From contig CM055097.1 of assembly GCA_029204225.1 (NCBI GenBank), positions 29,603,785-29,667,784 of the forward strand: 64,000 bases of DNA, written 5' to 3'. Made by a program: the position numbers and the translations under genes. The notes below the pieces were generated by a model, which was not told where the DNA came from, did no database searches, and saw only the letters and a program-made list of their open reading frames with translations. Positions within the stretch are counted from its first letter, which is position 1, and each line of letters starts with the position of its first letter. Shown here piece by piece: positions 1-64,000 of this stretch. The DNA is from Diphasiastrum complanatum (Eukaryota > Streptophyta > Lycopodiopsida > Lycopodiales > Lycopodiaceae).

Positions 1-412
1 GAATTGAGGGACTCATAGTGTACTATCATAATTAATGGCTTGGTGAGGCCTAGAATCTATGATGGTGGATTTTGCATGGAACATACAGCGTCTCGTTGGG
101 TAGTGCCGGAGGTGGCCCGGTTAGGCTACAAATGTGTCCAATGAAGTGTCTTGGTTCACTCCTAGTCAAGGAGGAGCTTGGGTGTGTATATACACACTCC
201 TCTCACTTGGATCATTGGGTTATGAACTTGGTAGCTAGATGCTTTGGAGTGCGCTCTCAATCCTGCCGCCATTGAGATATTGCTACTCGTTTATAGCTCG
301 GAGGCTAGATCCGATCGATCTCAGTTTGGTTGGGTTGGTTTTTTCCACCATCCAATCCTCATTGTCATCTTGTGGTTCAGTCTCCTAGTTAAGATCCTTG
401 GTAGTCTATTAT
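1..412 (+). mobile_element. LTR fragment, family X, followed by primer-binding site
   Basis: The block aligns by eye with about 8.79-9.1 kb (shared landmarks: GAGGCCTAGAATCTATGATGG against GAGGTCTAAAACCCATGATGG, then CAAATGTG and a TAGCT-GGAGCTAGA stretch). It is followed at 415-427 by TGGTATCAAAGCC, a close match to the initiator-Met-tRNA primer site, which marks it as the end of a 5' LTR. The left part may lie outside the window. The superfamily cannot be assigned from this piece. It is an old, degraded copy. Confidence 0.5.
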
Positions 413-427
413 ATTGGTATCAAAGCC

Positions 428-1600
428 TTGGCTACGAGCGTGTGCTAAATAGTGGCAACTTGCAAGCAATGGAGTCAAGGATTTGGAGAGGATCTTGCGG
501 TTTATACGGTCCTGAATTCTTTGATGGGCTTGGAAGCTTGAAGACTTTCACATTCGTGAATTTTTTCATCAAGTAAGAAAGTCTCTTTGCAAGGTGCACT
601 AACCCGTATTGCAATAGGGAACAAATTGCTTCTGAAATAGAATTTGAAACTTCTTGCTTAAGCTCTTGAGATTGCCACAAATTAGACTCATGACATAGAT
701 GTGTTTTTAGCATAGGTGGAATAATTGTTGTAGGTGATACCTTAACGATTCAAAGATTCCATCAATATAGATGCTGAAATTTCATCTTGTATAAATTTTG
801 TGGTTACAAGAGGCAGAAAGTTTAGCCATGGAAGTTCTAAGTTTCTGCCATAAATTTCAGCATAAAAAAAATTTACGTATTGCTCGTAGAATATACTCAA
901 ACTAACTCAAAGTCCAACTAAACACAAATATTGAAAAACATACACAGGGATCATGCATAGACGAGGGTTCACCAAGCTGCCACATGGTTGAAAGAATTTC
1001 TATTATCAAAAAAAAATCATGAATGCAAAAGCATAGCTGATTCGCCCCAGCGAATAGCTAACGTAAATTTTTGTTTTTTTTTTTGCGATTTTAATGAAGC
1101 AGCGATTCGCAGCAAATTGCTGTTTTTTTGGACCACGATACTAGAATCAAGATTCGATAATCGCCAGTGCAACTATGGCGTATAGTCTATTGGACAGATG
1201 TCATATAAGTACCTCCACAACTGCATTATTTTTCAACTCCAAAACAAGAATGCATAGAACATTGAAAAAATAGGTTATTTATTGTCCCAAAGTTAGCTCA
1301 AAATGCGTCCCCACACACAGGCTCACATTGAAGGAGATGATGGCACAATCAGCTTTAGAAAGACAATCATTCTGATGTTTGGCTGATAGGTTTCTTGACG
1401 TATGGCTGTTTCTAAATTCTGAACTTGCGCATGGAAGATAGAGCCATATTTAGGAACTATAGGAAGTGTCAATGCACTTCTTCTGAAGAAGCATCCGTTC
1501 ACTACTTGCTAACAACTTGCAAACTCCAAAGCACATGGATTTTTGACAGATAAATGATAGAAGTAACACATCAAAGGGACCAAGTATAGAGTTCTACCCA
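428..1600. other. No gene recognised; leader-like and unassigned sequence
   Basis: This stretch follows the LTR and primer site and would be the leader of that element, but I see no Gag, protease or other conserved motif on either strand. The short open frames here are AT-rich and start and stop at random. Poly-T and poly-A runs occur near 1005 and 1070-1085. Confidence 0.5.
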
Positions 1601-1604
1601 CTCA

Positions 1605-1725
1605 ATTAGAGTTTTTGAAAAATTAATCCACCAATGCCAAATACACAGAAATGGAGCTTTCAAAAAATTGACCCACCAATGCCAAACACAAACATATAGA
1701 GCAAAAAATTGACTTACCAATGCCG
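1605..1725. repeat. Three-copy short tandem repeat (about 50 bp unit)
   Basis: A unit containing AAAAATTGACCCACCAATGC and a following CAAACACA-like stretch occurs three times with drift, near 1620, 1665 and 1706. It may be intronic or intergenic; no function is inferred. Confidence 0.6.
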
Positions 1726-1984
1726 ATGAGAAGTGCAAACAGCCATTTAATGGCTGCATAATGGATTCGATGCCATCTACCTCTTTGGGCCTGTGCAGGA
1801 GATAGATGGAGTTTAGTAACTCAAAAGCAACCCCAAAACAGTGCAAATGCTTAATCAAACAAAGAGATAATCTCAAGCGGATAGCAACCTTTCACTTCAT
1901 CAGGGGATCTGACAGTTAGATTGTTCTATGAATCTTATCTAACTTGATTGACTGATAAATATGGGGCTGCCCTCCATGTGTCAT

Positions 1985-2185
1985 CGAATACCTTCCAGTA
2001 TAACCAGGTAAAATTTCCTCAATCTTGTTGGTTGGGCATAGTAGAATTCCAAAATCTTCCAGTAAAAGGGCTAAAAACAAGTAAACTTTTCTCAACCTTG
2101 TTGGTCGGAAAAGCATAATTCCAGCACCTTTCAGTACAAGTGCTAAAAACAGGTAAATTTTTCTCAATATTGTTGTTGGAGAGCA
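1985..2185. repeat. Three-copy tandem repeat (about 65-75 bp unit)
   Basis: The landmarks CTTCCAGTA, then GCTAAAAACA-GTAAA, then TTCTCAA-CTTGTTGGT recur three times, with unit length varying through small indels. The array lies just downstream, in reverse-strand sense, of the open frame at 2209-2541. Confidence 0.65.
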
Positions 2186-2208
2186 CCTAACTACAAAATT
2201 ACAACTCA

Positions 2209-2541
2209 TCAAGATTGGAAAGCTTTCAGCATTGGCATCTTATTTTGGTACAGCCAACTGTTCAGAAACAATGGCTGGCCCAAGAAATAATGGCGATACA
2301 ACTGCTCCAACCCATCTGCAAAATAAACAATTGTACGATGAAAGGGGTGCCCACTTGCCTGATCTTCGCGATAAGCCGAATTTTCGACCACCTCATAATC
2401 AAGGCTCTCGGTGCCTAGTGTGACGGGAGATTTCACCCAGGGATCTTCATGCATAGTGTCATGCTCTTCCACAGGAGCCTCAGAATTAAGCAAACGCGAC
2501 CATCTAGGCCCGTCTACTGTCAGTCTCAGCTCACCCTGCAT
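2209..2541 (-). CDS. Unrecognised 110-codon open frame, possible exon of an unknown gene
   Basis: I do not recognise this protein. The first ATG in frame is at 2541 (MQGELRLTVDG), giving 110 residues; frame is also open for three codons upstream without an ATG. Composition is balanced and non-repetitive, with charged residues (VEEHDTMHEDPWVKSP) and a C-terminal aromatic stretch (YRHYFLGQPLFLNSWLY), and it does not resemble the retroelement proteins nearby. A pyrimidine-rich run ending in TTTGCAG within the frame could be a 3' splice site, so the true exon may be shorter. It is flanked downstream by tandem repeats and upstream (about 2640-3000) by sequence with no motif I can name. It could be a real exon, a gene fragment or a chance open frame. 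Confidence 0.25.
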   Translation of the reverse strand: MQGELRLTVDGPRWSRLLNSEAPVEEHDTMHEDPWVKSPVTLGTESLDYEVVENSAYREDQASGHPFHRTIVYFADGLEQLYRHYFLGQPLFLNSWLYQNKMPMLKAFQS

Positions 2542-2987
2542 TATTCCCAACTCTGCTTGCTTCTTGTCAATCTAGATCATGTCAAGCTAATAGCACTCAT
2601 GATCTTTGAAACAGAAGCTCAAGCAGATTGACAAAACTCATCCCATCAGGTCAAAATGGATTAACTGGCCCACTAGTTTAGAGCCCAAATGAGATTACAA
2701 CATTGATTTTGTGCATACCCAAAACCTAATCTGGATCCAATCAAGCCTCAGCGGCTGTCAGATCTAACCAAAAACAAAACACAGGCAGTTGCAAGCACAT
2801 TATTAGGATTCATCGCCCAATATAAGTGAGAAACAAGAGAATTTATCTAGAATTTGTGAAGCTGAAATAGTGCGCGTGAGCTGAGAAACAGAAAGCGAAG
2901 AAAAGAGAATTGGATCGGCCTTGCAATGAAGCCATGATATGATGATGCACCATCCCTCCTTGTGCAGTAAAAATGTCAGAGCTCAGA

Positions 2988-3067
2988 AGCCGTTTGATGG
3001 TGAGGGAAGGAAGCGTGGCAACATCTCAGCCGTTTGATGGTGAGTGAGGGAGGCGTGCCAATATCTC
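2988..3067. repeat. Two 40-bp tandem units
   Basis: AGCCGTTTGATGGTGAG begins both units at exactly 40-bp spacing (2988 and 3028), and the start of a third unit is visible at 3068. The few mismatches suggest a fairly recent duplication. Confidence 0.8.
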
Positions 3068-3069
3068 AG

Positions 3070-4345
3070 CGTTTGTATCAGAATCCAACGGTGGCTGGGT
3101 CAGTACCTTTTTGTTCCCACTAACATAATATGGGATGCAGTTGGGGTGGGGTGCCCCTCTTGGGAGGAGCATGTCCCCATGGCCCCGGCCACGAGTCGGG
3201 CCTTCTGCTGCGTAATGTCATGTGGAAAAAAAATTGAAATTCTCTTTCGAGTTTTTGCATTTTTTGTGAAATTTTTTTAGTTTCTTATGGAATATGCATG
3301 TAGACAATTAATGATGGGCCAGCTCTCTTTGTTGGCTATCCAGATGCACGTTTCATCAAAATTTTAATGTCTCATGTGTCAACTGTTTATTGGTTGGCCA
3401 CATGATAAGAAGGATCATGAAAATTTTGGTTTTGAATTTACGTGAACATTTTGCTTTTAGACGGGCCTCCAAAATATGAAAAAGACTGAGCACTTGCATT
3501 ACGGAGAACAAAAGCCAATCTCTTCTTTAACAAGGGCAAGGGCAAGGGAAGGGAAAGGAACCTAAGGTGGAATTAACGATGCAATTGTAGCCTCGAATTG
3601 AGATATTAATATGTGTGATCATTTTGAGTAAATCATGAATCTCGGGAATGACGACAACATATGCAAAATTGATTGCAATGAGAACGTAAGAGAAGTAACA
3701 TAAAGCATAATGACTTCTATTGTGAACATGTATATACTTTGTAGCTTCCAGTGAGATTTTTACTTTGTAGATCTTAATGTTCTTGGAAATGGTAGATGTG
3801 ATATATGTTTTGATAAAGCTTGAAGACAACTAGTTGTCCAATTTGAGGGGCCACCTAGAGAGAGAACATTATACCCAAAATTGGAGAGGGTAGCCAAAGT
3901 CAAATGAGACAGTAGGAATGATGATCGCAAGGAAGACCTGACGTTGTGGGAAATGGTATCTTTGCTTTAACTGAAGCTATTGCTTCATTTGCGTAAATGA
4001 TGGTGTTTTCAATATTATTTGTGTTTTAATATTCTTTGAATCATAGTTGGGGTATGAGTACGTCTTCGACATAACAATCTAGTAGATGCGAAAATGACCA
4101 TTAGAATTCAATCACCAAGAGTATCGAGATCTCGCCACATATACGAAAGACTTTCTGGCACATACACTAGAAAAGCAAAACAAAGTTGAAATAGCAAATA
4201 TACTTGAAAGATATCTTCAACGGAAGAACAAACATATCATGCAGAGAATTATAAATTGTGTTTTTTCAAATACCAATATGCCTTTGAATTTATAGGATTA
4301 GATTTCAGTTTGTTGTAGCCATGCTTGCTAGCTGATTTGTAATGT
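3070..4345. other. No gene recognised
   Basis: Unassigned AT-rich sequence. A purine-rich low-complexity patch of AAGGGCAAGGG type lies at about 3530-3560. I see no coding motif or terminal repeat. Confidence 0.5.
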
Positions 4346-4349
4346 GGGA

Positions 4350-5200
4350 CATAAATTTTTTTTATTCTACTAGATACTTTCCTTTATATGTTTGCTTCGA
4401 GAATGAAATCTCGGATTTAGAGATAGTGCTATTGTGCTTTGATTGTCACAATAAATTGTCGTTGGATGTAGCTGAGCAAGGTCGACATCTACAAGTAGAT
4501 TTCTCAGCCAACTTGCCTCCTTGGTAGCATTTGTGGCAGCTATGTATTCTGATTTGGTCGATAATAATGCTACTGAGGTCTGCTTTCGGCTGTTCCAAAA
4601 GATTGGGTCTTGATTGTATAAAAATACAAATCCTGAAGTCGATCTTCTAGTATCAATATCTCCTATCCAATCTGCATCTCTGTATCCTTCAAGAATATTG
4701 GCAGATTGGCTGCCTCCATAACAAATGCTAAGATTTTTGGTTGCTTGGACGTACTTCATGACCTTTATGAGTGCTTTCCAATGGGTTAGACCTGGATACG
4801 ATAGGACTGCCTGAGTGCACTAATCGCTGCCTCGGTTTGAGGACATTGTTTCGTTGATAATTTGAGACCAGGGTCGAGTGGAAAGTAGCTTGATTTGTAA
4901 TTGGTCATTCCATATCTTCCTAGTACGTTATCTTTGCTCACTGATAAAAATCAATCGACTGGGTCGAATTCGGAAAATTTTGATTTCGAGACAATAATGG
5001 GCTAGTCCCATATCAGTCATTTTGTACTCCTGGGTCAGCATGCATTTCATATCCTTCATTAGATTTGGATTGTTACTGAATAGTAACGTATCATCTACAT
5101 AGAGAGTGATGATAATGAAGAAATATGACACATACTTGAAGTAAACATTCGAGTCTGTCAAGTTTGGAATAGAACCATTCTTGATTAGAAATGCATTGAT
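4350..5200 (-). mobile_element. Copia pol relic: reverse transcriptase and RNase H portions
   Basis: Reverse-strand reading shows the RT active-site motif YVDD (about 5100) and the Copia RNase H signatures DADWIGD, TRRSTSGF and CDNQSTI with the terminal FHSRSKHI block (about 4370-4760). No LTRs or Gag were found with it. It is a short, broken fossil with several breaks. The superfamily is clear and the lineage is not. Confidence 0.85.
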
Positions 5201-5429
5201 TTTCTAAAAAAGGGCTCTTGTGACTGTTTCAGCCTATAGAAAACCTTGTGAATTTTGCATACAAGGTGATGCTTACCCTTCAATTCGTATATCTCTGGCT
5301 GCGACATGTATATTTATGGATGTGTTTTGTGAGAGTTATGTCCAAAAATGTTCAAAACATTGTGGGGACTATGTTTTTTGTTTTTTAGTTTTTATGCTCT
5401 GTTTCATTCATTTTTCGTCGACTTTCTGT

Positions 5430-5750
5430 TCTCTGTAATTCGATCTGAAAAGATAGGATAGAGCATTGAAAGGGCTTTCTGGAGAGTTTTTTTTTTTTTT
5501 TTTTTCATTTCGTTAAGTATTGAGCAAGTTACAAAAAGTTGGTAAAAAAATTCAGTAAACTTGTCAAAATAACAAAAAATTTCAAATTTTTTATTTTTCT
5601 GCCCTGTTTGGTTTATCTTTTGCCTGAATTTTGTTCTTTGAAATTCAATCTGAACAAGTAGAGTTGTAGAGCATTGAAATCGCTTTTTAGAGATAAAATG
5701 TTTTCTCATTTCGTTAAGCATTGAGCAAGTTACAAAATTTTGAACTTGTC
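5430..5750. repeat. Two-copy tandem duplication (about 200 bp unit)
   Basis: The landmarks CATTTCGTTAAG-ATTGAGCAAGTTACAAAA occur at about 5506 and 5707, a spacing of 201 bp, preceded in both by AATTC-ATCTGAA and AGAGCATTGAAA. The first copy carries a long poly-T run. The copies have diverged noticeably. Confidence 0.7.
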
Positions 5751-8390
5751 AAAAAAAAAACTATAACCTTGTCATTAGCTTCAACAATGTCATTGCTAGT
5801 AGCTGCACCTATCTACGATGATCAAAATCAACAAGCATTATCTTGGGATCCTTTTCTGGATGGTGCCAACTACCCATTTGTCAATGAAGTTTTAAGATGT
5901 TGCTATTTATGTGTCCCAATCATATTCATTTTACATCTTCTATTTCTAAATTCAAATGTTTAGATGGTTCGGATTCCATAGGAAATTTTAAAATATAGTA
6001 TGACCAATTTGTGTTAGAAATCATTTACAAGTTCATTTGTGCTTTCCAAAGAAAGAGTATAGTCTGGTGGTATGGTACTACATTCCTATCTTCATATCTA
6101 GTTCGATAATATATCCAATTTCTATTTCTAGGACTTAGTGGTGATGAAGTTGGTTCAAATGGAAATCCATATTTGCATGGATTTCATTAGTTTGCAATTT
6201 TTTTGACAATAATAGGTTTGTTTTTTTATGACCAAATTGGATAATTTTCTATTGAATTTATAAATAGCCTCTTAAAATTTGTGCAATTGTTCATTCCATT
6301 TTGTTGGAACACATGCAAGAATTTCATTTGAAATTGCTTCCCCATCTTCTTCTTGGATCCCATAATTAATATATGCATGAACAGATCCTCTATTTGAATT
6401 TCATAGTGAATCACATGGTGCTTGATTCTATCTAATGTTAAGTGCTTTGAGCATTAAGATGAAAGCTAAACTATAATCTGAAGTATTTCTCTCGTAGATG
6501 GTATAAAAGCATTAGAATATCATATTATGTTGTAAGTTTTGTTTTAGCAATCTATGAAGGGACGTCAAAGGCTAGATTTTGCAATAGAAAAGGCTCTAAT
6601 CGCAATACACTTTGTATATATTCAGGTGATTGAGATACAATATAGCAACTTCTATGTTTATTTTTGACACAAGCATTACAAACATACCATGTTTGCTCTG
6701 ATTGATTTCCATTGACATAGCATGAATCACTGAATTTGCAATAAATATAGTAATGCTTTAAAATAAACTTCATTCGTGAAACAAAATATGCTAACGGAAT
6801 AGTTGCAAATGCCACAAGCAAAGATCCTATAGTGCAATTGACTACCAGGCAAATATGCTATGATCTTCTTTAAATCGTTTTGTAATATTCCAATTATTGT
6901 CGCTAAGAATGACGTCATAGCTTCTATAAAAGTAATAACAATCAAAGCATTAAGTGATAATTCAAATGAAGGGAGCACTTAAGCATAGCCTTGATAGCTA
7001 CTTTTTTTTGCTAACATGTAATGGGACTACAAAATGAAAACCTCATATCCATATAGGCTGCACCACTTTCTTGCCATAGAAACATAGTAATATGGTTCTT
7101 CCAACACTCTATTATCAAGAAGTGATGAGAACCTCCAATATATATAGTTTAACAAAGTCTATACCTGACTTTGCCGAGTACATGACATGAAACATGGGGC
7201 ATCATAAAAAATGAATTAGCACAAAATTTATGTGAGAAATCATCCTCTTTGTGCTATCCTCTTTTGCTCTAAACCGTAGGCCGAGTTCTAGTTTCTCAAA
7301 TTGGTACTTTCCACCTTACTATTTGAATTAAAAAGTTCATAAAGGCAAGAATATCAAAGTGTCTTATTTCTTATTGATGGCAAATGAGGTGGAAGTTAGT
7401 AGACCCTTGAAACTAGCCAATATTGTCTACTTACCATTCACCTTGCAGATCAAGGGTGGGGTGCACATTGATTAGGTAAGATGAATAGATGGACCCGATC
7501 TGTTAGTCTACTAGGGAAATATGTGAGCTCTCTACATTATATAAGAGGCTCATTTATACATCTTTTATATCAAGAGAGTTGGAAGCTTGTTGAAACTTAT
7601 TTGTGAGAGGTGAATCCATTAGCAAGGTGCTTTGTTGCCATAGCTAGGTAGTAGAAACTTTTCACATTGATGTAATGAGTTGATTTGATGCTCCCATGAC
7701 CTAATAAAATTTTATGAGCTTCATATTCATTTCTTTACAAGTTTCACATTTATCCGATTCAATCTTCATTTCATTTCATTTGCTTTGCTAAATGAAAATG
7801 CTCTTGTCTAACATTGTCTAGATTTTGTTATGTACATTTTGGTGATAGATTTTGATAAAGATAGTCACCTAGAAACATTATTGACATAAATATCACTTTT
7901 AAGAAAGTATGAAAAACTCTTTATAATATGAAATATCTATTTTTAGAGGTTAGAGGCAAGTCATAAATTAGTCATACATGTCATTTTTTGAGTTTGCTTG
8001 AGGTACATCACTCAACCTTCTATTAGGCTTCATTCTATAAACTAATTTTGGCATTTTTGAGGAGATTTGATATCAAAGCATTACGAATAGAGTTTATCTC
8101 CTGTGTGCAAGTTTGGAAGTGTCTATAAAGAAATTTTAGAGAGATTTTTGCATTTATGTGATATTTTTATCATTATATCAAGCTTCTACCTTCATTTGAT
8201 AAACATTGTCATGATTTCTATAACTATTTTTGGTATTTAACGACAGTCTGATATCATACCTTCAAGAACTATTTTGATCTCTTGTTGTATGATTTGTAAG
8301 TGTCCATTTAGTATTACAAGATTGTTTTTAATACTTTTTTAGGTTCTATATCATTCTATTGTGTTATGTTTAGGCTTGATCAAGACTAGG
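5751..8390. other. No gene recognised
   Basis: AT-rich unassigned sequence with no conserved protein motif on either strand. A TATATAAGAGG box with following sequence around 7545-7740 looks like the promoter/R region of an LTR, but I found no partner copy, so I do not call it. The right end (about 8040-8390) probably belongs to the element whose coding module starts at 8392. Confidence 0.45.
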
Positions 8391-8391
8391 A

Positions 8392-8724
8392 GTGATTTTT
8401 GTAAAGATACAAGGCTTGGATCTTATTTCTCTTCATCAACTCGAAGGGGTCTATGGTTGTGAAGAAATCTTCAAGCATGACCAAGATCGAAACAAGTTGG
8501 TGGAAGAAGATTGCATGCAACAACTCGAGGTGCTTTTTCTTCAAACCAAAGAGGCCCTAGTTTGTGGGCCTATCGAAGATTTGAATGGACTCAAGATGTC
8601 ATCAAGGAGTAGGTTTGATGCTCGTCTTCAACCCTTTTATCTCAATTTTGATGGAAATTGTCATGCCATGATTGGACTAACCTCGGATTTATGTCCCATA
8701 AGGAGGTTAGAAGGCCTACCTTGA
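8392..8724 (+). mobile_element. Retroelement coding module of unknown function, shared with family A
   Basis: An open stretch of about 110 codons with no ATG at its left end. It aligns by eye with the tail of the family-A element at about 13.97-14.14 kb: both carry a G-DL-SLHQL-G-Y core, then DQD, then a conserved ED-M-Q-E block and FLQ-K. The module is not Gag, protease, integrase, RT or RNase H. It sits just upstream of the family-X LTR block, as the 3' end of an element would. It is a fossil; the module's role is unknown. Confidence 0.6.
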
Positions 8725-8740
8725 CCTATGAATCGATTAT

Positions 8741-8810
8741 GATAATGAATAGTTAGGGCGCTCATGGTAGTAAATGATAATGAATAATTAGGGCGCTCAT
8801 GGTAGTAAAT
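8741..8810. repeat. Two 35-bp tandem units
   Basis: Units 8741-8775 and 8776-8810 (GATAATGAATA-TTAGGGCGC onward) differ at a single position. They lie at the start of the second family-X LTR block, and the window-start copy shows no sign of the duplication. Confidence 0.95.
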
Positions 8811-9175
8811 CGTAATCAACAATTGAGAGGTCTAAAACCCATGATGGTGGATCTGTATGGAACTAGTAGTGACTCTCAGTCAATTACAAATGTGCCCCAT
8901 TGAGGTATCCCAAATCACTCCTAATTGGGATAGAGCCTTAGAAAGTATAAGTATATCCATAGGCCTCTCTTAAAAGGGAGCTTGATTTGTGACTTGTAGC
9001 TACATGTTGCTATATTGGCATCTCTTCTACATTTGAGTGATCACTTGTGGTTAGTAGCTTGGGAGCTAGACCTTACCACTGCCCCATGGATTGCTTCAAA
9101 CTGTAGATGCTCTTGTGCATTCGACAGGCGTAGGTGGCAAGTGATGTGCAAATGTAACTGGGAGCTTGGTCCATG
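8741..9175 (+). mobile_element. LTR-like block, family X, second copy
   Basis: Homologous by eye to the block at the start of the window. Both ends are uncertain. Its position after the module at 8392-8724 fits a 3' LTR. If it pairs with the copy at 1-412, the element would span about 9.2 kb and contain other fossils, but this pairing is an inference. Confidence 0.45.
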
Positions 9176-9480
9176 TAGACTTATTTGTCTAATTCTCCAT
9201 GTAAGGCTACAATTTTCTCATCCACTATGTGGATCCTAAGGGCATAAGCGGCTGCATATGCAAACAATAAATGTAGGGATGCATGCTTGACTACTGGAGA
9301 GAAGGTCTCAGTGTAATCGATAACATACTTTTTAGCGAAACCCTTCACTACAAGTCTGGCCTTGTATCTAGACACATTTCCATTTGGTCCGTACTTCAAT
9401 TTGTATACCCATTTGCATTGCACGGTTTTTTGCTTATCTAGTACTGGTTGCAGCATCCATACTGTCATAAAAATGGTAGT
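9175..9480 (-). mobile_element. Copia reverse transcriptase relic
   Basis: Reverse-strand reading gives the start of the Copia RT domain: CKWVYKLKY, YKARLVVKGF, DYTETFSPVVK and the following HGELD block. It may belong to the family-B relic just to its right, with unrelated sequence (about 9480-9815) between them. It is a broken fragment. Confidence 0.8.
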
Positions 9481-9814
9481 CGTGAGCACAACGGAGGATT
9501 GCTCAGAGCATAGGCGTGTAGGGACGGAAACGCAACAATTAGCAGCAGAAATATTCAAGTAGAAGAATTCATACAGTTTGTGCAAAAGAACGACGCAGTA
9601 GTGAGACAAAAATTGCACTCTGATAAATATCAACAGTGAGTACAATGGCTTGAACTAATAACTTCAGCTTGTTGAGCGTGATAACACTGGCTACATATAA
9701 CTCTAACTGAAAAAGAAATTCTAAAAATTAGCACTTACATAGCTTGATTCAGCTAATATAGAGATTTACAAGAGAGGAAATATCTTACAAGCCTTTAAGG
9801 CTATTTATGCCAGT
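9481..9814. other. No gene recognised; unassigned stretch between Copia relics
   Basis: No coding motif or repeat terminus recognised. It may be an insertion splitting a family-B relic, or rearranged LTR sequence. Confidence 0.4.
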
Positions 9815-11158
9815 CTTTAGCTTCCTACAGAAATCACGTCAAAGGGTCCGCAGATATCTGAATGTACTAGCTCCAGAAGCTTTGTTGTTCTGAAGGAGTC
9901 CCTAGTGAAGCGAGTACGGGACATCTTCCCCTTTATGCACACATCACAGGACGTCGAGTTGGTTGCACTCCTATAATGCTTACTTTTGTGATCGCTCCAT
10001 GTTGGCTTGCCTGATGCAAGGCCATTGGGTTCATGTGGCATATTCTCTTGTGCCATAGAACGTTTGTAGCTTGGTGTGCTTGATATGTTGGCAGGCGCAC
10101 CTTCAGATAATACAAGTTGCCTTTCCATCTTCCTTGTGTAATGAGTACTGGTGCCAATGTCAACGACGTTGCACATTTCATTGAAAAACGTCACGCACAT
10201 TCTTGCTTCTGCTATTTTTGCAACTAAGAGCAAGTCCTGCTGCAACATGGGTATGAATAGCACATCATCCAATCTTTGGTCCTTGTCATTCGTGTTGAGC
10301 CATAGCAAACCAGTGCCATTCACTTGGTGTCTTGATCCATCTCCAAGAACTATGTATCTGGATGGATCTATGCTGCAAAAGTTAGCCATGATGTGTCTGG
10401 ATGTAACGAAGTGAGAAGTTGCTCTTGAATCGAGGATGAAATGTGTGTCAGATGTTGAGGTTGCACACATATCCACACATAGGTAGGTTATCGCATTACC
10501 ATGGTTCATCCTTTCTTCACCCATTTTGGAGATTTCGGGTTCTTCCATGTAAGACGAACTATTGTGGTTTTCCTGTTTGCCTTGAGGCTACTTGTTCCTC
10601 GGATTTTGGTAGTAGTCCGTAGCTGCATGACCTTTCTTGTGGCAATGGATACATTCGATCTTCGGGTTCAGCCAACACATATTGACTGTGTGGCCTTCTC
10701 GCTTACATCTCACGCATGTTTTTTTTTCGCCGTCTTGTTGTCTTGGCTTGGCTTTGCTCTTCCATTTTCTGGCTGCATGGTTTTGTCTGGAACCTGGTTA
10801 GTCATGTATCCCACATCTCTCTTTCGTTAGAGAGTGTCGCGAGGTCAAGCATTAGGCTATCTTCGATGGAGGAGGATAAGACGGCTATTGCCTTGTCGTT
10901 TTTTTCTCTCCACTCTCGTAGCTCTCTGTCGGTGGTTGTAAGCACTTCGGTGCTGTCCACCTAGGGCCATAAGCTTTCTCCCTCCAAGATGAGAGAGGCC
11001 TTTACCTTCCATGCTAGGAAGTTAGACCCTAATGAGTCGAGGATGGTGCAGATCTTCAACTGTATGTTGCTTATAGACACCATCATTGTGAGCTATGTTT
11101 TCTAGCTTGTTTCCGACTCATTGTTCTAAATGTATGATCTCTTGGATCTGATAGCCTT
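9815..11158 (-). mobile_element. Copia family B relic (B1): Gag, protease and start of integrase
   Basis: Reverse-strand parts, from right to left: start of Gag (about 11.1-10.8 kb, aligning with 37.86-37.57 kb of copy B2), the zinc-knuckle and protease region (LDSRATSHFVTS near 10.4 kb) and the integrase start (LVHSDICGPFDV near 9.84 kb). Part of Gag relative to B2 is absent. No LTRs remain. The right edge abuts the truncated LTR of the family-A element. It is broken, with several breaks. Confidence 0.85.
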
Positions 11159-11159
11159 C

Positions 11160-14100
11160 AGGAGGGTACTATAAAATTATGGATGGCAAATATATTTTAT
11201 GTTTTAGTTCATGTTTGATCAGTATCTCTTAGAGTTTGCATCTCATTTTGTATGTAGATGGTGATTTTTCTACATTGGCAAGATTGTTGGTTTGCTCTCT
11301 TTGTAACCAAAGATCAGGGACATGGATTTGGATCTTGAATGATCTGAAATCCTTCACATGGTATCTGAGCTCTTGTGTTTTAAATTATTTATGAGTCAAC
11401 CACATTTATCAAAGATTTGGAGGAGTTACCAATGCTAGAGCATGTAGATTGATTTCTACTCAAAAGTCTCCATTTTTGCATATGTAGAATTAATTTTTTG
11501 TAGGTCAAAACTCAATGTAGGTTTATATACTTGACCAATTTTGATTTCACACTTGGTTTACTGGAATTGGCTGATTTTTGGTGCATTAGAAAGGTCTCAT
11601 TGGAGGTACAAGATGATATATCAAGTTTTTAGAAACTGCATGTAGAATTTGAGATATTCAATTTTTTGTGACTGTGTCAAAACCCTAATTTTGATTGGAT
11701 CTCTAGTTTGTGAGGTTACTGAGCTTCATTTTAGTGTGTATCAATCTTATGAAGTGTAAAGAATCATTAGATTGAGGATAGATCATAGGTTGATCAAGAT
11801 TTTACTATTCTAAGTGTTGATTTTCTAGTTAGAAGTGCTAGAAGAGATTTGAGAGGTTCCATATCTTTGTGATTTCTTCTTGAGTTCATTTTTTGACATT
11901 CAAGAGAGTGCTTTGTGCATTGGAATGGGTTGTAAGAAGAATATCAGCTCATTGCAACATGGCTACAAGTGGTGGATTCATGTTAGAAGGCAATGATAGG
12001 CTTATCTCAAGTAACTATTTGTTGTGGAAAGTGAGGATGGAATCACTTCTTGAGATGCATGATGTTTTGGATATTGTTGTAGGTTTGGAGGAGAGACCAG
12101 AAACTCAACAAGATCAAACGAGGTGTGATAAGAGGGCCAAAAGTGCTCTACACATGATTAAGATGAATGTTACCAATGAGCTTCTCAAGGAGATTGGTAA
12201 GTGCACATCATCTTTGGAGGCTTGGGAAGCTTTATGAATCCAAATCTACATCAAGAGTGCTTACTCTTAGGAGGCAAATCTTTCAAAGTTTGCAAAAGAA
12301 GGAAGAGAGTACTCATGCTTTTGTTTTGAAGGTTAAAGCATTCAATGATAAGTTAGCATGTATTGATGAGAGCATTAAGGAGGTAGAACTTGTTCAAGTT
12401 ATACTTAATGGCTTGTTGGATGATCATGCTATTCTTGTTCAAAGTTTTGCTATTCAAAAGACTTTGCCAAGTATTGTGGATTTGCAAGAGATTTTGGTGA
12501 ATGAGTATAGGCTTCAATCAAGAGGAGGTGGATCTACATCAACATCTTATTATGAAGAGGAGGCTATGTTCATCAAAGGCAAGTTCAAGGGCAAAGGCAA
12601 AGGAAAGTGGTCAAAAGGACAAGATCAAGGTGAGACTTCCTCTTTTGGCAAAAAGAAAGATAAGTCTAGATTGAAATGCTTTTATTGTGGAATCAAAGGG
12701 CATTTTGCTAATGAATGTTTGAAGAAGCAAAGAGATGAAGGTAGCAAGCAAATCAACTTTACTACTAATGATGAGGATCTAGGTGGTTGTGATTCTCTTT
12801 TGATGTGTTCTTCAAGTCCAATATCAAGTGAAGGTGACAAATATTCATGGTCGATTGATAGTGGAGCTAGTTCACACATGACTAGTCACAAGGAGTTCTT
12901 TACTTCTTTGGTCACTAATGATGGAGCCAAGAAAGAAATTCACATGGCCAATGGTGGTAGGTATGTGATCGAAGGTATTGGTTCATTTTTTATTTGTCTT
13001 TCTACTAATAGGAAAGCAAGACTTGATGGTGTTCTTTACATTCCTTCACTTTTAAAGAATTTGCTAAGTGTTGGTCAAATGATAAAGAAAGAATACATGG
13101 TAAAGTTTGGTGGTGATGCTTGTTTCATTACAAAGGAAGAAATCTTGATTGCTAGGGGCAATAGACAAGGTAGACTTTTTGAGCTTGATGCTTTTGTTAT
13201 GGCCAACAAAAAGGATGGAATGGAAAAGGAGATTGGTCTCAACTTTCCAAAGTTCCCTTTTAGTATCAATAAGATTGGTGGACCTTATGCAAAGTCTAAC
13301 AAGCTTCCTTATGCTAGATCTAGGTCAAGATCTAATATGCTTCTTGGAGATGTTCATCTTTGTGCTAACTTGGCTAGTCTTGAGGATAATGATGTTTCAA
13401 TGGTTCTTCATGGCAAGTTCAAGAATGAAAAAAGTAAGGGAAGAGCTAACTTCATCAATAGTGGTGAAGGATCTTTCTTGAAAAAGATTGTTGCTAATGA
13501 TTTCTTTGATCATACGGAAAAAGATGTTGCTAGGTGCATGCATGAAGGAGGCGGTTCCTCTACATTCTTTTGTGATGAGTCCAAGAAAGTCATTTTTGCA
13601 GCAAGTGGAGTCACATGTCTTCATAAAGAGAGTAGATCAAATGGTTTTATCAAGAGGCTTTGTGAGGGAGATAGTCACAAGTCAAGAAGAAGAGAAGTAT
13701 GTGAAGAGTTCAAAGTAGGATGTACTTTGAATGATGTCATTGTGAATGATAGTGAGGAATACTCATTATCATATGAGTAATTACCTAGAACATTGAGTAG
13801 AAGTTTTTGTTTGAAAAAAGAGAGTACTTCAATCATCCTTATGTTGAAGGTACTAATCATTTTTTTCATGTCTTCTAATGTTTTTGAGGTTTCTACTTCT
13901 TATGATGCAATCATTAAGAGGGAGTCTTATGAAGGAAAGAGCAATGGAAGATTGGTTCTAAGGAAGGTCCAAGGCATGGATCTCACATCTCTTCATCAAC
14001 TCAAAGGATCCTATGATTATGAATTTATCACTAATGATCAAGATGGCAAAAATTTGGCTGGAGAAGACTACATGGAGCAAATTGAGAGGCAATTTCTTCA

Positions 14101-15696
14101 AGGCAAGGGAGATCTCATTGGTGAGCTTATTGAGGTTTTTTAGGACTCAAAAAGGCAAGTGGAAGCGACTCACTTTGCTTTACTCACATGTTTTGGAGAA
14201 TCTTCTTGTGTAGATGATGCTATGCAAGTGGATTTTGGTTCTCATGATTTTCATGCTGGAAAATCAGGTAATGGATCTGGAAAAAAAAAGTTTGTTTAAT
14301 GACTTTGATGGTCAAGAGGGAGATCAAGAGGTTGGTCTCAAAGGGCTTCAACAACACAAAAGGAAAGGTGGCAATTTGGAGCTAGTCAAGCGGATCAAAG
14401 GAGGGTCAATTGGCAAAGATGTTATGCATCTATTATTTCAGGAGTCTTTAGACTCAAGTAAGTTCAAAGTAGCAGCAAGGAAGTGTTGTTTAATTTTACT
14501 TTACTTGATCTATCTCATGTTTGAGCTATTTCATGTGAATGTGTGCAAATTGTCAAGATATGGACAAACTAGCTACATTGTCTTGCAATATCTTATTGTT
14601 GGAATTGTACTAGCATTCTTGGTTGGTTTTGCTGATGGAAATGAAGCTATTTGAGGTTCATTATGTCACTCATTCATGGCCAAGTCATCAAGTGTTGATG
14701 ATATCTTGTGGCAAGATGGAGATGGAGGCTCATTCATGGAGTTTTATGGTGGAGACATATCAAGAAACAAAAGCGTTGGAGGAGAAAAACAAGAAAATGG
14801 CCATCACTCACATTTATTGTTTGGTTGATGTAATTTTCCAAAGAGTTCAAAGTTTGAAGCATGGAGGAATCATTTCATTCAACTTCTATTTGGTTCTTCA
14901 TGTTCTAGTTATATCTTGATGTGTAAAATTGATGTAAGAAATAGTGAAGCATCCAATCTATTCTCTATATCAATTATGAAAGATACTTTAGAACCTTAGA
15001 AAGGAGATCTATACTTAGGATGGAGATCATTCTAAAGCTGGATCAAAGTAGTATGGTTAAAACTATGCCAAAACTAGTTGAAGAGGGAGTGTGAGAGATT
15101 TCAACAAGTTTAGTCATATTTTGGTAAATTGTCAATTGAGGCCAAAACTCATTTTAGACTTAGAGATAAAATTTTTGAAGTTATGTTAGTTTAAAATACA
15201 TTCAATAAACACTTTTTGAAAGTGTAGGAAAGTCGAGTTTGAGAGAGATTCAAATTTGAGCTTTGGGTACATTGAATCTAGTCCCAAAATAGTAGGGTCC
15301 TTCATATGAAAGGAAAAGCCAAGTGGCAAAATAGGGTTTGGACCTACTATATATTGTTGTAACTCGTGGAGAAAGGGATCCTCTCTCTTCTCTCTCTCAG
15401 TTCTACTACTCATTGGTGCACTCTCATGATGTTATCTTGCAATTCTATGTGTAGAATGATCATTTATTGCTATTTTTGGTTCCAACGTGTGAAATATAGT
15501 AGGGTACTGTAATTGTATGGACAACAACTATATTTTATGGTTTAGTTCATGTTTGATTAGTATCTCTTAGAGTTTGCATCTCATTTTGCATGTAGATGCT
15601 GATTTTTCTACATTGGCAGGATTGTTGGTTTGCTTTGTTTGTAACCAAATATCAGGGACATGGATTTGGATCTTGAATGATCTAAAATCCTTCACA
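11160..15696 (+). mobile_element. LTR element of family A (A1), Gag-protease plus unknown coding tail, no RT or integrase seen
   Basis: Parts in order: truncated 5' LTR about 11165-11358; primer site 11359-11372 (TGGTATCTGAGCTC); Gag from the ATG at 11959 with a CCHC knuckle (CFYCGIKGHFANEC, about 12.68 kb); protease WSIDSGASSHMTS (about 12.85 kb); a long coding tail of unknown function (about 13.2-14.15 kb and probably on to 14.9 kb); purine tract ending at 15089; 3' LTR 15090-15696. The Gag and protease are Copia-like. The region where Copia integrase and RT belong is replaced by the unknown tail, so the element looks non-autonomous. LTR overlap (about 190 bp) differs by about 8 percent by eye. 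Broken, with roughly three to five breaks. Confidence 0.85.
15090..15696 (+). repeat. 3' LTR of A1
   Basis: Begins TGTGAGAGATTTCAAC right after a GAAGAGGGAG purine tract and ends CCTTCACA; 607 bp. The last 190 bp or so match the 5' LTR remnant ending at 11358. Its first part matches the LTRs at 31313 and 47109. Confidence 0.85.
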
Positions 15697-16915
15697 CATT
15701 CCTTTGGTCTCTTTATGTGGTTTTCTCATTTTAATCTTAAGATATGTTTGTTTGAATCAACTTAGCTTAAATAGGTTTTGGTAGGATAGAATTGTAATAT
15801 TTCTATATATTTATTACATCATATTATAAATATTTGCAACATATGTTTTTATTTGTAACTAGAGTAGAGATATTATGTATAATGTTTATGATGATAGGAA
15901 TTCCATGGCTTTACTTGTGTTTTTCACATTTTTTTGAATCTTATTCATATATTTTCAAATCCTCATCTTTATCCTTATTATGTGTGTTGTTTTTTAATGA
16001 TTGTGTGCATGGTACCAAGAGGGAGAGATGTGTTAGCTACATGAAGAGCATTATTGGTGGAAATGTAGTAGTAGTCGAGGGAAGAATATTATTTCATTAG
16101 ATTTGACCCTTAATTTAGCTACTACACAATGTCCTGAATGCAAAATATCCATCTTAAAGTTGAAGCTACAGATCCTTCTTTAATGATTTTGTTGAATCAT
16201 ATTCTTTCATCTATGAGTTAATAATGGATCACACTCTTTAGTTAAAACGCCAAGCCTTTGATCTCTCATGCATTCTTCCTATCTTTTCGTCATTTGTGTA
16301 TCATAGTCTCATATGACAATATCACAATTCATGTCACAATTGTAAATCACATGTGGTCATACTAAAAGACTTCACATATTGGAGAGTCCACCATAAAAAT
16401 TTAGTATCTCTATTTTTTTAAATTTGAACATGGACAAATATATTTGTCTTGATGGAATTTTCTATCTATCATAAAATAGTTCAAGCATCACGGAAGAAGC
16501 ATTGAGTTTTGTGCACTAATGTGCCTTTTCCTCTTTAGTTGAAATAATAGGTCCTGAAACTTTTGTAGTTTTATTCTCATAGATGAGCACAACTAATGAT
16601 TAAATATCTTCCAAACATTGTGATTGTACTTTTAATTGTTTGTCAAAATTTTTATTAACCAAATATTTCCTTTAGCCCTCCTTTCATGGGATCTCTAATT
16701 CGTACCTAAACTTTTTTCCGATGGAGGATTGTGTATTGGGTTCTAGCTTATGCATTGTTGATTTTACAGCAAATTACTTACATTACTTATGCAATGTTTC
16801 TAGTTTAACCACAAAGGCATTGTGGCTTTTTGCTCGGATCTAACTAGAATGACTATTGTGGTAGTGTAGAATTTAATCTGTAAGTCATCCACCAGTCATT
16901 ATCCCGCCTCACCTG
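15697..16915. other. No gene recognised
   Basis: AT-rich sequence with no coding motif or repeat terminus that I can identify on either strand. Confidence 0.5.
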
Positions 16916-19420
16916 TGTCACTAAGGTGGCCAATACTTATGTAATCGGCTACTGGTGATGGGTGTATCAAGCTGTTGAAGTGTCATGGCTCCATGGTTAA
17001 GGATTTCTTTGATGCGGTATGGACCTTCACCTATGAACTTCATTTTTTTCTTGATCATCTTGGTTTTGTACATGAGGACCATATCTCCTGCTCGGAGATC
17101 CTTCTTGTGCAACCGATGATCATGCCATGCCTTGCAACATGTTTTTTCAGAGGCAAGTGCATGCACAACTAATAGGCACATCTCGCAAAATTTATGTAGA
17201 GCTTCATGGCATAATTGTAGAGATTTGGAATCATCCAGGCGCTATGTGGTGGCAACTCACAATGATGGTACCAAAAACTCTATTGGCATTACAACGTCTT
17301 GACCATAAACCAGCTAGAGCCTGGAATGGCATTTGATCAGTGCTACCCTTGTATGTTGTTTCGAATGCCCACAAAGCAGCATGTACCTTGTGCTCTCAAT
17401 CAGATCTGCTAGCTTCGATTGTTTTCACGATGACGCTACATATAATCTTATTGGATGATTGTGCTTGCCCATTACCGCAAGGATAATAGGGTGTTCTGAA
17501 CCGATGGATCACGAAAAACTCTTCCACTAATACCTTGATAGTCTCATTGACAAAGTGTCTCCCATGATCACTAACTATCTCCACCAGGCATCCAAAGAGC
17601 ACAACAATATTTTCATACAAAAATTTGGCAGTATTTCTGGCATCATCCACTCGTACGACCTTGGATTCCGCCCATTTGGTAAGATAATTTGTAGCCACAA
17701 TGATGTATCGGGCTTGGGTACTCGTGGCTGCTAGGTGGATATGACCGATATAGTCCAATCCCCAATTCTCGAATGGTGCCTGGGCCATGATCGGATGTAA
17801 CAAGTCAAAGTTGGTCATGGTGGGTCTCCTAGCTCATTGACACACATTGCATTTTTTCAAGTATTCTTTTGTATCCTTGTGACTGTAGGATCTTGTGAAT
17901 TGTAATGTCCATTGCGAAATGACTACCATCCATGCCTTCATGCGAGAGTGAAACAATCTGGGTGGTTTCATGGGGAAAAACACACCTTCGGAGGACGTCA
18001 TCAAGTCCTCTTCGATAAACCTGGCCGGTAATCAATTGATAAGGTCGAGATTTCAACACTAATTTTTGATGTTCTACCTTAGGTAAGGAGTTATTTGGTT
18101 GGCCCCACATTAAGTATTCAACAATATCTACAGACTAATCTAGTATCGTGTCAAAGTAGAATAAGGCAATATCTGGTAACTCATCATCGGGTTGGGTTAC
18201 AATCTCCTTCCCTTTAATTCGTGACACATGATCCACCATGTAATGTTGTTTTCCCTTGCGTACCACGATCCTAAAATCAAACTTTAACTACAGGATTAAC
18301 CACCTAGTGATTGTCCTGGTGTTGCAAGTCTTGTTCACTATATACATCAAGGGTTGATGGTTCATATAAAATGCAAAGTGGGTGGCCATCAAATAATGTC
18401 TAAATCTCTTGACCAAAAAAATCATTTTTAGTGCCTCTCATTCTGTTGTTGAGTAGTTCATCTCTGCTTCGTTGAGCTATCAGCTAGCAAAACGGATTGG
18501 AACATCTTTTTTGTGTTCTCTTGGCTGGGTCAAGATGGCTCCAATAGCATACTTCGATGCATCCGTATGCACATGAAATTTAATAGTCCAATTGGGCGGC
18601 TGTAAGATCGGTGCTGAGATCAACGCTTCCTTGAGCTTTTGGAAAGCCTGTAGGGTTTCTTGGTCCAATGTGGAACTGTGGTGAGTTTATAAATCGGCCT
18701 GGTTAACTCTGCAAAGTCTAAAATGAGGATCCGATAATAGTTAGCGTGCCCCATGAATATATGCACTTCACAAATCGTGCCTAGTGGTGGTAGATCTACG
18801 ATGACTCATATCTTGGAGAGATCAGTGGCGATTTTGTGTCTTGATACAATGTGGCCCAGAATTAGGACGTGCATTCCCAAAACTAACACTTTTTTGGGTT
18901 CAAGGAGATTTGGTACTTGTGCCATTGAATTAGAACTTTCTCTAGTTGAGATAGGTGCTCATTGTTAGGTTCATGCACACACAGATCGTCCAAGAAAATT
19001 TCCAAAATTTTTTGTAAGTAATCTTTGAATGTCATTTGCCTAACTCTCTAGAAAGTCCTCGAGGCATTGCAAAGTTTGGAAGACATCACCTTATAGGCAT
19101 ATGTTCCCCATTCAGTGGCAAATGCGATCTTATGTTGATCTTCAAGCGCGATCTTGACGTGATTGTAGCCGTTGAAATTGTCCAGAGAAAACTATAGGCT
19201 TCTATCATCATCAGCTTTAGAAGCGATATCTTTCACCGCCGATGTGGTTGGATCCACCTTCACTACTTGCTCTATGTTCTCGAAGGTGAGTTTTCCAGTA
19301 TCCTAGTTAGCTTGAAGCACAAAAGCTTTGAGATGTTTCTTTTCCACATAGGTGAGGATTGAAGCTTGGTTCTTTGTGGACACACTAATCACCCTTATCC
19401 AACTTTGCTACTTCGGGGGT
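16915..19420 (-). mobile_element. Ty3/Gypsy pol relic: RT, RNase H and integrase
   Basis: Reverse-strand parts from right to left: degraded reverse transcriptase (about 19.4-18.7 kb), RNase H portion (about 18.67-18.2 kb, HTDASKYAIGAIL), the integrase zinc-binding region (about 18.1-17.83 kb), the integrase core (about 17.82-17.4 kb, GLDYIGHI and SDHGRHFVNE) and the integrase C-terminus (17.18-16.92 kb, GPYRIKEIL). The RT-RH-INT order identifies Ty3/Gypsy. There is no chromodomain in the visible end, and the wording resembles the Tat/Athila branch, a weak inference. No LTRs found. Broken many times; old. Confidence 0.85.
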
Positions 19421-19600
19421 GGGGGCGACACTAGTCCAAAATTTCATCCTATGATTATTTGGTAGATGAGTAAAAAGTAAAGAATTATCTTATTATATAT
19501 CAGTTACTTTGTTTACAAGTGGATGTAGCTAGATGCACATGACCCCTTTGGTTGTAAGTGGATTGTTGATTGATAGGCCTACTTTTTATTTTTCTAAAAG
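19421..19600. other. Unassigned sequence
   Basis: Short stretch between the Gypsy relic and a tandem duplication; nothing recognised. Confidence 0.4.
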
Positions 19601-19741
19601 TGCTTATGTATGCACTAGTCAAAATGCCCTTTTTTTCCCTATTAAAATACATCAAATAGTACGCACTAGTTAAAAGTGCTTATGTATGCACTAGTTAAAA
19701 TGCCTTTCTTTTCCCTATTGAAATACATCAAATGGTCATGA
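19601..19741. repeat. Two-copy tandem duplication, 76-bp spacing
   Basis: TGCTTATGTATGCACTAGT starts both units (19601 and 19677), and both contain CCCTATT-AAATACATCAAAT. Few mismatches. Confidence 0.85.
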
Positions 19742-20680
19742 AGGTTACCATAGGAGCATATAATAAGTAGACAAAGAAATTTCTTATGATCAAAGTTAGT
19801 TCGACCTTATTTTGATGTGATTGATGGCTTTCATCCTTGACATGGATATAAGTAATTCACATATAAATGTAAAATAAGAACTACGATTTTTACAACTAAA
19901 ATAATTAAATAAGGAACTCATTTGATGTCGACAAAAATAATTGGGCCTTGTTTTCTTTTCTTTTTCAAATTAGAAGCTTTGAGTTCCATATGTTGCTAAA
20001 AATGTATTGAACAAATAATTTCATTTCTATCAATAGACGATTAGTTGGAAAAATAATTGTCCTACTTGGCATGCTATGCCAAAAGCAAAAGGTTCCCATG
20101 TATTGCACTTGAACATGTATGTTGTCATAATATTGATTTCTTAGCGTACATACTAAGAGATATTTGAATTATCAATTAATAGTATGTACTTTGTGTAAGA
20201 TCTCAACATGCTAATAAAAGACTTGATGAGTGCTTGATGTGCAACTTTATGAGTGCTTTGCATGGTTTATGTGCAACCTATCTTGGTGGTAGCCTCAAGA
20301 GTCCAAACATTGTTTTCAAGTAGTCGTGGATGTTGATAGTTGATATTGTATTGTAGAGCACTTGCACTTTATCGTTATGAGGCATTTATGTCACATGTAG
20401 CACAATTTGTGGGTGCAACTAATCACTTCATTTTCCAATCACATCCATTTACACTTGTTATAAAGTTTGCACTATTGTGAAATAGATACTTATTGTGTCA
20501 AGTGTTGTTGCTACCATAATTAACCATCGGAGAGCTTCCTAGATTATACATATATTTGAAAATTAGGGTAGATTCTCTATAGAGTTTGATTATATTAAGG
20601 CTCCCAAGAAATTTCTATAATAACGGGTTCTCATATGTAAATTTTGATGAATATAATATTAAGTGCAAGTTAGGTAGGAT
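19742..20680. other. No gene recognised
   Basis: AT-rich unassigned sequence; nothing coding-like or terminal-repeat-like seen. Confidence 0.5.
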
Positions 20681-20808
20681 GTCCAAACTAAGCATAAGTA
20701 GTCATGCTTATTGTCCAAACTAAGCACAAGTAGTCATGCATTTTGTCCAAACTAAGCAGAAGTATTCATGCATATTGGTCAAGATGAGCATAGACATATA
20801 TTAGGTTT
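20681..20808. repeat. Four 32-bp tandem units
   Basis: GTCCAAACTAAGCA-AAGTA-TCATGC units start at 20681, 20713 and 20745, with a diverged fourth at 20777. Regular 32-bp spacing; minisatellite-like. Confidence 0.85.
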
Positions 20809-21103
20809 TATGATTGGTCTTGCCTTGAAAGGGCAAGAGTGTGTGCTTACTTATTATATTAAGTTGTTGAGTTTGGCCCATGAAATTGAGATAGAATACT
20901 TAAAGTACTTACTTCAATACCTTGAACTTTTCACCTTTGAAAGGCCATAATAGTGTACCCAAACTTCCCAAGATGGTTCTTTTTGGACCTACCTTATAGA
21001 TGGCAATGGTATCTTAATTGATGCCTCAAAAGTTCAAGTGGCATGTTTTGGGCTAACGTAAGTTTATTATAATTCACAAATGGACTTTCTTGTGTATTTG
21101 GAG

Positions 21104-22263
<1,160 letters not shown>

Positions 22264-22865
22264 TGTGCTACCTACTTGTTGGAGGATAGATAGTTCTCAA
22301 GAGATATCTTCACCACTTACACAGGTTAAGGAACTCAAGGCTTTCTCTGTTCTCCTGAAAACTCAGTAATTACATTGAAACGTCTATGGAGTACATATAG
22401 GGGGTCGAGAGCGAACATACGCATCTCTTGACAACTGATGTGTCGGTTCTTATTTAAATTTACTTAACTAATTCTAACCAATTAGAAAATTGAAAATGTT
22501 CAAAGTCTATGTGGCATCTTTGTCACACGGCTTTGTTCCAATGAGAAACGAGCACGTGGAAGGTTGCAACGTTTGCATGGGGCGTGAACAATCTGAATCA
22601 TCAGGAATATTCTTCTCTTAGGTTTAGCCTTCTTTTTAAGGTGGGTGTCGTTTCATAAATGCCCTTCGTTTAATAGTCCTTCCTTTAGATGCATTTATTT
22701 GCATATCTTTTTCTTCAATATATCGTTGAATAATTTTATTGTTGCTGCGCCCATTAGATATTTCTTTATATTCGATATTGTCTTCATCATTTGAATGGAG
22801 TTGATTAGGCTTTTACATCACAAAAATAATAATTCACGAAAAAGTGCATGTAATAGTGTATTACA
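22264..22865 (-). mobile_element. Candidate 3' LTR preceded by a polypurine tract
   Basis: In reverse-strand sense a GAGGAGGAGGATA purine run (about 22866-22880) is followed by TGTAATACAC and, about 600 bp on, ...GTAGGTAGCACA. TG...CA ends next to a polypurine tract are the classic 3' LTR signature. No second copy of this LTR was found in the window, so the call is tentative and the superfamily is unknown. Confidence 0.45.
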
Positions 22866-23460
22866 TATCCTCCTCCTCAAACGTGAAGCGTCCTCGCGAA
22901 CAATTGAAATCAACAACAACTTCAGAAACTTCGAAAGATATTTCTTTATGCATTTCATAATGGATCTCGAACATTTATAAAATATAACATATTCTTTAAA
23001 TTGAATATATACAAAATCTGTACATTCACTCTGGAGCATTTTGCAATCTCTGTGAGAACCTCTCATCAACTTCGATTTGTCTTTGGATCTTTCGTTGCTT
23101 GGCCTCATGGTATTGCCCAATAATTCGGTTGTCAAACTCAGCTATCTTGATCCCTAAAAATGTTTCTTTGTAAAGAACTGCTGCAATTATGTTGTCTTCA
23201 ATCGTAGCCCTTCTTGGTACTATGTCCTTCAGCAGCTCACCATCAAGGTAGAGGCTCTACATCGCTTCAAGTACGTTGGCAATAAGATTGACGAGTCCAT
23301 TCACTGAATAACTGACGAAATTCTTGTGATCTTTGTGAGCTCTTCTATCCTTGAGGCAGCAGACTACATTCTCATAATGAATGTGGTAGTTCTCCTCCCA
23401 GTCGACGTATATGGTCCAAAGCTTTGGGTAGGAAACATCCACATCCTACAGTAGGTTCTC
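22866..23460 (-). mobile_element. Unrecognised coding-like stretch beside the candidate LTR
   Basis: Reverse-strand reading shows protein-like sequence without any motif I know, for example YPKLWTIYVDWEENYHIHY and NRIIGQYHEAKQRKIQRQI in separate stretches. Its position directly upstream of a polypurine tract suggests the 3' coding region of an LTR element. It is broken. I cannot assign a domain; it may instead be a host gene fragment. Confidence 0.3.
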
Positions 23461-23639
23461 TCTATCGTGAGTGACGGCCTCACAAGGGGCATGACATAGG
23501 CGCGTTATCGACATGTTTTGGTGCCATGCATCACCATCCTAGGTGGTCCACATGTCGCCGACAGGACGGTGCTTGATGGGACCCACTATGCTATGCCTAT
23601 ATAGTGGTGGGGCTTCCCTTTTGCCATTCACTCAGTCTT
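23461..23639. other. Unassigned sequence
   Basis: Slightly GC-richer than its surroundings, with no coding motif seen. Confidence 0.3.
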
Positions 23640-24770
23640 CCAAGGAAGTATGAGATACTTTAAGCACTCTCTATGATGTTCGAGATATCGCACTCTCTAG
23701 GAAGTTGAGAATGAATCGATGACTAATCATTTAGATAACTTCAAAAATCTGCTTGAACAAATGACTACAATAGGATTTGAGGTCCAAGATTAAAATGTAG
23801 TAATGACGCTAATATCTAGTTTACCTATTTCATATGAAAGCTGGGTATAATGATAGTGTCTACACAAGGTAGATATAGCTTTTTCAAGAGTGATCACTTC
23901 GAAATAAGCGAGGAGAGAATCAACAACCAGTATTAACTCAAAGAATCAAGCCCCATTTTCTAAGAAGGGCTTCAAGAAGTAGAAGAAGACGAAGAAGAGA
24001 AGAATCAACACAAAAATCATCAAAACCCACAAATGAAGGAGCAGCTCTCATCTTCAAAGGCCAAGATATCCTACAAGTACTACAAGAGGATCAACCATAA
24101 TATTCAAAATTACAAAATCCTGAAATTTAAGAAGTTGCAGCAACAAAAGATTGGATTCAACAAGAAGTGAATATTGTGGAGACAACACAAGCACAAAAAA
24201 ATTGCAGATGGCCATTCTACCTTTATGACAAACTCGTATGAAAACTTTTGGTATTTGGACTCTGGAGCCACACATCTAGAGCCACACAACCAAGGAGTGG
24301 TTCCAACAATATCAAACAAATGCCACCAAGTATGTCCATCTAGGTGATAAGTGCACTCACCAAATTATTGGTCGAGGTACAATTAAGTTCCATTTCCATA
24401 ATAGAGAAGTAAAGTCCATCCCTAATGTACTATACATTCTTGGTCCACAAAATAATCTATTGCCTATTAGTAGAATAATAGACTTTGAGCATAAAATAGA
24501 GTTCAATTATGATTGCTAGCAAATACTTGATATTTTTATGAAGGTCCTTGCACACAGAAAGAGTCAAGGTTACCTATACAAGTTGAGTCAAATTTATTCT
24601 TCCAATGTTCAAGCTTTAAACACTACCACCTCAATAAGTAAAGACTTACTACTTTGGCATTATAGACTAGGTCACATTAATTACAAATCTTCTTTTATGA
24701 TGTAAAGCTAAAAGCTGATTGCTCCTCTTCAAATATATATAAGGTTGAAGCTTGTCATGACTTGCTAACA
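23640..24770 (+). mobile_element. Copia relic: Gag end, protease, start of the integrase region
   Basis: Forward-strand pieces: a Gag segment (about 23.7-23.85 kb, with the Copia pattern of an LL-Q-T block followed by a SLP-SY-SW-like block), the protease start FWYLDSGATH (about 24.25 kb) and the pre-integrase block LLLWHYRLGHINY (about 24.65 kb). No LTRs recognised. Heavily broken and old. Confidence 0.75.
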
Positions 24771-25803
24771 AACTAGGAGGCAAAGGAATGTTGTGTGATT
24801 TTGTGCCTACAATCTTGGTATTTGTGAAGATTTTCATAGCAGTTTCCCAGGACCCGTCTAATCCTATGAGGAGTGTTTGCCAATCTTCCTTCTTGATCTT
24901 GAATTGTAAATATTTTCCTTCATATGCTTACATGAAATGAATAGTCCCTACTAATATCTGTTTTCCCATGAGAGTTAAGGGCAATGTGCTTAGTTAATGA
25001 AGTTTTTCCACACATTTTTTATCCTTCATCAAGAGAGACATTCAACTAAAAAATATAGGAACCTTTAGATAGACACAGCTGCCAATATCTGAAAAGAATG
25101 AGATAGGAAAATAATTTGCCAGAACATATGTACTTGAGTTTTGTAGACTGATGAGCTTAGTGGAGCAGGAATGGGATGCTTTTCAAACAGCCCATCCTCT
25201 GGACGAGGGCAAATGATGTCCTGCACATGTAGCTGAACATCTGCAACATTATTGCATGTATAACTTCATGTGTCAATGTTTAGATAATCATCTCCAAGAG
25301 GCTCATCCACGATGATCGCCTACCACAAAAAATGTCACCAACCGTAATGCATTTCTATCAATCCTACTAACTAGATAGTAATGCATGACATCTCTCTCAC
25401 GGTATATAAGTGGTCAAATATTTTGTTAAAACCCTTCCTCTAGATACCACTAAAAGGTGAATCCTTTTATTTTCACCATTTTATCTGAGGAGAAGAAATC
25501 TAAGAGGTAATAAATAAAAACTCTAATAATACCCTTTCTATCTTTCTATAAGGTAATTACTGATCAATATCGTCTCCAGAGCAACTATACAGTACCTGCA
25601 GCAGCAAATCAGAGAAGTGGGAGGCTATAAGACCACATCTCTAGGAATCTTAGTAAACCAAACAGTGAATTTAAAGATTTAAGACTAGAAAAGTGGATAA
25701 TTGAAGATGGAAGCATCAGCTAACTAGCTGAGAAACCATGAGGAATCAATCTTTCCAACGACAGTGATGATCCTAGCACAGAAAGTCAATTTGCAGCCAA
25801 ATG
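24771..25803. other. Flank and probable 3' untranslated region of the F-box gene
   Basis: No coding motif seen. The part nearest the gene (about 25.45-25.80 kb) is the likely 3' untranslated region on the reverse strand. An AATAAA signal in that sense lies at 25466-25471, about 330 bp past the stop codon. Confidence 0.4.
25466..25471 (-). terminator. Candidate polyadenylation signal of the F-box/LRR gene
   Basis: AATAAA on the reverse strand about 330 bp downstream of the stop. AT-rich sequence makes chance matches common, so this is weak. Confidence 0.3.
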
Positions 25804-27270
25804 CTAACTTGCAGGAAAGGTATAATTTTGATAGTCTGATGTGCTTGGCTCACTTGCTGGCAGAAGCACTCTCCTCTTTGATGCAACATTTTGCACTGCA
25901 TCAGTAAGCTTGCCCTTCTCCACCCAAATCCTGGTGAGGCTTTGGCATCCAGTGAGTAAACTCATTAAGCCTGTGGAAGTGATATTATCACAGCATAGAA
26001 TAACGAGGCTACGCAAAAGCTGACAGTTTCTACCAATATACTCCATTGCTTTATCAGTTAGCTTTCTACACCTCCTCAATTTGAGATGGAGCAACCTTTG
26101 GCAGCTAGATGCAAGCATTGCCACCAGTTCCTTATCAACCAGAAGATCGTTGTCAGATAGATTAAGACTCCTGAGACTCTTGAGGTGCTGGCCTAGGCAT
26201 GTCAAGGTCCCTGGATCCTGTACAATGGCCCTGCACCTTATCAACGCCAGATCTTCAAGGTTTGATCTTAACTGCGTGCCAAGTAGCTTAATTCCTGCCC
26301 CTGTAGCCATCCAGCAGCTGTGCAATCTCAAGCTCCTCAGAGAAACACCATTCTGGGCTATGATGGCCAGATCTTCATTGAAAAGATCCAGAGGAAGCCT
26401 CAATTCAAGAACCTCTAGACTAGTGCAACTTCTGATGACATGGTGGAGACCATTGGTATCTCCACCATCCTGAAAAATCAGCACCTTCAAAGCTCTGCAA
26501 CTTGTGGCAACCATCCTGAGAATCAAATTGGCAATCACTCTGCACCTTCTGAGCTGAAGCTCTTGCACCGATGCCAAACACTGCATCAGGGCCACAGTGT
26601 CGGTATCACCAATTCCCTCACAATTGAACAGTTCCAGCCTGTGCAGCTTTCTGCAGTTTAGCCATAGCCATCCCAACCCTGAATTGCTTGGACTGATTCC
26701 CTCCAAACAAAGCTTCTCCAGTGCTAGTTCCCCTGCAGGAACATCCCCCCAATTTGTTTTCTCACTTGCAAGGCATCCTACCAATGAAAGCTCCCTTAAT
26801 GCTCTGAAATTGCTCAGAAATGGCATATGATTGGGATCTAGGCACATCAGGTGGAGAGAAGAAATATCTGGGCAACCCCTTGCAAGTGCTTGAAGACCAC
26901 CCAGAGTAGCTTTTGCTGCCAGAAACCGAAAATGCCTGAGAAAATGGGAGCATGATCCAACGGCTACCAAGACCTGCTCCAAAAGCTCTGGATTTTGATC
27001 CTCACCCTCCATCATGAGAGAAAGAGATGTGATCTGAGAATATCTTCTTACCAGGTTTTGGATGGATGAACAGAAGGAGAGAAATGAGCCACCTCCAGGA
27101 ACACACAGCCCCAGGTTTTGCTTGGCTTTTCCCTCCACCATAAGCCATCTTTTGCAGACAAAGGATATATTTTTGTGATCTATGGTGTCCTTTACGTGAC
27201 TGAAAATCTCTGCTAAAAGCTCATCACAAAGCACTGTGTTGACTAGATCTAAATTTTTGTGATCCTCCAT
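25804..27270 (-). CDS. F-box/leucine-rich-repeat protein
   Basis: Intact intronless reading frame of 488 residues from the ATG at 27270. The frame stays open for 24 more codons upstream without an ATG, and an in-frame stop lies at 27343-27345, so 27270 is the only supported start. Residues about 8-50 form the F-box (LCDELLAEIFSHV, then ISFVCKRWL, residues 35-43), which in this family binds SKP1. Residues about 75-465 hold degenerate leucine-rich repeats of the cysteine-containing type, clearest near the C-terminus (LRSLNLSDNDL, LLHLKLRRCRKLTDKAMEYI). F-box/LRR proteins select substrates for SCF ubiquitin ligases in the nucleus or cytosol. The VCKRWL-VEG spacing recalls plant SKIP2/VFB-type proteins, an inference; the substrate is unknown. 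The gene stands alone among mobile-element relics, and no inactivating change is seen. Confidence 0.9.
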   Translation of the reverse strand: MEDHKNLDLVNTVLCDELLAEIFSHVKDTIDHKNISFVCKRWLMVEGKAKQNLGLCVPGGGSFLSFCSSIQNLVRRYSQITSLSLMMEGEDQNPELLEQVLVAVGSCSHFLRHFRFLAAKATLGGLQALARGCPDISSLHLMCLDPNHMPFLSNFRALRELSLVGCLASEKTNWGDVPAGELALEKLCLEGISPSNSGLGWLWLNCRKLHRLELFNCEGIGDTDTVALMQCLASVQELQLRRCRVIANLILRMVATSCRALKVLIFQDGGDTNGLHHVIRSCTSLEVLELRLPLDLFNEDLAIIAQNGVSLRSLRLHSCWMATGAGIKLLGTQLRSNLEDLALIRCRAIVQDPGTLTCLGQHLKSLRSLNLSDNDLLVDKELVAMLASSCQRLLHLKLRRCRKLTDKAMEYIGRNCQLLRSLVILCCDNITSTGLMSLLTGCQSLTRIWVEKGKLTDAVQNVASKRRVLLPASEPSTSDYQNYTFPAS

Positions 27271-27324
27271 GGGTATTAGCAACTGCCTATGGTAGGGACG
27301 CTTACGGATTTGGATATACCTTGG

Positions 27325-27345
27325 CAAAGCTGCAAATCTAGTTCA
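27325..27345 (-). promoter_or_regulatory. 5' leader just upstream of the F-box/LRR start, with possible leader-intron acceptor
   Basis: Reverse-strand sequence GAACTAGATTTGCAG ends 60 bp before the start ATG and looks like a 3' splice site, so a leader intron is possible. The in-frame stop at 27343-27345 closes the reading frame. No clear TATA box was identified upstream. Confidence 0.2.
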
Positions 27346-27395
27346 AGTAGATCGCAGCTCTGTGCTGGAGTGCCTGCAGCACATATTTCTCAGAA

Positions 27396-27664
27396 GATAG
27401 AAAAACAGACGATCTTGCATTCATTTCACCAGGCAAGAGGAACCCACATCTGCAGATCTCACATAGAACTTTCGTACAAGTATGCGAAAAATAATCACCT
27501 CTTTCTTCTCTTTCTCTAAGCAATTTGGAAGAAAAAGAGAAGATCTTGTATCAAATCATCAGGCAAGAGGTGCCCACAGCTGCAAATCTCACCTAGAAAT
27601 TTTGCCGAAATGGGCAGAATATAACCTTATCCTTCCTCTGTTTTTCTAAGCGATTTGGAAATAA
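27396..27664. repeat. Tandem duplication (about 130 bp unit) in the 5' flank of the F-box/LRR gene
   Basis: Two adjacent copies share CATCAGGCAAGAGG-like, CCCACA-CTGCA-ATCTCAC, CTAGAAA-like and TCTAAGC-ATTTGGAA landmarks in the same order (about 27396-27530 and 27531-27664). Divergence is moderate. They lie 125-395 bp upstream of the ATG, so they are leader or proximal promoter. Confidence 0.75.
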
Positions 27665-28096
27665 TCAACACACCACAGCGCATTAAAAGTAAAGCTAATT
27701 GTAGCAGATGAAAGCATAACCATGGCGATCCCGAATTCCCAACAAGCTCTAAAAAATGCAACGCCACTGGAAGGACCGAGCCTTGTCTTTTGAAATCAAA
27801 ACCAAAGGCTTTTACACAATTACCTTAAAACAAACGTATAATCAAGAAAACCCATACCCAAATGCGTCAATTTTCAGATCCTATGGTGATTCCTCACCGA
27901 TTCTTCATCTTCTTCTTTGCTGCTGCATGTTCTCTTATGTCTGTCTGTCTGTCTGTCTAATTCTCATCATAGTAGGAGCTTTATGTAAGCGCTAACAATA
28001 ATCCATTCCAAGGGGGGAAGATGAACAATCATCCATCTGTTACATTCCATCACACTAGACCAAACCTGTCAATTTCTTTGTCAGGCGACAGGACTC

Positions 28097-28144
<48 letters not shown>

Positions 28145-28237
28145 ACCTGACCGTGACCTCTTAAGATAACGTCACCAGGGGTGGATGAGGGGTTAAACAA
28201 AACTCTTTAACATTTACTTGCGACCCTTGGAAAATTC
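27665..28237. other. Upstream region of the F-box/LRR gene; no other gene seen
   Basis: No coding motif. A short (GTCT)5 run lies at about 27938-27960, followed by the CT microsatellite at 28101-28142. Confidence 0.4.
28101..28142. repeat. CT microsatellite (GA on the F-box gene strand)
   Basis: About 21 CT units, 830 bp upstream of the F-box/LRR start codon. GA tracts occur in plant promoters, but no function is shown here. Confidence 0.97.
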
Positions 28238-28651
28238 ATGTTTCAACCCATTGAGGGGAGAGAGAGAGAGAATGCATGGCCAACATGCATCGTATATGTT
28301 TCAAACTTTGGGGATGGGATGTTAAAAGACTTCGACAGGCACCTCACTGATGCTTTCTTTCTCTTGGCTATTGAGACTTATGACACCTTGCATCGACGCT
28401 TTGAGGATTTTCTTCGCATGTGTTCTCAGCAGGCGGCAGAGTGTCAAGATATTCCTGGTTCTATCCTCATGGCTTCTTTCAAACAACGTGTTTCCATTGC
28501 CCTGCAACGTGCTCAGGCCCTATCTATTTTGCAACGGGCGACCGTGGCTGGGTCTGCTACATCTCATCTCCCTTCATTAGCCGACTCACCACCTCTTCAC
28601 CTTTCTGATCTACTGCAGTCAGTTGGCAGACTCTCACGGACATCATCATAG
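28238..28651 (+). pseudogene. Probable C-terminal tail of a LINE-type reverse-transcriptase protein
   Basis: A 137-codon open frame with an ATG at 28238. Residues from about 36 on (LTDAFFLLAIETYDTLH, then FKQRVSIALQRAQALSIL) resemble the extreme C-terminus of LINE-like RT polyproteins of plants and algae, where a DxFxPLAIExxGxLH block is followed by an RQRVSxALQRAQAxxIL block. This is recalled from family knowledge and not searched. The RT and endonuclease domains are absent, so the copy would be severely 5'-truncated, as LINE insertions usually are. The first 30 or so residues come from a GA-rich stretch and are probably not part of the original protein. No poly-A tail is obvious; a GAATAAA lies near 28777. 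Confidence 0.45.
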
Positions 28652-29341
28652 TTTATGCACTTTTATTTTTAATGCCAAGATTTGGAAGAATCTTAACTTT
28701 ACTGCAAGCTTTGCTCTTGTTTGAGCCTACTTTTGTTATATATCTTTTTCATCAATGTACCTACTAATTTTTCCTATGAATAAATGCACCAGGGGTTTAA
28801 GGACATGCACAACATCCATCACTAGAACATCCCTGAAGTGGAGCCTTTCAGAAATGTATGTGTTTGATAAGCTTGTACTTTCCAAACTGGAGGCCTATCC
28901 TGGGGGTGCATCCCGGATGCAGCAGAACAATATCCATGTGGCCACCAACGTCTCTCGCTATTGAGCTCTACTACCCATTTCGACAAGCATTAGTGACCTA
29001 ATATAGCAAGTCATCAAAAACTTGGAATTCTCAAAATTTGTAAATTGACATGTGGAGTCACCTTATATTTCATCATCAAATGTGTTCATATTTTATCACT
29101 TAATATACGTGTTGACTATTTTTACCTTGTAAAGCATGCAAAGCAATGGATATCATGTATAAGGTTCGCACTTATGACGTATGCCTTGAGAGTGTGTTTG
29201 TACTACTTATTGGCTAATTTTGCCGATAAGGTTGAACATGCAAAATTTGAGTTGCTAAACATTGCCACTTGGCAAATCTTGCTAGGCTAATTCGAATCTC
29301 TTGCATGTGTAATTAAACAATGCCTACATTTCTGATCACAA
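28652..29341. other. No gene recognised
   Basis: Possible 3' flank of the LINE-like relic, then unassigned AT-rich sequence. Confidence 0.4.
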
Positions 29342-29937
29342 TACCTACAAACTAATCACATTCCCAAATCACATGAATTTATTCTCTCTCTCTCTCTCAT
29401 CATTTGAGAGAGAGTAAGGCTCGTTGGGTTGAGTTGATGCAAGAGTATAAATTTGAATCTTGTTCTATCGAAGGAGCTAAAAATCAAGGAGATGCTCTGA
29501 TACCACCACCTGGATAGGAGATAAGCACACAAGAGAACGAGTTGTGGCAAGGACCACCCAACCAATAGTCTAACGAACACTTAGACACCCCCAAGCTAGT
29601 CCCTATAGAAGGTACTACGATAGCAAGAGCATAGAGATAATGCTTGATTGTTGATAATAAAAATGTGTCATATGGAGCTTAGGGTTTGGGTTTGGGTATA
29701 TGTTCTTGAATATTGACGATCAATCATTCTCTTTATGCTCTTGCTATTGTAGTATCTTCCATAGGGATAAACTTGGGAGTGTCTAACCATTCATTAGACC
29801 TGTTGGATTGATCTTGCCACAAACCGTTCCCTTGCGTGCTTATTTCCTATCCAAGTGATTGTGGTGGGTATTACATTAAATCTAGACAGAGAGAATACAT
29901 TCGTGTAGTTTTGGAATGTGATTAATCTGTAGGTTAT
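29342..29937. repeat. Large imperfect inverted repeat built from two head-to-head LTR-like segments
   Basis: Arms about 29342-29655 and 29713-29937 are reverse complements by eye: the left arm reads TACCTACAAACTAATCAC, the right arm in reverse ACCTACAGATTAATCAC, and both contain a GGATAGGA-ATAAGCAC block and a GATAC-AC-ATAGCAAGAGCAT core. The left arm has about 95 extra bp (about 29399-29500) that include GCTCTGATACCA at 29494-29505, the exact complement of the initiator-Met primer site. The right arm has a degenerate version. The arms therefore look like LTR plus primer site plus start of internal region, arranged head to head. Confidence 0.75.
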
Positions 29938-30889
29938 GGATGCATGCATTTTTCTCTCTAGAGAGAGAATACATTCATCTATACTTAACCACAAAAGCTG
30001 TACAATTGTAGGCCCATCCATGCAAGGCAAGTGTCACACATGCTACATAGATGCATGTTCCATAGCTTACTGAAAGGTGCATAATAGTTCACACAATTGT
30101 CCTCCACCTTTAAGTACCCACAAAGCAATGGGAAATGCATCTCAGTTGCATGTGTAACACTCGTCTCTATATATAATTCCTAGGTATTTTTTGACGAGGG
30201 ATCAATCCAAGTAAAAAGAGTCTAAATAACAAGTGACATTGTCTTTGTGGAGCACCAAGATACAATTTAACTTGTTGAATCATTGGCTCTTTCTTTGCTA
30301 AGCCATACTCCCCTATCAACAAATAGTTTCTATGTTGGAAAATGATAAATGCACAATCTCTCAGACACCACATCTACCTATTTTAAAATTGTTATGAAAT
30401 CATATTCTAAAATTGCAGAATTGAAGGCTAATTCAGGCATTAGAAAATTCATACATCTACTCAAAAAAATGGATCATTCATAAAATATAAAACAATATTG
30501 GAATTGGACAACACACATCATTTTCTGCAAATAATATCAAAGATGAATAGTCCAAAATAGTTCAGTTACTACTGTTGCAATTTTGCTTATTTCAATCTGT
30601 AATAGATCGTAATCCTAAGTCACTGAATAATTTGCTACAACATTATTAACTTCTTTTCAACCAACTAAAACACAGATGAATTACATCTATTTATAGTGTG
30701 CATAATTTTCCTAACGGTCTTAGGGCTCTGATCCCTAGAAAATAACGTTGCATTATGCTGCTATAGTGTCCCATAGTGACCTTAAAGATTAAAATCTATT
30801 TTGACCTTGTATTTCAGTCCTCTGCTATAATGGTTCGCATTTTGCATTTTGAGCTTGTGGATTGAAATTACATTTTAACCCAGAGAAAT
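29938..30889. other. No gene recognised
   Basis: AT-rich unassigned sequence with short GA/CT runs; no coding motif seen. Confidence 0.45.
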
Positions 30890-31035
30890 CAAAATTTTAT
30901 TTCAACCATTATATCGATCCGATCCTAGACTGTCAAATTTCTATCATACTTTATCTCAATGTGCTTGGACTTGGAATGAAACCTAGAATTAAGAGAGAAA
31001 GCTATAGTACTTTGATTATCACAAGAAACCAAAAG
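30890..31035 (-). mobile_element. Copia RNase H relic (short)
   Basis: Reverse-strand reading contains the CDNQST and FHSKSKHIEI signatures of the Copia RNase H end, closely matching the block at 4.37-4.45 kb. No LTR is attached. Small fossil fragment. Confidence 0.7.
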
Positions 31036-31312
31036 CAGTATGCAGATCACAACCACAATCACCATTGCTCAAGCAGCTCAAGCTCTCAAAGATGGCACAA
31101 CAAAAGTTAATGTATTACACAGGAAAACTATACATATATGGAACACTCAAACTGCATGTCCTTGACAAGTGTCAATAAACTGGCCTACCACCTGCCAAAC
31201 TACAATTAGGCCCACTATTGGCCTCATCTACTGACAAACTCGAGACATGTCCTAGAGTATAGCAAAAGTTGTCAAAAATATATTGTACAGGCTAGTTTCC
31301 CTACATGTGGCT
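31036..31312. other. Unassigned flank of element A2
   Basis: No coding motif seen. Confidence 0.4.
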
Positions 31313-31619
31313 TGTGAGAAATATCAACTAGTTTAGTCATATTTTGGTTAATTGGCATTTTAGGCCAATATGCCATTTTAGACTTAGAGATAGATATTTC
31401 AAAGTTATATTAGTCTAAATGTTTTTGAATTACCACTTTTGGAAAGTGAAGGAAAGCAAGTAGGCGAGTTTGGACCCATTCAAATTTGAATGATTGGTAC
31501 ATTGAATCTAGTCCATATTATGAGTAGGGTTTTGGATCTCGAAGTTTCTATGGAGGGAAACCACATTCAAAATAGGGCCTAGACCTATTATAAATAGTGT
31601 ACAAGCATGGGAGAACATG

Positions 31620-31692
<73 letters not shown>

Positions 31693-32615
31693 TCATTTCA
31701 TGCTTATACATGAGTTCTCTTGGGTTCATCTATCCATTCGTGATTAACAAAATCTTCACATGGTATCAGAGCTATTGTTGCAGGTTATTGAAGGATCAGC
31801 CATATTTAGCAAGGATTTGGAAAAATTACCAATTCTAGAGTGTGCTAGATTGATTTCTACTTAAAAATCAAGCATTTTGCATATGTAGAATTGATCTTTT
31901 GTAGGTCAAAACTCAATATAGGGTTAGGATCTTGAAGTAGGCCATTTTTCACTCTTCACTTACTAGATTTGGGTGACTTTAATTGCATTAGAAAGGTCTA
32001 CAAGATTCTATATCAAATTTTTGGCAATTGCATGTAGAATTTGGAAGATTCAATTTTTTGTGATTTTGTCAAAATCCTATTTTTGATTGGATCTCTATTT
32101 TTTTGAGGTTGCTGGACTTCAAAATAGTGTGTTTCAGTCTTAGGAAGTGGCAAGATTCATTAGATTGTGGGTGGATCATAGTTTGATCAAGATTTCTTAT
32201 TATATGTGTTGATTTGCTAGTTATAGTGCTAGAAGAGAATTGAGAGGTTCCATATCTTTGTGATTTCTTTTTGGAAACATTTGTTGTTATTCAAACAAGT
32301 ACTTTGTGCATTGGAACAGGTTGAAAGAGAGGATTAGGTCACTTCAACATGGCTACAAATGGAGGCTTTATGTTGGAGAGCAATGATAGGCTTACCTCAT
32401 CAAACTACTCTACATGGAAGGTGAGAATGGAATCACTTCTTGAGATGCATGAGTTGTTGGAAATTGTTGTAGGAGTGGAGGAAAGACCCTTGGTACAACA
32501 AGATCAAATGAGATATGACAAGAGAGCTAAAGAGCTCTACACATGATCAAGATGAATATTACCAATGAGCTACTCAAGGAGATTGGTACGTCTTTGGAGG
32601 CTTGGAAAGTTTTGA
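31313..32615 (+). mobile_element. Family A element, copy A2: 5' LTR, primer site and start of Gag
   Basis: LTR 31313-31760 (TGTGAGAAATATCAAC...AATCTTCACA), exact primer site TGGTATCAGAGC at 31761-31772, a leader homologous to 11.37-11.95 kb, then Gag from the ATG at 32349 (MATNGGFMLESNDRL, matching A1). The Gag is interrupted at about 32615 by element G. A family-A LTR in the same orientation at 47109 may be its 3' LTR. Broken fossil. Confidence 0.85.
31622..31689. repeat. CT microsatellite inside the A2 LTR
   Basis: About 34 CT units at a position where the LTR at 47109 has only about six units and the A1 LTR an interrupted CT-rich run. Confidence 0.97.
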
Positions 32616-32808
32616 GGTGTGAAAGCATAGCAAAAAAGACCAAGAATGGATCTAAATCAGATCCACAAGAGTGACTGGGTGTTATATTAGATTGATCTAC
32701 CAATCTACACAAGATTAGATAGCATTAGATCAAATCTACATCAAGAAATCTAGCAAGAACAATCAATAATGATCAAAACTTTGCTTTGCTGGTTTCACAC
32801 ATGTGAAA

Positions 32809-33985
32809 TGATGAGAATGAAAGAATGAATGCACTCAAAAAATTTAAATTCTAGCCAAGACTCTGGTGACAAACTGATAAAATTAAATCATGAACGATTC
32901 GCGAAACTCTTCCTAACACTCGAATTATTTTTGTTCGAGTTGGATCAATCAGGCTCTCTAACACAACCAAATAAAACGAGACAAATTCTAAACAAAAATG
33001 AAACAAAAGTGAAGCGAAACTTGCACTGACATTGATTCATGTTGGAAGCATAGATCGCGAAACGAAACGAAACGAAACGAAAGAATTTGCGACACAATCA
33101 CTCTAACGAGACGAGACAAGACGAAACAGGACGAAATGAAATGAAACAAAACGAAACCTAGGTGAGCTCTGTAATTGATTTACCCTTGTAGCCAAGTGAT
33201 CGCGAAACAAAACGGACCATGAAGCGAAAGGATTCGCGAACGAGATCAGTTTGTTAGAAATTCAGATGTGATCGTTGGTCACTGCCGGCTGTATCACTCC
33301 TACAATCCTTCAGAGAGTAGTTAGACACTGTTGATCTACGTTAACAAATTAATGCAGCATTCAACGAGATCAAACCAAAGTGCGGAATAGAATGAACAAA
33401 CGAATCAGACACACGAATAGTAACAGACAAATTTACATTCAAGATCATACAATCATCTAGAATAATAATGTGCACAACAGCTACAAAATTATCTATTGAT
33501 TTTTCTGATTCTTCAAGCACTGCATGCAGATCCACGTAGTGCATTGGCATGAGATAAATACAGTTCTCATGAATTCGAGTCTCGCTTACTAGCGAACTTC
33601 TGGATCTACAGATCCTATTACAGAAATTGTCTCGCACACAGGCGGACTTGTTTTCTGAAAAATTCGTCTTCTGATTTCTTGTCTTGCTTACTAGCATTAG
33701 ACTTACTGTATTATGCATCAACCAGAAGGTATATAGTTTGCGAACAATTTTGTGTTGCGTCTTGTAACTTACAGATTAGAAAGATCAAACATCTAGAATT
33801 AATTACGAATTACAAGAGTGGCAGATTAGCCACGATCTAGAACACTTATGATGATGTCATGATATCAATCAGATATTCTGTTTGTGGGGCACGACTGATT
33901 TCGTGTCGTGTTGTGTCGCCTTTTGCCAAAGGTTCAAAATTGAAAGCTAGAAAAGCTTTGGCATTAGAAACAAAATGTTTCTTCA
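32809..33985 (-). repeat. 3' LTR of B2 with GAAAC-type arrays
   Basis: 1177 bp. Contains an ACGAAACGAAACGAAACGAA run near 33060 and looser ACGAGACGAGACAAGACG copies after it. The matching part of the other LTR (about 38220-38320) is less regular. Confidence 0.9.
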
Positions 33986-34142
33986 GCTCCCTCTCAAAGC
34001 ATGATAGCTTGATGACTCCAAGGCTGCTCCTCTGTCTCTCGAATAGACCTTTGTCTAGGGCCTTTGTGAAAATGTCAGCAACCATGTCTTTCGTTCCAAT
34101 GAAGGTGATCTGTAGCATTTTCTTCCCAATTAGTTCCCTGAT

Positions 34143-35696
34143 CCATAATCAAGAAGTCTTCATCAAAATGGCATCTCAGGGAGGATATCTTCCAGAAGCC
34201 AGTGAAAGACTAAACACTTCTAGTTACTCAATTTGGAAGTTCAGAATGGAGTCTATTTTAATACTCTAGGATGTTATGGATATTGTGCTTGGTGAGGCTA
34301 TGCAAAATCCTACTATCTATCATTGGAAAATGGCCAAGAGAGTGCTTAGATATAAATCTTCAACTTTTGATTTTGGTTTTTGTATAAAAGTGTAGATATT
34401 TCTATTATTGGTTATTCTGACTCGGATTTTGCAAGTGATAGAGCAGATCAAAAATCTACAAGTGCTTATGTCATATATCTTGGAGGAAACTTGATATCTT
34501 GGCTTTCCAAAAAGCAAGATACTATATCACTCTTATCATGTGAATCTGAGTACAAGGCACTCACTACAACAACAAAGGAAGTGCTTTGGATCAAGAGGTT
34601 ACTAGTGGAACTAAAGATAATCTTGGAAGAGGATCTACCTATGATCATGTGTGACAACATTTCAGCCCAAGCCCTTGCCAACAACCCGATATTCCATGCA
34701 AGGAGCAAGCATATCAAAGTTGCACATCACTTCGTGAGAGAGAAGCTCATTGGAGGGGAAATCAATTTGGAAACACATCATCTTGTATTGCTGATATGCT
34801 CACCAAACCTTTGAGCAAAAGTTCCTTCATCAAGCATAGAGCCAATCTTGGAGTTATACCAAGATCCATGTTCAAATCGATATAGATTATTTTTAGGAGG
34901 AGTGCTAAAATTGAAAAAACAATCCATATTGATTTCTTGGCTTGCTACAAATGTTGTACCATGCAAGTATGTAGCTCGTAAATGCAAAATGCCAAGTTTG
35001 CCATACATAGAACTCGAGCTATATGATTATGTAATATCTAGATTGAAGAATACAACTTGCATATAGTTTGTAGACATATAATTAGCAAAGTCATGCTTGT
35101 AGAAACTCGTGGCAATTCACATGCATTAATTGTAAGTGATCCATAGTGACATGCAAGGCATGCAAAAAGTGTAATGGACACATGCATGATAATTTGTACT
35201 TTCTTAGTTAGAACTAGCAAACTTTTTAAAAAGTTGGTAGAATTTCATGCATGGCAAGTGACAAATGTCACATAGACTCTAGATGTCACTTTCGATGTCA
35301 TTTTGTAATGAATGGATGTGGTTCTACCTCGAGCTACCTCAAACTCCATAAATATGTGTAGCTCTCCTCACAATCAATGATGAAGAACCAAAGTTTTGTA
35401 GCTACCTCATGCCATTTTGGATCTAAACTATTTTGCTTGTTATCTCTCTATCTTTTTCTCTCTAACTCATGTTGAAGCTAATCCTTATACACTAATATCT
35501 TGTACTTTTGCTAATTATTGATTCATTGCTATCATATTTAGTTGCTTAGCATGTTAGATTGTGGTTAAGCCATTTTTTCTGAACTAGATCTTGCTAATCA
35601 ATCTAGAATCAGGATACTATGCTAATCACAAAGCTTAATTAGATCCATCATACTTGTGGACATTCCTCACACATGTGAAATCTGGAAATTTTGTCA
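34143..35696 (+). mobile_element. Rearranged family C fragment (C2) inside B2
   Basis: Forward-strand copy related to C1 (55.2-61.2 kb). It holds the start of Gag (about 34170-34290, MASQGGYLPEASERL) directly followed by the end of RT and RNase H (about 34300-34815), then the purine tract and a 3' LTR 34903-35696 (794 bp, TGCTAAAATTG...TTTTGTCA). The middle of the element and the 5' LTR are absent. Both ends lie in coding sequence of B2, where the B2 RT is missing. Internally deleted fossil. Confidence 0.85.
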
Positions 35697-37976
35697 CCTT
35701 TGTCGCTGGTGACAGATCATAGTACTGTGTTTCAAGAACTTCATAGCTGACAGGATCATCATTGGCCATTGTCCAGCTCTCATCAAATCTGACATCTCTC
35801 ACTATCTTCACAGTGTTCGTGTCTGGCATGTAGACTCTGTAGTATGACGAATTATTGTCATATCCTACCAGATATCCCTGTTCAGCTTTCTCATCAAGCT
35901 TCTTTCGAAGTTTATCAGGGATATGTGCATAAGCTGCACAACCAAAGATTCTGATGTGAGACAGGTTGGGCTTTCTACCCCACTATAATTCATGTGGTGT
36001 CGTGTGAGCCTACACCAGACTTTCATGTCCTGTTCTGGATGTATGCAGTTGTAGCTATTGCTTCAGCCCACAGTACTCTTGGAGCTTTCGAGTAGGCCAT
36101 CGTGCATCTGGAAGCTTCCATCAGGGTCCTATTCCTCCTTTCTGCAAAACCGTTGTGCTGCGGTGTGTGAGCAAAAATCCTTCTGTGACTGATGCCACGA
36201 TCATTGTAGAAGTCAGTGAAGCGATTCGAGATGTATTCGCCACCTCGATATGTCCTGATCTGCTTCACTTTGTTGTCAGTGCATCTCTGTCCAATTCACA
36301 TACTCTGTGAATTTGTCAAGTGCTTCTAATTTATTCTGAATAAAATACACTCTGACAAATTTACTATAATCATCAATGAAGGTTATGTAATATTTTGAGC
36401 CTCCTATTGAGATCACATTGAAAGGCCCACAGATGTCAGAATGCACTAACTCCATAATATTAGTCGTTCTGTAGGAGTCTTTGACAAATGGAATGCGAGA
36501 AATCTTACCCTTCAGCAGGGTATGGGTACTGGCATCAATAATGTTGCATGCTTCATCAGAAAATGTCACACCATCCCTGCATCAGCTATTTTTGCCACAA
36601 AAAGCAAGTCCTGCTGCAGTGTAGGCACAAACAGAACATCTTTGAGTCATTTGTCTCGGCCATTCGTGTTGAGCCATAGTGAACCAATACCGTTCACTTG
36701 ATGTTTGGATCCATCTCCAAGAACAATGAATCTTGATGGATCTACACTTCGGGAATCAGACATAATTCGTCTTGATGTCACGAAGTGTGAGGTAGCTCCT
36801 AAGTCTAGGATCACCTCCTGTGTGTCAGGTGTTGACGCTGCACACACATCTGCACAAATGTAGGTGGTCGAACAATTTTTGTTCAATCTCTCTTCGTCCA
36901 TTTTTGAGCTCTCAGGCTCCTTGACATAGGACAAACTGTTACTGTTCTCCTGTCTATTCTATGCTAATTTGTTCCTTGGGTTCAGACGACAATCCATGGC
37001 TGCATGGCCCTCTTGTGAAAGTGGATACACTCAATTTTTGGATTGAGCCAGCACGTATCGACTATGTGCCCATCTCGTCTGCATCTCACACAAGTCTTCT
37101 TTTCTCCACCTTGCTGTTTCGACCTCCCTTTGTTCTTCCACTTTTCTTTGCTTGTCCCCTCTGCTTGCTGATCACGATCCTGCCTTTGATTCGACTCCCT
37201 CTTAGGCTTGAATTGTTTCTTTGTCTTTTCTTTGTTGCTATAGAGGGCTTGGTCAGAAGCATCCTTGTGATCAAGATGCTCTCTCACCTCGACTTCCTCT
37301 AGAATCTCAACAATTGCCTTTTTGAGGTTCATTGTAGGATCTTTTGCAAGCAGGGTTCTGGTTGTCTGGAAAGATCTAGGTAAGGCTCTCAAGAGGTAAG
37401 TGAGCTGCTTCTCAGTTGACACTGCATTTTCTGCTCCAGAATTGTCTAGTAATAGGAATAGATCCTTTATCTTCTTTACAAAAGAAGTGAGGTCTTTCCC
37501 ATCCCACTGTAGATTTGTCAGTTGATCTTCCAGCATCACTATTTGACTTCGTGATTTCGTTTGAAATTTCGTGAGCAGTGTATCCCACATCTCCTTTGCT
37601 TTGGAAAGTGTAGCCAGGTCAAGCATGAGACTATCCTCGATTGATGATGATATCAAGGCTACTGCCTTGTCATTTTTCTCCCTCCACTCGCATAGCTCTT
37701 TGTCTGATGTTGTAGGCATCTCCTCTGTGCCATCCACCCAGGGGAATAAACCTTCACCCTTTAGTATCAACAAGGTCTTCACTTTCCATGCTAGAAAGTT
37801 AGATCCTGAAGAATCCAGCATTGTACAGATCTTGGATTGTATGCTGTTGATTGAAGCCATTGATTTTGAATTTGTCTTTTCACTTGTTGATGGTTGTTTG
37901 GTTGAATGCTTAGCCCCTTTGGATTTGATAGCCTTTTGTCTATGTCAGACTTTGACAAGGTGGGCTCTGATACCAC

Positions 37977-39197
37977 TGATGAGATTGAAAGAATGAATGC
38001 ACTCAGAAAATGCAGATTTTAGCCAAGACTCTGGTGAAAAACTGACAAAATCAAATCACGAACGATTCGCGAAACTTTTCACGACACTCGAATTATTTCT
38101 GTACGAGTTGGATGAATCAGGCTCTATAACACAACCAAACGAAACGAAACAAATTCTAAACGAAAACAAAATGAAATGAAGCGCAGCGAAACTTGCACTG
38201 ACATTGATTCATGTTGGAAGTATAGATCGTGAAATGAATGAAACGAAGTGAAAGAATTTGTGACAAGATCAATCACTCTATAACAAGATGCGACGAGACG
38301 AGACAAAACAAAATGAAACCTAGGTGAGCTCTGTAATTGATTTACCCTTGTAGCCAAGTGATCGTGAAGGGAAACGAAGTGAAGAGAAGCGTAGCAAATC
38401 ACGAAGCGAAAGGATTTGCGAATGAGATCAATTCGTCAAAAATTCAGATGTAATCCCTGGTCATTGCCGGTTGTATCACTCCTACAATCCTTGAAAGAGT
38501 AGTCAGATACTGTTGATCTACGTTAACAAATTAATGCAACATTCAACGAGATCAAACCAAAGTGCGAAATAGAATGAACAAGCAAATCAGACACACAAAT
38601 AGTAACAGACAAATTTACAATCAAGATCATACAATCATCTAGAATAATAATATTCACAACAGCTACAAAATTATCTATTGATTTTTTTGATTCTTCAAGC
38701 ACTGCATGCAGATTCACGCAGTGCGTTGGCGTGAGAGAAATACAGTTCTCATGAATTCGAGTCTCGTTTACTAGCAGACTTATGGATCTATAGATCCTAT
38801 TACAAAAATTGTCTCGCACGCAGGCTGACTTGTTTTCTGAATAATTTGTCTTCTGATTTCTTGTCTTGCTTACTAGCATTAGACTTACTGTATTATATGC
38901 ATTAACTAGAAGGCATATAGTTTGCAAACAATTTCGTGTCGCGTCTTGTAACTTACAAATTAGAAAGATTAAACATCTAGAATTAATCACGTATTACAAG
39001 AGTGGCAGATTAGCCACGATCTAGAACACTTTTGATGATGTCATGATATCAGATCAAATATATGTACCCCATGGTACTTAGTTGATTTTGTTGGTTGTTC
39101 ATGGGGCACGATTGATTTCGTGTCGTGTCGCCTTTTGTCAAAGGTTCAAAATTGAAAGCTAGCAAAGCTTTGGCCTTAGAAACAAAATGTTTCTTCA
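37977..39197 (-). repeat. 5' LTR of B2
   Basis: 1221 bp, adjacent to the primer site on its left. Homologous over its length to 32809-33985. Confidence 0.9.
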
Positions 39198-39826
39198 TGA
39201 AAATCTGTCAGAGTAAAGACAACCAGTAGAGAATGAAGTACACTAAGCTTAGAAACCAATAGATGCATAAAAGCACAAGACAAATAGAGAGATAACTCAA
39301 GAAATGCTCCAAAATCAAGATTTAGCTTGCGTGTTGATTATGGCCAGATGAGGCTCTATATATACACAAGAGCTGCTGCTGACTCAGCTAATTTGGCATG
39401 TGTGAGAGTGCCTAGTCATCATAGGATCCAACAATAATCTGATGGGGCAAGGGAGATAGAAGAACGCAAACGGAGAAGAGAGTAGAAATATTGCGGAACA
39501 GCTCTCTCGTTACAATCAGTTGCTAGATGCAAAAACAGTCTAATAGAAAGTTTATGTTGAATATAATCACAGCTTTAAGTGCTCTAATTTCCCAACATGA
39601 TCTTAAAAATTAATTCATACTCTCAAAAACAAGAGTATGGTCCACCGAAGAGATTAGAGATGGTGTGTGTGGTATTATTGAAAAATGGATTCAATGAGAA
39701 GTATAGTTCTGAAATAGATAGCAATAGCAGTATGATATCGCGAGTCCCTTAGGTGTCAAAGATAGCCATCGACTGATCAGAGTGAGTAAACAAGCGTGAT
39801 CAAACAACGATAAAGTGCATTCAATC

Positions 39827-42800
39827 ACAACAAGCATTCATCTACGTTATACACAGATAGAAAAGCTACTGCTGCTATATTACATTGAAGCACAATACAA
39901 ATAACAATTACAACCAAAAATTGACGGCGTAACTGGGAGACACAAATAATACGTCTCATGGACGGAGCAACCAACAATATGTGCTTGGATGATCTATTTA
40001 TAGATTTTATTCATGTATTAACTACATTGAATGTTTGTCACCTAATCAGAAAAATCGTTGTACTTGGAAGTATATGGCTTTTGTGACAACTATACATAGT
40101 ATATATACGGTCAACAAATCTAGGAAAATTGTTGTACTTGGAAGTATATGGCTTTTGTGACAACTATACATAGTATATATACGGTCAACAAATCAGGATC
40201 GTTGACGCGGACGAGGACGTCGCAAAATCTCTCACCTTGTATTTTACGTGAAGTGGTTTTCTCTCACTTCGCAAATTTCGAGAAGTGGTTGGGAACGTTC
40301 CTCGTTCAAAACAAACAACCTTCGGCATTTTCTCTTCTTTCAGGTTTTTTGCAAAAAAGTCGAAGGTGTCTTTAAACGGGTTTTAGGGTGCCCTTAGAAA
40401 GTTGAAGGTGCCCTCAAAAAGGCGAAGATGCCTTTAGTAGTTCAACTTTTTCGCACTTTTCGAAAAAAGCGATAGAACCGAAAGTGCTCTTGAAACAAGT
40501 TTAAGCTGCCCTTAAAAGTTGGCGAAGGTGTCTTTAATAGTTTAACCCTTAAAAATAGAGGATCTTTTGGAATTTTCTCTCTCTTTGCATTTTTTGGGAA
40601 AATGCGAAAAAGGTGAAGGTGTTGAAAAAGTTAAGCTGTTGAACTATGAACAAGTTGACTTCTTAAAAAATAATTGAATGGAAGAAGTCGAAGGTAAGTG
40701 TTTCAGTTTTCAGAAATTGCAAAAAATGCGAACTGTGACACTTAGTGTATTTCTGCAGACTGTTCAAAAAGTAATGTAAATATGTAGATTGTTCCAAAAT
40801 TTGCAAAGTTTTGTGGAAGTCCTTGAAGATGGCCAAGTATTCAATGACTTCAAGTTATTAAACTTAACATTTGAACTTGAAATTGTGATGGGATTGGTAA
40901 CCCTTTGCTGGAGATCAACCGGAAGTCCGTTGTAGACGTCCTTCAAATAAATTGGCTGTCTAAGTTATGATTCCAAGGAGGCAACTGTGGGCTTAATCTC
41001 TAATAGCATGTTGAAGAACTTCTAGTGCTTGATCTTGGGAAGCGGTTTGGTGAAGATGTCTGCGGCCATTTCTGTTGTGGAGCAGTATTGAAGGATCAGT
41101 TGCCCTGAGAAAAATTTCTCCTGAATGAAATGATATTGGACTTCTATGTGCGTAGATTTGCCATGAAATTTGGGATTTAGTGACAGTGAAATACAGCTCA
41201 AGTTGTCACACAAAATGGTGGTAGCATTGAACTGAGTGTGATGTAAGTCGTGAAGTAATAACCTGATCCATACAACTTCTTTTAAAGCTTGGCATGCTGC
41301 GATGTACTTTGCCTCTGTCGAAGAAAGTGCAACTGATTTTTGCTTCCTTTAATTCCATGAAATCGGTCCCCCTGCCAGATAGAAACAGAACCCGTAGGTA
41401 GATTTTCTGGTAGAGACTGTTCCTCCCCAATCTGAGTTGGAATAGCCTCGCAAGACAAGTGGGTTGATAGCATTTCCATCATAAAATAAGATGTGATCTA
41501 AACTTCTCTGAATATATCTCATCACTCTCTTTAACACTTTCCAATGAGAGATCCTAGGATTAGACATGAATCGACTTAACGTGCTAACAATGTATGCTAA
41601 ATCTAGTCTAGTACACAACATTGCATACATTAAAGATCCTATTAGTGAATGATAAGGTAACTTCGCTATGTTAAGTACTTCACTATCAGAATCAGCACAA
41701 GTAGGTTTAGTCAATACTATACTTGGATCCATTGGAGTATCAATGACGTTGGAAGGATCCATGCTACATAAAATAGAATGAAATGACATAGCATCGTTTA
41801 TCGATGGTTGTTTGAAATCATAGTATGTATGTTCTTGAAATATTACATCCCTAGAGACAGATATTATATTGGTGGATGGATCATAAACTTGATAAGCTTT
41901 ATTTTCATTAGGATAGCCAATGAAAATACTTATTTGTCCTATGATCTAGCTTCTTCCTAAGCTGTTTAAGAATGTGAACAAAACATATACAACCAAATAT
42001 TTTTTAATGGTTGACACTAGGCTTGTGACCATGCCAAACTTCATAAGGAGTTTTGTTGTTGACGGCTTTGGTGCTAAATCTGTTCTGCACGTAACAGGCT
42101 GTGGCAGTAGCTTTTGCCCAGAACTTCGTAGGTAGGTGTGCTTGATGTAGCATAGATCTGGCTGAGTTGAGACGAGTTTGATTATTCCTTTCTGCAATCC
42201 CGTTCTGTTGAGGTGAATAGGAAGTGGTGAACTATCATCTAATACCATGTTCAGCCATGTAGTCGGACATCTCGTTAGAGATGTATTTGCCGCCACCATC
42301 AGTTCGGAGTGCCTTCACTTTTGTAGACATTTGTGTCGCAGCCATGGCCTTGAATCTCTTGAAGGATGCAAAGGCTTCATATTTGTGCTTAATGAACATG
42401 AATGTAGACCATCTAGAATAATCATCTATGAAAGTGATAATATAGATTGTATCTCCTTAGGACGGAGTTGGCGTTGGACCACAAAGATCGCTATGTACAA
42501 GATCCAATACATGCTTTGTTTTGATGGAATGTGATTTTGGAAACTTGCTTCTAGAGTGCTTCCCATAGATGCATCATTTGCAAAAGAAAGATTTCCTATC
42601 TAATGAAGAAGGGAAATTCAGTCCATTAACTAAATTATCACAACACATATAAAAAAGTGATCTTGTATTCACGTGTCCAAATCGACTACAACACAACACT
42701 GTCATTTACATTTTCATTGGAGATACTAGCTAATGCAACTGAATTAGAGAGTACGTACAGATTTCTGACTCTAGTGCACGTACTCAGAGTGGTATCTTCC

Positions 42801-44105
42801 TCGAGTATTGTACACTGCTCAGATGAGAAAGTAACAGTGTAGCCCTCATCAGTTATCTTAGATACTGATAACATGTTATTTGATAATTGAGAAACATGAA
42901 GGATGTTAGGAACACAAATAGATAGATCATTGTTGAAGGTGATCTTAACTATTCCTTTGCCTTCCACGCGTATGGTGCTTGAATCTTCGAGGTAGAGGAA
43001 TTGATCTCTGCTGTAAGCTGCATACTCCGTAAACCATTTCTTGCGAGAGGTCATGTGCTGGCAACAAGCATTCATCTACGTTATACACAGATAGAAAAGC
43101 TGTTGCTGCTATATTACACTGAAGCACAATACAAATAGCAATTACAACCAAAAATTGAAGGTGTAACTGGGAGGATCAAATAATACGTCTCATGGACGGA
43201 GCAACCAACAATCTGTGCTTGGATGATCTATTTATAGATTTCATCCGTGTATTAAATACATTGAATGTTTGTCACCTAATCAAAAAAGCCGTTGTACTTG
43301 GAAGTATATGGCTTTTGTGACAACTACACATAGTATATATATGGTCAACAAATCAAGATCATTGACGCGGATGAGGACGTCATAAAATCTCTCACTTCAC
43401 ATTTTACGTGAAATGGTTTTCTCTCACTTTGAAAATTTCAAGAAATGGCTGAGAACATTCCTCGTTCAAAACAGACAACCTTCAACATTTTCTCTCCTTT
43501 TGGATTTTTTGCGAAAAAGCCGAAAGTGCCTTCAAACAAGTTTTAAGGTGCCCTCAAAAAGGCGAAGATGTCTTTAGTAGTTCAACTTTGTCGCACTTTT
43601 TGGAAAAAGCGAAAGAACCGAAGGTGCTCTTAAAACCAGTTTAAGCTGTCCTTAAAAGTTGGCGAAGGTGTCTTTAACAGTTTAACCCTTAAAAATAGAG
43701 GACCTTCTGGAATTTTCTCTCTCTTCGCATTTTTTGAGAAAATGCGAAAAAGGTGAAGGTGCTGAAAAAGTTAAACTGTTGAACTATAATTGAACAGAAG
43801 AAATCGAAGGTAAGTGTTGCAGTTTTCAGAAAGTGCTGCGACACTTAGTGTATGTCTGCAGACTGTTTAAAAAATAATGTAAATCTGCAGACTTGTTCCA
43901 AATGCAAGTTTTGTGGAAGTCCTTGAAGATGGCCAAGTCTTCAATGACTTCAAGTTATTAAACTTAACATTTGAACTTGAAATTATGATGGGATTGGTTA
44001 CCCTTTGTTGGAGATCAACCGGAAGTCCATTGTAGACGTCCTTCAAATAAATTGGCTGTCTAAGTTATGATTCAAAGGAGGCAACTGTGGGCTAAATTTC
44101 CAACA
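39827..44105 (-). mobile_element. Copia element E with LTRs of about 1.05-1.17 kb
   Basis: 3' LTR about 39827-40998 and 5' LTR about 43061-44105 (in reverse sense starting TGTTGGAAATTTAGCCC), flanked by the 5-bp duplication CAATC (39822-39826 and 44106-44110). Internal parts from right to left: protease (about 43.06-42.69 kb, HMTSRKKWF), integrase (about 42.5-41.95 kb), RT end and RNase H (41.79-41.02 kb, SNSDWGGTVSTRKST-like block and CDNLSCISLSLNPKFH). Gag and primer site are missing, so the 5' LTR joins the protease directly. LTRs differ by about 6-7 percent by eye over 240 bp. Inserted in the LTR of element G. Broken, with several breaks. Confidence 0.88.
40057..40204. repeat. 74-bp tandem duplication inside the 3' LTR of E
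   Basis: Two near-identical units beginning GTTGTACTTGGAAGTATATG at 40057 and 40131. The 5' LTR (about 43290) has one copy only, so the duplication arose after insertion. Confidence 0.92.
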
Positions 44106-44531
44106 CAATCATCAACAATGCACATGGTCCAAGATTCCTAACTTATAGCCACCTCCCTTGATTTGAGACAATTTTCTTAATTTATAGGGACTTGCACAAA
44201 TATCTACTACAGGTGGGATCTCCCCTACTACTGATGTTTTCACACGTTTGAGCAATCCTACACACATGTGAGATCACTCCTACCCATGTGAAATAGCTCT
44301 TCCTACCAATAAAATGATGTCAAGTGGCATATAGCTAGAAAACTAGATTTTGTCAATTTTGGCCACTAGATCTCAAATAAAATGATATTTACAACCTATA
44401 TGACTATTCTGAATGACAAGTGAATCTATTTCACATGTGAGAACATTCTCCACACATGTATAATGATGATAGGTACTAGTCATTATGGTATTTACAAGAT
44501 TTGATCAAGTTAGCTTTTGCTAATTTTAACA

Positions 44532-45665
44532 CTCCTCCTCAAAACTAACTTGATAAAAGCATGATGATCTTGAGCTTGACTCCATGGGCTGAATTGGTCT
44601 TCAAATATGGATCCTTGTTGGTTCAAAGGTGTGAAGATCAGCCAATGAGCTTGATGTCGATCCAAAATCACCATGTCCATGATAGTGCCTCTTTGATATT
44701 GACTTCTTTGATGAACTTGAGAGCTTTGCACCACTTGAGCACTTTTTTCTTTGATTTGTTCCATCCTTGAAGCATATGGTTGATCTAGAAGCTCCTCCTC
44801 CTTGAAAATAGATGCAACTCCATGAGAAAATAAAGAGTCCTTCTTGACTCATAAGGCACAGAAACATCCAACATCATGTTACCAAGATCTCGAGAATTAG
44901 GCCCATCAAAATTGGCAAGACTATGCATGCTATAGTAACAAAGAGCTTGCATCATATCTCCATGCTTGGTTTCCATGCTAATCTCAGATCTAATGAGGCT
45001 AAATACTTCATTATGGAGATAAGTGTCCTTAGAGGATGATTCACTTACTCTCAAAAGGAGTTTACAATTTGCTTCAATACATGAAGAAAGACAAACTTTT
45101 ACACTATGAGTGAACAAATCACGCTTGCTCTTGCAAGACTCAAGAGCACACATTTTGTGAAATAACCATTTGCTTTCTAATTGATCTAAAATCAATTTCA
45201 AACCATTAAGAACATCAACTATGTTCTCAAGAGAGACATCATACTCAACTAGTATGGCTTTACTCCAACTTTGAGATGCAAAAGTCTCACTAAAGCAAAT
45301 TGATTCATCAAATGACATAAGAGAAGCAAGCATGAGATGTATAACACTTGAAAAGTGCTCCTCTTTCCCTTGAAATGCGAGCCACATGGACTCAACCATG
45401 TTCTTGGAACCATAACTTGAGAAGGACTCTCCTCCTCAATCCTTGGCACACTTGAACCTTGAGATGACTCCTCAAGATCATCTTCTTGGTGCTCCTCCTT
45501 GATGGAAATCCGAGACCTCCATGTCTCATAATGATCACAACAACCATGACCATACAATGTGCACTTCCTATGATCATCAAGATTACTTATGCTAGAAACA
45601 TAAGTCCAAAAATCACCACAACTTGGCATGATTTTTTTAATATTGAAATCAAAAAGTATTTCCAT
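44532..45665 (-). mobile_element. Unrecognised coding region in the 3' half of element G
   Basis: The clearest frame is 45399-44785, 204 codons from an ATG (MVESMWLAFQGKEEHFSS), with several cysteines (KMCALESCKSKRD, VCLSSCIEANCK) and no motif I recognise. A second open stretch lies at 45249-45665 (CGDFWTYVSSISN, CTLYGHGCCDHYETW). The region sits between a Copia-like Gag/protease/integrase mosaic and the polypurine tract, where RT and RNase H would be expected. I see no RT motif. It may be a coding tail peculiar to this element or captured sequence; the function is unknown. Confidence 0.45.
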
Positions 45666-47108
45666 CTCAATAAGGCTAACTACTTGCTTATGGATTCCTC
45701 TATTTCTCGCACTTAATACGCTTCCATTTGGTATGAGCTTTGCAACACTCCATTCTAAATTAAGTCTAACAGTACCTTCACCTTTGATTCTGTGTGAGTT
45801 GTTGTCTCCAAGGTGAACGAACTTCTTGGCATTGTAGGCTGAATAATCGATAAACCATTATTCATGGCTTGTCATGTGTTGTTTTCGTCTAGAATCGAGG
45901 AACCACTCCCCCGATTGTTCGACATGGTGATGGTTCACCATGATGGCCTCCTGCTTGTCATCATCGTCTTCTTGGACCTTCTGCTTCATGTTGGCTACAT
46001 GAGCTTGTTAATCTGGCCGCTTCTTGTTGTTGTTGTTGAATTTTAGGATCTGGCAATCCTGGATTTCGTGATTCGTCCTCTTGTAGTAGTGAGAAAGTTG
46101 CTGATTCTGGACCTTCTGTGATTGTTTTTAATTGCCATCAATTTGTCTGACAACTTTCTTCTTCTGTTGCTTCCTGGTGTCCACGAGTCGTTGATGGAGG
46201 ACAATATTCCTTGAAGAACTGGAAGGTTTCATATTTGTGCTTCAGGAAATATACAACAGTTGTTTTAAAATAGTCATCTATGAATGTAAAAAATACTCTA
46301 GCACCAAGCAGTGATGGTGTCTGCATTGGGCTGCATATATCAGTATGTATAATGTCTAGCAAATCTTTAGATACATTTGAATTTTGTTCATCAACACCAT
46401 CTTCATCAAGAGTTAGATTGGTTTGCTTGTCATCTTGATCTATTTTCTTCTTGAAGCAATCACTAGCAAATGTCCTTTGACTCCACATAGAAACATTTTA
46501 GCTTGGATCTATCTTCCTTTTTGGCAAAAAAAGTAGAAGACTCACCTTGATCTTGTCCTTTTGACCATTTGCTTTTGCCTTTGCCCTTGAACTTGCCTTT
46601 TGAGAACATAGCTTCCTCCTCTCCAACTTGAGATGTAGAAGATGATCCTCATCTTGCTTGGAGTCTAAACTCTTCAGCCACCAAGACCTCTTGCAAGTCC
46701 TCCATACTTGGCAATGTCTTTTGAATAGCAAAATTCTGCACCAAATTAGCATGATCATCGAACAAGCCATTAAGAACAACTTGAATGAGCTCTACATCCT
46801 TAATGCTTTCATTAATACATGCTAGTTCATCAGATGTAGACTTGGACTCGTAAACCTTCTTCAAGGTTTTCCAAGCTTCACTAGGTGTGGTGCACTTACC
46901 AACTTCTTTGAGAAGTTCATTAGTCAATGTAGAGCTTTCTTTCCCCTCTTGTCATACCTCAATTGCTCTTGAGGTGCCAAAGGTCTCTCCTCCACACCTA
47001 CAACAATATCCATCAAATCATTCATCTCTAGCAAACACTCCATCGTCACCTTCCAAGTTGAATAATTTGTTGAGGTAAGCCTATGATTGCCTTCCAACAT
47101 GAAGCCAC

Positions 47109-47621
47109 TATGAGAAATATCAACTAGTTTAGTCATGTTATTTATTTGGCAATTTAGGCCAATATGCATTTTAAACTTAGAGATAAACATTTTAAAGTTA
47201 TTTTAGTCTAAGTTCATCTGAATTACCACTTTTGGAAACTGTGCAAAATGTAGTAGATCAAGTTTGGACCAATTCAAGATGGTTACTTTTGGTACATTGA
47301 ATCTAGTCTATATTTGTGAGTAGGGTTTTAGATCTAGAAGTTTCCTATTGTTGATAAGCTTGGAGAAGGACATCCAAATAGGGAATGGACCTGTTATAAA
47401 TAGTGTACAAGTATGAGAAGAGATACATTCTCTCTCTCTCATCTCATTCATCTTTATACATGAGTTCTCTTTGGGTTCATATATCCATTTTTGCATTATA
47501 GTGAATTTTGTGTGTAAAATGCAATTGTATGTTGATTATTGCATTTTTGCATTATAGTGAATTTTTGGTGTAGAATGCAATTGTACGTTGATTATTGGAT
47601 CCACACGTGTGAAATATAGTA
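47109..47621 (+). mobile_element. Family A LTR (A3), possible 3' LTR of A2
   Basis: Starts TATGAGAAATATCAACTAG and aligns with 31313-31760 and 15090 onward, including the TAAATAGTGTACAAGTATG and CT-run blocks. It continues through GTGAAATATAGTACC, which is also found in the A1 LTR. The end is uncertain. It contains an internal pair of TTGCATTATAGTGAATTTT-type repeats (about 47493 and 47553). It lies head to head with the Gag of element G. Confidence 0.75.
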
Positions 47622-48876
47622 CCTTATGTAAAGTTTCTCCAAATAGCACTTCATAATTAGATGATTGAGGTCCACTAGAAATACAAAATAAAACCGAAGG
47701 AAAAAGAATACATTTGCAACATTTGCTTTCTAATGAGCCATTGTGTGCAAGGGTGTGACTCCTTGATCTTGAGCCAAGTTTCACATAAGGTAGACCTTTA
47801 AAAAAATCAAGCACTAGAACGCTCAATACACTAGTCTCAACCTCTATGAGCTAGGACAAAAAGGAGAAAATCCAACAAAAGAAAAAGAAGCAAATATATT
47901 CAATAGCTTTTGAACATTGGTGGCAACCCCATGCCACACAACAAAATCTTTTTTGCAATTGCCTTAGAAGTTGAGTATATAATGTAGCATAGAATAAGGT
48001 GATCCAAAAGATCATAAATACTTGTGTCATGTACTACATTGGAAAATGAAGAGCATAAATTGTAGCCCAAAAAAATCTTGAAAAGAGATATTTTTCAACT
48101 CAAACTAACACATTTAGAGAATGGCCACAATAATAGCTTACCATTATTGGGACAAATTGAACAACACATTTTAAAAGATTAGGACAAGCTTTTGCATTTG
48201 CGATAAAAAGTGAGTGTGTACTAGAACCAAGGCGATATGAAAGATCACACTGGTCTTTGTCATACATGTACCCTCAAAGATAAAGAAGCAGACAAACTCT
48301 CATTCGTAAGCCTTCTCCTCTTTTACCTTGTACTTTGTATAAAGTCTTAAATTTACGGTAACATTTTCAAGAAAAAAAAAAGATAAAGAAGCACCGAAAT
48401 GTTAAAAAGTTATAAAATTGTCGCATATGTACGCTCAAAATTTGAAAAGCATTGGAATATTAAGAAATTTATAATAAAAAAATGCCATTGCAATATTGCA
48501 ACAATTTAAAAAACATATATTTATGCTCAAGCTCCCCAATGATAAATACGATAGTTTTTTGCACATCAATAGAGTAGGTTACCCCCTCACACCCCATATC
48601 TAAGGCAATCCAAAAGATAAGAACGTATTCAAATATAGATACTAGTCAAATCTACAAAAATTTAAAAAAACATTATAATTTAGTTTAATAACCTACGTTT
48701 TTTCCTCACTAGAAAGGATTAACCATAGATTAATAAATTTATGCAAAAGTATAGTAGAAGGAGACAACATAACTTCCCTTTACAAAAATCTCTATTTATA
48801 AAACAAAATAAAATTGCTAAAATTGCAAAATTACTTTCATCATTATGGGTTTACTCAATTTTGATTTATTTGGTAT
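47622..48876. other. No gene recognised
   Basis: AT-rich unassigned sequence; no conserved motif on either strand. Confidence 0.5.
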
Positions 48877-48877
48877 G

Positions 48878-48971
48878 GTGGAAGGCCCTCACAGAGGACC
48901 TTCCTTGCCCGAGGGTGGGAGCCCGAGGGCAGGGTTGCAAGGAAGGCCTGAGGTCCTCAGGCCTTCCACGA
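48878..48971. repeat. GC-rich palindrome cluster
   Basis: GTGGAAGGCC and GGCCTTCCAC form the outer arms. Inside, 48941-48967 is a perfect 27-bp palindrome (arms GGAAGGCCTGAGG and CCTCAGGCCTTCC around one T), and GAGGACCTTCCTTGC pairs with the reverse of GCAAGGAAGGCCTGAGGTCCTC apart from a short insert. It is strikingly GC-rich in an AT-rich setting and can form a strong hairpin. Possible transposon end or hairpin element; no family recognised. Confidence 0.8.
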
Positions 48972-49011
48972 CATAATGTCAGGTGAGAAGGTAGAGAGAA
49001 AACGCACATTT

Positions 49012-49013
<2 letters not shown>

Positions 49014-49061
<48 letters not shown>
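49014..49061. repeat. GA microsatellite
   Basis: About 23 GA units, 45 bp past the GC-rich palindrome. Confidence 0.97.
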
Positions 49062-49063
<2 letters not shown>

Positions 49064-49469
49064 TCACATTCTGTAGAAAGAGAATGATAGATTCCAGAGG
49101 AGAGATGAATGGATATTCTGCTCATGGAGTTGATTTCAAAATACAAAGCAAACCTGACCACCTGGCATTACGTAAAGGTGAAAATAGTTTGTTAAGGTGA
49201 AATAATAAACTATTTTCAACATATACTTAATTTTGAAGTGAAATAATGAAAAAAAAAAACTCAAAGGCAATAATTATTATTCACCTTTCTCGAAATTCAC
49301 TTTTCCTGAGTAAATGCCTAAATGAAAATGCATTCATCTGAAGTGGCATTGCCCTTTTCAAAATGCAGGGCAGGCCTGAGTGGGGCCCTTTTCCAGTACA
49401 ACAACAAACGACGAACTTAACAATACACCTAGGATTAAAATAATGACGTGGCATTTTCTAAAATATATT

Positions 49470-49925
49470 TTTAAAAGCTCGTACCGATAGGCTCGGATCC
49501 AAGCCTTCTACCGAGCGACTTAGCTTCGGAACAGAGGCACGCGGCTCTCTGGCAGGTTTTAGTCCGGGACACGCAACTTTGAGCTCCACCATCCAAACCG
49601 TTTCCAAAAGGGTGGGCCTGAGAGATCCGGTCCGTCCAATTGTCCAGATCCACGGTAGAGATTGTATCGGGGGTTAGGGTGGCCCCGAGCCGAAGATTGT
49701 TTGAAGAAAAAACTGAAGGGTGCATGTGGACCACCCGATGCCGACGAAGGACTTGTCCAACTGGTTGACAGAAAAAAGCCGAGGGACTCGTGCGGGCGAT
49801 CGGAACCGTCCAAGGGTTGTAATCGGACGGTCAATGGTGCTCCTATTATTCAACGTGCGATATATCCGGACTTGCTCGTGACCAAGAGGTGACGTGCGGT
49901 AGACACGTGGGCAAAGCCAGTGTTG
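49470..49925. promoter_or_regulatory. GC-rich promoter-like island without a gene
   Basis: About 450 bp clearly richer in GC and CpG than the flanks. It contains a G-box CACGTG at 49904-49909 within GACACGTGG, an ACGTG at 49892-49896, and an ACCGTCC/GGACGGT inverted pair at 49805-49811 and 49825-49831. No long open frame with a recognised motif follows on either strand. Possible promoter remnant of a lost gene, a capture, or the end of a DNA transposon; undecided. Confidence 0.3.
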
Positions 49926-50080
49926 GAGCCACCCCTTTTTGAGTTATCCTCAAAAAAAATCTCTGCATTTTGCATTTTCTTTTTGAGATTCTCTATTTTT
50001 TTTCTATGGACTATTATTCAAAAAAAGGGTTTATATGCTCAAATTAAAAATCTAAAAAAACAAGAAATTTATCTTATCAT

Positions 50081-50430
50081 TTTTTGAGAAATAATGCAGA
50101 TTTCATTCCTATACTTTTCCGATTTTCGTGCATTTTTTAAAGCTTTAAAAAAAAGGGGGAATAAACTATATGCCTCTATAAAAAATCGTGACTTAATATA
50201 TGATGATATTGATTTTTGAGAAATAATGTCAATTCCATTCCCTGTACTTTGCTGATTTTCCTCTAATTTTTGAAGCTTCTAGATTTTTTAGGGAATATTA
50301 TTCGTGGTGACATAGAAGGGTTTATTCACCGTATAGAAAAATTGCATAAAACATTTATGATATTGATTTTTGAGAAATAATGCCGATTTCATTCGCATAC
50401 TTTGCTGACTTTCCCAAACATTGGCTAGAG
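50081..50430. repeat. Three-copy tandem repeat (about 130-155 bp unit)
   Basis: TTTTTGAGAAATAATG followed by ATTCCATTC-like and TACTTT-C-GATTTTC stretches starts at 50081, 50213 and 50367. Copies are diverged. Confidence 0.75.
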
Positions 50431-53400
50431 CCCTTCACACTTTGGTAATTTGACGTGCAAACCATCATCGCACAAATTGTTTTAAACTTACAACTCTAGT
50501 ATGAAGAGTACTTCTCGGGGTTGTCTTTCAAACAAAATACTAAAAAGAATTCAACCTTTCTATTGTGTAAGATGTGGTTTGCCTTGGAAAAATTTGAAGT
50601 TTTGACTCATTCATAAAATTTCATTTCAAAACTCAGTTAATTTTTCAATTTGCATTTGAAGTAACAGTTTGCCAAAAATGTGACTTTAAAAATGAAAGGC
50701 AAACATACATTTGACATGCATTGCAAATTTAAAAGTAAGTGCATATTTTCTTGCCATTGTTATCACACTATTTTCTTATTTTTATTGAATTCCATCACAT
50801 GCATTGGTGGAAGATTATTTCATCCACCTATTGTGACAATTTTGGCTTCTAATGAAGGTGTAGTCGTGAGAATTCTCCAATGCATAAGATATGGTGACAA
50901 TTCTTCAATAGCAGTAACCTATGGTGACAATTCTCCCAAAGTATCTTCTTTTAGGTGAAGAACATTTTTTATAACTATGCTGCAAGATTTTTTTTTTTTT
51001 TTAATATGAATGACAGAGATGCTAGAGATCCTTTAGATCACCTTGTTTCTTGTTTATATTTTAGTTTGAAAAATCTCAAAAACCTGCTAATTTATGATTC
51101 AACAGTTTTGTATCTACCTACTAGAGTTTCTTGTGTGTTTGTCAATTAAGGTCTTATCCAAATGAACTTGAGATTGCCTACATCATATGTGAGACTAAAC
51201 CTCATTTTAGTAGGAAAAACATATTTTCAAAGGCCCCTTTTAACCTTCCACAAAGGTGGAAACTCAATGCATGTTCGAGAGTCAATGCGTGGTGGGTTGC
51301 TTCCATCCATAGGGCCACCACCCCACATTGTTGAATGAGGGCAAAACCAAAATCGAAAACTCCACATAGCCAAGCCCAAAAAGAGTGTTTCTTGTTGTAG
51401 CTATGACCCACGCTTGAATCTCGGTCTTCTTGTGGAGATGACATATGCTATGTTGGCTTCATTCCTTGTAAACATCGTGAATGCTTCTAGTTGGTAATAA
51501 GCCTTGTTCTTTCAAGTTCCAAAAAAATCATGTGGCTCCATTCTAGCTAATGTAGAAACGTATACATACAATATATATATGCACATTAACATGAAATAAA
51601 GCAAAAATATAGCTCAAAAAGAATAAACCAAATTGGTGTATACCTTATAAGGATATGTAGATATGTATTAAGGCTTGGGCCTACTCAAACTACAACCAAT
51701 AAGCTTTCCACTCATGAACTTTAGATTAGCCTATTGAGAATAAGCCTAATAAGGTTTTGTCTTTTTATCACAAAAAGCTTTCGACACACATTGGTTGAGA
51801 TACTATAAATTGAGATCATTTCCTAAAAGCAACTAATGTGGAGCTAATATATTGTGTGGGTTCCACACAAGCCATCACATATGTCAAAACTGACAAGACT
51901 AGCCTATTCCACATTATCGTGAAAATTTATGGTTTAGACCAAAAAAAAAAAAAACACTAGCAATGAAAAGGGTTACAACATAGGCTCCCTCTTGTTGTTG
52001 TCTCTAGGAGGAAGTTACTTCCATAACCTTTTTGTTGCCCAAAGATTAAAAAACATAAAAAAATAAAAGACAAATTCTCACCACACTATGAAACTAGCTA
52101 GTGTTGTTAGTTTTGCATGGAATCCACCAAGCCACATATAAAAGGTTAGGGGTAGTCTCCTTGTTGTTGATGTTGGCAAGAGGACATTGGAAGCTCCTTT
52201 GGCTAACATCATCACTTTTGGAGCCTAGTTATGTTGGGTCATCAAGCTCCAATGATCACAAAAGGACATTAGAACCTCTTTTGGCTAACATGATCACTTT
52301 TGGAGCCTAGTTATGTTGGGTCATCAAGCTCCAATGATCACAAAAGAAGCGAATTTCTACTACATAAGGGAGATTTAGGCACAAATCTCAATCTGAGAGA
52401 CATCTAAGTGTTACGTCCATGTCTTGTAAATAGGATTCGGCATAATCCTAGACTTGGATATCTGGTACTCCAACGTACAAGATTATTAGTTATGCCACAT
52501 CATTACGGACTAGTCCAGAAATGTAATTAATAACCTTGTGAGGGCCTTGGTGCTCTAATTGGACCTACGGAGCTTTTGCATGGTGAATGACAGCTTTCGT
52601 GCAAGAATAGGAAGTCAAATGCTTTTGATAAGAATAGGGGGATCATAGAGAGAATATTCTCTAGCTTTTGGAGAATATTTATCTTGTAGGAACTTGCCCA
52701 TCTCCTCATTCTAATTTTTTGTTTCCAAGAGCCAGGATCGTCTCCTCTTGCATTCGGTCACCATGGCTCGAGGGTAAAGCGGTTAGGGATATGACTATCT
52801 GTTATCAGAAGGTGGAGTTCATTTTTTCTAGCTTTTTGGTACTTCATCCTTGCATTTTACTTCGTGGTGGTGGAATTGACCTCCAAGTAAGTGGCTCTTT
52901 GATTTTGGTTTGCTTTCAGCCTTATTATAGAAATTTATAGATTTTTGATGGTTTTTGAGCTAGTATTCAGTGTTTTGGCTTGAAATTTGTCAAAGTGACT
53001 GTTCATGTGATTGAATGCTAGTAGAAAAGTCAAAAGGGAGCTTAGAGTGATTTTTAGCCAAAAATTGGGGTTTTTCGGCTAGAAATGGGCTATATGAATC
53101 ATGATTGACTAAAATAAAAAATTTAAGTGCTTGCATGTATTAATTATAGTAGATATGATCTGATTGCACTTGCATGTGGGTTCGATCCACAAAACATTGC
53201 AAAATAAAGTTGAAACATGGTAAAGAAAACATGGTTTTTTCAATGTTTTTGGTGTTATTCATAAAATCCATAGTCCTTTTCCTACCCAAATCTAGGGCTT
53301 TCAGCCTAAACCACATTTGGGAAGGGAGGAAGGAGTTGATGGCTAAGGTGTAGAGGATTGGTTGACCGAGCCGACCAGTTATGTTAATCTACTTTGAATT

Positions 53401-54133
53401 CCAAAAGTATAAGTGATTGTGAGAGCGAGTGCAATTGGAAATTAGGCTATGGAATTTTTTTTAAACTGTCTCTAGAAATTTGGGTTCCTTTCCCCAATTT
53501 TCATTTAGAATTTCGAGGAATCGAAAGAAGAGATAATGGCAGTCGGATAATAATCCAATTATGGAACCATCTTTGTGTTGCAATTGGATTTGACTTAAAT
53601 CCCTAGAATTTGCAGTCGAAATGTATTTCATTTAGTAATTTTATCATATAAATTCTTCTCTATTATAGAGTCTTTATTTATAACAACTGAGAAAACCAAG
53701 AGTACTTCTAACTTATAAAAAAATGAAATTCTTCTTACCGATTTTGAAATGATAGGGAATATCTATTACAGTTTTTTTTTTGGTTGTATTGAGATTCTTA
53801 ATGTTCCTTTTGTTTTAGTGAATATACTTGTCGCATTTCAACAATATTTGAACTATATATTGCATCCATAACTGGGTCAATGTGGAGTGGTATTCTTAGA
53901 TGATGAGTTCATCTATAGAGAAATGCTCAAGGAGCATGAGAGAATTCAATGGCTAGAAGTATCTCCTGGAATTTGTTGTGAATTTGCTCCTATTTTTGGG
54001 TATAGAATAGTCAGTTAATCTTTTTGACTTTCTGGTAAGAAGATCTAGAAACAGAGGATTTCTTGGAGGGAAAGCTGGTGGTATGGGACATTAGTGATTC
54101 CAAAGAGATTTTCTTGTGCGAGAGTGATCTATA
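50431..54133. other. No gene recognised; repeats only
   Basis: Unassigned sequence. It contains an 82-bp tandem duplication (52181-52344). A stretch at about 52.41-52.70 kb has LTR-like character but no partner copy. None of the short open frames carries a motif. Confidence 0.45.
52181..52344. repeat. Two 82-bp tandem units
   Basis: Units 52181-52262 and 52263-52344 differ at about four positions. Both end AAGCTCCAATGATCACAAA. Confidence 0.95.
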
Positions 54134-55227
54134 ACTTAGAATTTGCTTCAAACAGGAACACAAATCATGCTACATAGTAACACAGACAGAAAACACTCTC
54201 CACTCTAAGCTCACGTAGCAACTGTATTTCTCAAAATGAAAATACATTGTACATATAGTTCTTCACTCAGGCAACCCATGCATGACCCATGTTGTCATTG
54301 ACGGGACGCGTGTCTCGTCGACTCACCTTGTGGCGAGGCCAACTAATCCTTATCTATTGATAGGACCCACAATACAATAACACAGTGATTCTACTATAAT
54401 TATAACTCTCTCCCTTAAAGTAGAGTCTACTTTTTATATAGTCATATACATAGCTTTAAAGTCAACAAACTTTAAGTACAAAAAGCTTTGATCTAAACTT
54501 ATCAAACTTTTCTCTAACAAGTGGCTTAGTGAAAATATTAACTAGTTGTTCTTCCGTACTACAATAAACAACATGAATCACCACAACTCAGTAGCCTCTC
54601 ACATATAAAGTGTGTTTGGTTCTCGCATGGAACACTGGATTCTTTGCTAGGTGAATGCCACTCTGACTGTTGCTATGTATAGTTGTGGGATTTTCCTGTT
54701 TCATGCCAACTTCATCCAAGATTCTTTTCAACCATATAGCTTCCTATGCTGCACTACACATTGTCTTATACCCTGCTTCTATGATGGATAAAGCAACTGT
54801 ACTTTGCTTTTTACTAGACCAAGAAAAGCAACTGCCACAAAGCTGGAATACATGCCCTGTGGTGGATCTACGATCGTCATAGTCACCTCCCCAATCCACA
54901 TCCACATAGCCACATAACTCAGGTAAACCCTCATGCTTCCTGTAAACCAAGCCATAATCTAAAGTGTCTTTGACATAACACAAAATGCGCTTAGCTGCCT
55001 TCCAATGTGTTTCCGTAGGTGCTGCCATAAACTGACTTACAATACCAACAACATAGCATATATCTGGTCTAGTCATGGTAAGGTAAATCAAGCTCCCTAC
55101 TAGTTGCCTATACAGCGTATCATCAAATGGCTGTGACTCATCAAGCTTAGAAAGCTTTTTACCTGGTTCAATAGGAGTGTTCACTGGCTTGCAATCCTAC
55201 AACCTGAACCTGTGCAACAATTCTCTG

Positions 55228-58200
55228 ACATATTAGAATTCCATGCATCGCAAGTGACAAATGTCACATAGACTCTAGATGTCACTTTAGTTGTCACTTT
55301 GGAATGGATAGATGTAGTTCTACCTCGAGCTACCTCAAACTCCATAAATATGTGTAGCTCTCCTCACAATCAATGATGAAGAACCAAAGTTTTGTAGCTA
55401 CCTCATGCCATTTTGGATCTAAACTATTTTGCTTGTTATCTTTCTAGCTTTCTCTCTCTAACTCGTGTTGAAGCTAATGCTAGTACACTAAAATCTTGTA
55501 CTTTTGTTCATTCTTTGATTCATTGCTATCATAATCTAATGCTTAGCATGCTAGATTGTGGTTAAGCCATTTCTTCTGAACTAGATCTTGCTAAACAATC
55601 TAGAATCAGGTTACTGTGCTAATCACAAAGCTTAATTAAGATCAATCATACTTGTGGACATTCCCCACATGTGTGAATTCTGGAAATTTTGTCATGGTAT
55701 CAAAGCCAAATTAAGCTTTGCATGCTAACATCTCTGATTGTACAGGAAACTGAGAGCTAAATCAAGCAACAAAGTAGTTTAGCACTTTTTCTCACCTTTC
55801 TCTGAAGTGTATGTGGATCAAATCGGATTGGAACTGAATTTTCAGACCTTAAAAAAAGTAGTACGGAATTTTGGAATTTTGCACGTGTGAAAATTAGAGA
55901 TTTTCAGTCCCTTTGTTCCCCTTGCTTATAGATCCAAAGATAGTAGTGTTATAGCTTATTGGAAAGCTTATGATCTGCACTTTCCATAGAAATTGAAACC
56001 AAATCAATTTGATGTGTCTAGCAAGAGTTATAAGCTCTTAAAGAGGATAGGGATAGGTCCAAAATCCGAGTGACCGCATTTTGATTTGATTCAATCTTGC
56101 TTTGTTTTGAATCCATTGTTTTGAGCATCCTACACAAAAAACTGAAGATCAAGACTGAGTTTGAAGTAATGAACACTTTTTGAGCCTTCTGAGAGTCAAT
56201 TGTGTTTTCTTTTGAAGCATTTCACACGTGCCAAAAAGTAGGATTCAAACTAGCCAAAGTGTCTCAATCCACTTTGTGTGTCTGATCTAGATAGCTTGTT
56301 TTGTGGAATATTTGAGAGTCATCTCAAATATAGTTGCAAGTATTTCACATAAGAAGGTAGTACATCCTTGAAAATACCTATAGTGAAAGAGAGCAGCAAT
56401 TTTAAGTCTAATTGGAACAAGCTCAAACATATCTCAGTCCAATAACTAAGAAGTTTTCATTAAAATGGCATCTCAGGGTGGATATCTTCTAGAAGCCAGT
56501 GAAAGACTAAACACTTCTAATTACTCAATTTGGAGGTTCAAAATGGAGTCTATCTTGATACTCCAGGATGTTATGGATATTGTGCTTGGTGTTGAGGAGG
56601 AGCCTCAAACATAGGCTAAAATTTTTAACTACAAGAAAAGAGCTAGAATGGCTTTACATTTCATTAAGATGAATGTATCTAATGAAATTTTGAGAGAGAT
56701 AGGATCTTGCACTACAGCCAAAGAAGCTTGGGATGCACTAAAGACCATCTATGAAACAAAGAATACTTCTAAAATTCTCACTCTTAGGAATCAGATTTTT
56801 CAAAGTGAAGAGAGCGCATCTAACTATGTTCTGAGAATTAAAGATTTACATAGAGAGCTTTCTTGTGTTGGTGTTACCATTAACCAAGATGAGCTAGTTC
56901 AAGTCATACTGAATGGCTTGAGAGATGATTATGATAATCTTGTTCAGTCTTTTGCTATTAAAGAGGAGTTGCCTAATCTAGAAACTCTCCAAGGAATTCT
57001 TATTTCTGAAGAAGGTAGACAAAGCTATAAACTCTCTAGGATGAACAAACTCGAGCATGGTGGAAGTGACAAAGCCCTCTTTGTCAAAGGCAAGCAGAAA
57101 GGAAGCAGTAAGAATCAGTTCTCTCAAGCATCCAACAAAGACAAGGCCAAAGATCGAGACAAAGATGGTGAAGAGGATGATACATCTCATCCTTCTAACT
57201 CAAAGACCAAGAAGAAGAAAGTGAAGTGTTTCTTCTGTGGCAAGAAGGGGCACTATGCCTCTAATTGCTTCAAGAAGAAAAACCAACTCAAGCAAGCTAA
57301 TCTCTCCAAAGATATTGAAGAAGATTCTGTTGCAAGTGATGGAGAAGGATCACTTATGGTGTCCAGTTTTTCTTCATCACTTTTCAAGAATGATGGAGCT
57401 TGGTACATAGACAATGGAGCCTCTTCACATATGTGCTGTTCAAAGGAGTAATTTGACTCAATCTTACCTTTCAAAGGACTCAAGAGATCTATTTACACAA
57501 CGCTGATCATGAGTGCCCAATAGAAGGAATTGGCAACATTCCATTAGAACTTGCTTCTTCAAAATTTCTTGCACTTTCTAATGTTCTTTTCATTCCAAAA
57601 CTCACAAAGAACTTAATTAGTGTGGGAAAGTTGCTTGATAATGGTTGTGATGTAAAGTTCAACTCCAATACTTGTTTTATCAAGAGAAAAGATGAGATCC
57701 TTGTTGATGGAACTAGATGTGGTGGAATTTTTAAGTTGAATTCTTATGAGAATGCAAACCTTTGTGAAGTTGCTTTGTTATCTAAGGAGGAGTTTTGGCA
57801 TAGAAGGTTGGGTCATCCTAAATTTAAATCTATGTCTTCTATGGTTAAGAAGGTGAAGGCTATTGGTTTTCCAAAATCTCTTTCTAAAGATTTCAAGCCT
57901 TGTGAGGCTTGTGCCATTGCAAAGTCACATAGAAAGCCATATCAGAAGTCTTTTATAAAGACTACTCATCCTTTGGAGCTTATACACTTAGATGTAAATT
58001 TTTCCTCTTCTAAAAGTACTGGTGGTGCAACATGTTTTGTCACCTTTATTGATGACTTTACTAGATATACCTGGATGTATCTACTTTCTTCAAAGGCAAT
58101 GGTTTCTGATCACTTCCTAATCTTCAAAGCTTATGTTGAGAAACAGTTTTCTTTTAAAGTTAAAGCTTTAAGATGTGATGGAGGAGGTGAATACATCTCC

Positions 58201-61200
58201 AACAAGTTTCATGAGTACTGTGAAGGCGAAGGAATAAAAAGAGAGTTTTCTTGTGCTTATTCTCCATCTCAAAATGGAGTAGCTAAGAGGAAAAACAGAT
58301 CTTTATGTGAATGTGCTAAAGCAATTCGAATAGCAGCTTCTTTGCCTATTGATTATTGGGGTGAAGCTATAAATTGTGCAAACTATTTGTGCAATAGATT
58401 ACCTCACAATGCACTTGCTGGAAAATCACCTTTTGAAGTCTTGTTTAAGAAGAAACCTAAGGTAGATCGCCTTAGAGTTTTTGGTTGTGCTTGCTTTGTT
58501 AATGTGCCCTTGGAAACAAGGAAAAGAGATGATCCTAATTCTATTAAAGGGATCATGGTTGGATATGCATCCAACAAGAAAGCTTACAGAATATATGTTC
58601 CCTCTACCTCAACTACAATTGAGAGTAGAGATGTTATATTCCATGAAGATCAAAAATACATTCTTGAGGAGGCCGAGTTCAAAGATTCTCACAAAGATAC
58701 TCCAATCATCACCCTTGAAGATTATCATGGAGAGATGGGGCCGAGAATTGAGAAGGAGTCACCTCGAATCTTTTCACCAAGGAGATCTCAAAGAGAAAGA
58801 TCCGAGTCTAGAAGGCTTACCTATGAAGATAGAGGCAAGCAAGTGGAAATCAACTCCACTAATTATGCCTATTTTATTTCTCATGAGGAGCCGAAGGATG
58901 TATATGATGCACTCAACTCAAAGGAATGGTATCTTGCCATGAAGGAGGAATATGAAGCTTTGATGGCCAATAAGACATGGGAGCTTGTGGATCTTCCATC
59001 CAACAAGCACATCATTGGTTGCAAGTGGGTTTTTCGAGTGAAGTATAATCAAGATGGCACAATCAACAAGTACAAGGCTAGGCTTTGTGCTCAAGGTTGT
59101 GCTCAAGTTTATGGACTTGATTATGAGGAGACCTTTGCCCCAGTTGCAAAGATGATATCAATTAGAATCATAATTTCTCTTGCTTGTTTTTTCAATTGGC
59201 AAGTTCTTCAACTAGATGTCTCTAATGCATTTCTAAATGGGTATCTAGAAGAAGAGATTTATATGGATCAGCCTATTGGGTTCATCCATGATAAAGAAAA
59301 ATTTTGCTTGCTCTTCAAAAGTTTATATGGATTGAAGCAAGCTCCAAGGTCATGGTATTCTCGACTTAACACCTTTCTTGAGTCACTAGGATTTAATCTT
59401 AGTAACTATGATCCTTCCTTATATGTCACATTTTTTGATAAAGATATTACCATTCTTCTTATTTATGTTGATGATATCATTTTGATAGGAAGTTGTATCA
59501 AGTTAGTTGAGGAAACCAAGATTGCACTTGGAAAAGAGTTCAAGATGCAAGATTTTGGAAAAATTCACTATATTCTAGGATTAGAGATTGACTTTCTTAA
59601 AGATAAAGCTTTTGTATGTCAATCCAGGTATGCTCTTTCAATGATAACGAAGTTCAATATGTTGAATTGTAAGAGTATAGAAACACCTATGGAGCAAAAT
59701 GTAAAGGATTCTAACAAAGGTGATGAAAGATCCTTTGTGGACATCACACTTTTTAGAAGTCTTATAGGCTCCTTAATTTGGCTCACAATAACTAGACCTG
59801 ACATAAGCTTTAGTGTTCATAAGTTGAGCCAGGCTATGCAAAATCCTACTATCTATCATTGGAAAATGGCCAAGAGAGTGCTTAGATATATATCTTCAAC
59901 TTTTGATTTTAGTTTATTGTATAAAAGTGAAGATCTTTCTATTATTGGTTATTCTGACTCGGATTTTGCAAGTGATAGAGCAGATCAAAAATCTACAAGT
60001 GCTTATGTCATATATCTTGGAGGAAACTTGATATCTTGGCTTTCCAAAAAGCAAGATACTGTATCACTCTCATCATGCAAAGCTGAGTACAAGGCACTCA
60101 CTACAATAACAAAGGAAGTGCTTTGGATCAAGAGGCTACTAGTGGAACTAAAGATAATCTTGAAAGAGGATCTACCTATGATCATGTGTGACAACATTTC
60201 AGCCCAAGCCCTTGCCAACAACCCGATATTCCATGCAAGGAGCAAGCATATCGAAGTTGCACATCACTTCGTGAGAGAGAAGCTCATTGGAGGGGAAATC
60301 AATTTGGAAACACATCATCTTGTATTGCTGATATGCTCACCAAACCTTTGAGCAAAAGTTCCTTCATCAAGCATAGAGCCAATCTTGGAGTTATACCAAG
60401 ATCCATGTTCAAATCTATATAGATTATTTTTAGGAGGAGTGTTAAAATCGGAAAAACAAATCATATTGATTTCTTGGCTTGCTACAAATGTTGTACCATG
60501 CAAGTATGTAGCTCATAAATGCAAAATGCCAAGTTTGGCCTACATAAAACTCGAGCTACATGGTTATGTAATGTCTAGTTTGAAGAATACAACTTGCATA
60601 TAGTTTGTAGACATAGAATTGGCAAATTCATGCTTGTAGAAACTCGTGGCAATTCACATGCATTAATTGTAAGTGATCCATAGTGACATGCAAGACATGC
60701 ACAAAGTGTAATGGACACATGCATGATGATTTGTACTTTGTTAGTTAGAACTAGTACACTTGTAAAGAGTTGGCAGAATTCCATGCATGGCAAGTGACAA
60801 ATGTCACATAGACTCTAGATGTCACTTTAGTTGTCATTTTGGAATGGATAGATGTGGTTCTACCTCGAGCTACCTCAAACTCCATAAATATATGTAGCTC
60901 TCCTCATAGTCAATGATGAAGAACCAAAGTTTTGTAGCTACCTCATGCCATTTTGGATCTAAACTATTTTGCTTGTTATCTTTCTAGCTTTCTCTCTCTA
61001 ACTCGTGTTGAAGCTAATGCTAATACACTAAAATCTTGTACTTTTGTTCATTCTTTGATTCATTGCGATCATAATCTGATGCTTAGCATGCTAGATTGTG
61101 GTTAAGCCATTTCTTCTAAACTAGATCTTGCTAAACAATCTGGAATCAGGTTACTGTGCTAATCAAAAAGCTTAATTAGGATCAATCATACTTGTGGACA

Positions 61201-61234
61201 TTCCCCACACATGTGAATTATGGAAATTTTTTCA
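55228..61234 (+). mobile_element. Copia element C1, the most complete copy in the window
   Basis: 5' LTR 55228-55694 (its first third is missing), primer site TGGTATCAAAGCC at 55695, Gag from 56465 (MASQGGYLLEASERL, knuckle CFFCGKKGHYASNC near 57.24 kb), protease WYIDNGASSHM (57.4 kb), integrase from about 57.8 kb (HRRLGHP, LIHLDVN, CDGGGEY), RT from about 58.9 kb (LDVSNAFLNG, YVDDI), RNase H to about 60.35 kb (SDSDFASDRADQKST, CDNISAQ), purine tract TAGGAGGAG, 3' LTR 60440-61234 (795 bp). Order PR-INT-RT-RH is Copia. Shared LTR sequence differs at about 18 of 460 positions by eye, the youngest estimate here. Nearly whole, with about three breaks, so not an intact element. Nested in D. Confidence 0.93.
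60440..61234 (+). repeat. 3' LTR of C1
   Basis: TGTTAAAATCGG...GAAATTTTTTCA, 795 bp, about the size of the C2 LTR (34903-35696), to which it is homologous throughout. Confidence 0.92.
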
Positions 61235-62390
61235 ATCAAAACATCTATAGCCCTTCACACGATCATCATATCCTAGGAATATACACTTGATAGCTTTCAC
61301 ATCAAGCTTACGTCTCTCTTCCTCAGGAATGTGTACAAAGGCCTTACATCCAAAGATTGGCAAGTGCTTAACCTTTGGATTCTTCTTTGTGAATGCCTCC
61401 TCAATTGTTATCTTTGGTATGGCAATGGTGGGACTTCTATTTTGAAGATAGGTTGCCGTACTGCGTGCTTCTGACCAAAAATCTTCTGGTAGTTTCATCT
61501 CAGCTAGCATAGATCTGGCACATTCCACAATCGTACGATTCTTGCACTCATCTACACCATTTAGAGCAGGAGTATGAGCTTGCGTAAATTGTCTTTTGAT
61601 CCCACATTGATCACATAGATCATTGAAGTCGTTAGACTTGAACTCACCTCCACTATCTGATCTTAGAACTTTGATCTTCTTACTTGTCTGAATTTTGACC
61701 AATGCTTTACCTAAGGACATAGTCCTCATAGGCCCGCATAAATATGTGTGGATCAAATCCAGGATGTTCTTTGCCCTTGCAACAACACTTTATTGAATTT
61801 CTCTCGATGTTGCTTCCCATACACACATGATTTGCACATCGACTTCAAAGGTTGGCAATCTTTCTCTTGATGTTATTCCACTCACAAACATCTGATAAGG
61901 TTCTACAATGCAGCACAATGCATTGTGCACCAGCTCCACATCACGTATGCGCTCACCAATAGAGTGCAATTCATCCCTCATTGTCTTGATTCTGGTCATG
62001 TACGTCTGAATGTGCTCTCCTTGTTCCATGTGAACCCTATTCAGTTTTGACTTCATGATCCTTGATGGATTTGACATCTCAAACTGCTCCTTTAGCATCC
62101 CATGCCTATCTGGGTGTAACAGCATCACAAATGTGGGTAATGATGTGATCCTTCACTGACAAGTTAATAAAGGTCAAAGCTTTTCTCACTTTCTTATCGA
62201 ACACTTGGATGTCCGCTTCATTTGACGGTCTTCTCTCATCACCTGTGACGACATCCCACACGTCTTTTTCCATTAGTAGGTTTTTCATTTTGAACTTCCA
62301 CTCTGTATAGTTGGAAATCCCGTCAAATTTGTTACTTTCACTCAAAATGGACTCTCCCATGTTTACCATCCCAAAACTGCTTAAGTACAA

Positions 62391-63676
62391 TCGTAGGCTA
62401 TAAACTGTATGTCGAGGCCAACTGTGATTTCAGGAGTAAAAAATAATGAACTGCACTTTTTTCCTTACCAGGCCACCCGCCGTTTTTCTGCCAAATTGGA
62501 AGCCAAATCGGCATCGCCTTCTGAAATGCACTCTGTCACCAACTCCCAACTAAGTGCCCAATGGAATGGTGAAATCACTTTTGACGCACTCCGAACACTT
62601 TCTCCACTACAATCACTCTGTTTTGCGGTACCGTACTTGCAGGTACAGTCCGGGTGCCCTTCGTTTGGAGTCCGTAGCCCTTCGTTTGGGTCAAAACGAA
62701 TAAAGGAGATAAAAATTAGGGCTTTTTAAGTTTTTGAACTATTTCTTCAAAGTGAAGAAACTTCAAACCTCACTAGTGAAGGGACCCAGCTCCCACTTCA
62801 GAATGAAATCTCTTTAATGAAGTTGAAGGCTAGTTTACCCTTCAACTCCCTTTAGCTTTCTTCAAGGCCCCCTTCAAAGTTCATCTAATGGCTAATAGCA
62901 ATCCAACAACACTAGTTCATCCTCCAACTCACGATCTGATCCGTTGATCCTTTTGGAGTCTGATCTTGTGTTTATGCACCCATATGCACGTTGATTCGGA
63001 TCCTTCCAGCCACTACACACCTCAAGACACCACCTGTCCACTCGCGATGGCCGCGCACGAGCCTCCCGTGGCCTACTTTCTCTTCTCTTCTGATCTTTCA
63101 ACTATGGTAGCCTGCTAAGATCCTCTCCATCTCTTTATACAATTTGCAGCCTTCTATGGCCTCTTGAGAATCCAGCTAACTGATCAACGTGCCCTCCAAC
63201 AAGCTTTTACAACTCCAAAAACCGTTCAGAACAAAGAGATAACTACGATTGTATGCTTCCAAATCCAAAACCAGGGTTTTTCTCACAAATATGATCTAGG
63301 CTTCTTGTTCACAGCTTTCTGATAGATCAATCCTCTTCCTCTAAGGTTGCCCTACTGCTAGGAGTCTGATGCCTCAAACCGTTCTCAAAATGGTGTCCGT
63401 TTGAATGCACACCGACTACAAACGCCAAGTAGCCTCCCTTTGAAATTTCAAAATTCCGTTTGGCTAAGGTTTTGATTCAGCCGACAACTCGTCTCCGAAT
63501 CCTCACACAATCTCAAGCTTAGCAAGCTTCTGTGTACTAGAATCTATGCACCAGTGCCTCACTTTCCGTCTACAATCCGCCGTAAACCCCGAACTCTTAG
63601 AAGACTGCTCTTCTCCCAAAGCTCTCTTCAATGACGACACTGTACTGTGTACACTCCTTGTACGGCTCTGATACCA
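62391..63676 (-). other. Long leader of element D
   Basis: Between primer site and Gag lie about 1.28 kb with no recognised motif. It is pyrimidine-rich on the forward strand and has one short open frame (63101-62892) that I regard as chance. Confidence 0.45.
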
Positions 63677-64000
63677 ACTTAGAACTTTTTTTTAACAGGA
63701 ACACAGATCATGCTACACAGTAACACAGACAGAAAACACTCTCCACTCCAAGCTCACGTAGCAACTGTATTCTCAAAATGAAAATACACTATACATATAG
63801 TTCTTCACTCAGACAACCCATGCAGGACCCAGGTTGCCGTTGATGGGACACGTGTTGACGCACCTCGTGGCGAGGCCAACTGATCTTTATCTACTGATAG
63901 GACCCACAATACAATAACACAGCGATTCTACTTTAATTCTAACTTTGTAGACCGATGGTTAGTGATTAATGTACTGGTAATACTAACTGAGGAATCCATT

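Follow-up and report, generated by a model that had tools for sequence, protein, structure and literature searches.

RLG_Quinta of einkorn wheat is a non-autonomous LTR element with a single open reading frame (ORF) comprising GAG and a domain of unknown function, and its replication by an autonomous partner has been proposed (PMC11302176). In the passages on wheat elements in PMC9744471, the semi-autonomous RLG_Sabrina elements carry GAG and proteinase without reverse transcriptase (RT) and integrase, and non-autonomous RLC_Angela elements, which belong to Copia, have still spread with a decayed coding region. TR-GAG elements consist of two LTRs flanking a GAG ORF; they are non-autonomous and some are mobile (PMC9784723). 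Pol-less Athila of Arabidopsis likewise comprises non-autonomous copies with intact ORFs, and these ORFs are under purifying selection (PMC2410132). As far as these sources describe their elements, the features named recur at least in part in the family presented here.

This family (family A) is represented by a decayed copy in the window, a stretch of 64,000 nucleotides of the Diphasiastrum complanatum genome (GCA_029204225.1, contig CM055097.1, positions 29,603,785 to 29,667,784). We consider it quite probable that family A is a recently active, non-autonomous Copia family with a decayed pol tail whose frame has been kept open. A preliminary description of the window had noted an odd coding tail behind a Copia Gag and protease. 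This tail is real: it has no credible match in Pfam or PDB, and its own polypurine tract (PPT) and 3' LTR follow. The features are summarized in Table 1.

Table 1. Features of the window copy of family A and of related sequences in the window
Feature	Position	Strand	Evidence or remark
Family A Copia-type element, window copy	11159-15696	+	decayed copy
5' LTR remnant, last 200 nt only	11159..11358	+	direct repeat with 3' LTR; alignment to L018
Primer binding site TGGTATCTGAGC	11359..11370	+	sequence; other copies read TGGTATCAGAGC
gag, frameshifted near 12235	11959..12847	+	Pfam Retrotran_gag_2, zf-CCHC
Zinc knuckle within gag	12674-12718	+	Pfam zf-CCHC
Protease region, Pol_BBD match, contains DSGASSHM	12848..13096	+	Pfam E 1.7e-21
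Coding tail, gag-protease frame, partly decayed pol	13211..15089	+	ORFs; L018 alignment; continuous ORF in other copies
Integrase relic AKSNKLPYARSRSRSNMLLGDVHLCANLASLED	13289..13396	+	hhalign to pol 155-190; sister L052 to pol
RT relic, N-terminal part	13916..14143	+	profile with sister fragments vs pol
Polypurine tract GAAGAGGGAG	15080..15089	+	sequence; other listed copies identical or one base off
3' LTR, TG...CA	15090..15696	+	sequence, L018 alignment; directly after PPT
Diverged tail relative (L051), RT-relic part, within 114-codon ORF	8404..8730	+	similarity to L018 tail
Copia relative, gag, integrase and RT domains, two ORFs	56615..60351	+	Pfam; alignment to family A
LTR repeat parts of this Copia relative	55235-55534 and 60775-61074		repeats

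In the window copy, stop codons with their last bases at 13780 and 14143 interrupt the tail, as does a deletion at about 14157-14159; this was judged from the ORFs and the alignment to the intact copy L018. According to the same alignment, it lacks a counterpart of L018 amino acids 748-832, and the YGLK...YDGD part of the RT relic, which is present in other copies, is deleted. The interval 12900..14920 originally assigned to the tail covers the protease and most of the tail, but the tail itself extends from about 13211 to the LTR at 15090. The truncated 5' LTR adjoins another Copia. The diverged tail relative L051 matches the L018 tail with 71.6% identity in DNA and 49% in amino acids (E 1e-16), and the Copia relative near the end of the window served as yardstick for comparison with family A.

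The window tail was matched in 39 other scored places with 94-95% identity (40 scored including its own, from 2712 first-look candidates in the genome, a figure that is not a copy number). The 38 fetched copies were those closest to the window tail piece, so that older or tail-less copies are under-sampled. In twelve of them, a single ORF of 1088-1203 amino acids began with Gag and ended within the 3' LTR, at a TGA at LTR nucleotides 3-5. Shuffling the internal region of L018 500 times gave forward ORFs of at most 152 codons, compared with 1203 observed, and the open frame is therefore more than chance. Eleven of the 12 open copies form one clade, with LTR pairs matching at 626 or 627 of 627 aligned bases; among 21 LTR pairs, nine were identical over 627 aligned bases and two showed one difference (first 27 bases excluded). 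From these near-identical pairs it follows that family A moved recently. The older copy L032 (LTRs 602/615) was fully open too. The 5' LTRs measured 652-656 nt, and the 5-bp target duplications were perfect in 17 of 19 copies.

Family A shows the copia-type gag, CCHC zinc knuckle and protease (Pfam) as well as the TG...CA LTRs, PPT and 5-bp duplication of Ty1/copia elements; its primer binding site is presumably of the initiator-Met tRNA type, and both priming sites are kept among the copies with few changes. A functional series of integrase, RT and RNase H is missing; only relics of the first two are present, in the same order, and family A is therefore a non-autonomous Copia derivative, which retains the Gag and protease frames without detectable working pol. 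As in Gag-encoding semi-autonomous (TR-GAG-like) elements, gag is kept, RT and integrase are absent, and replication was recent, as seen from the 12 open copies and the 11 young LTR pairs. The first proposal, that the family is non-autonomous and that many of its copies carry a coding tail of their own, was supported, and the absence of any second copy of the tail, which the proposal had named as speaking against itself, was not what the genome contained.

The origin of the tail was hardly visible to ordinary searches. Pfam returned no family at E≤1 for five window tail pieces and only gag-type, zinc-knuckle and Pol_BBD families for the whole L018 ORF; at E≤10, three of four L018 tail pieces were empty and one gave a spurious match (E 0.14). 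In the PDB search, the window tail piece had no match and the L018 tail matched at E 0.24 and 3 only. A plain pol HMM search ranked the tail first of 502 at a non-significant E of 0.37, and the pairwise score of the whole tail against pol (84) lay inside the shuffle range (maximum 93 of 200). A search of a plasmid collection, irrelevant to the origin of the tail, was empty. When family A rows alone were compared with pol, one of seven pieces exceeded 30 shuffles, the integrase relic, which aligned by hhalign to pol 155-190 (20.8, shuffle maximum 17.6); the 660-800 piece scored 17.4 (shuffle maximum 22.0), no RNase H relic was detected, and amino acids 500-660 and 880-1203 yielded no pol match.

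With diverged sisters as a bridge, amino acids 457-492 could be aligned to Copia integrase and, following in the expected order, those at about 713-790 to RT. An RT-like tail profile built from L018 and fragments of L051, L052, L053, and L054 scored 44.1 against pol and its core 45.1; none of 200 column shuffles reached either value (maxima 24.4 and 26.9), and the reversed profile scored 13.9. The core aligned over 70 columns with 37% identity (E 1.1e-5 for that single comparison). The following E values each refer to a single locus. Sister L052 aligned 'PYTRYTTKSKVPLEIVHYDVHYAS' to integrase 'PFSKSSIKTTHPLELIHSDVHFSS' (E 6e-4), with 'WQRRRCH' facing 'WHRRLGH' inside the longer match, and also matched the RT N-terminus (E 0.002); L063 matched integrase (E 1.4e-4), and 'YLNFDQNHNIYLLFYDGDIVFT' of L060 aligned to 'YLKFDGSNIVILLIYVDDIILS' (E 0.016). 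These were the three of 11 sister loci with a pol-tail match below E 0.05; L064 (0.10), L065 (0.29), L051 and L053 (both >0.5) lay above it, and L059, L061, L062, and L066 gave none at 0.5. The two relics of L018 share the frame of gag-protease and follow each other as in pol. The homology of these integrase and RT parts to pol is thereby shown, and we hold with high confidence that the tail is, at least over these parts, decayed pol. Family A and an old sister both read YDGD at the RT site where YVDD would be expected; because this is common to both, the site, and presumably RT activity with it, was probably lost before they split.

The statement that the tail matches no retroelement domain is not supported for the traceable part. 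The preliminary description had itself named a match to degraded integrase or RT as evidence against its reading, and this match was found, with its ARSRSRSN segment forming the integrase part. Capture of host sequence, its other suggestion, could apply to parts without a pol match, such as amino acids 500-660 and 880-1203, and agrees with the empty Pfam result; host-gene homology was judged from the Pfam and PDB searches. The ordered, in-frame relics argue against it, and we regard a captured host gene fragment as improbable; the traceable part is not of host origin, and the tail would largely represent ruined copying enzymes of a plant retroelement.

SIRE/Maximus elements of the Copia type carry an envelope-like third ORF. 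Retention of such an ORF after pol loss would fit a hydrophobic stretch, SYIVLQYLIVGVVLAFLAGFADG, recognized by eye late in the tail, but integrase and RT relics occupy the tail start and the hydrophobic part (909-1008) is without clear constraint (26 N/10 S), which makes this origin very improbable.

For nonsynonymous (N) and synonymous (S) changes, a set of 36 rows including the window copy was used; the near-duplicates L013, L024, and L039 were removed, L025/L036 and other close pairs were retained, and columns with local identity to L018 below 80% were masked. Tail changes common to at least two rows amounted to 162 N/49 S (expected ratio 3.15, p 0.81), those in gag to 53/28 (p 0.04; 26/19 in at least three rows, p 0.009). 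Since the sisters, with codons covered by at least two fragments counted, the tail accumulated 144 N/39 S. On the path to the young clade, the tail acquired 63 N, 15 S and no stops, gag 5/10 and protease 4/1 (gag vs tail p 5e-4). Fixed differences were 19 N/5 S in the tail and 4/5 in gag (p 0.09; 0.36 at a stricter threshold). The gag deficit was confined to codons 9-108 (16/15, p 0.005), the next two slices being neutral, and constraint on the protease was not evident (21/10, p 0.20; 11/4 when counted from the sisters). Tail amino acids thus change at about the neutral ratio.

A working private protein under sequence selection, such as a structural or accessory component fused to Gag, would account for the intact ORF in all 11 young copies, for length variants that stay in frame and for pairwise tail dN/dS values of 0.60-0.86, somewhat below 1. 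However, N/S does not fall under the neutral value, either overall or when counted from the old sisters. Amino-acid change is not clearly reduced in any 100-codon slice of the tail, and two of the lowest slices, 809-908 (31/14) and 1109-1203 (11/5), are not significant. We consider a working protein unlikely, and the private protein of the preliminary description stands as an open frame only.

The reading frame behaved differently from the amino acids. All five tail indel events common to at least three copies kept the frame, versus 6 of 35 private ones (p 7e-4) and 3 of 18 shared indels located in the leader or downstream of the ORF (p 0.002); with two-copy rows counted, 5 of 15 shifted it. 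Three shared tail stops were seen versus 11.6 modelled (P 0.003). When the rate was taken from the private stops, 15 in 384 changes, 8.2 were expected (P 0.04), or 4.9 in at least three rows (P 0.28); the Fisher p was 0.13, and tree-based tests of internal versus terminal branches were not significant (tail stops p 0.12). None of the 11 young copies contains a stop. Over the 335 codons mapped, 183 changes were counted since the sisters; either the private or the modelled rate would make 7 to 10 of them stops, and none is present in L018. The same count also included two stop steps within codons that had changed several times. The stop depletion agrees weakly with selection on the open frame.

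The tail could also be a plain relic, passively decayed pol without selection, whose master copies happened to stay open or were kept so by gene conversion among the young copies. The near-neutral amino-acid change throughout the tail and the weakness of the stop depletion against private stops favor this, as do stops shared by older groups, with four internal nonsense changes (three in two copies, one in a four-copy group), and the spread of non-autonomous Angela Copia elements of wheat with fully degenerate frames, as described in PMC9744471. It has to contend with the five in-frame indels, the open older copy L032 and the stop-free L018, and we give it somewhat less than an even chance. Selection on the open frame, previously thought rather probable, is now evenly balanced in our judgment, since the stop test loses strength when private stops set the expected rate, and since the gag constraint is limited to its first 100 codons. 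For the same reasons we lowered slightly our estimate for the tail as a 'translated spacer' of about 660-770 codons, with openness the sole selected property and ribosomes clearing the RNA to the LTR; this is doubtful, though possible.

For the kept-open pol tail, the following history is proposed. Family A would be a trans-mobilised Ty1/copia-type element using integrase and RT supplied by another element. Its old pol region, at least the integrase and RT parts, has decayed past ordinary detection, and the tail amino acids would then have drifted at about the neutral rate. Young copies would descend from lineages in which the tail frame was open up to the LTR stop, as suggested mainly by the in-frame indels. 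The likeliest reason would be that the genomic RNA, which is at the same time the Gag-protease mRNA, fares better if ribosomes travel almost to its 3' end, for example because it would be spared the decay that premature termination sets off. We hold avoidance of mRNA decay as the cause only tentatively; in the moss data reported in PMC6009662, a long 3' UTR was no predictor of decay, which counts against it.

PPT-LTR pattern searches for an autonomous partner with shared LTR ends, primer binding site and PPT gave 11 places in all, four from the stricter search, and a reversed-pattern control of the wider search gave eight. None of the six places read is an autonomous element. L049 and L055, with RT beside a family A PPT-LTR, were rejected as nested insertions with about 240 nt of LTR; L056, a gag-protease relative, runs into a different Copia, L057 is a family A 3' end adjoining another Copia, and L058 is unrelated. 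L047 and L048 show a family A-like LTR next to other internal sequence, and L050 is a rearranged family A copy.

Gag-bearing non-autonomous elements can carry ORFs with a 'domain of unknown function', and that of family A was traced partly to decayed pol through its sisters. Family A hints at a separable signal, in which the frame is selected and the protein is not. If a larger sample agrees, it would allow a direct test of how translation and RNA surveillance shape the evolution of retroelements, and it would caution against equating a long intact ORF in an active element with a functional protein. Should the tail indeed serve as translated spacer, the mobile element would retain from its dead pol a reading frame but no protein, and elements whose genomic RNA doubles as Gag mRNA might generally need an open frame. 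Among the described systems, RLG_Quinta shares the Gag-plus-extra single ORF and the proposed replication by a partner, but is a Gypsy element with RLG_Cereba as proposed partner, and its unknown domain 'may have been acquired later', whereas the traceable tail of family A is pol (PMC11302176). RLG_Sabrina is also Gypsy, and, unlike family A, is described in the relevant passages of PMC9744471 without an open decayed-pol frame; the RLC_Angela coding region in the same source has many frameshifts and stops, whereas in family A gag-protease is preserved and the frame is open as far as the LTR. Compared with TR-GAG elements as portrayed in PMC9784723, family A has a protease in addition, as well as some 660-770 more codons that partly represent decayed pol. 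Finally, the selected ORFs reported for Athila are gag or env (PMC2410132), whereas in family A constraint is found in part of gag and none in the open tail.

The window copy of family A is decayed: its 5' LTR is cut to 200 nt (the 3' LTR measures 607 nt), gag carries a frameshift near 12235, stops that end at 13780 and 14143 break the tail frame, and the part corresponding to aa 748-832 of L018, an intact young copy elsewhere in the genome, is missing. The interval 12900-14920 of the preliminary description spans the protease plus the greater part of the tail, and the PPT and LTR placed behind the tail are both present. That the tail recurs as a family was borne out when a 951-base piece of it was used to query this genome (1.74 Gb, 5176 contigs): the 2712 first-look candidates included 40 scored matches, one being the window copy and the other 39 sharing 94-95% identity.

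Features of family A and of its relative in the window
Feature	Position	Details
Family A copy, decayed, Copia-type	11159-15696	5' LTR remnant, PBS, gag, protease, tail, PPT, 3' LTR
Window relative, Copia	55235-61236	gag, integrase and RT in two ORFs; domains 56615-60351
In-frame length-variant segments of the tail	aa 823-880, 1012-1070	L016, L018, L033

Thirty-eight stretches were fetched, and 12 of them contain a single ORF of 1088 to 1203 codons that starts just before the gag ATG and ends with a TGA formed by nt 3-5 of the 3' LTR; the longest forward ORF in 500 shuffles of the internal region of L018 was 152 codons, versus 1203 observed. LTR pairs, compared with the first 27 bases excluded, were identical in 9 of 21 copies and differed by one base in two more (627 aligned bases). 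All 11 have the intact ORF and group in a single clade; L032, the remaining intact copy, is older (LTR pair 602/615). Perfect 5 bp target duplications were found in 17 of the 19 copies examined. Based on LTR-pair identity, the intact ORFs within one clade and the target duplications, family A transposed recently. At one copy (L041, C7), a PBS-like TGGTATCAAAGCTC directly follows the 3' LTR, an arrangement as in tandem elements with a common LTR.

In family A, Pfam matches were obtained for gag, the zinc knuckle and Pol_BBD, and residues 64-429 align to gag and protease of the window relative. This element is a clade relative of family A; its 3' LTR begins TGTTAAAATC at about 60440 (by eye) and its 5' LTR is partial. 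The genome is very Copia-rich: RVT_2, the Copia RT family, gave 119,353 first-look candidates (150 scored).

Direct comparisons of the tail with the relative's pol were mixed. The whole tail scored 84, within the range of shuffles (maximum 93 of 200). Two pieces stood out, in pol order: integrase, with z 4.7 (50 shuffles), and a selected RT piece, which scored 83 versus a maximum of 74 in 300 shuffles. A pol HMM built from two sequences ranked the tail 1 of 502 but did not reach significance (E 0.37). With family-A rows alone only one of seven tail pieces, integrase, exceeded 30 shuffles, and no pol match was detected for aa 500-660 and 880-1203.

The case for a pol origin of the tail is carried by diverged sister copies, namely L051 (window 8404-8730), L052, L053 and, found later, L059-L066. 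A profile built from the RT-like part of the tail and fragments of L051-L054 scored 44.1 (whole) and 45.1 (core) against a pol profile; the reversed profile reached 13.9, and none of 200 column shuffles attained either score (maxima 24.4 and 26.9). With E-values calculated for single loci, L052 aligned PYTRYTTKSKVPLEIVHYDVHYAS with integrase PFSKSSIKTTHPLELIHSDVHFSS (E 6e-4), with WQRRRCH opposite WHRRLGH inside a longer match, and also matched the RT N-terminal region (E 0.002). L063 matched the integrase piece (E 1.4e-4), and L060 aligned YLNFDQNHNIYLLFYDGDIVFT with YLKFDGSNIVILLIYVDDIILS (E 0.016). Matches were weaker for L064 (0.10), L065 (0.29), and L051 and L053 (E above 0.5), while L059, L061, L062 and L066 gave no pol-tail match at 0.5. 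The initial claim that the tail matches no retroelement domain holds for Pfam and PDB, where nothing credible was found, but the sister copies tie parts of it to integrase and RT; ARSRSRSN, one of the phrases quoted with that claim, falls within the integrase relic. As the RT site reads YDGD in both L060 and family A, the RT enzyme was probably dead before the two split. L051 is contained in an ORF of 114 codons and precedes family A by about 2.4 kb; the best other scored genome matches to it are only 82% and 77% alike.

Amino-acid drift was assessed in 36 rows (35 fetched copies, after removal of 3 near-duplicates, plus the window copy) against a neutral N/S expectation of 3.15 from the singleton spectrum. 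Among changes common to at least 2 rows, the tail showed 162 N/49 S (p 0.81), gag 53/28 (p 0.04) and protease 21/10 (p 0.20); with a minimum of 3 rows, the counts were 94/32, 26/19 (p 0.009) and 6/4, respectively (gag versus tail, p 0.04). The gag deficit is located in codons 9-108 (16/15, p 0.005), codons 109-208 and 209-308 being neutral. After family A diverged from the old sisters, its tail accumulated 144 N/39 S across 335 mapped codons; 2 further steps, in codons bearing multiple changes, were read as stops. Protease accumulated 11/4 across 61 codons. Along the lineage leading to the young clade, with the window copy as root, the tail shows 63 N/15 S and 0 stops, gag 5/10 (gag versus tail, p 5e-4) and protease 4/1. 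Fixed differences, counted in the tail versus gag, pointed in the same direction without significance (19/5 versus 4/5, p 0.09; 14/4 versus 4/3, p 0.36), and comparisons of internal with terminal branches did not reach significance either. In pairwise comparisons with L051-L054 and L050, a rearranged copy, the tail had a dN/dS of 0.60-0.86. For gag it was 0.43 (L050), 0.76 (L052, 36 codons) and, with synonymous sites near saturation, 0.18 (window relative); for protease, 0.37 (L052), 0.85 (L053), 0.49 (L050) and 0.36 (window relative).

All five tail indels common to at least 3 copies are in frame (3, 9, 9, 171 and 174 nt, the last taken as one event that the aligner had split into 39 + 63 + 72). 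By comparison, the frame is kept by 6 of 35 private tail indels (p 7e-4) and, among shared indels of the leader and of the region past the ORF, by 3 of 18 (p 0.002). With each row counted, 10 of 15 tail indels at two or more copies are in frame (p 0.002), and the frameshifting ones all come from two copy pairs. Stops common to at least 2 rows numbered 3, versus 11.6 expected from the mutation spectrum (P 0.003) or 8.2 by the private stop rate (P 0.04); for at least 3 rows P was 0.09 or 0.28, and a tree version gave p 0.12. We read the tail as a frame that was kept while its amino acids changed nearly neutrally, chiefly on the basis of indels and with a small sample nearest the window copy. The 171- and 174-nt segments are combined differently by presence and absence among young copies, perhaps through template switching.

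As the gag and protease frames are kept, family A may contribute its own particles, with integrase and RT supplied by another element. No autonomous partner was found among 6 examined of 11 places from two PPT-LTR junction pattern searches. At two loci (L047, C7:40779646; L048, C11:30833801), a family-A-like PPT and LTR adjoin an internal ORF that is protease-like but unlike that of family A; these loci may represent another non-autonomous family whose termini are similar. The simplest idea for the open frame is that, were translation to stop early, more than 2 kb of RNA would remain untranslated and invite decay. Long 3' UTRs trigger decay in plants according to a title cited in PMC6009662; we consider decay avoidance a rather doubtful cause, because that paper itself did not find them predictive of decay in moss.

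Searches of open-licence papers brought up no open but unconstrained pol remnant. RLG_Quinta is non-autonomous with GAG and an unknown domain (PMC11302176), RLG_Sabrina is semi-autonomous with GAG and proteinase, Angela Copia elements are non-autonomous with stop-ridden frames (both PMC9744471), TR-GAG elements are Gag-bearing non-autonomous LTR elements (PMC9784723), and in Athila elements without pol, gag or env is constrained (PMC2410132). Non-autonomous LTR elements that carry gag are thus already known, and family A is one Copia-type variant of them.
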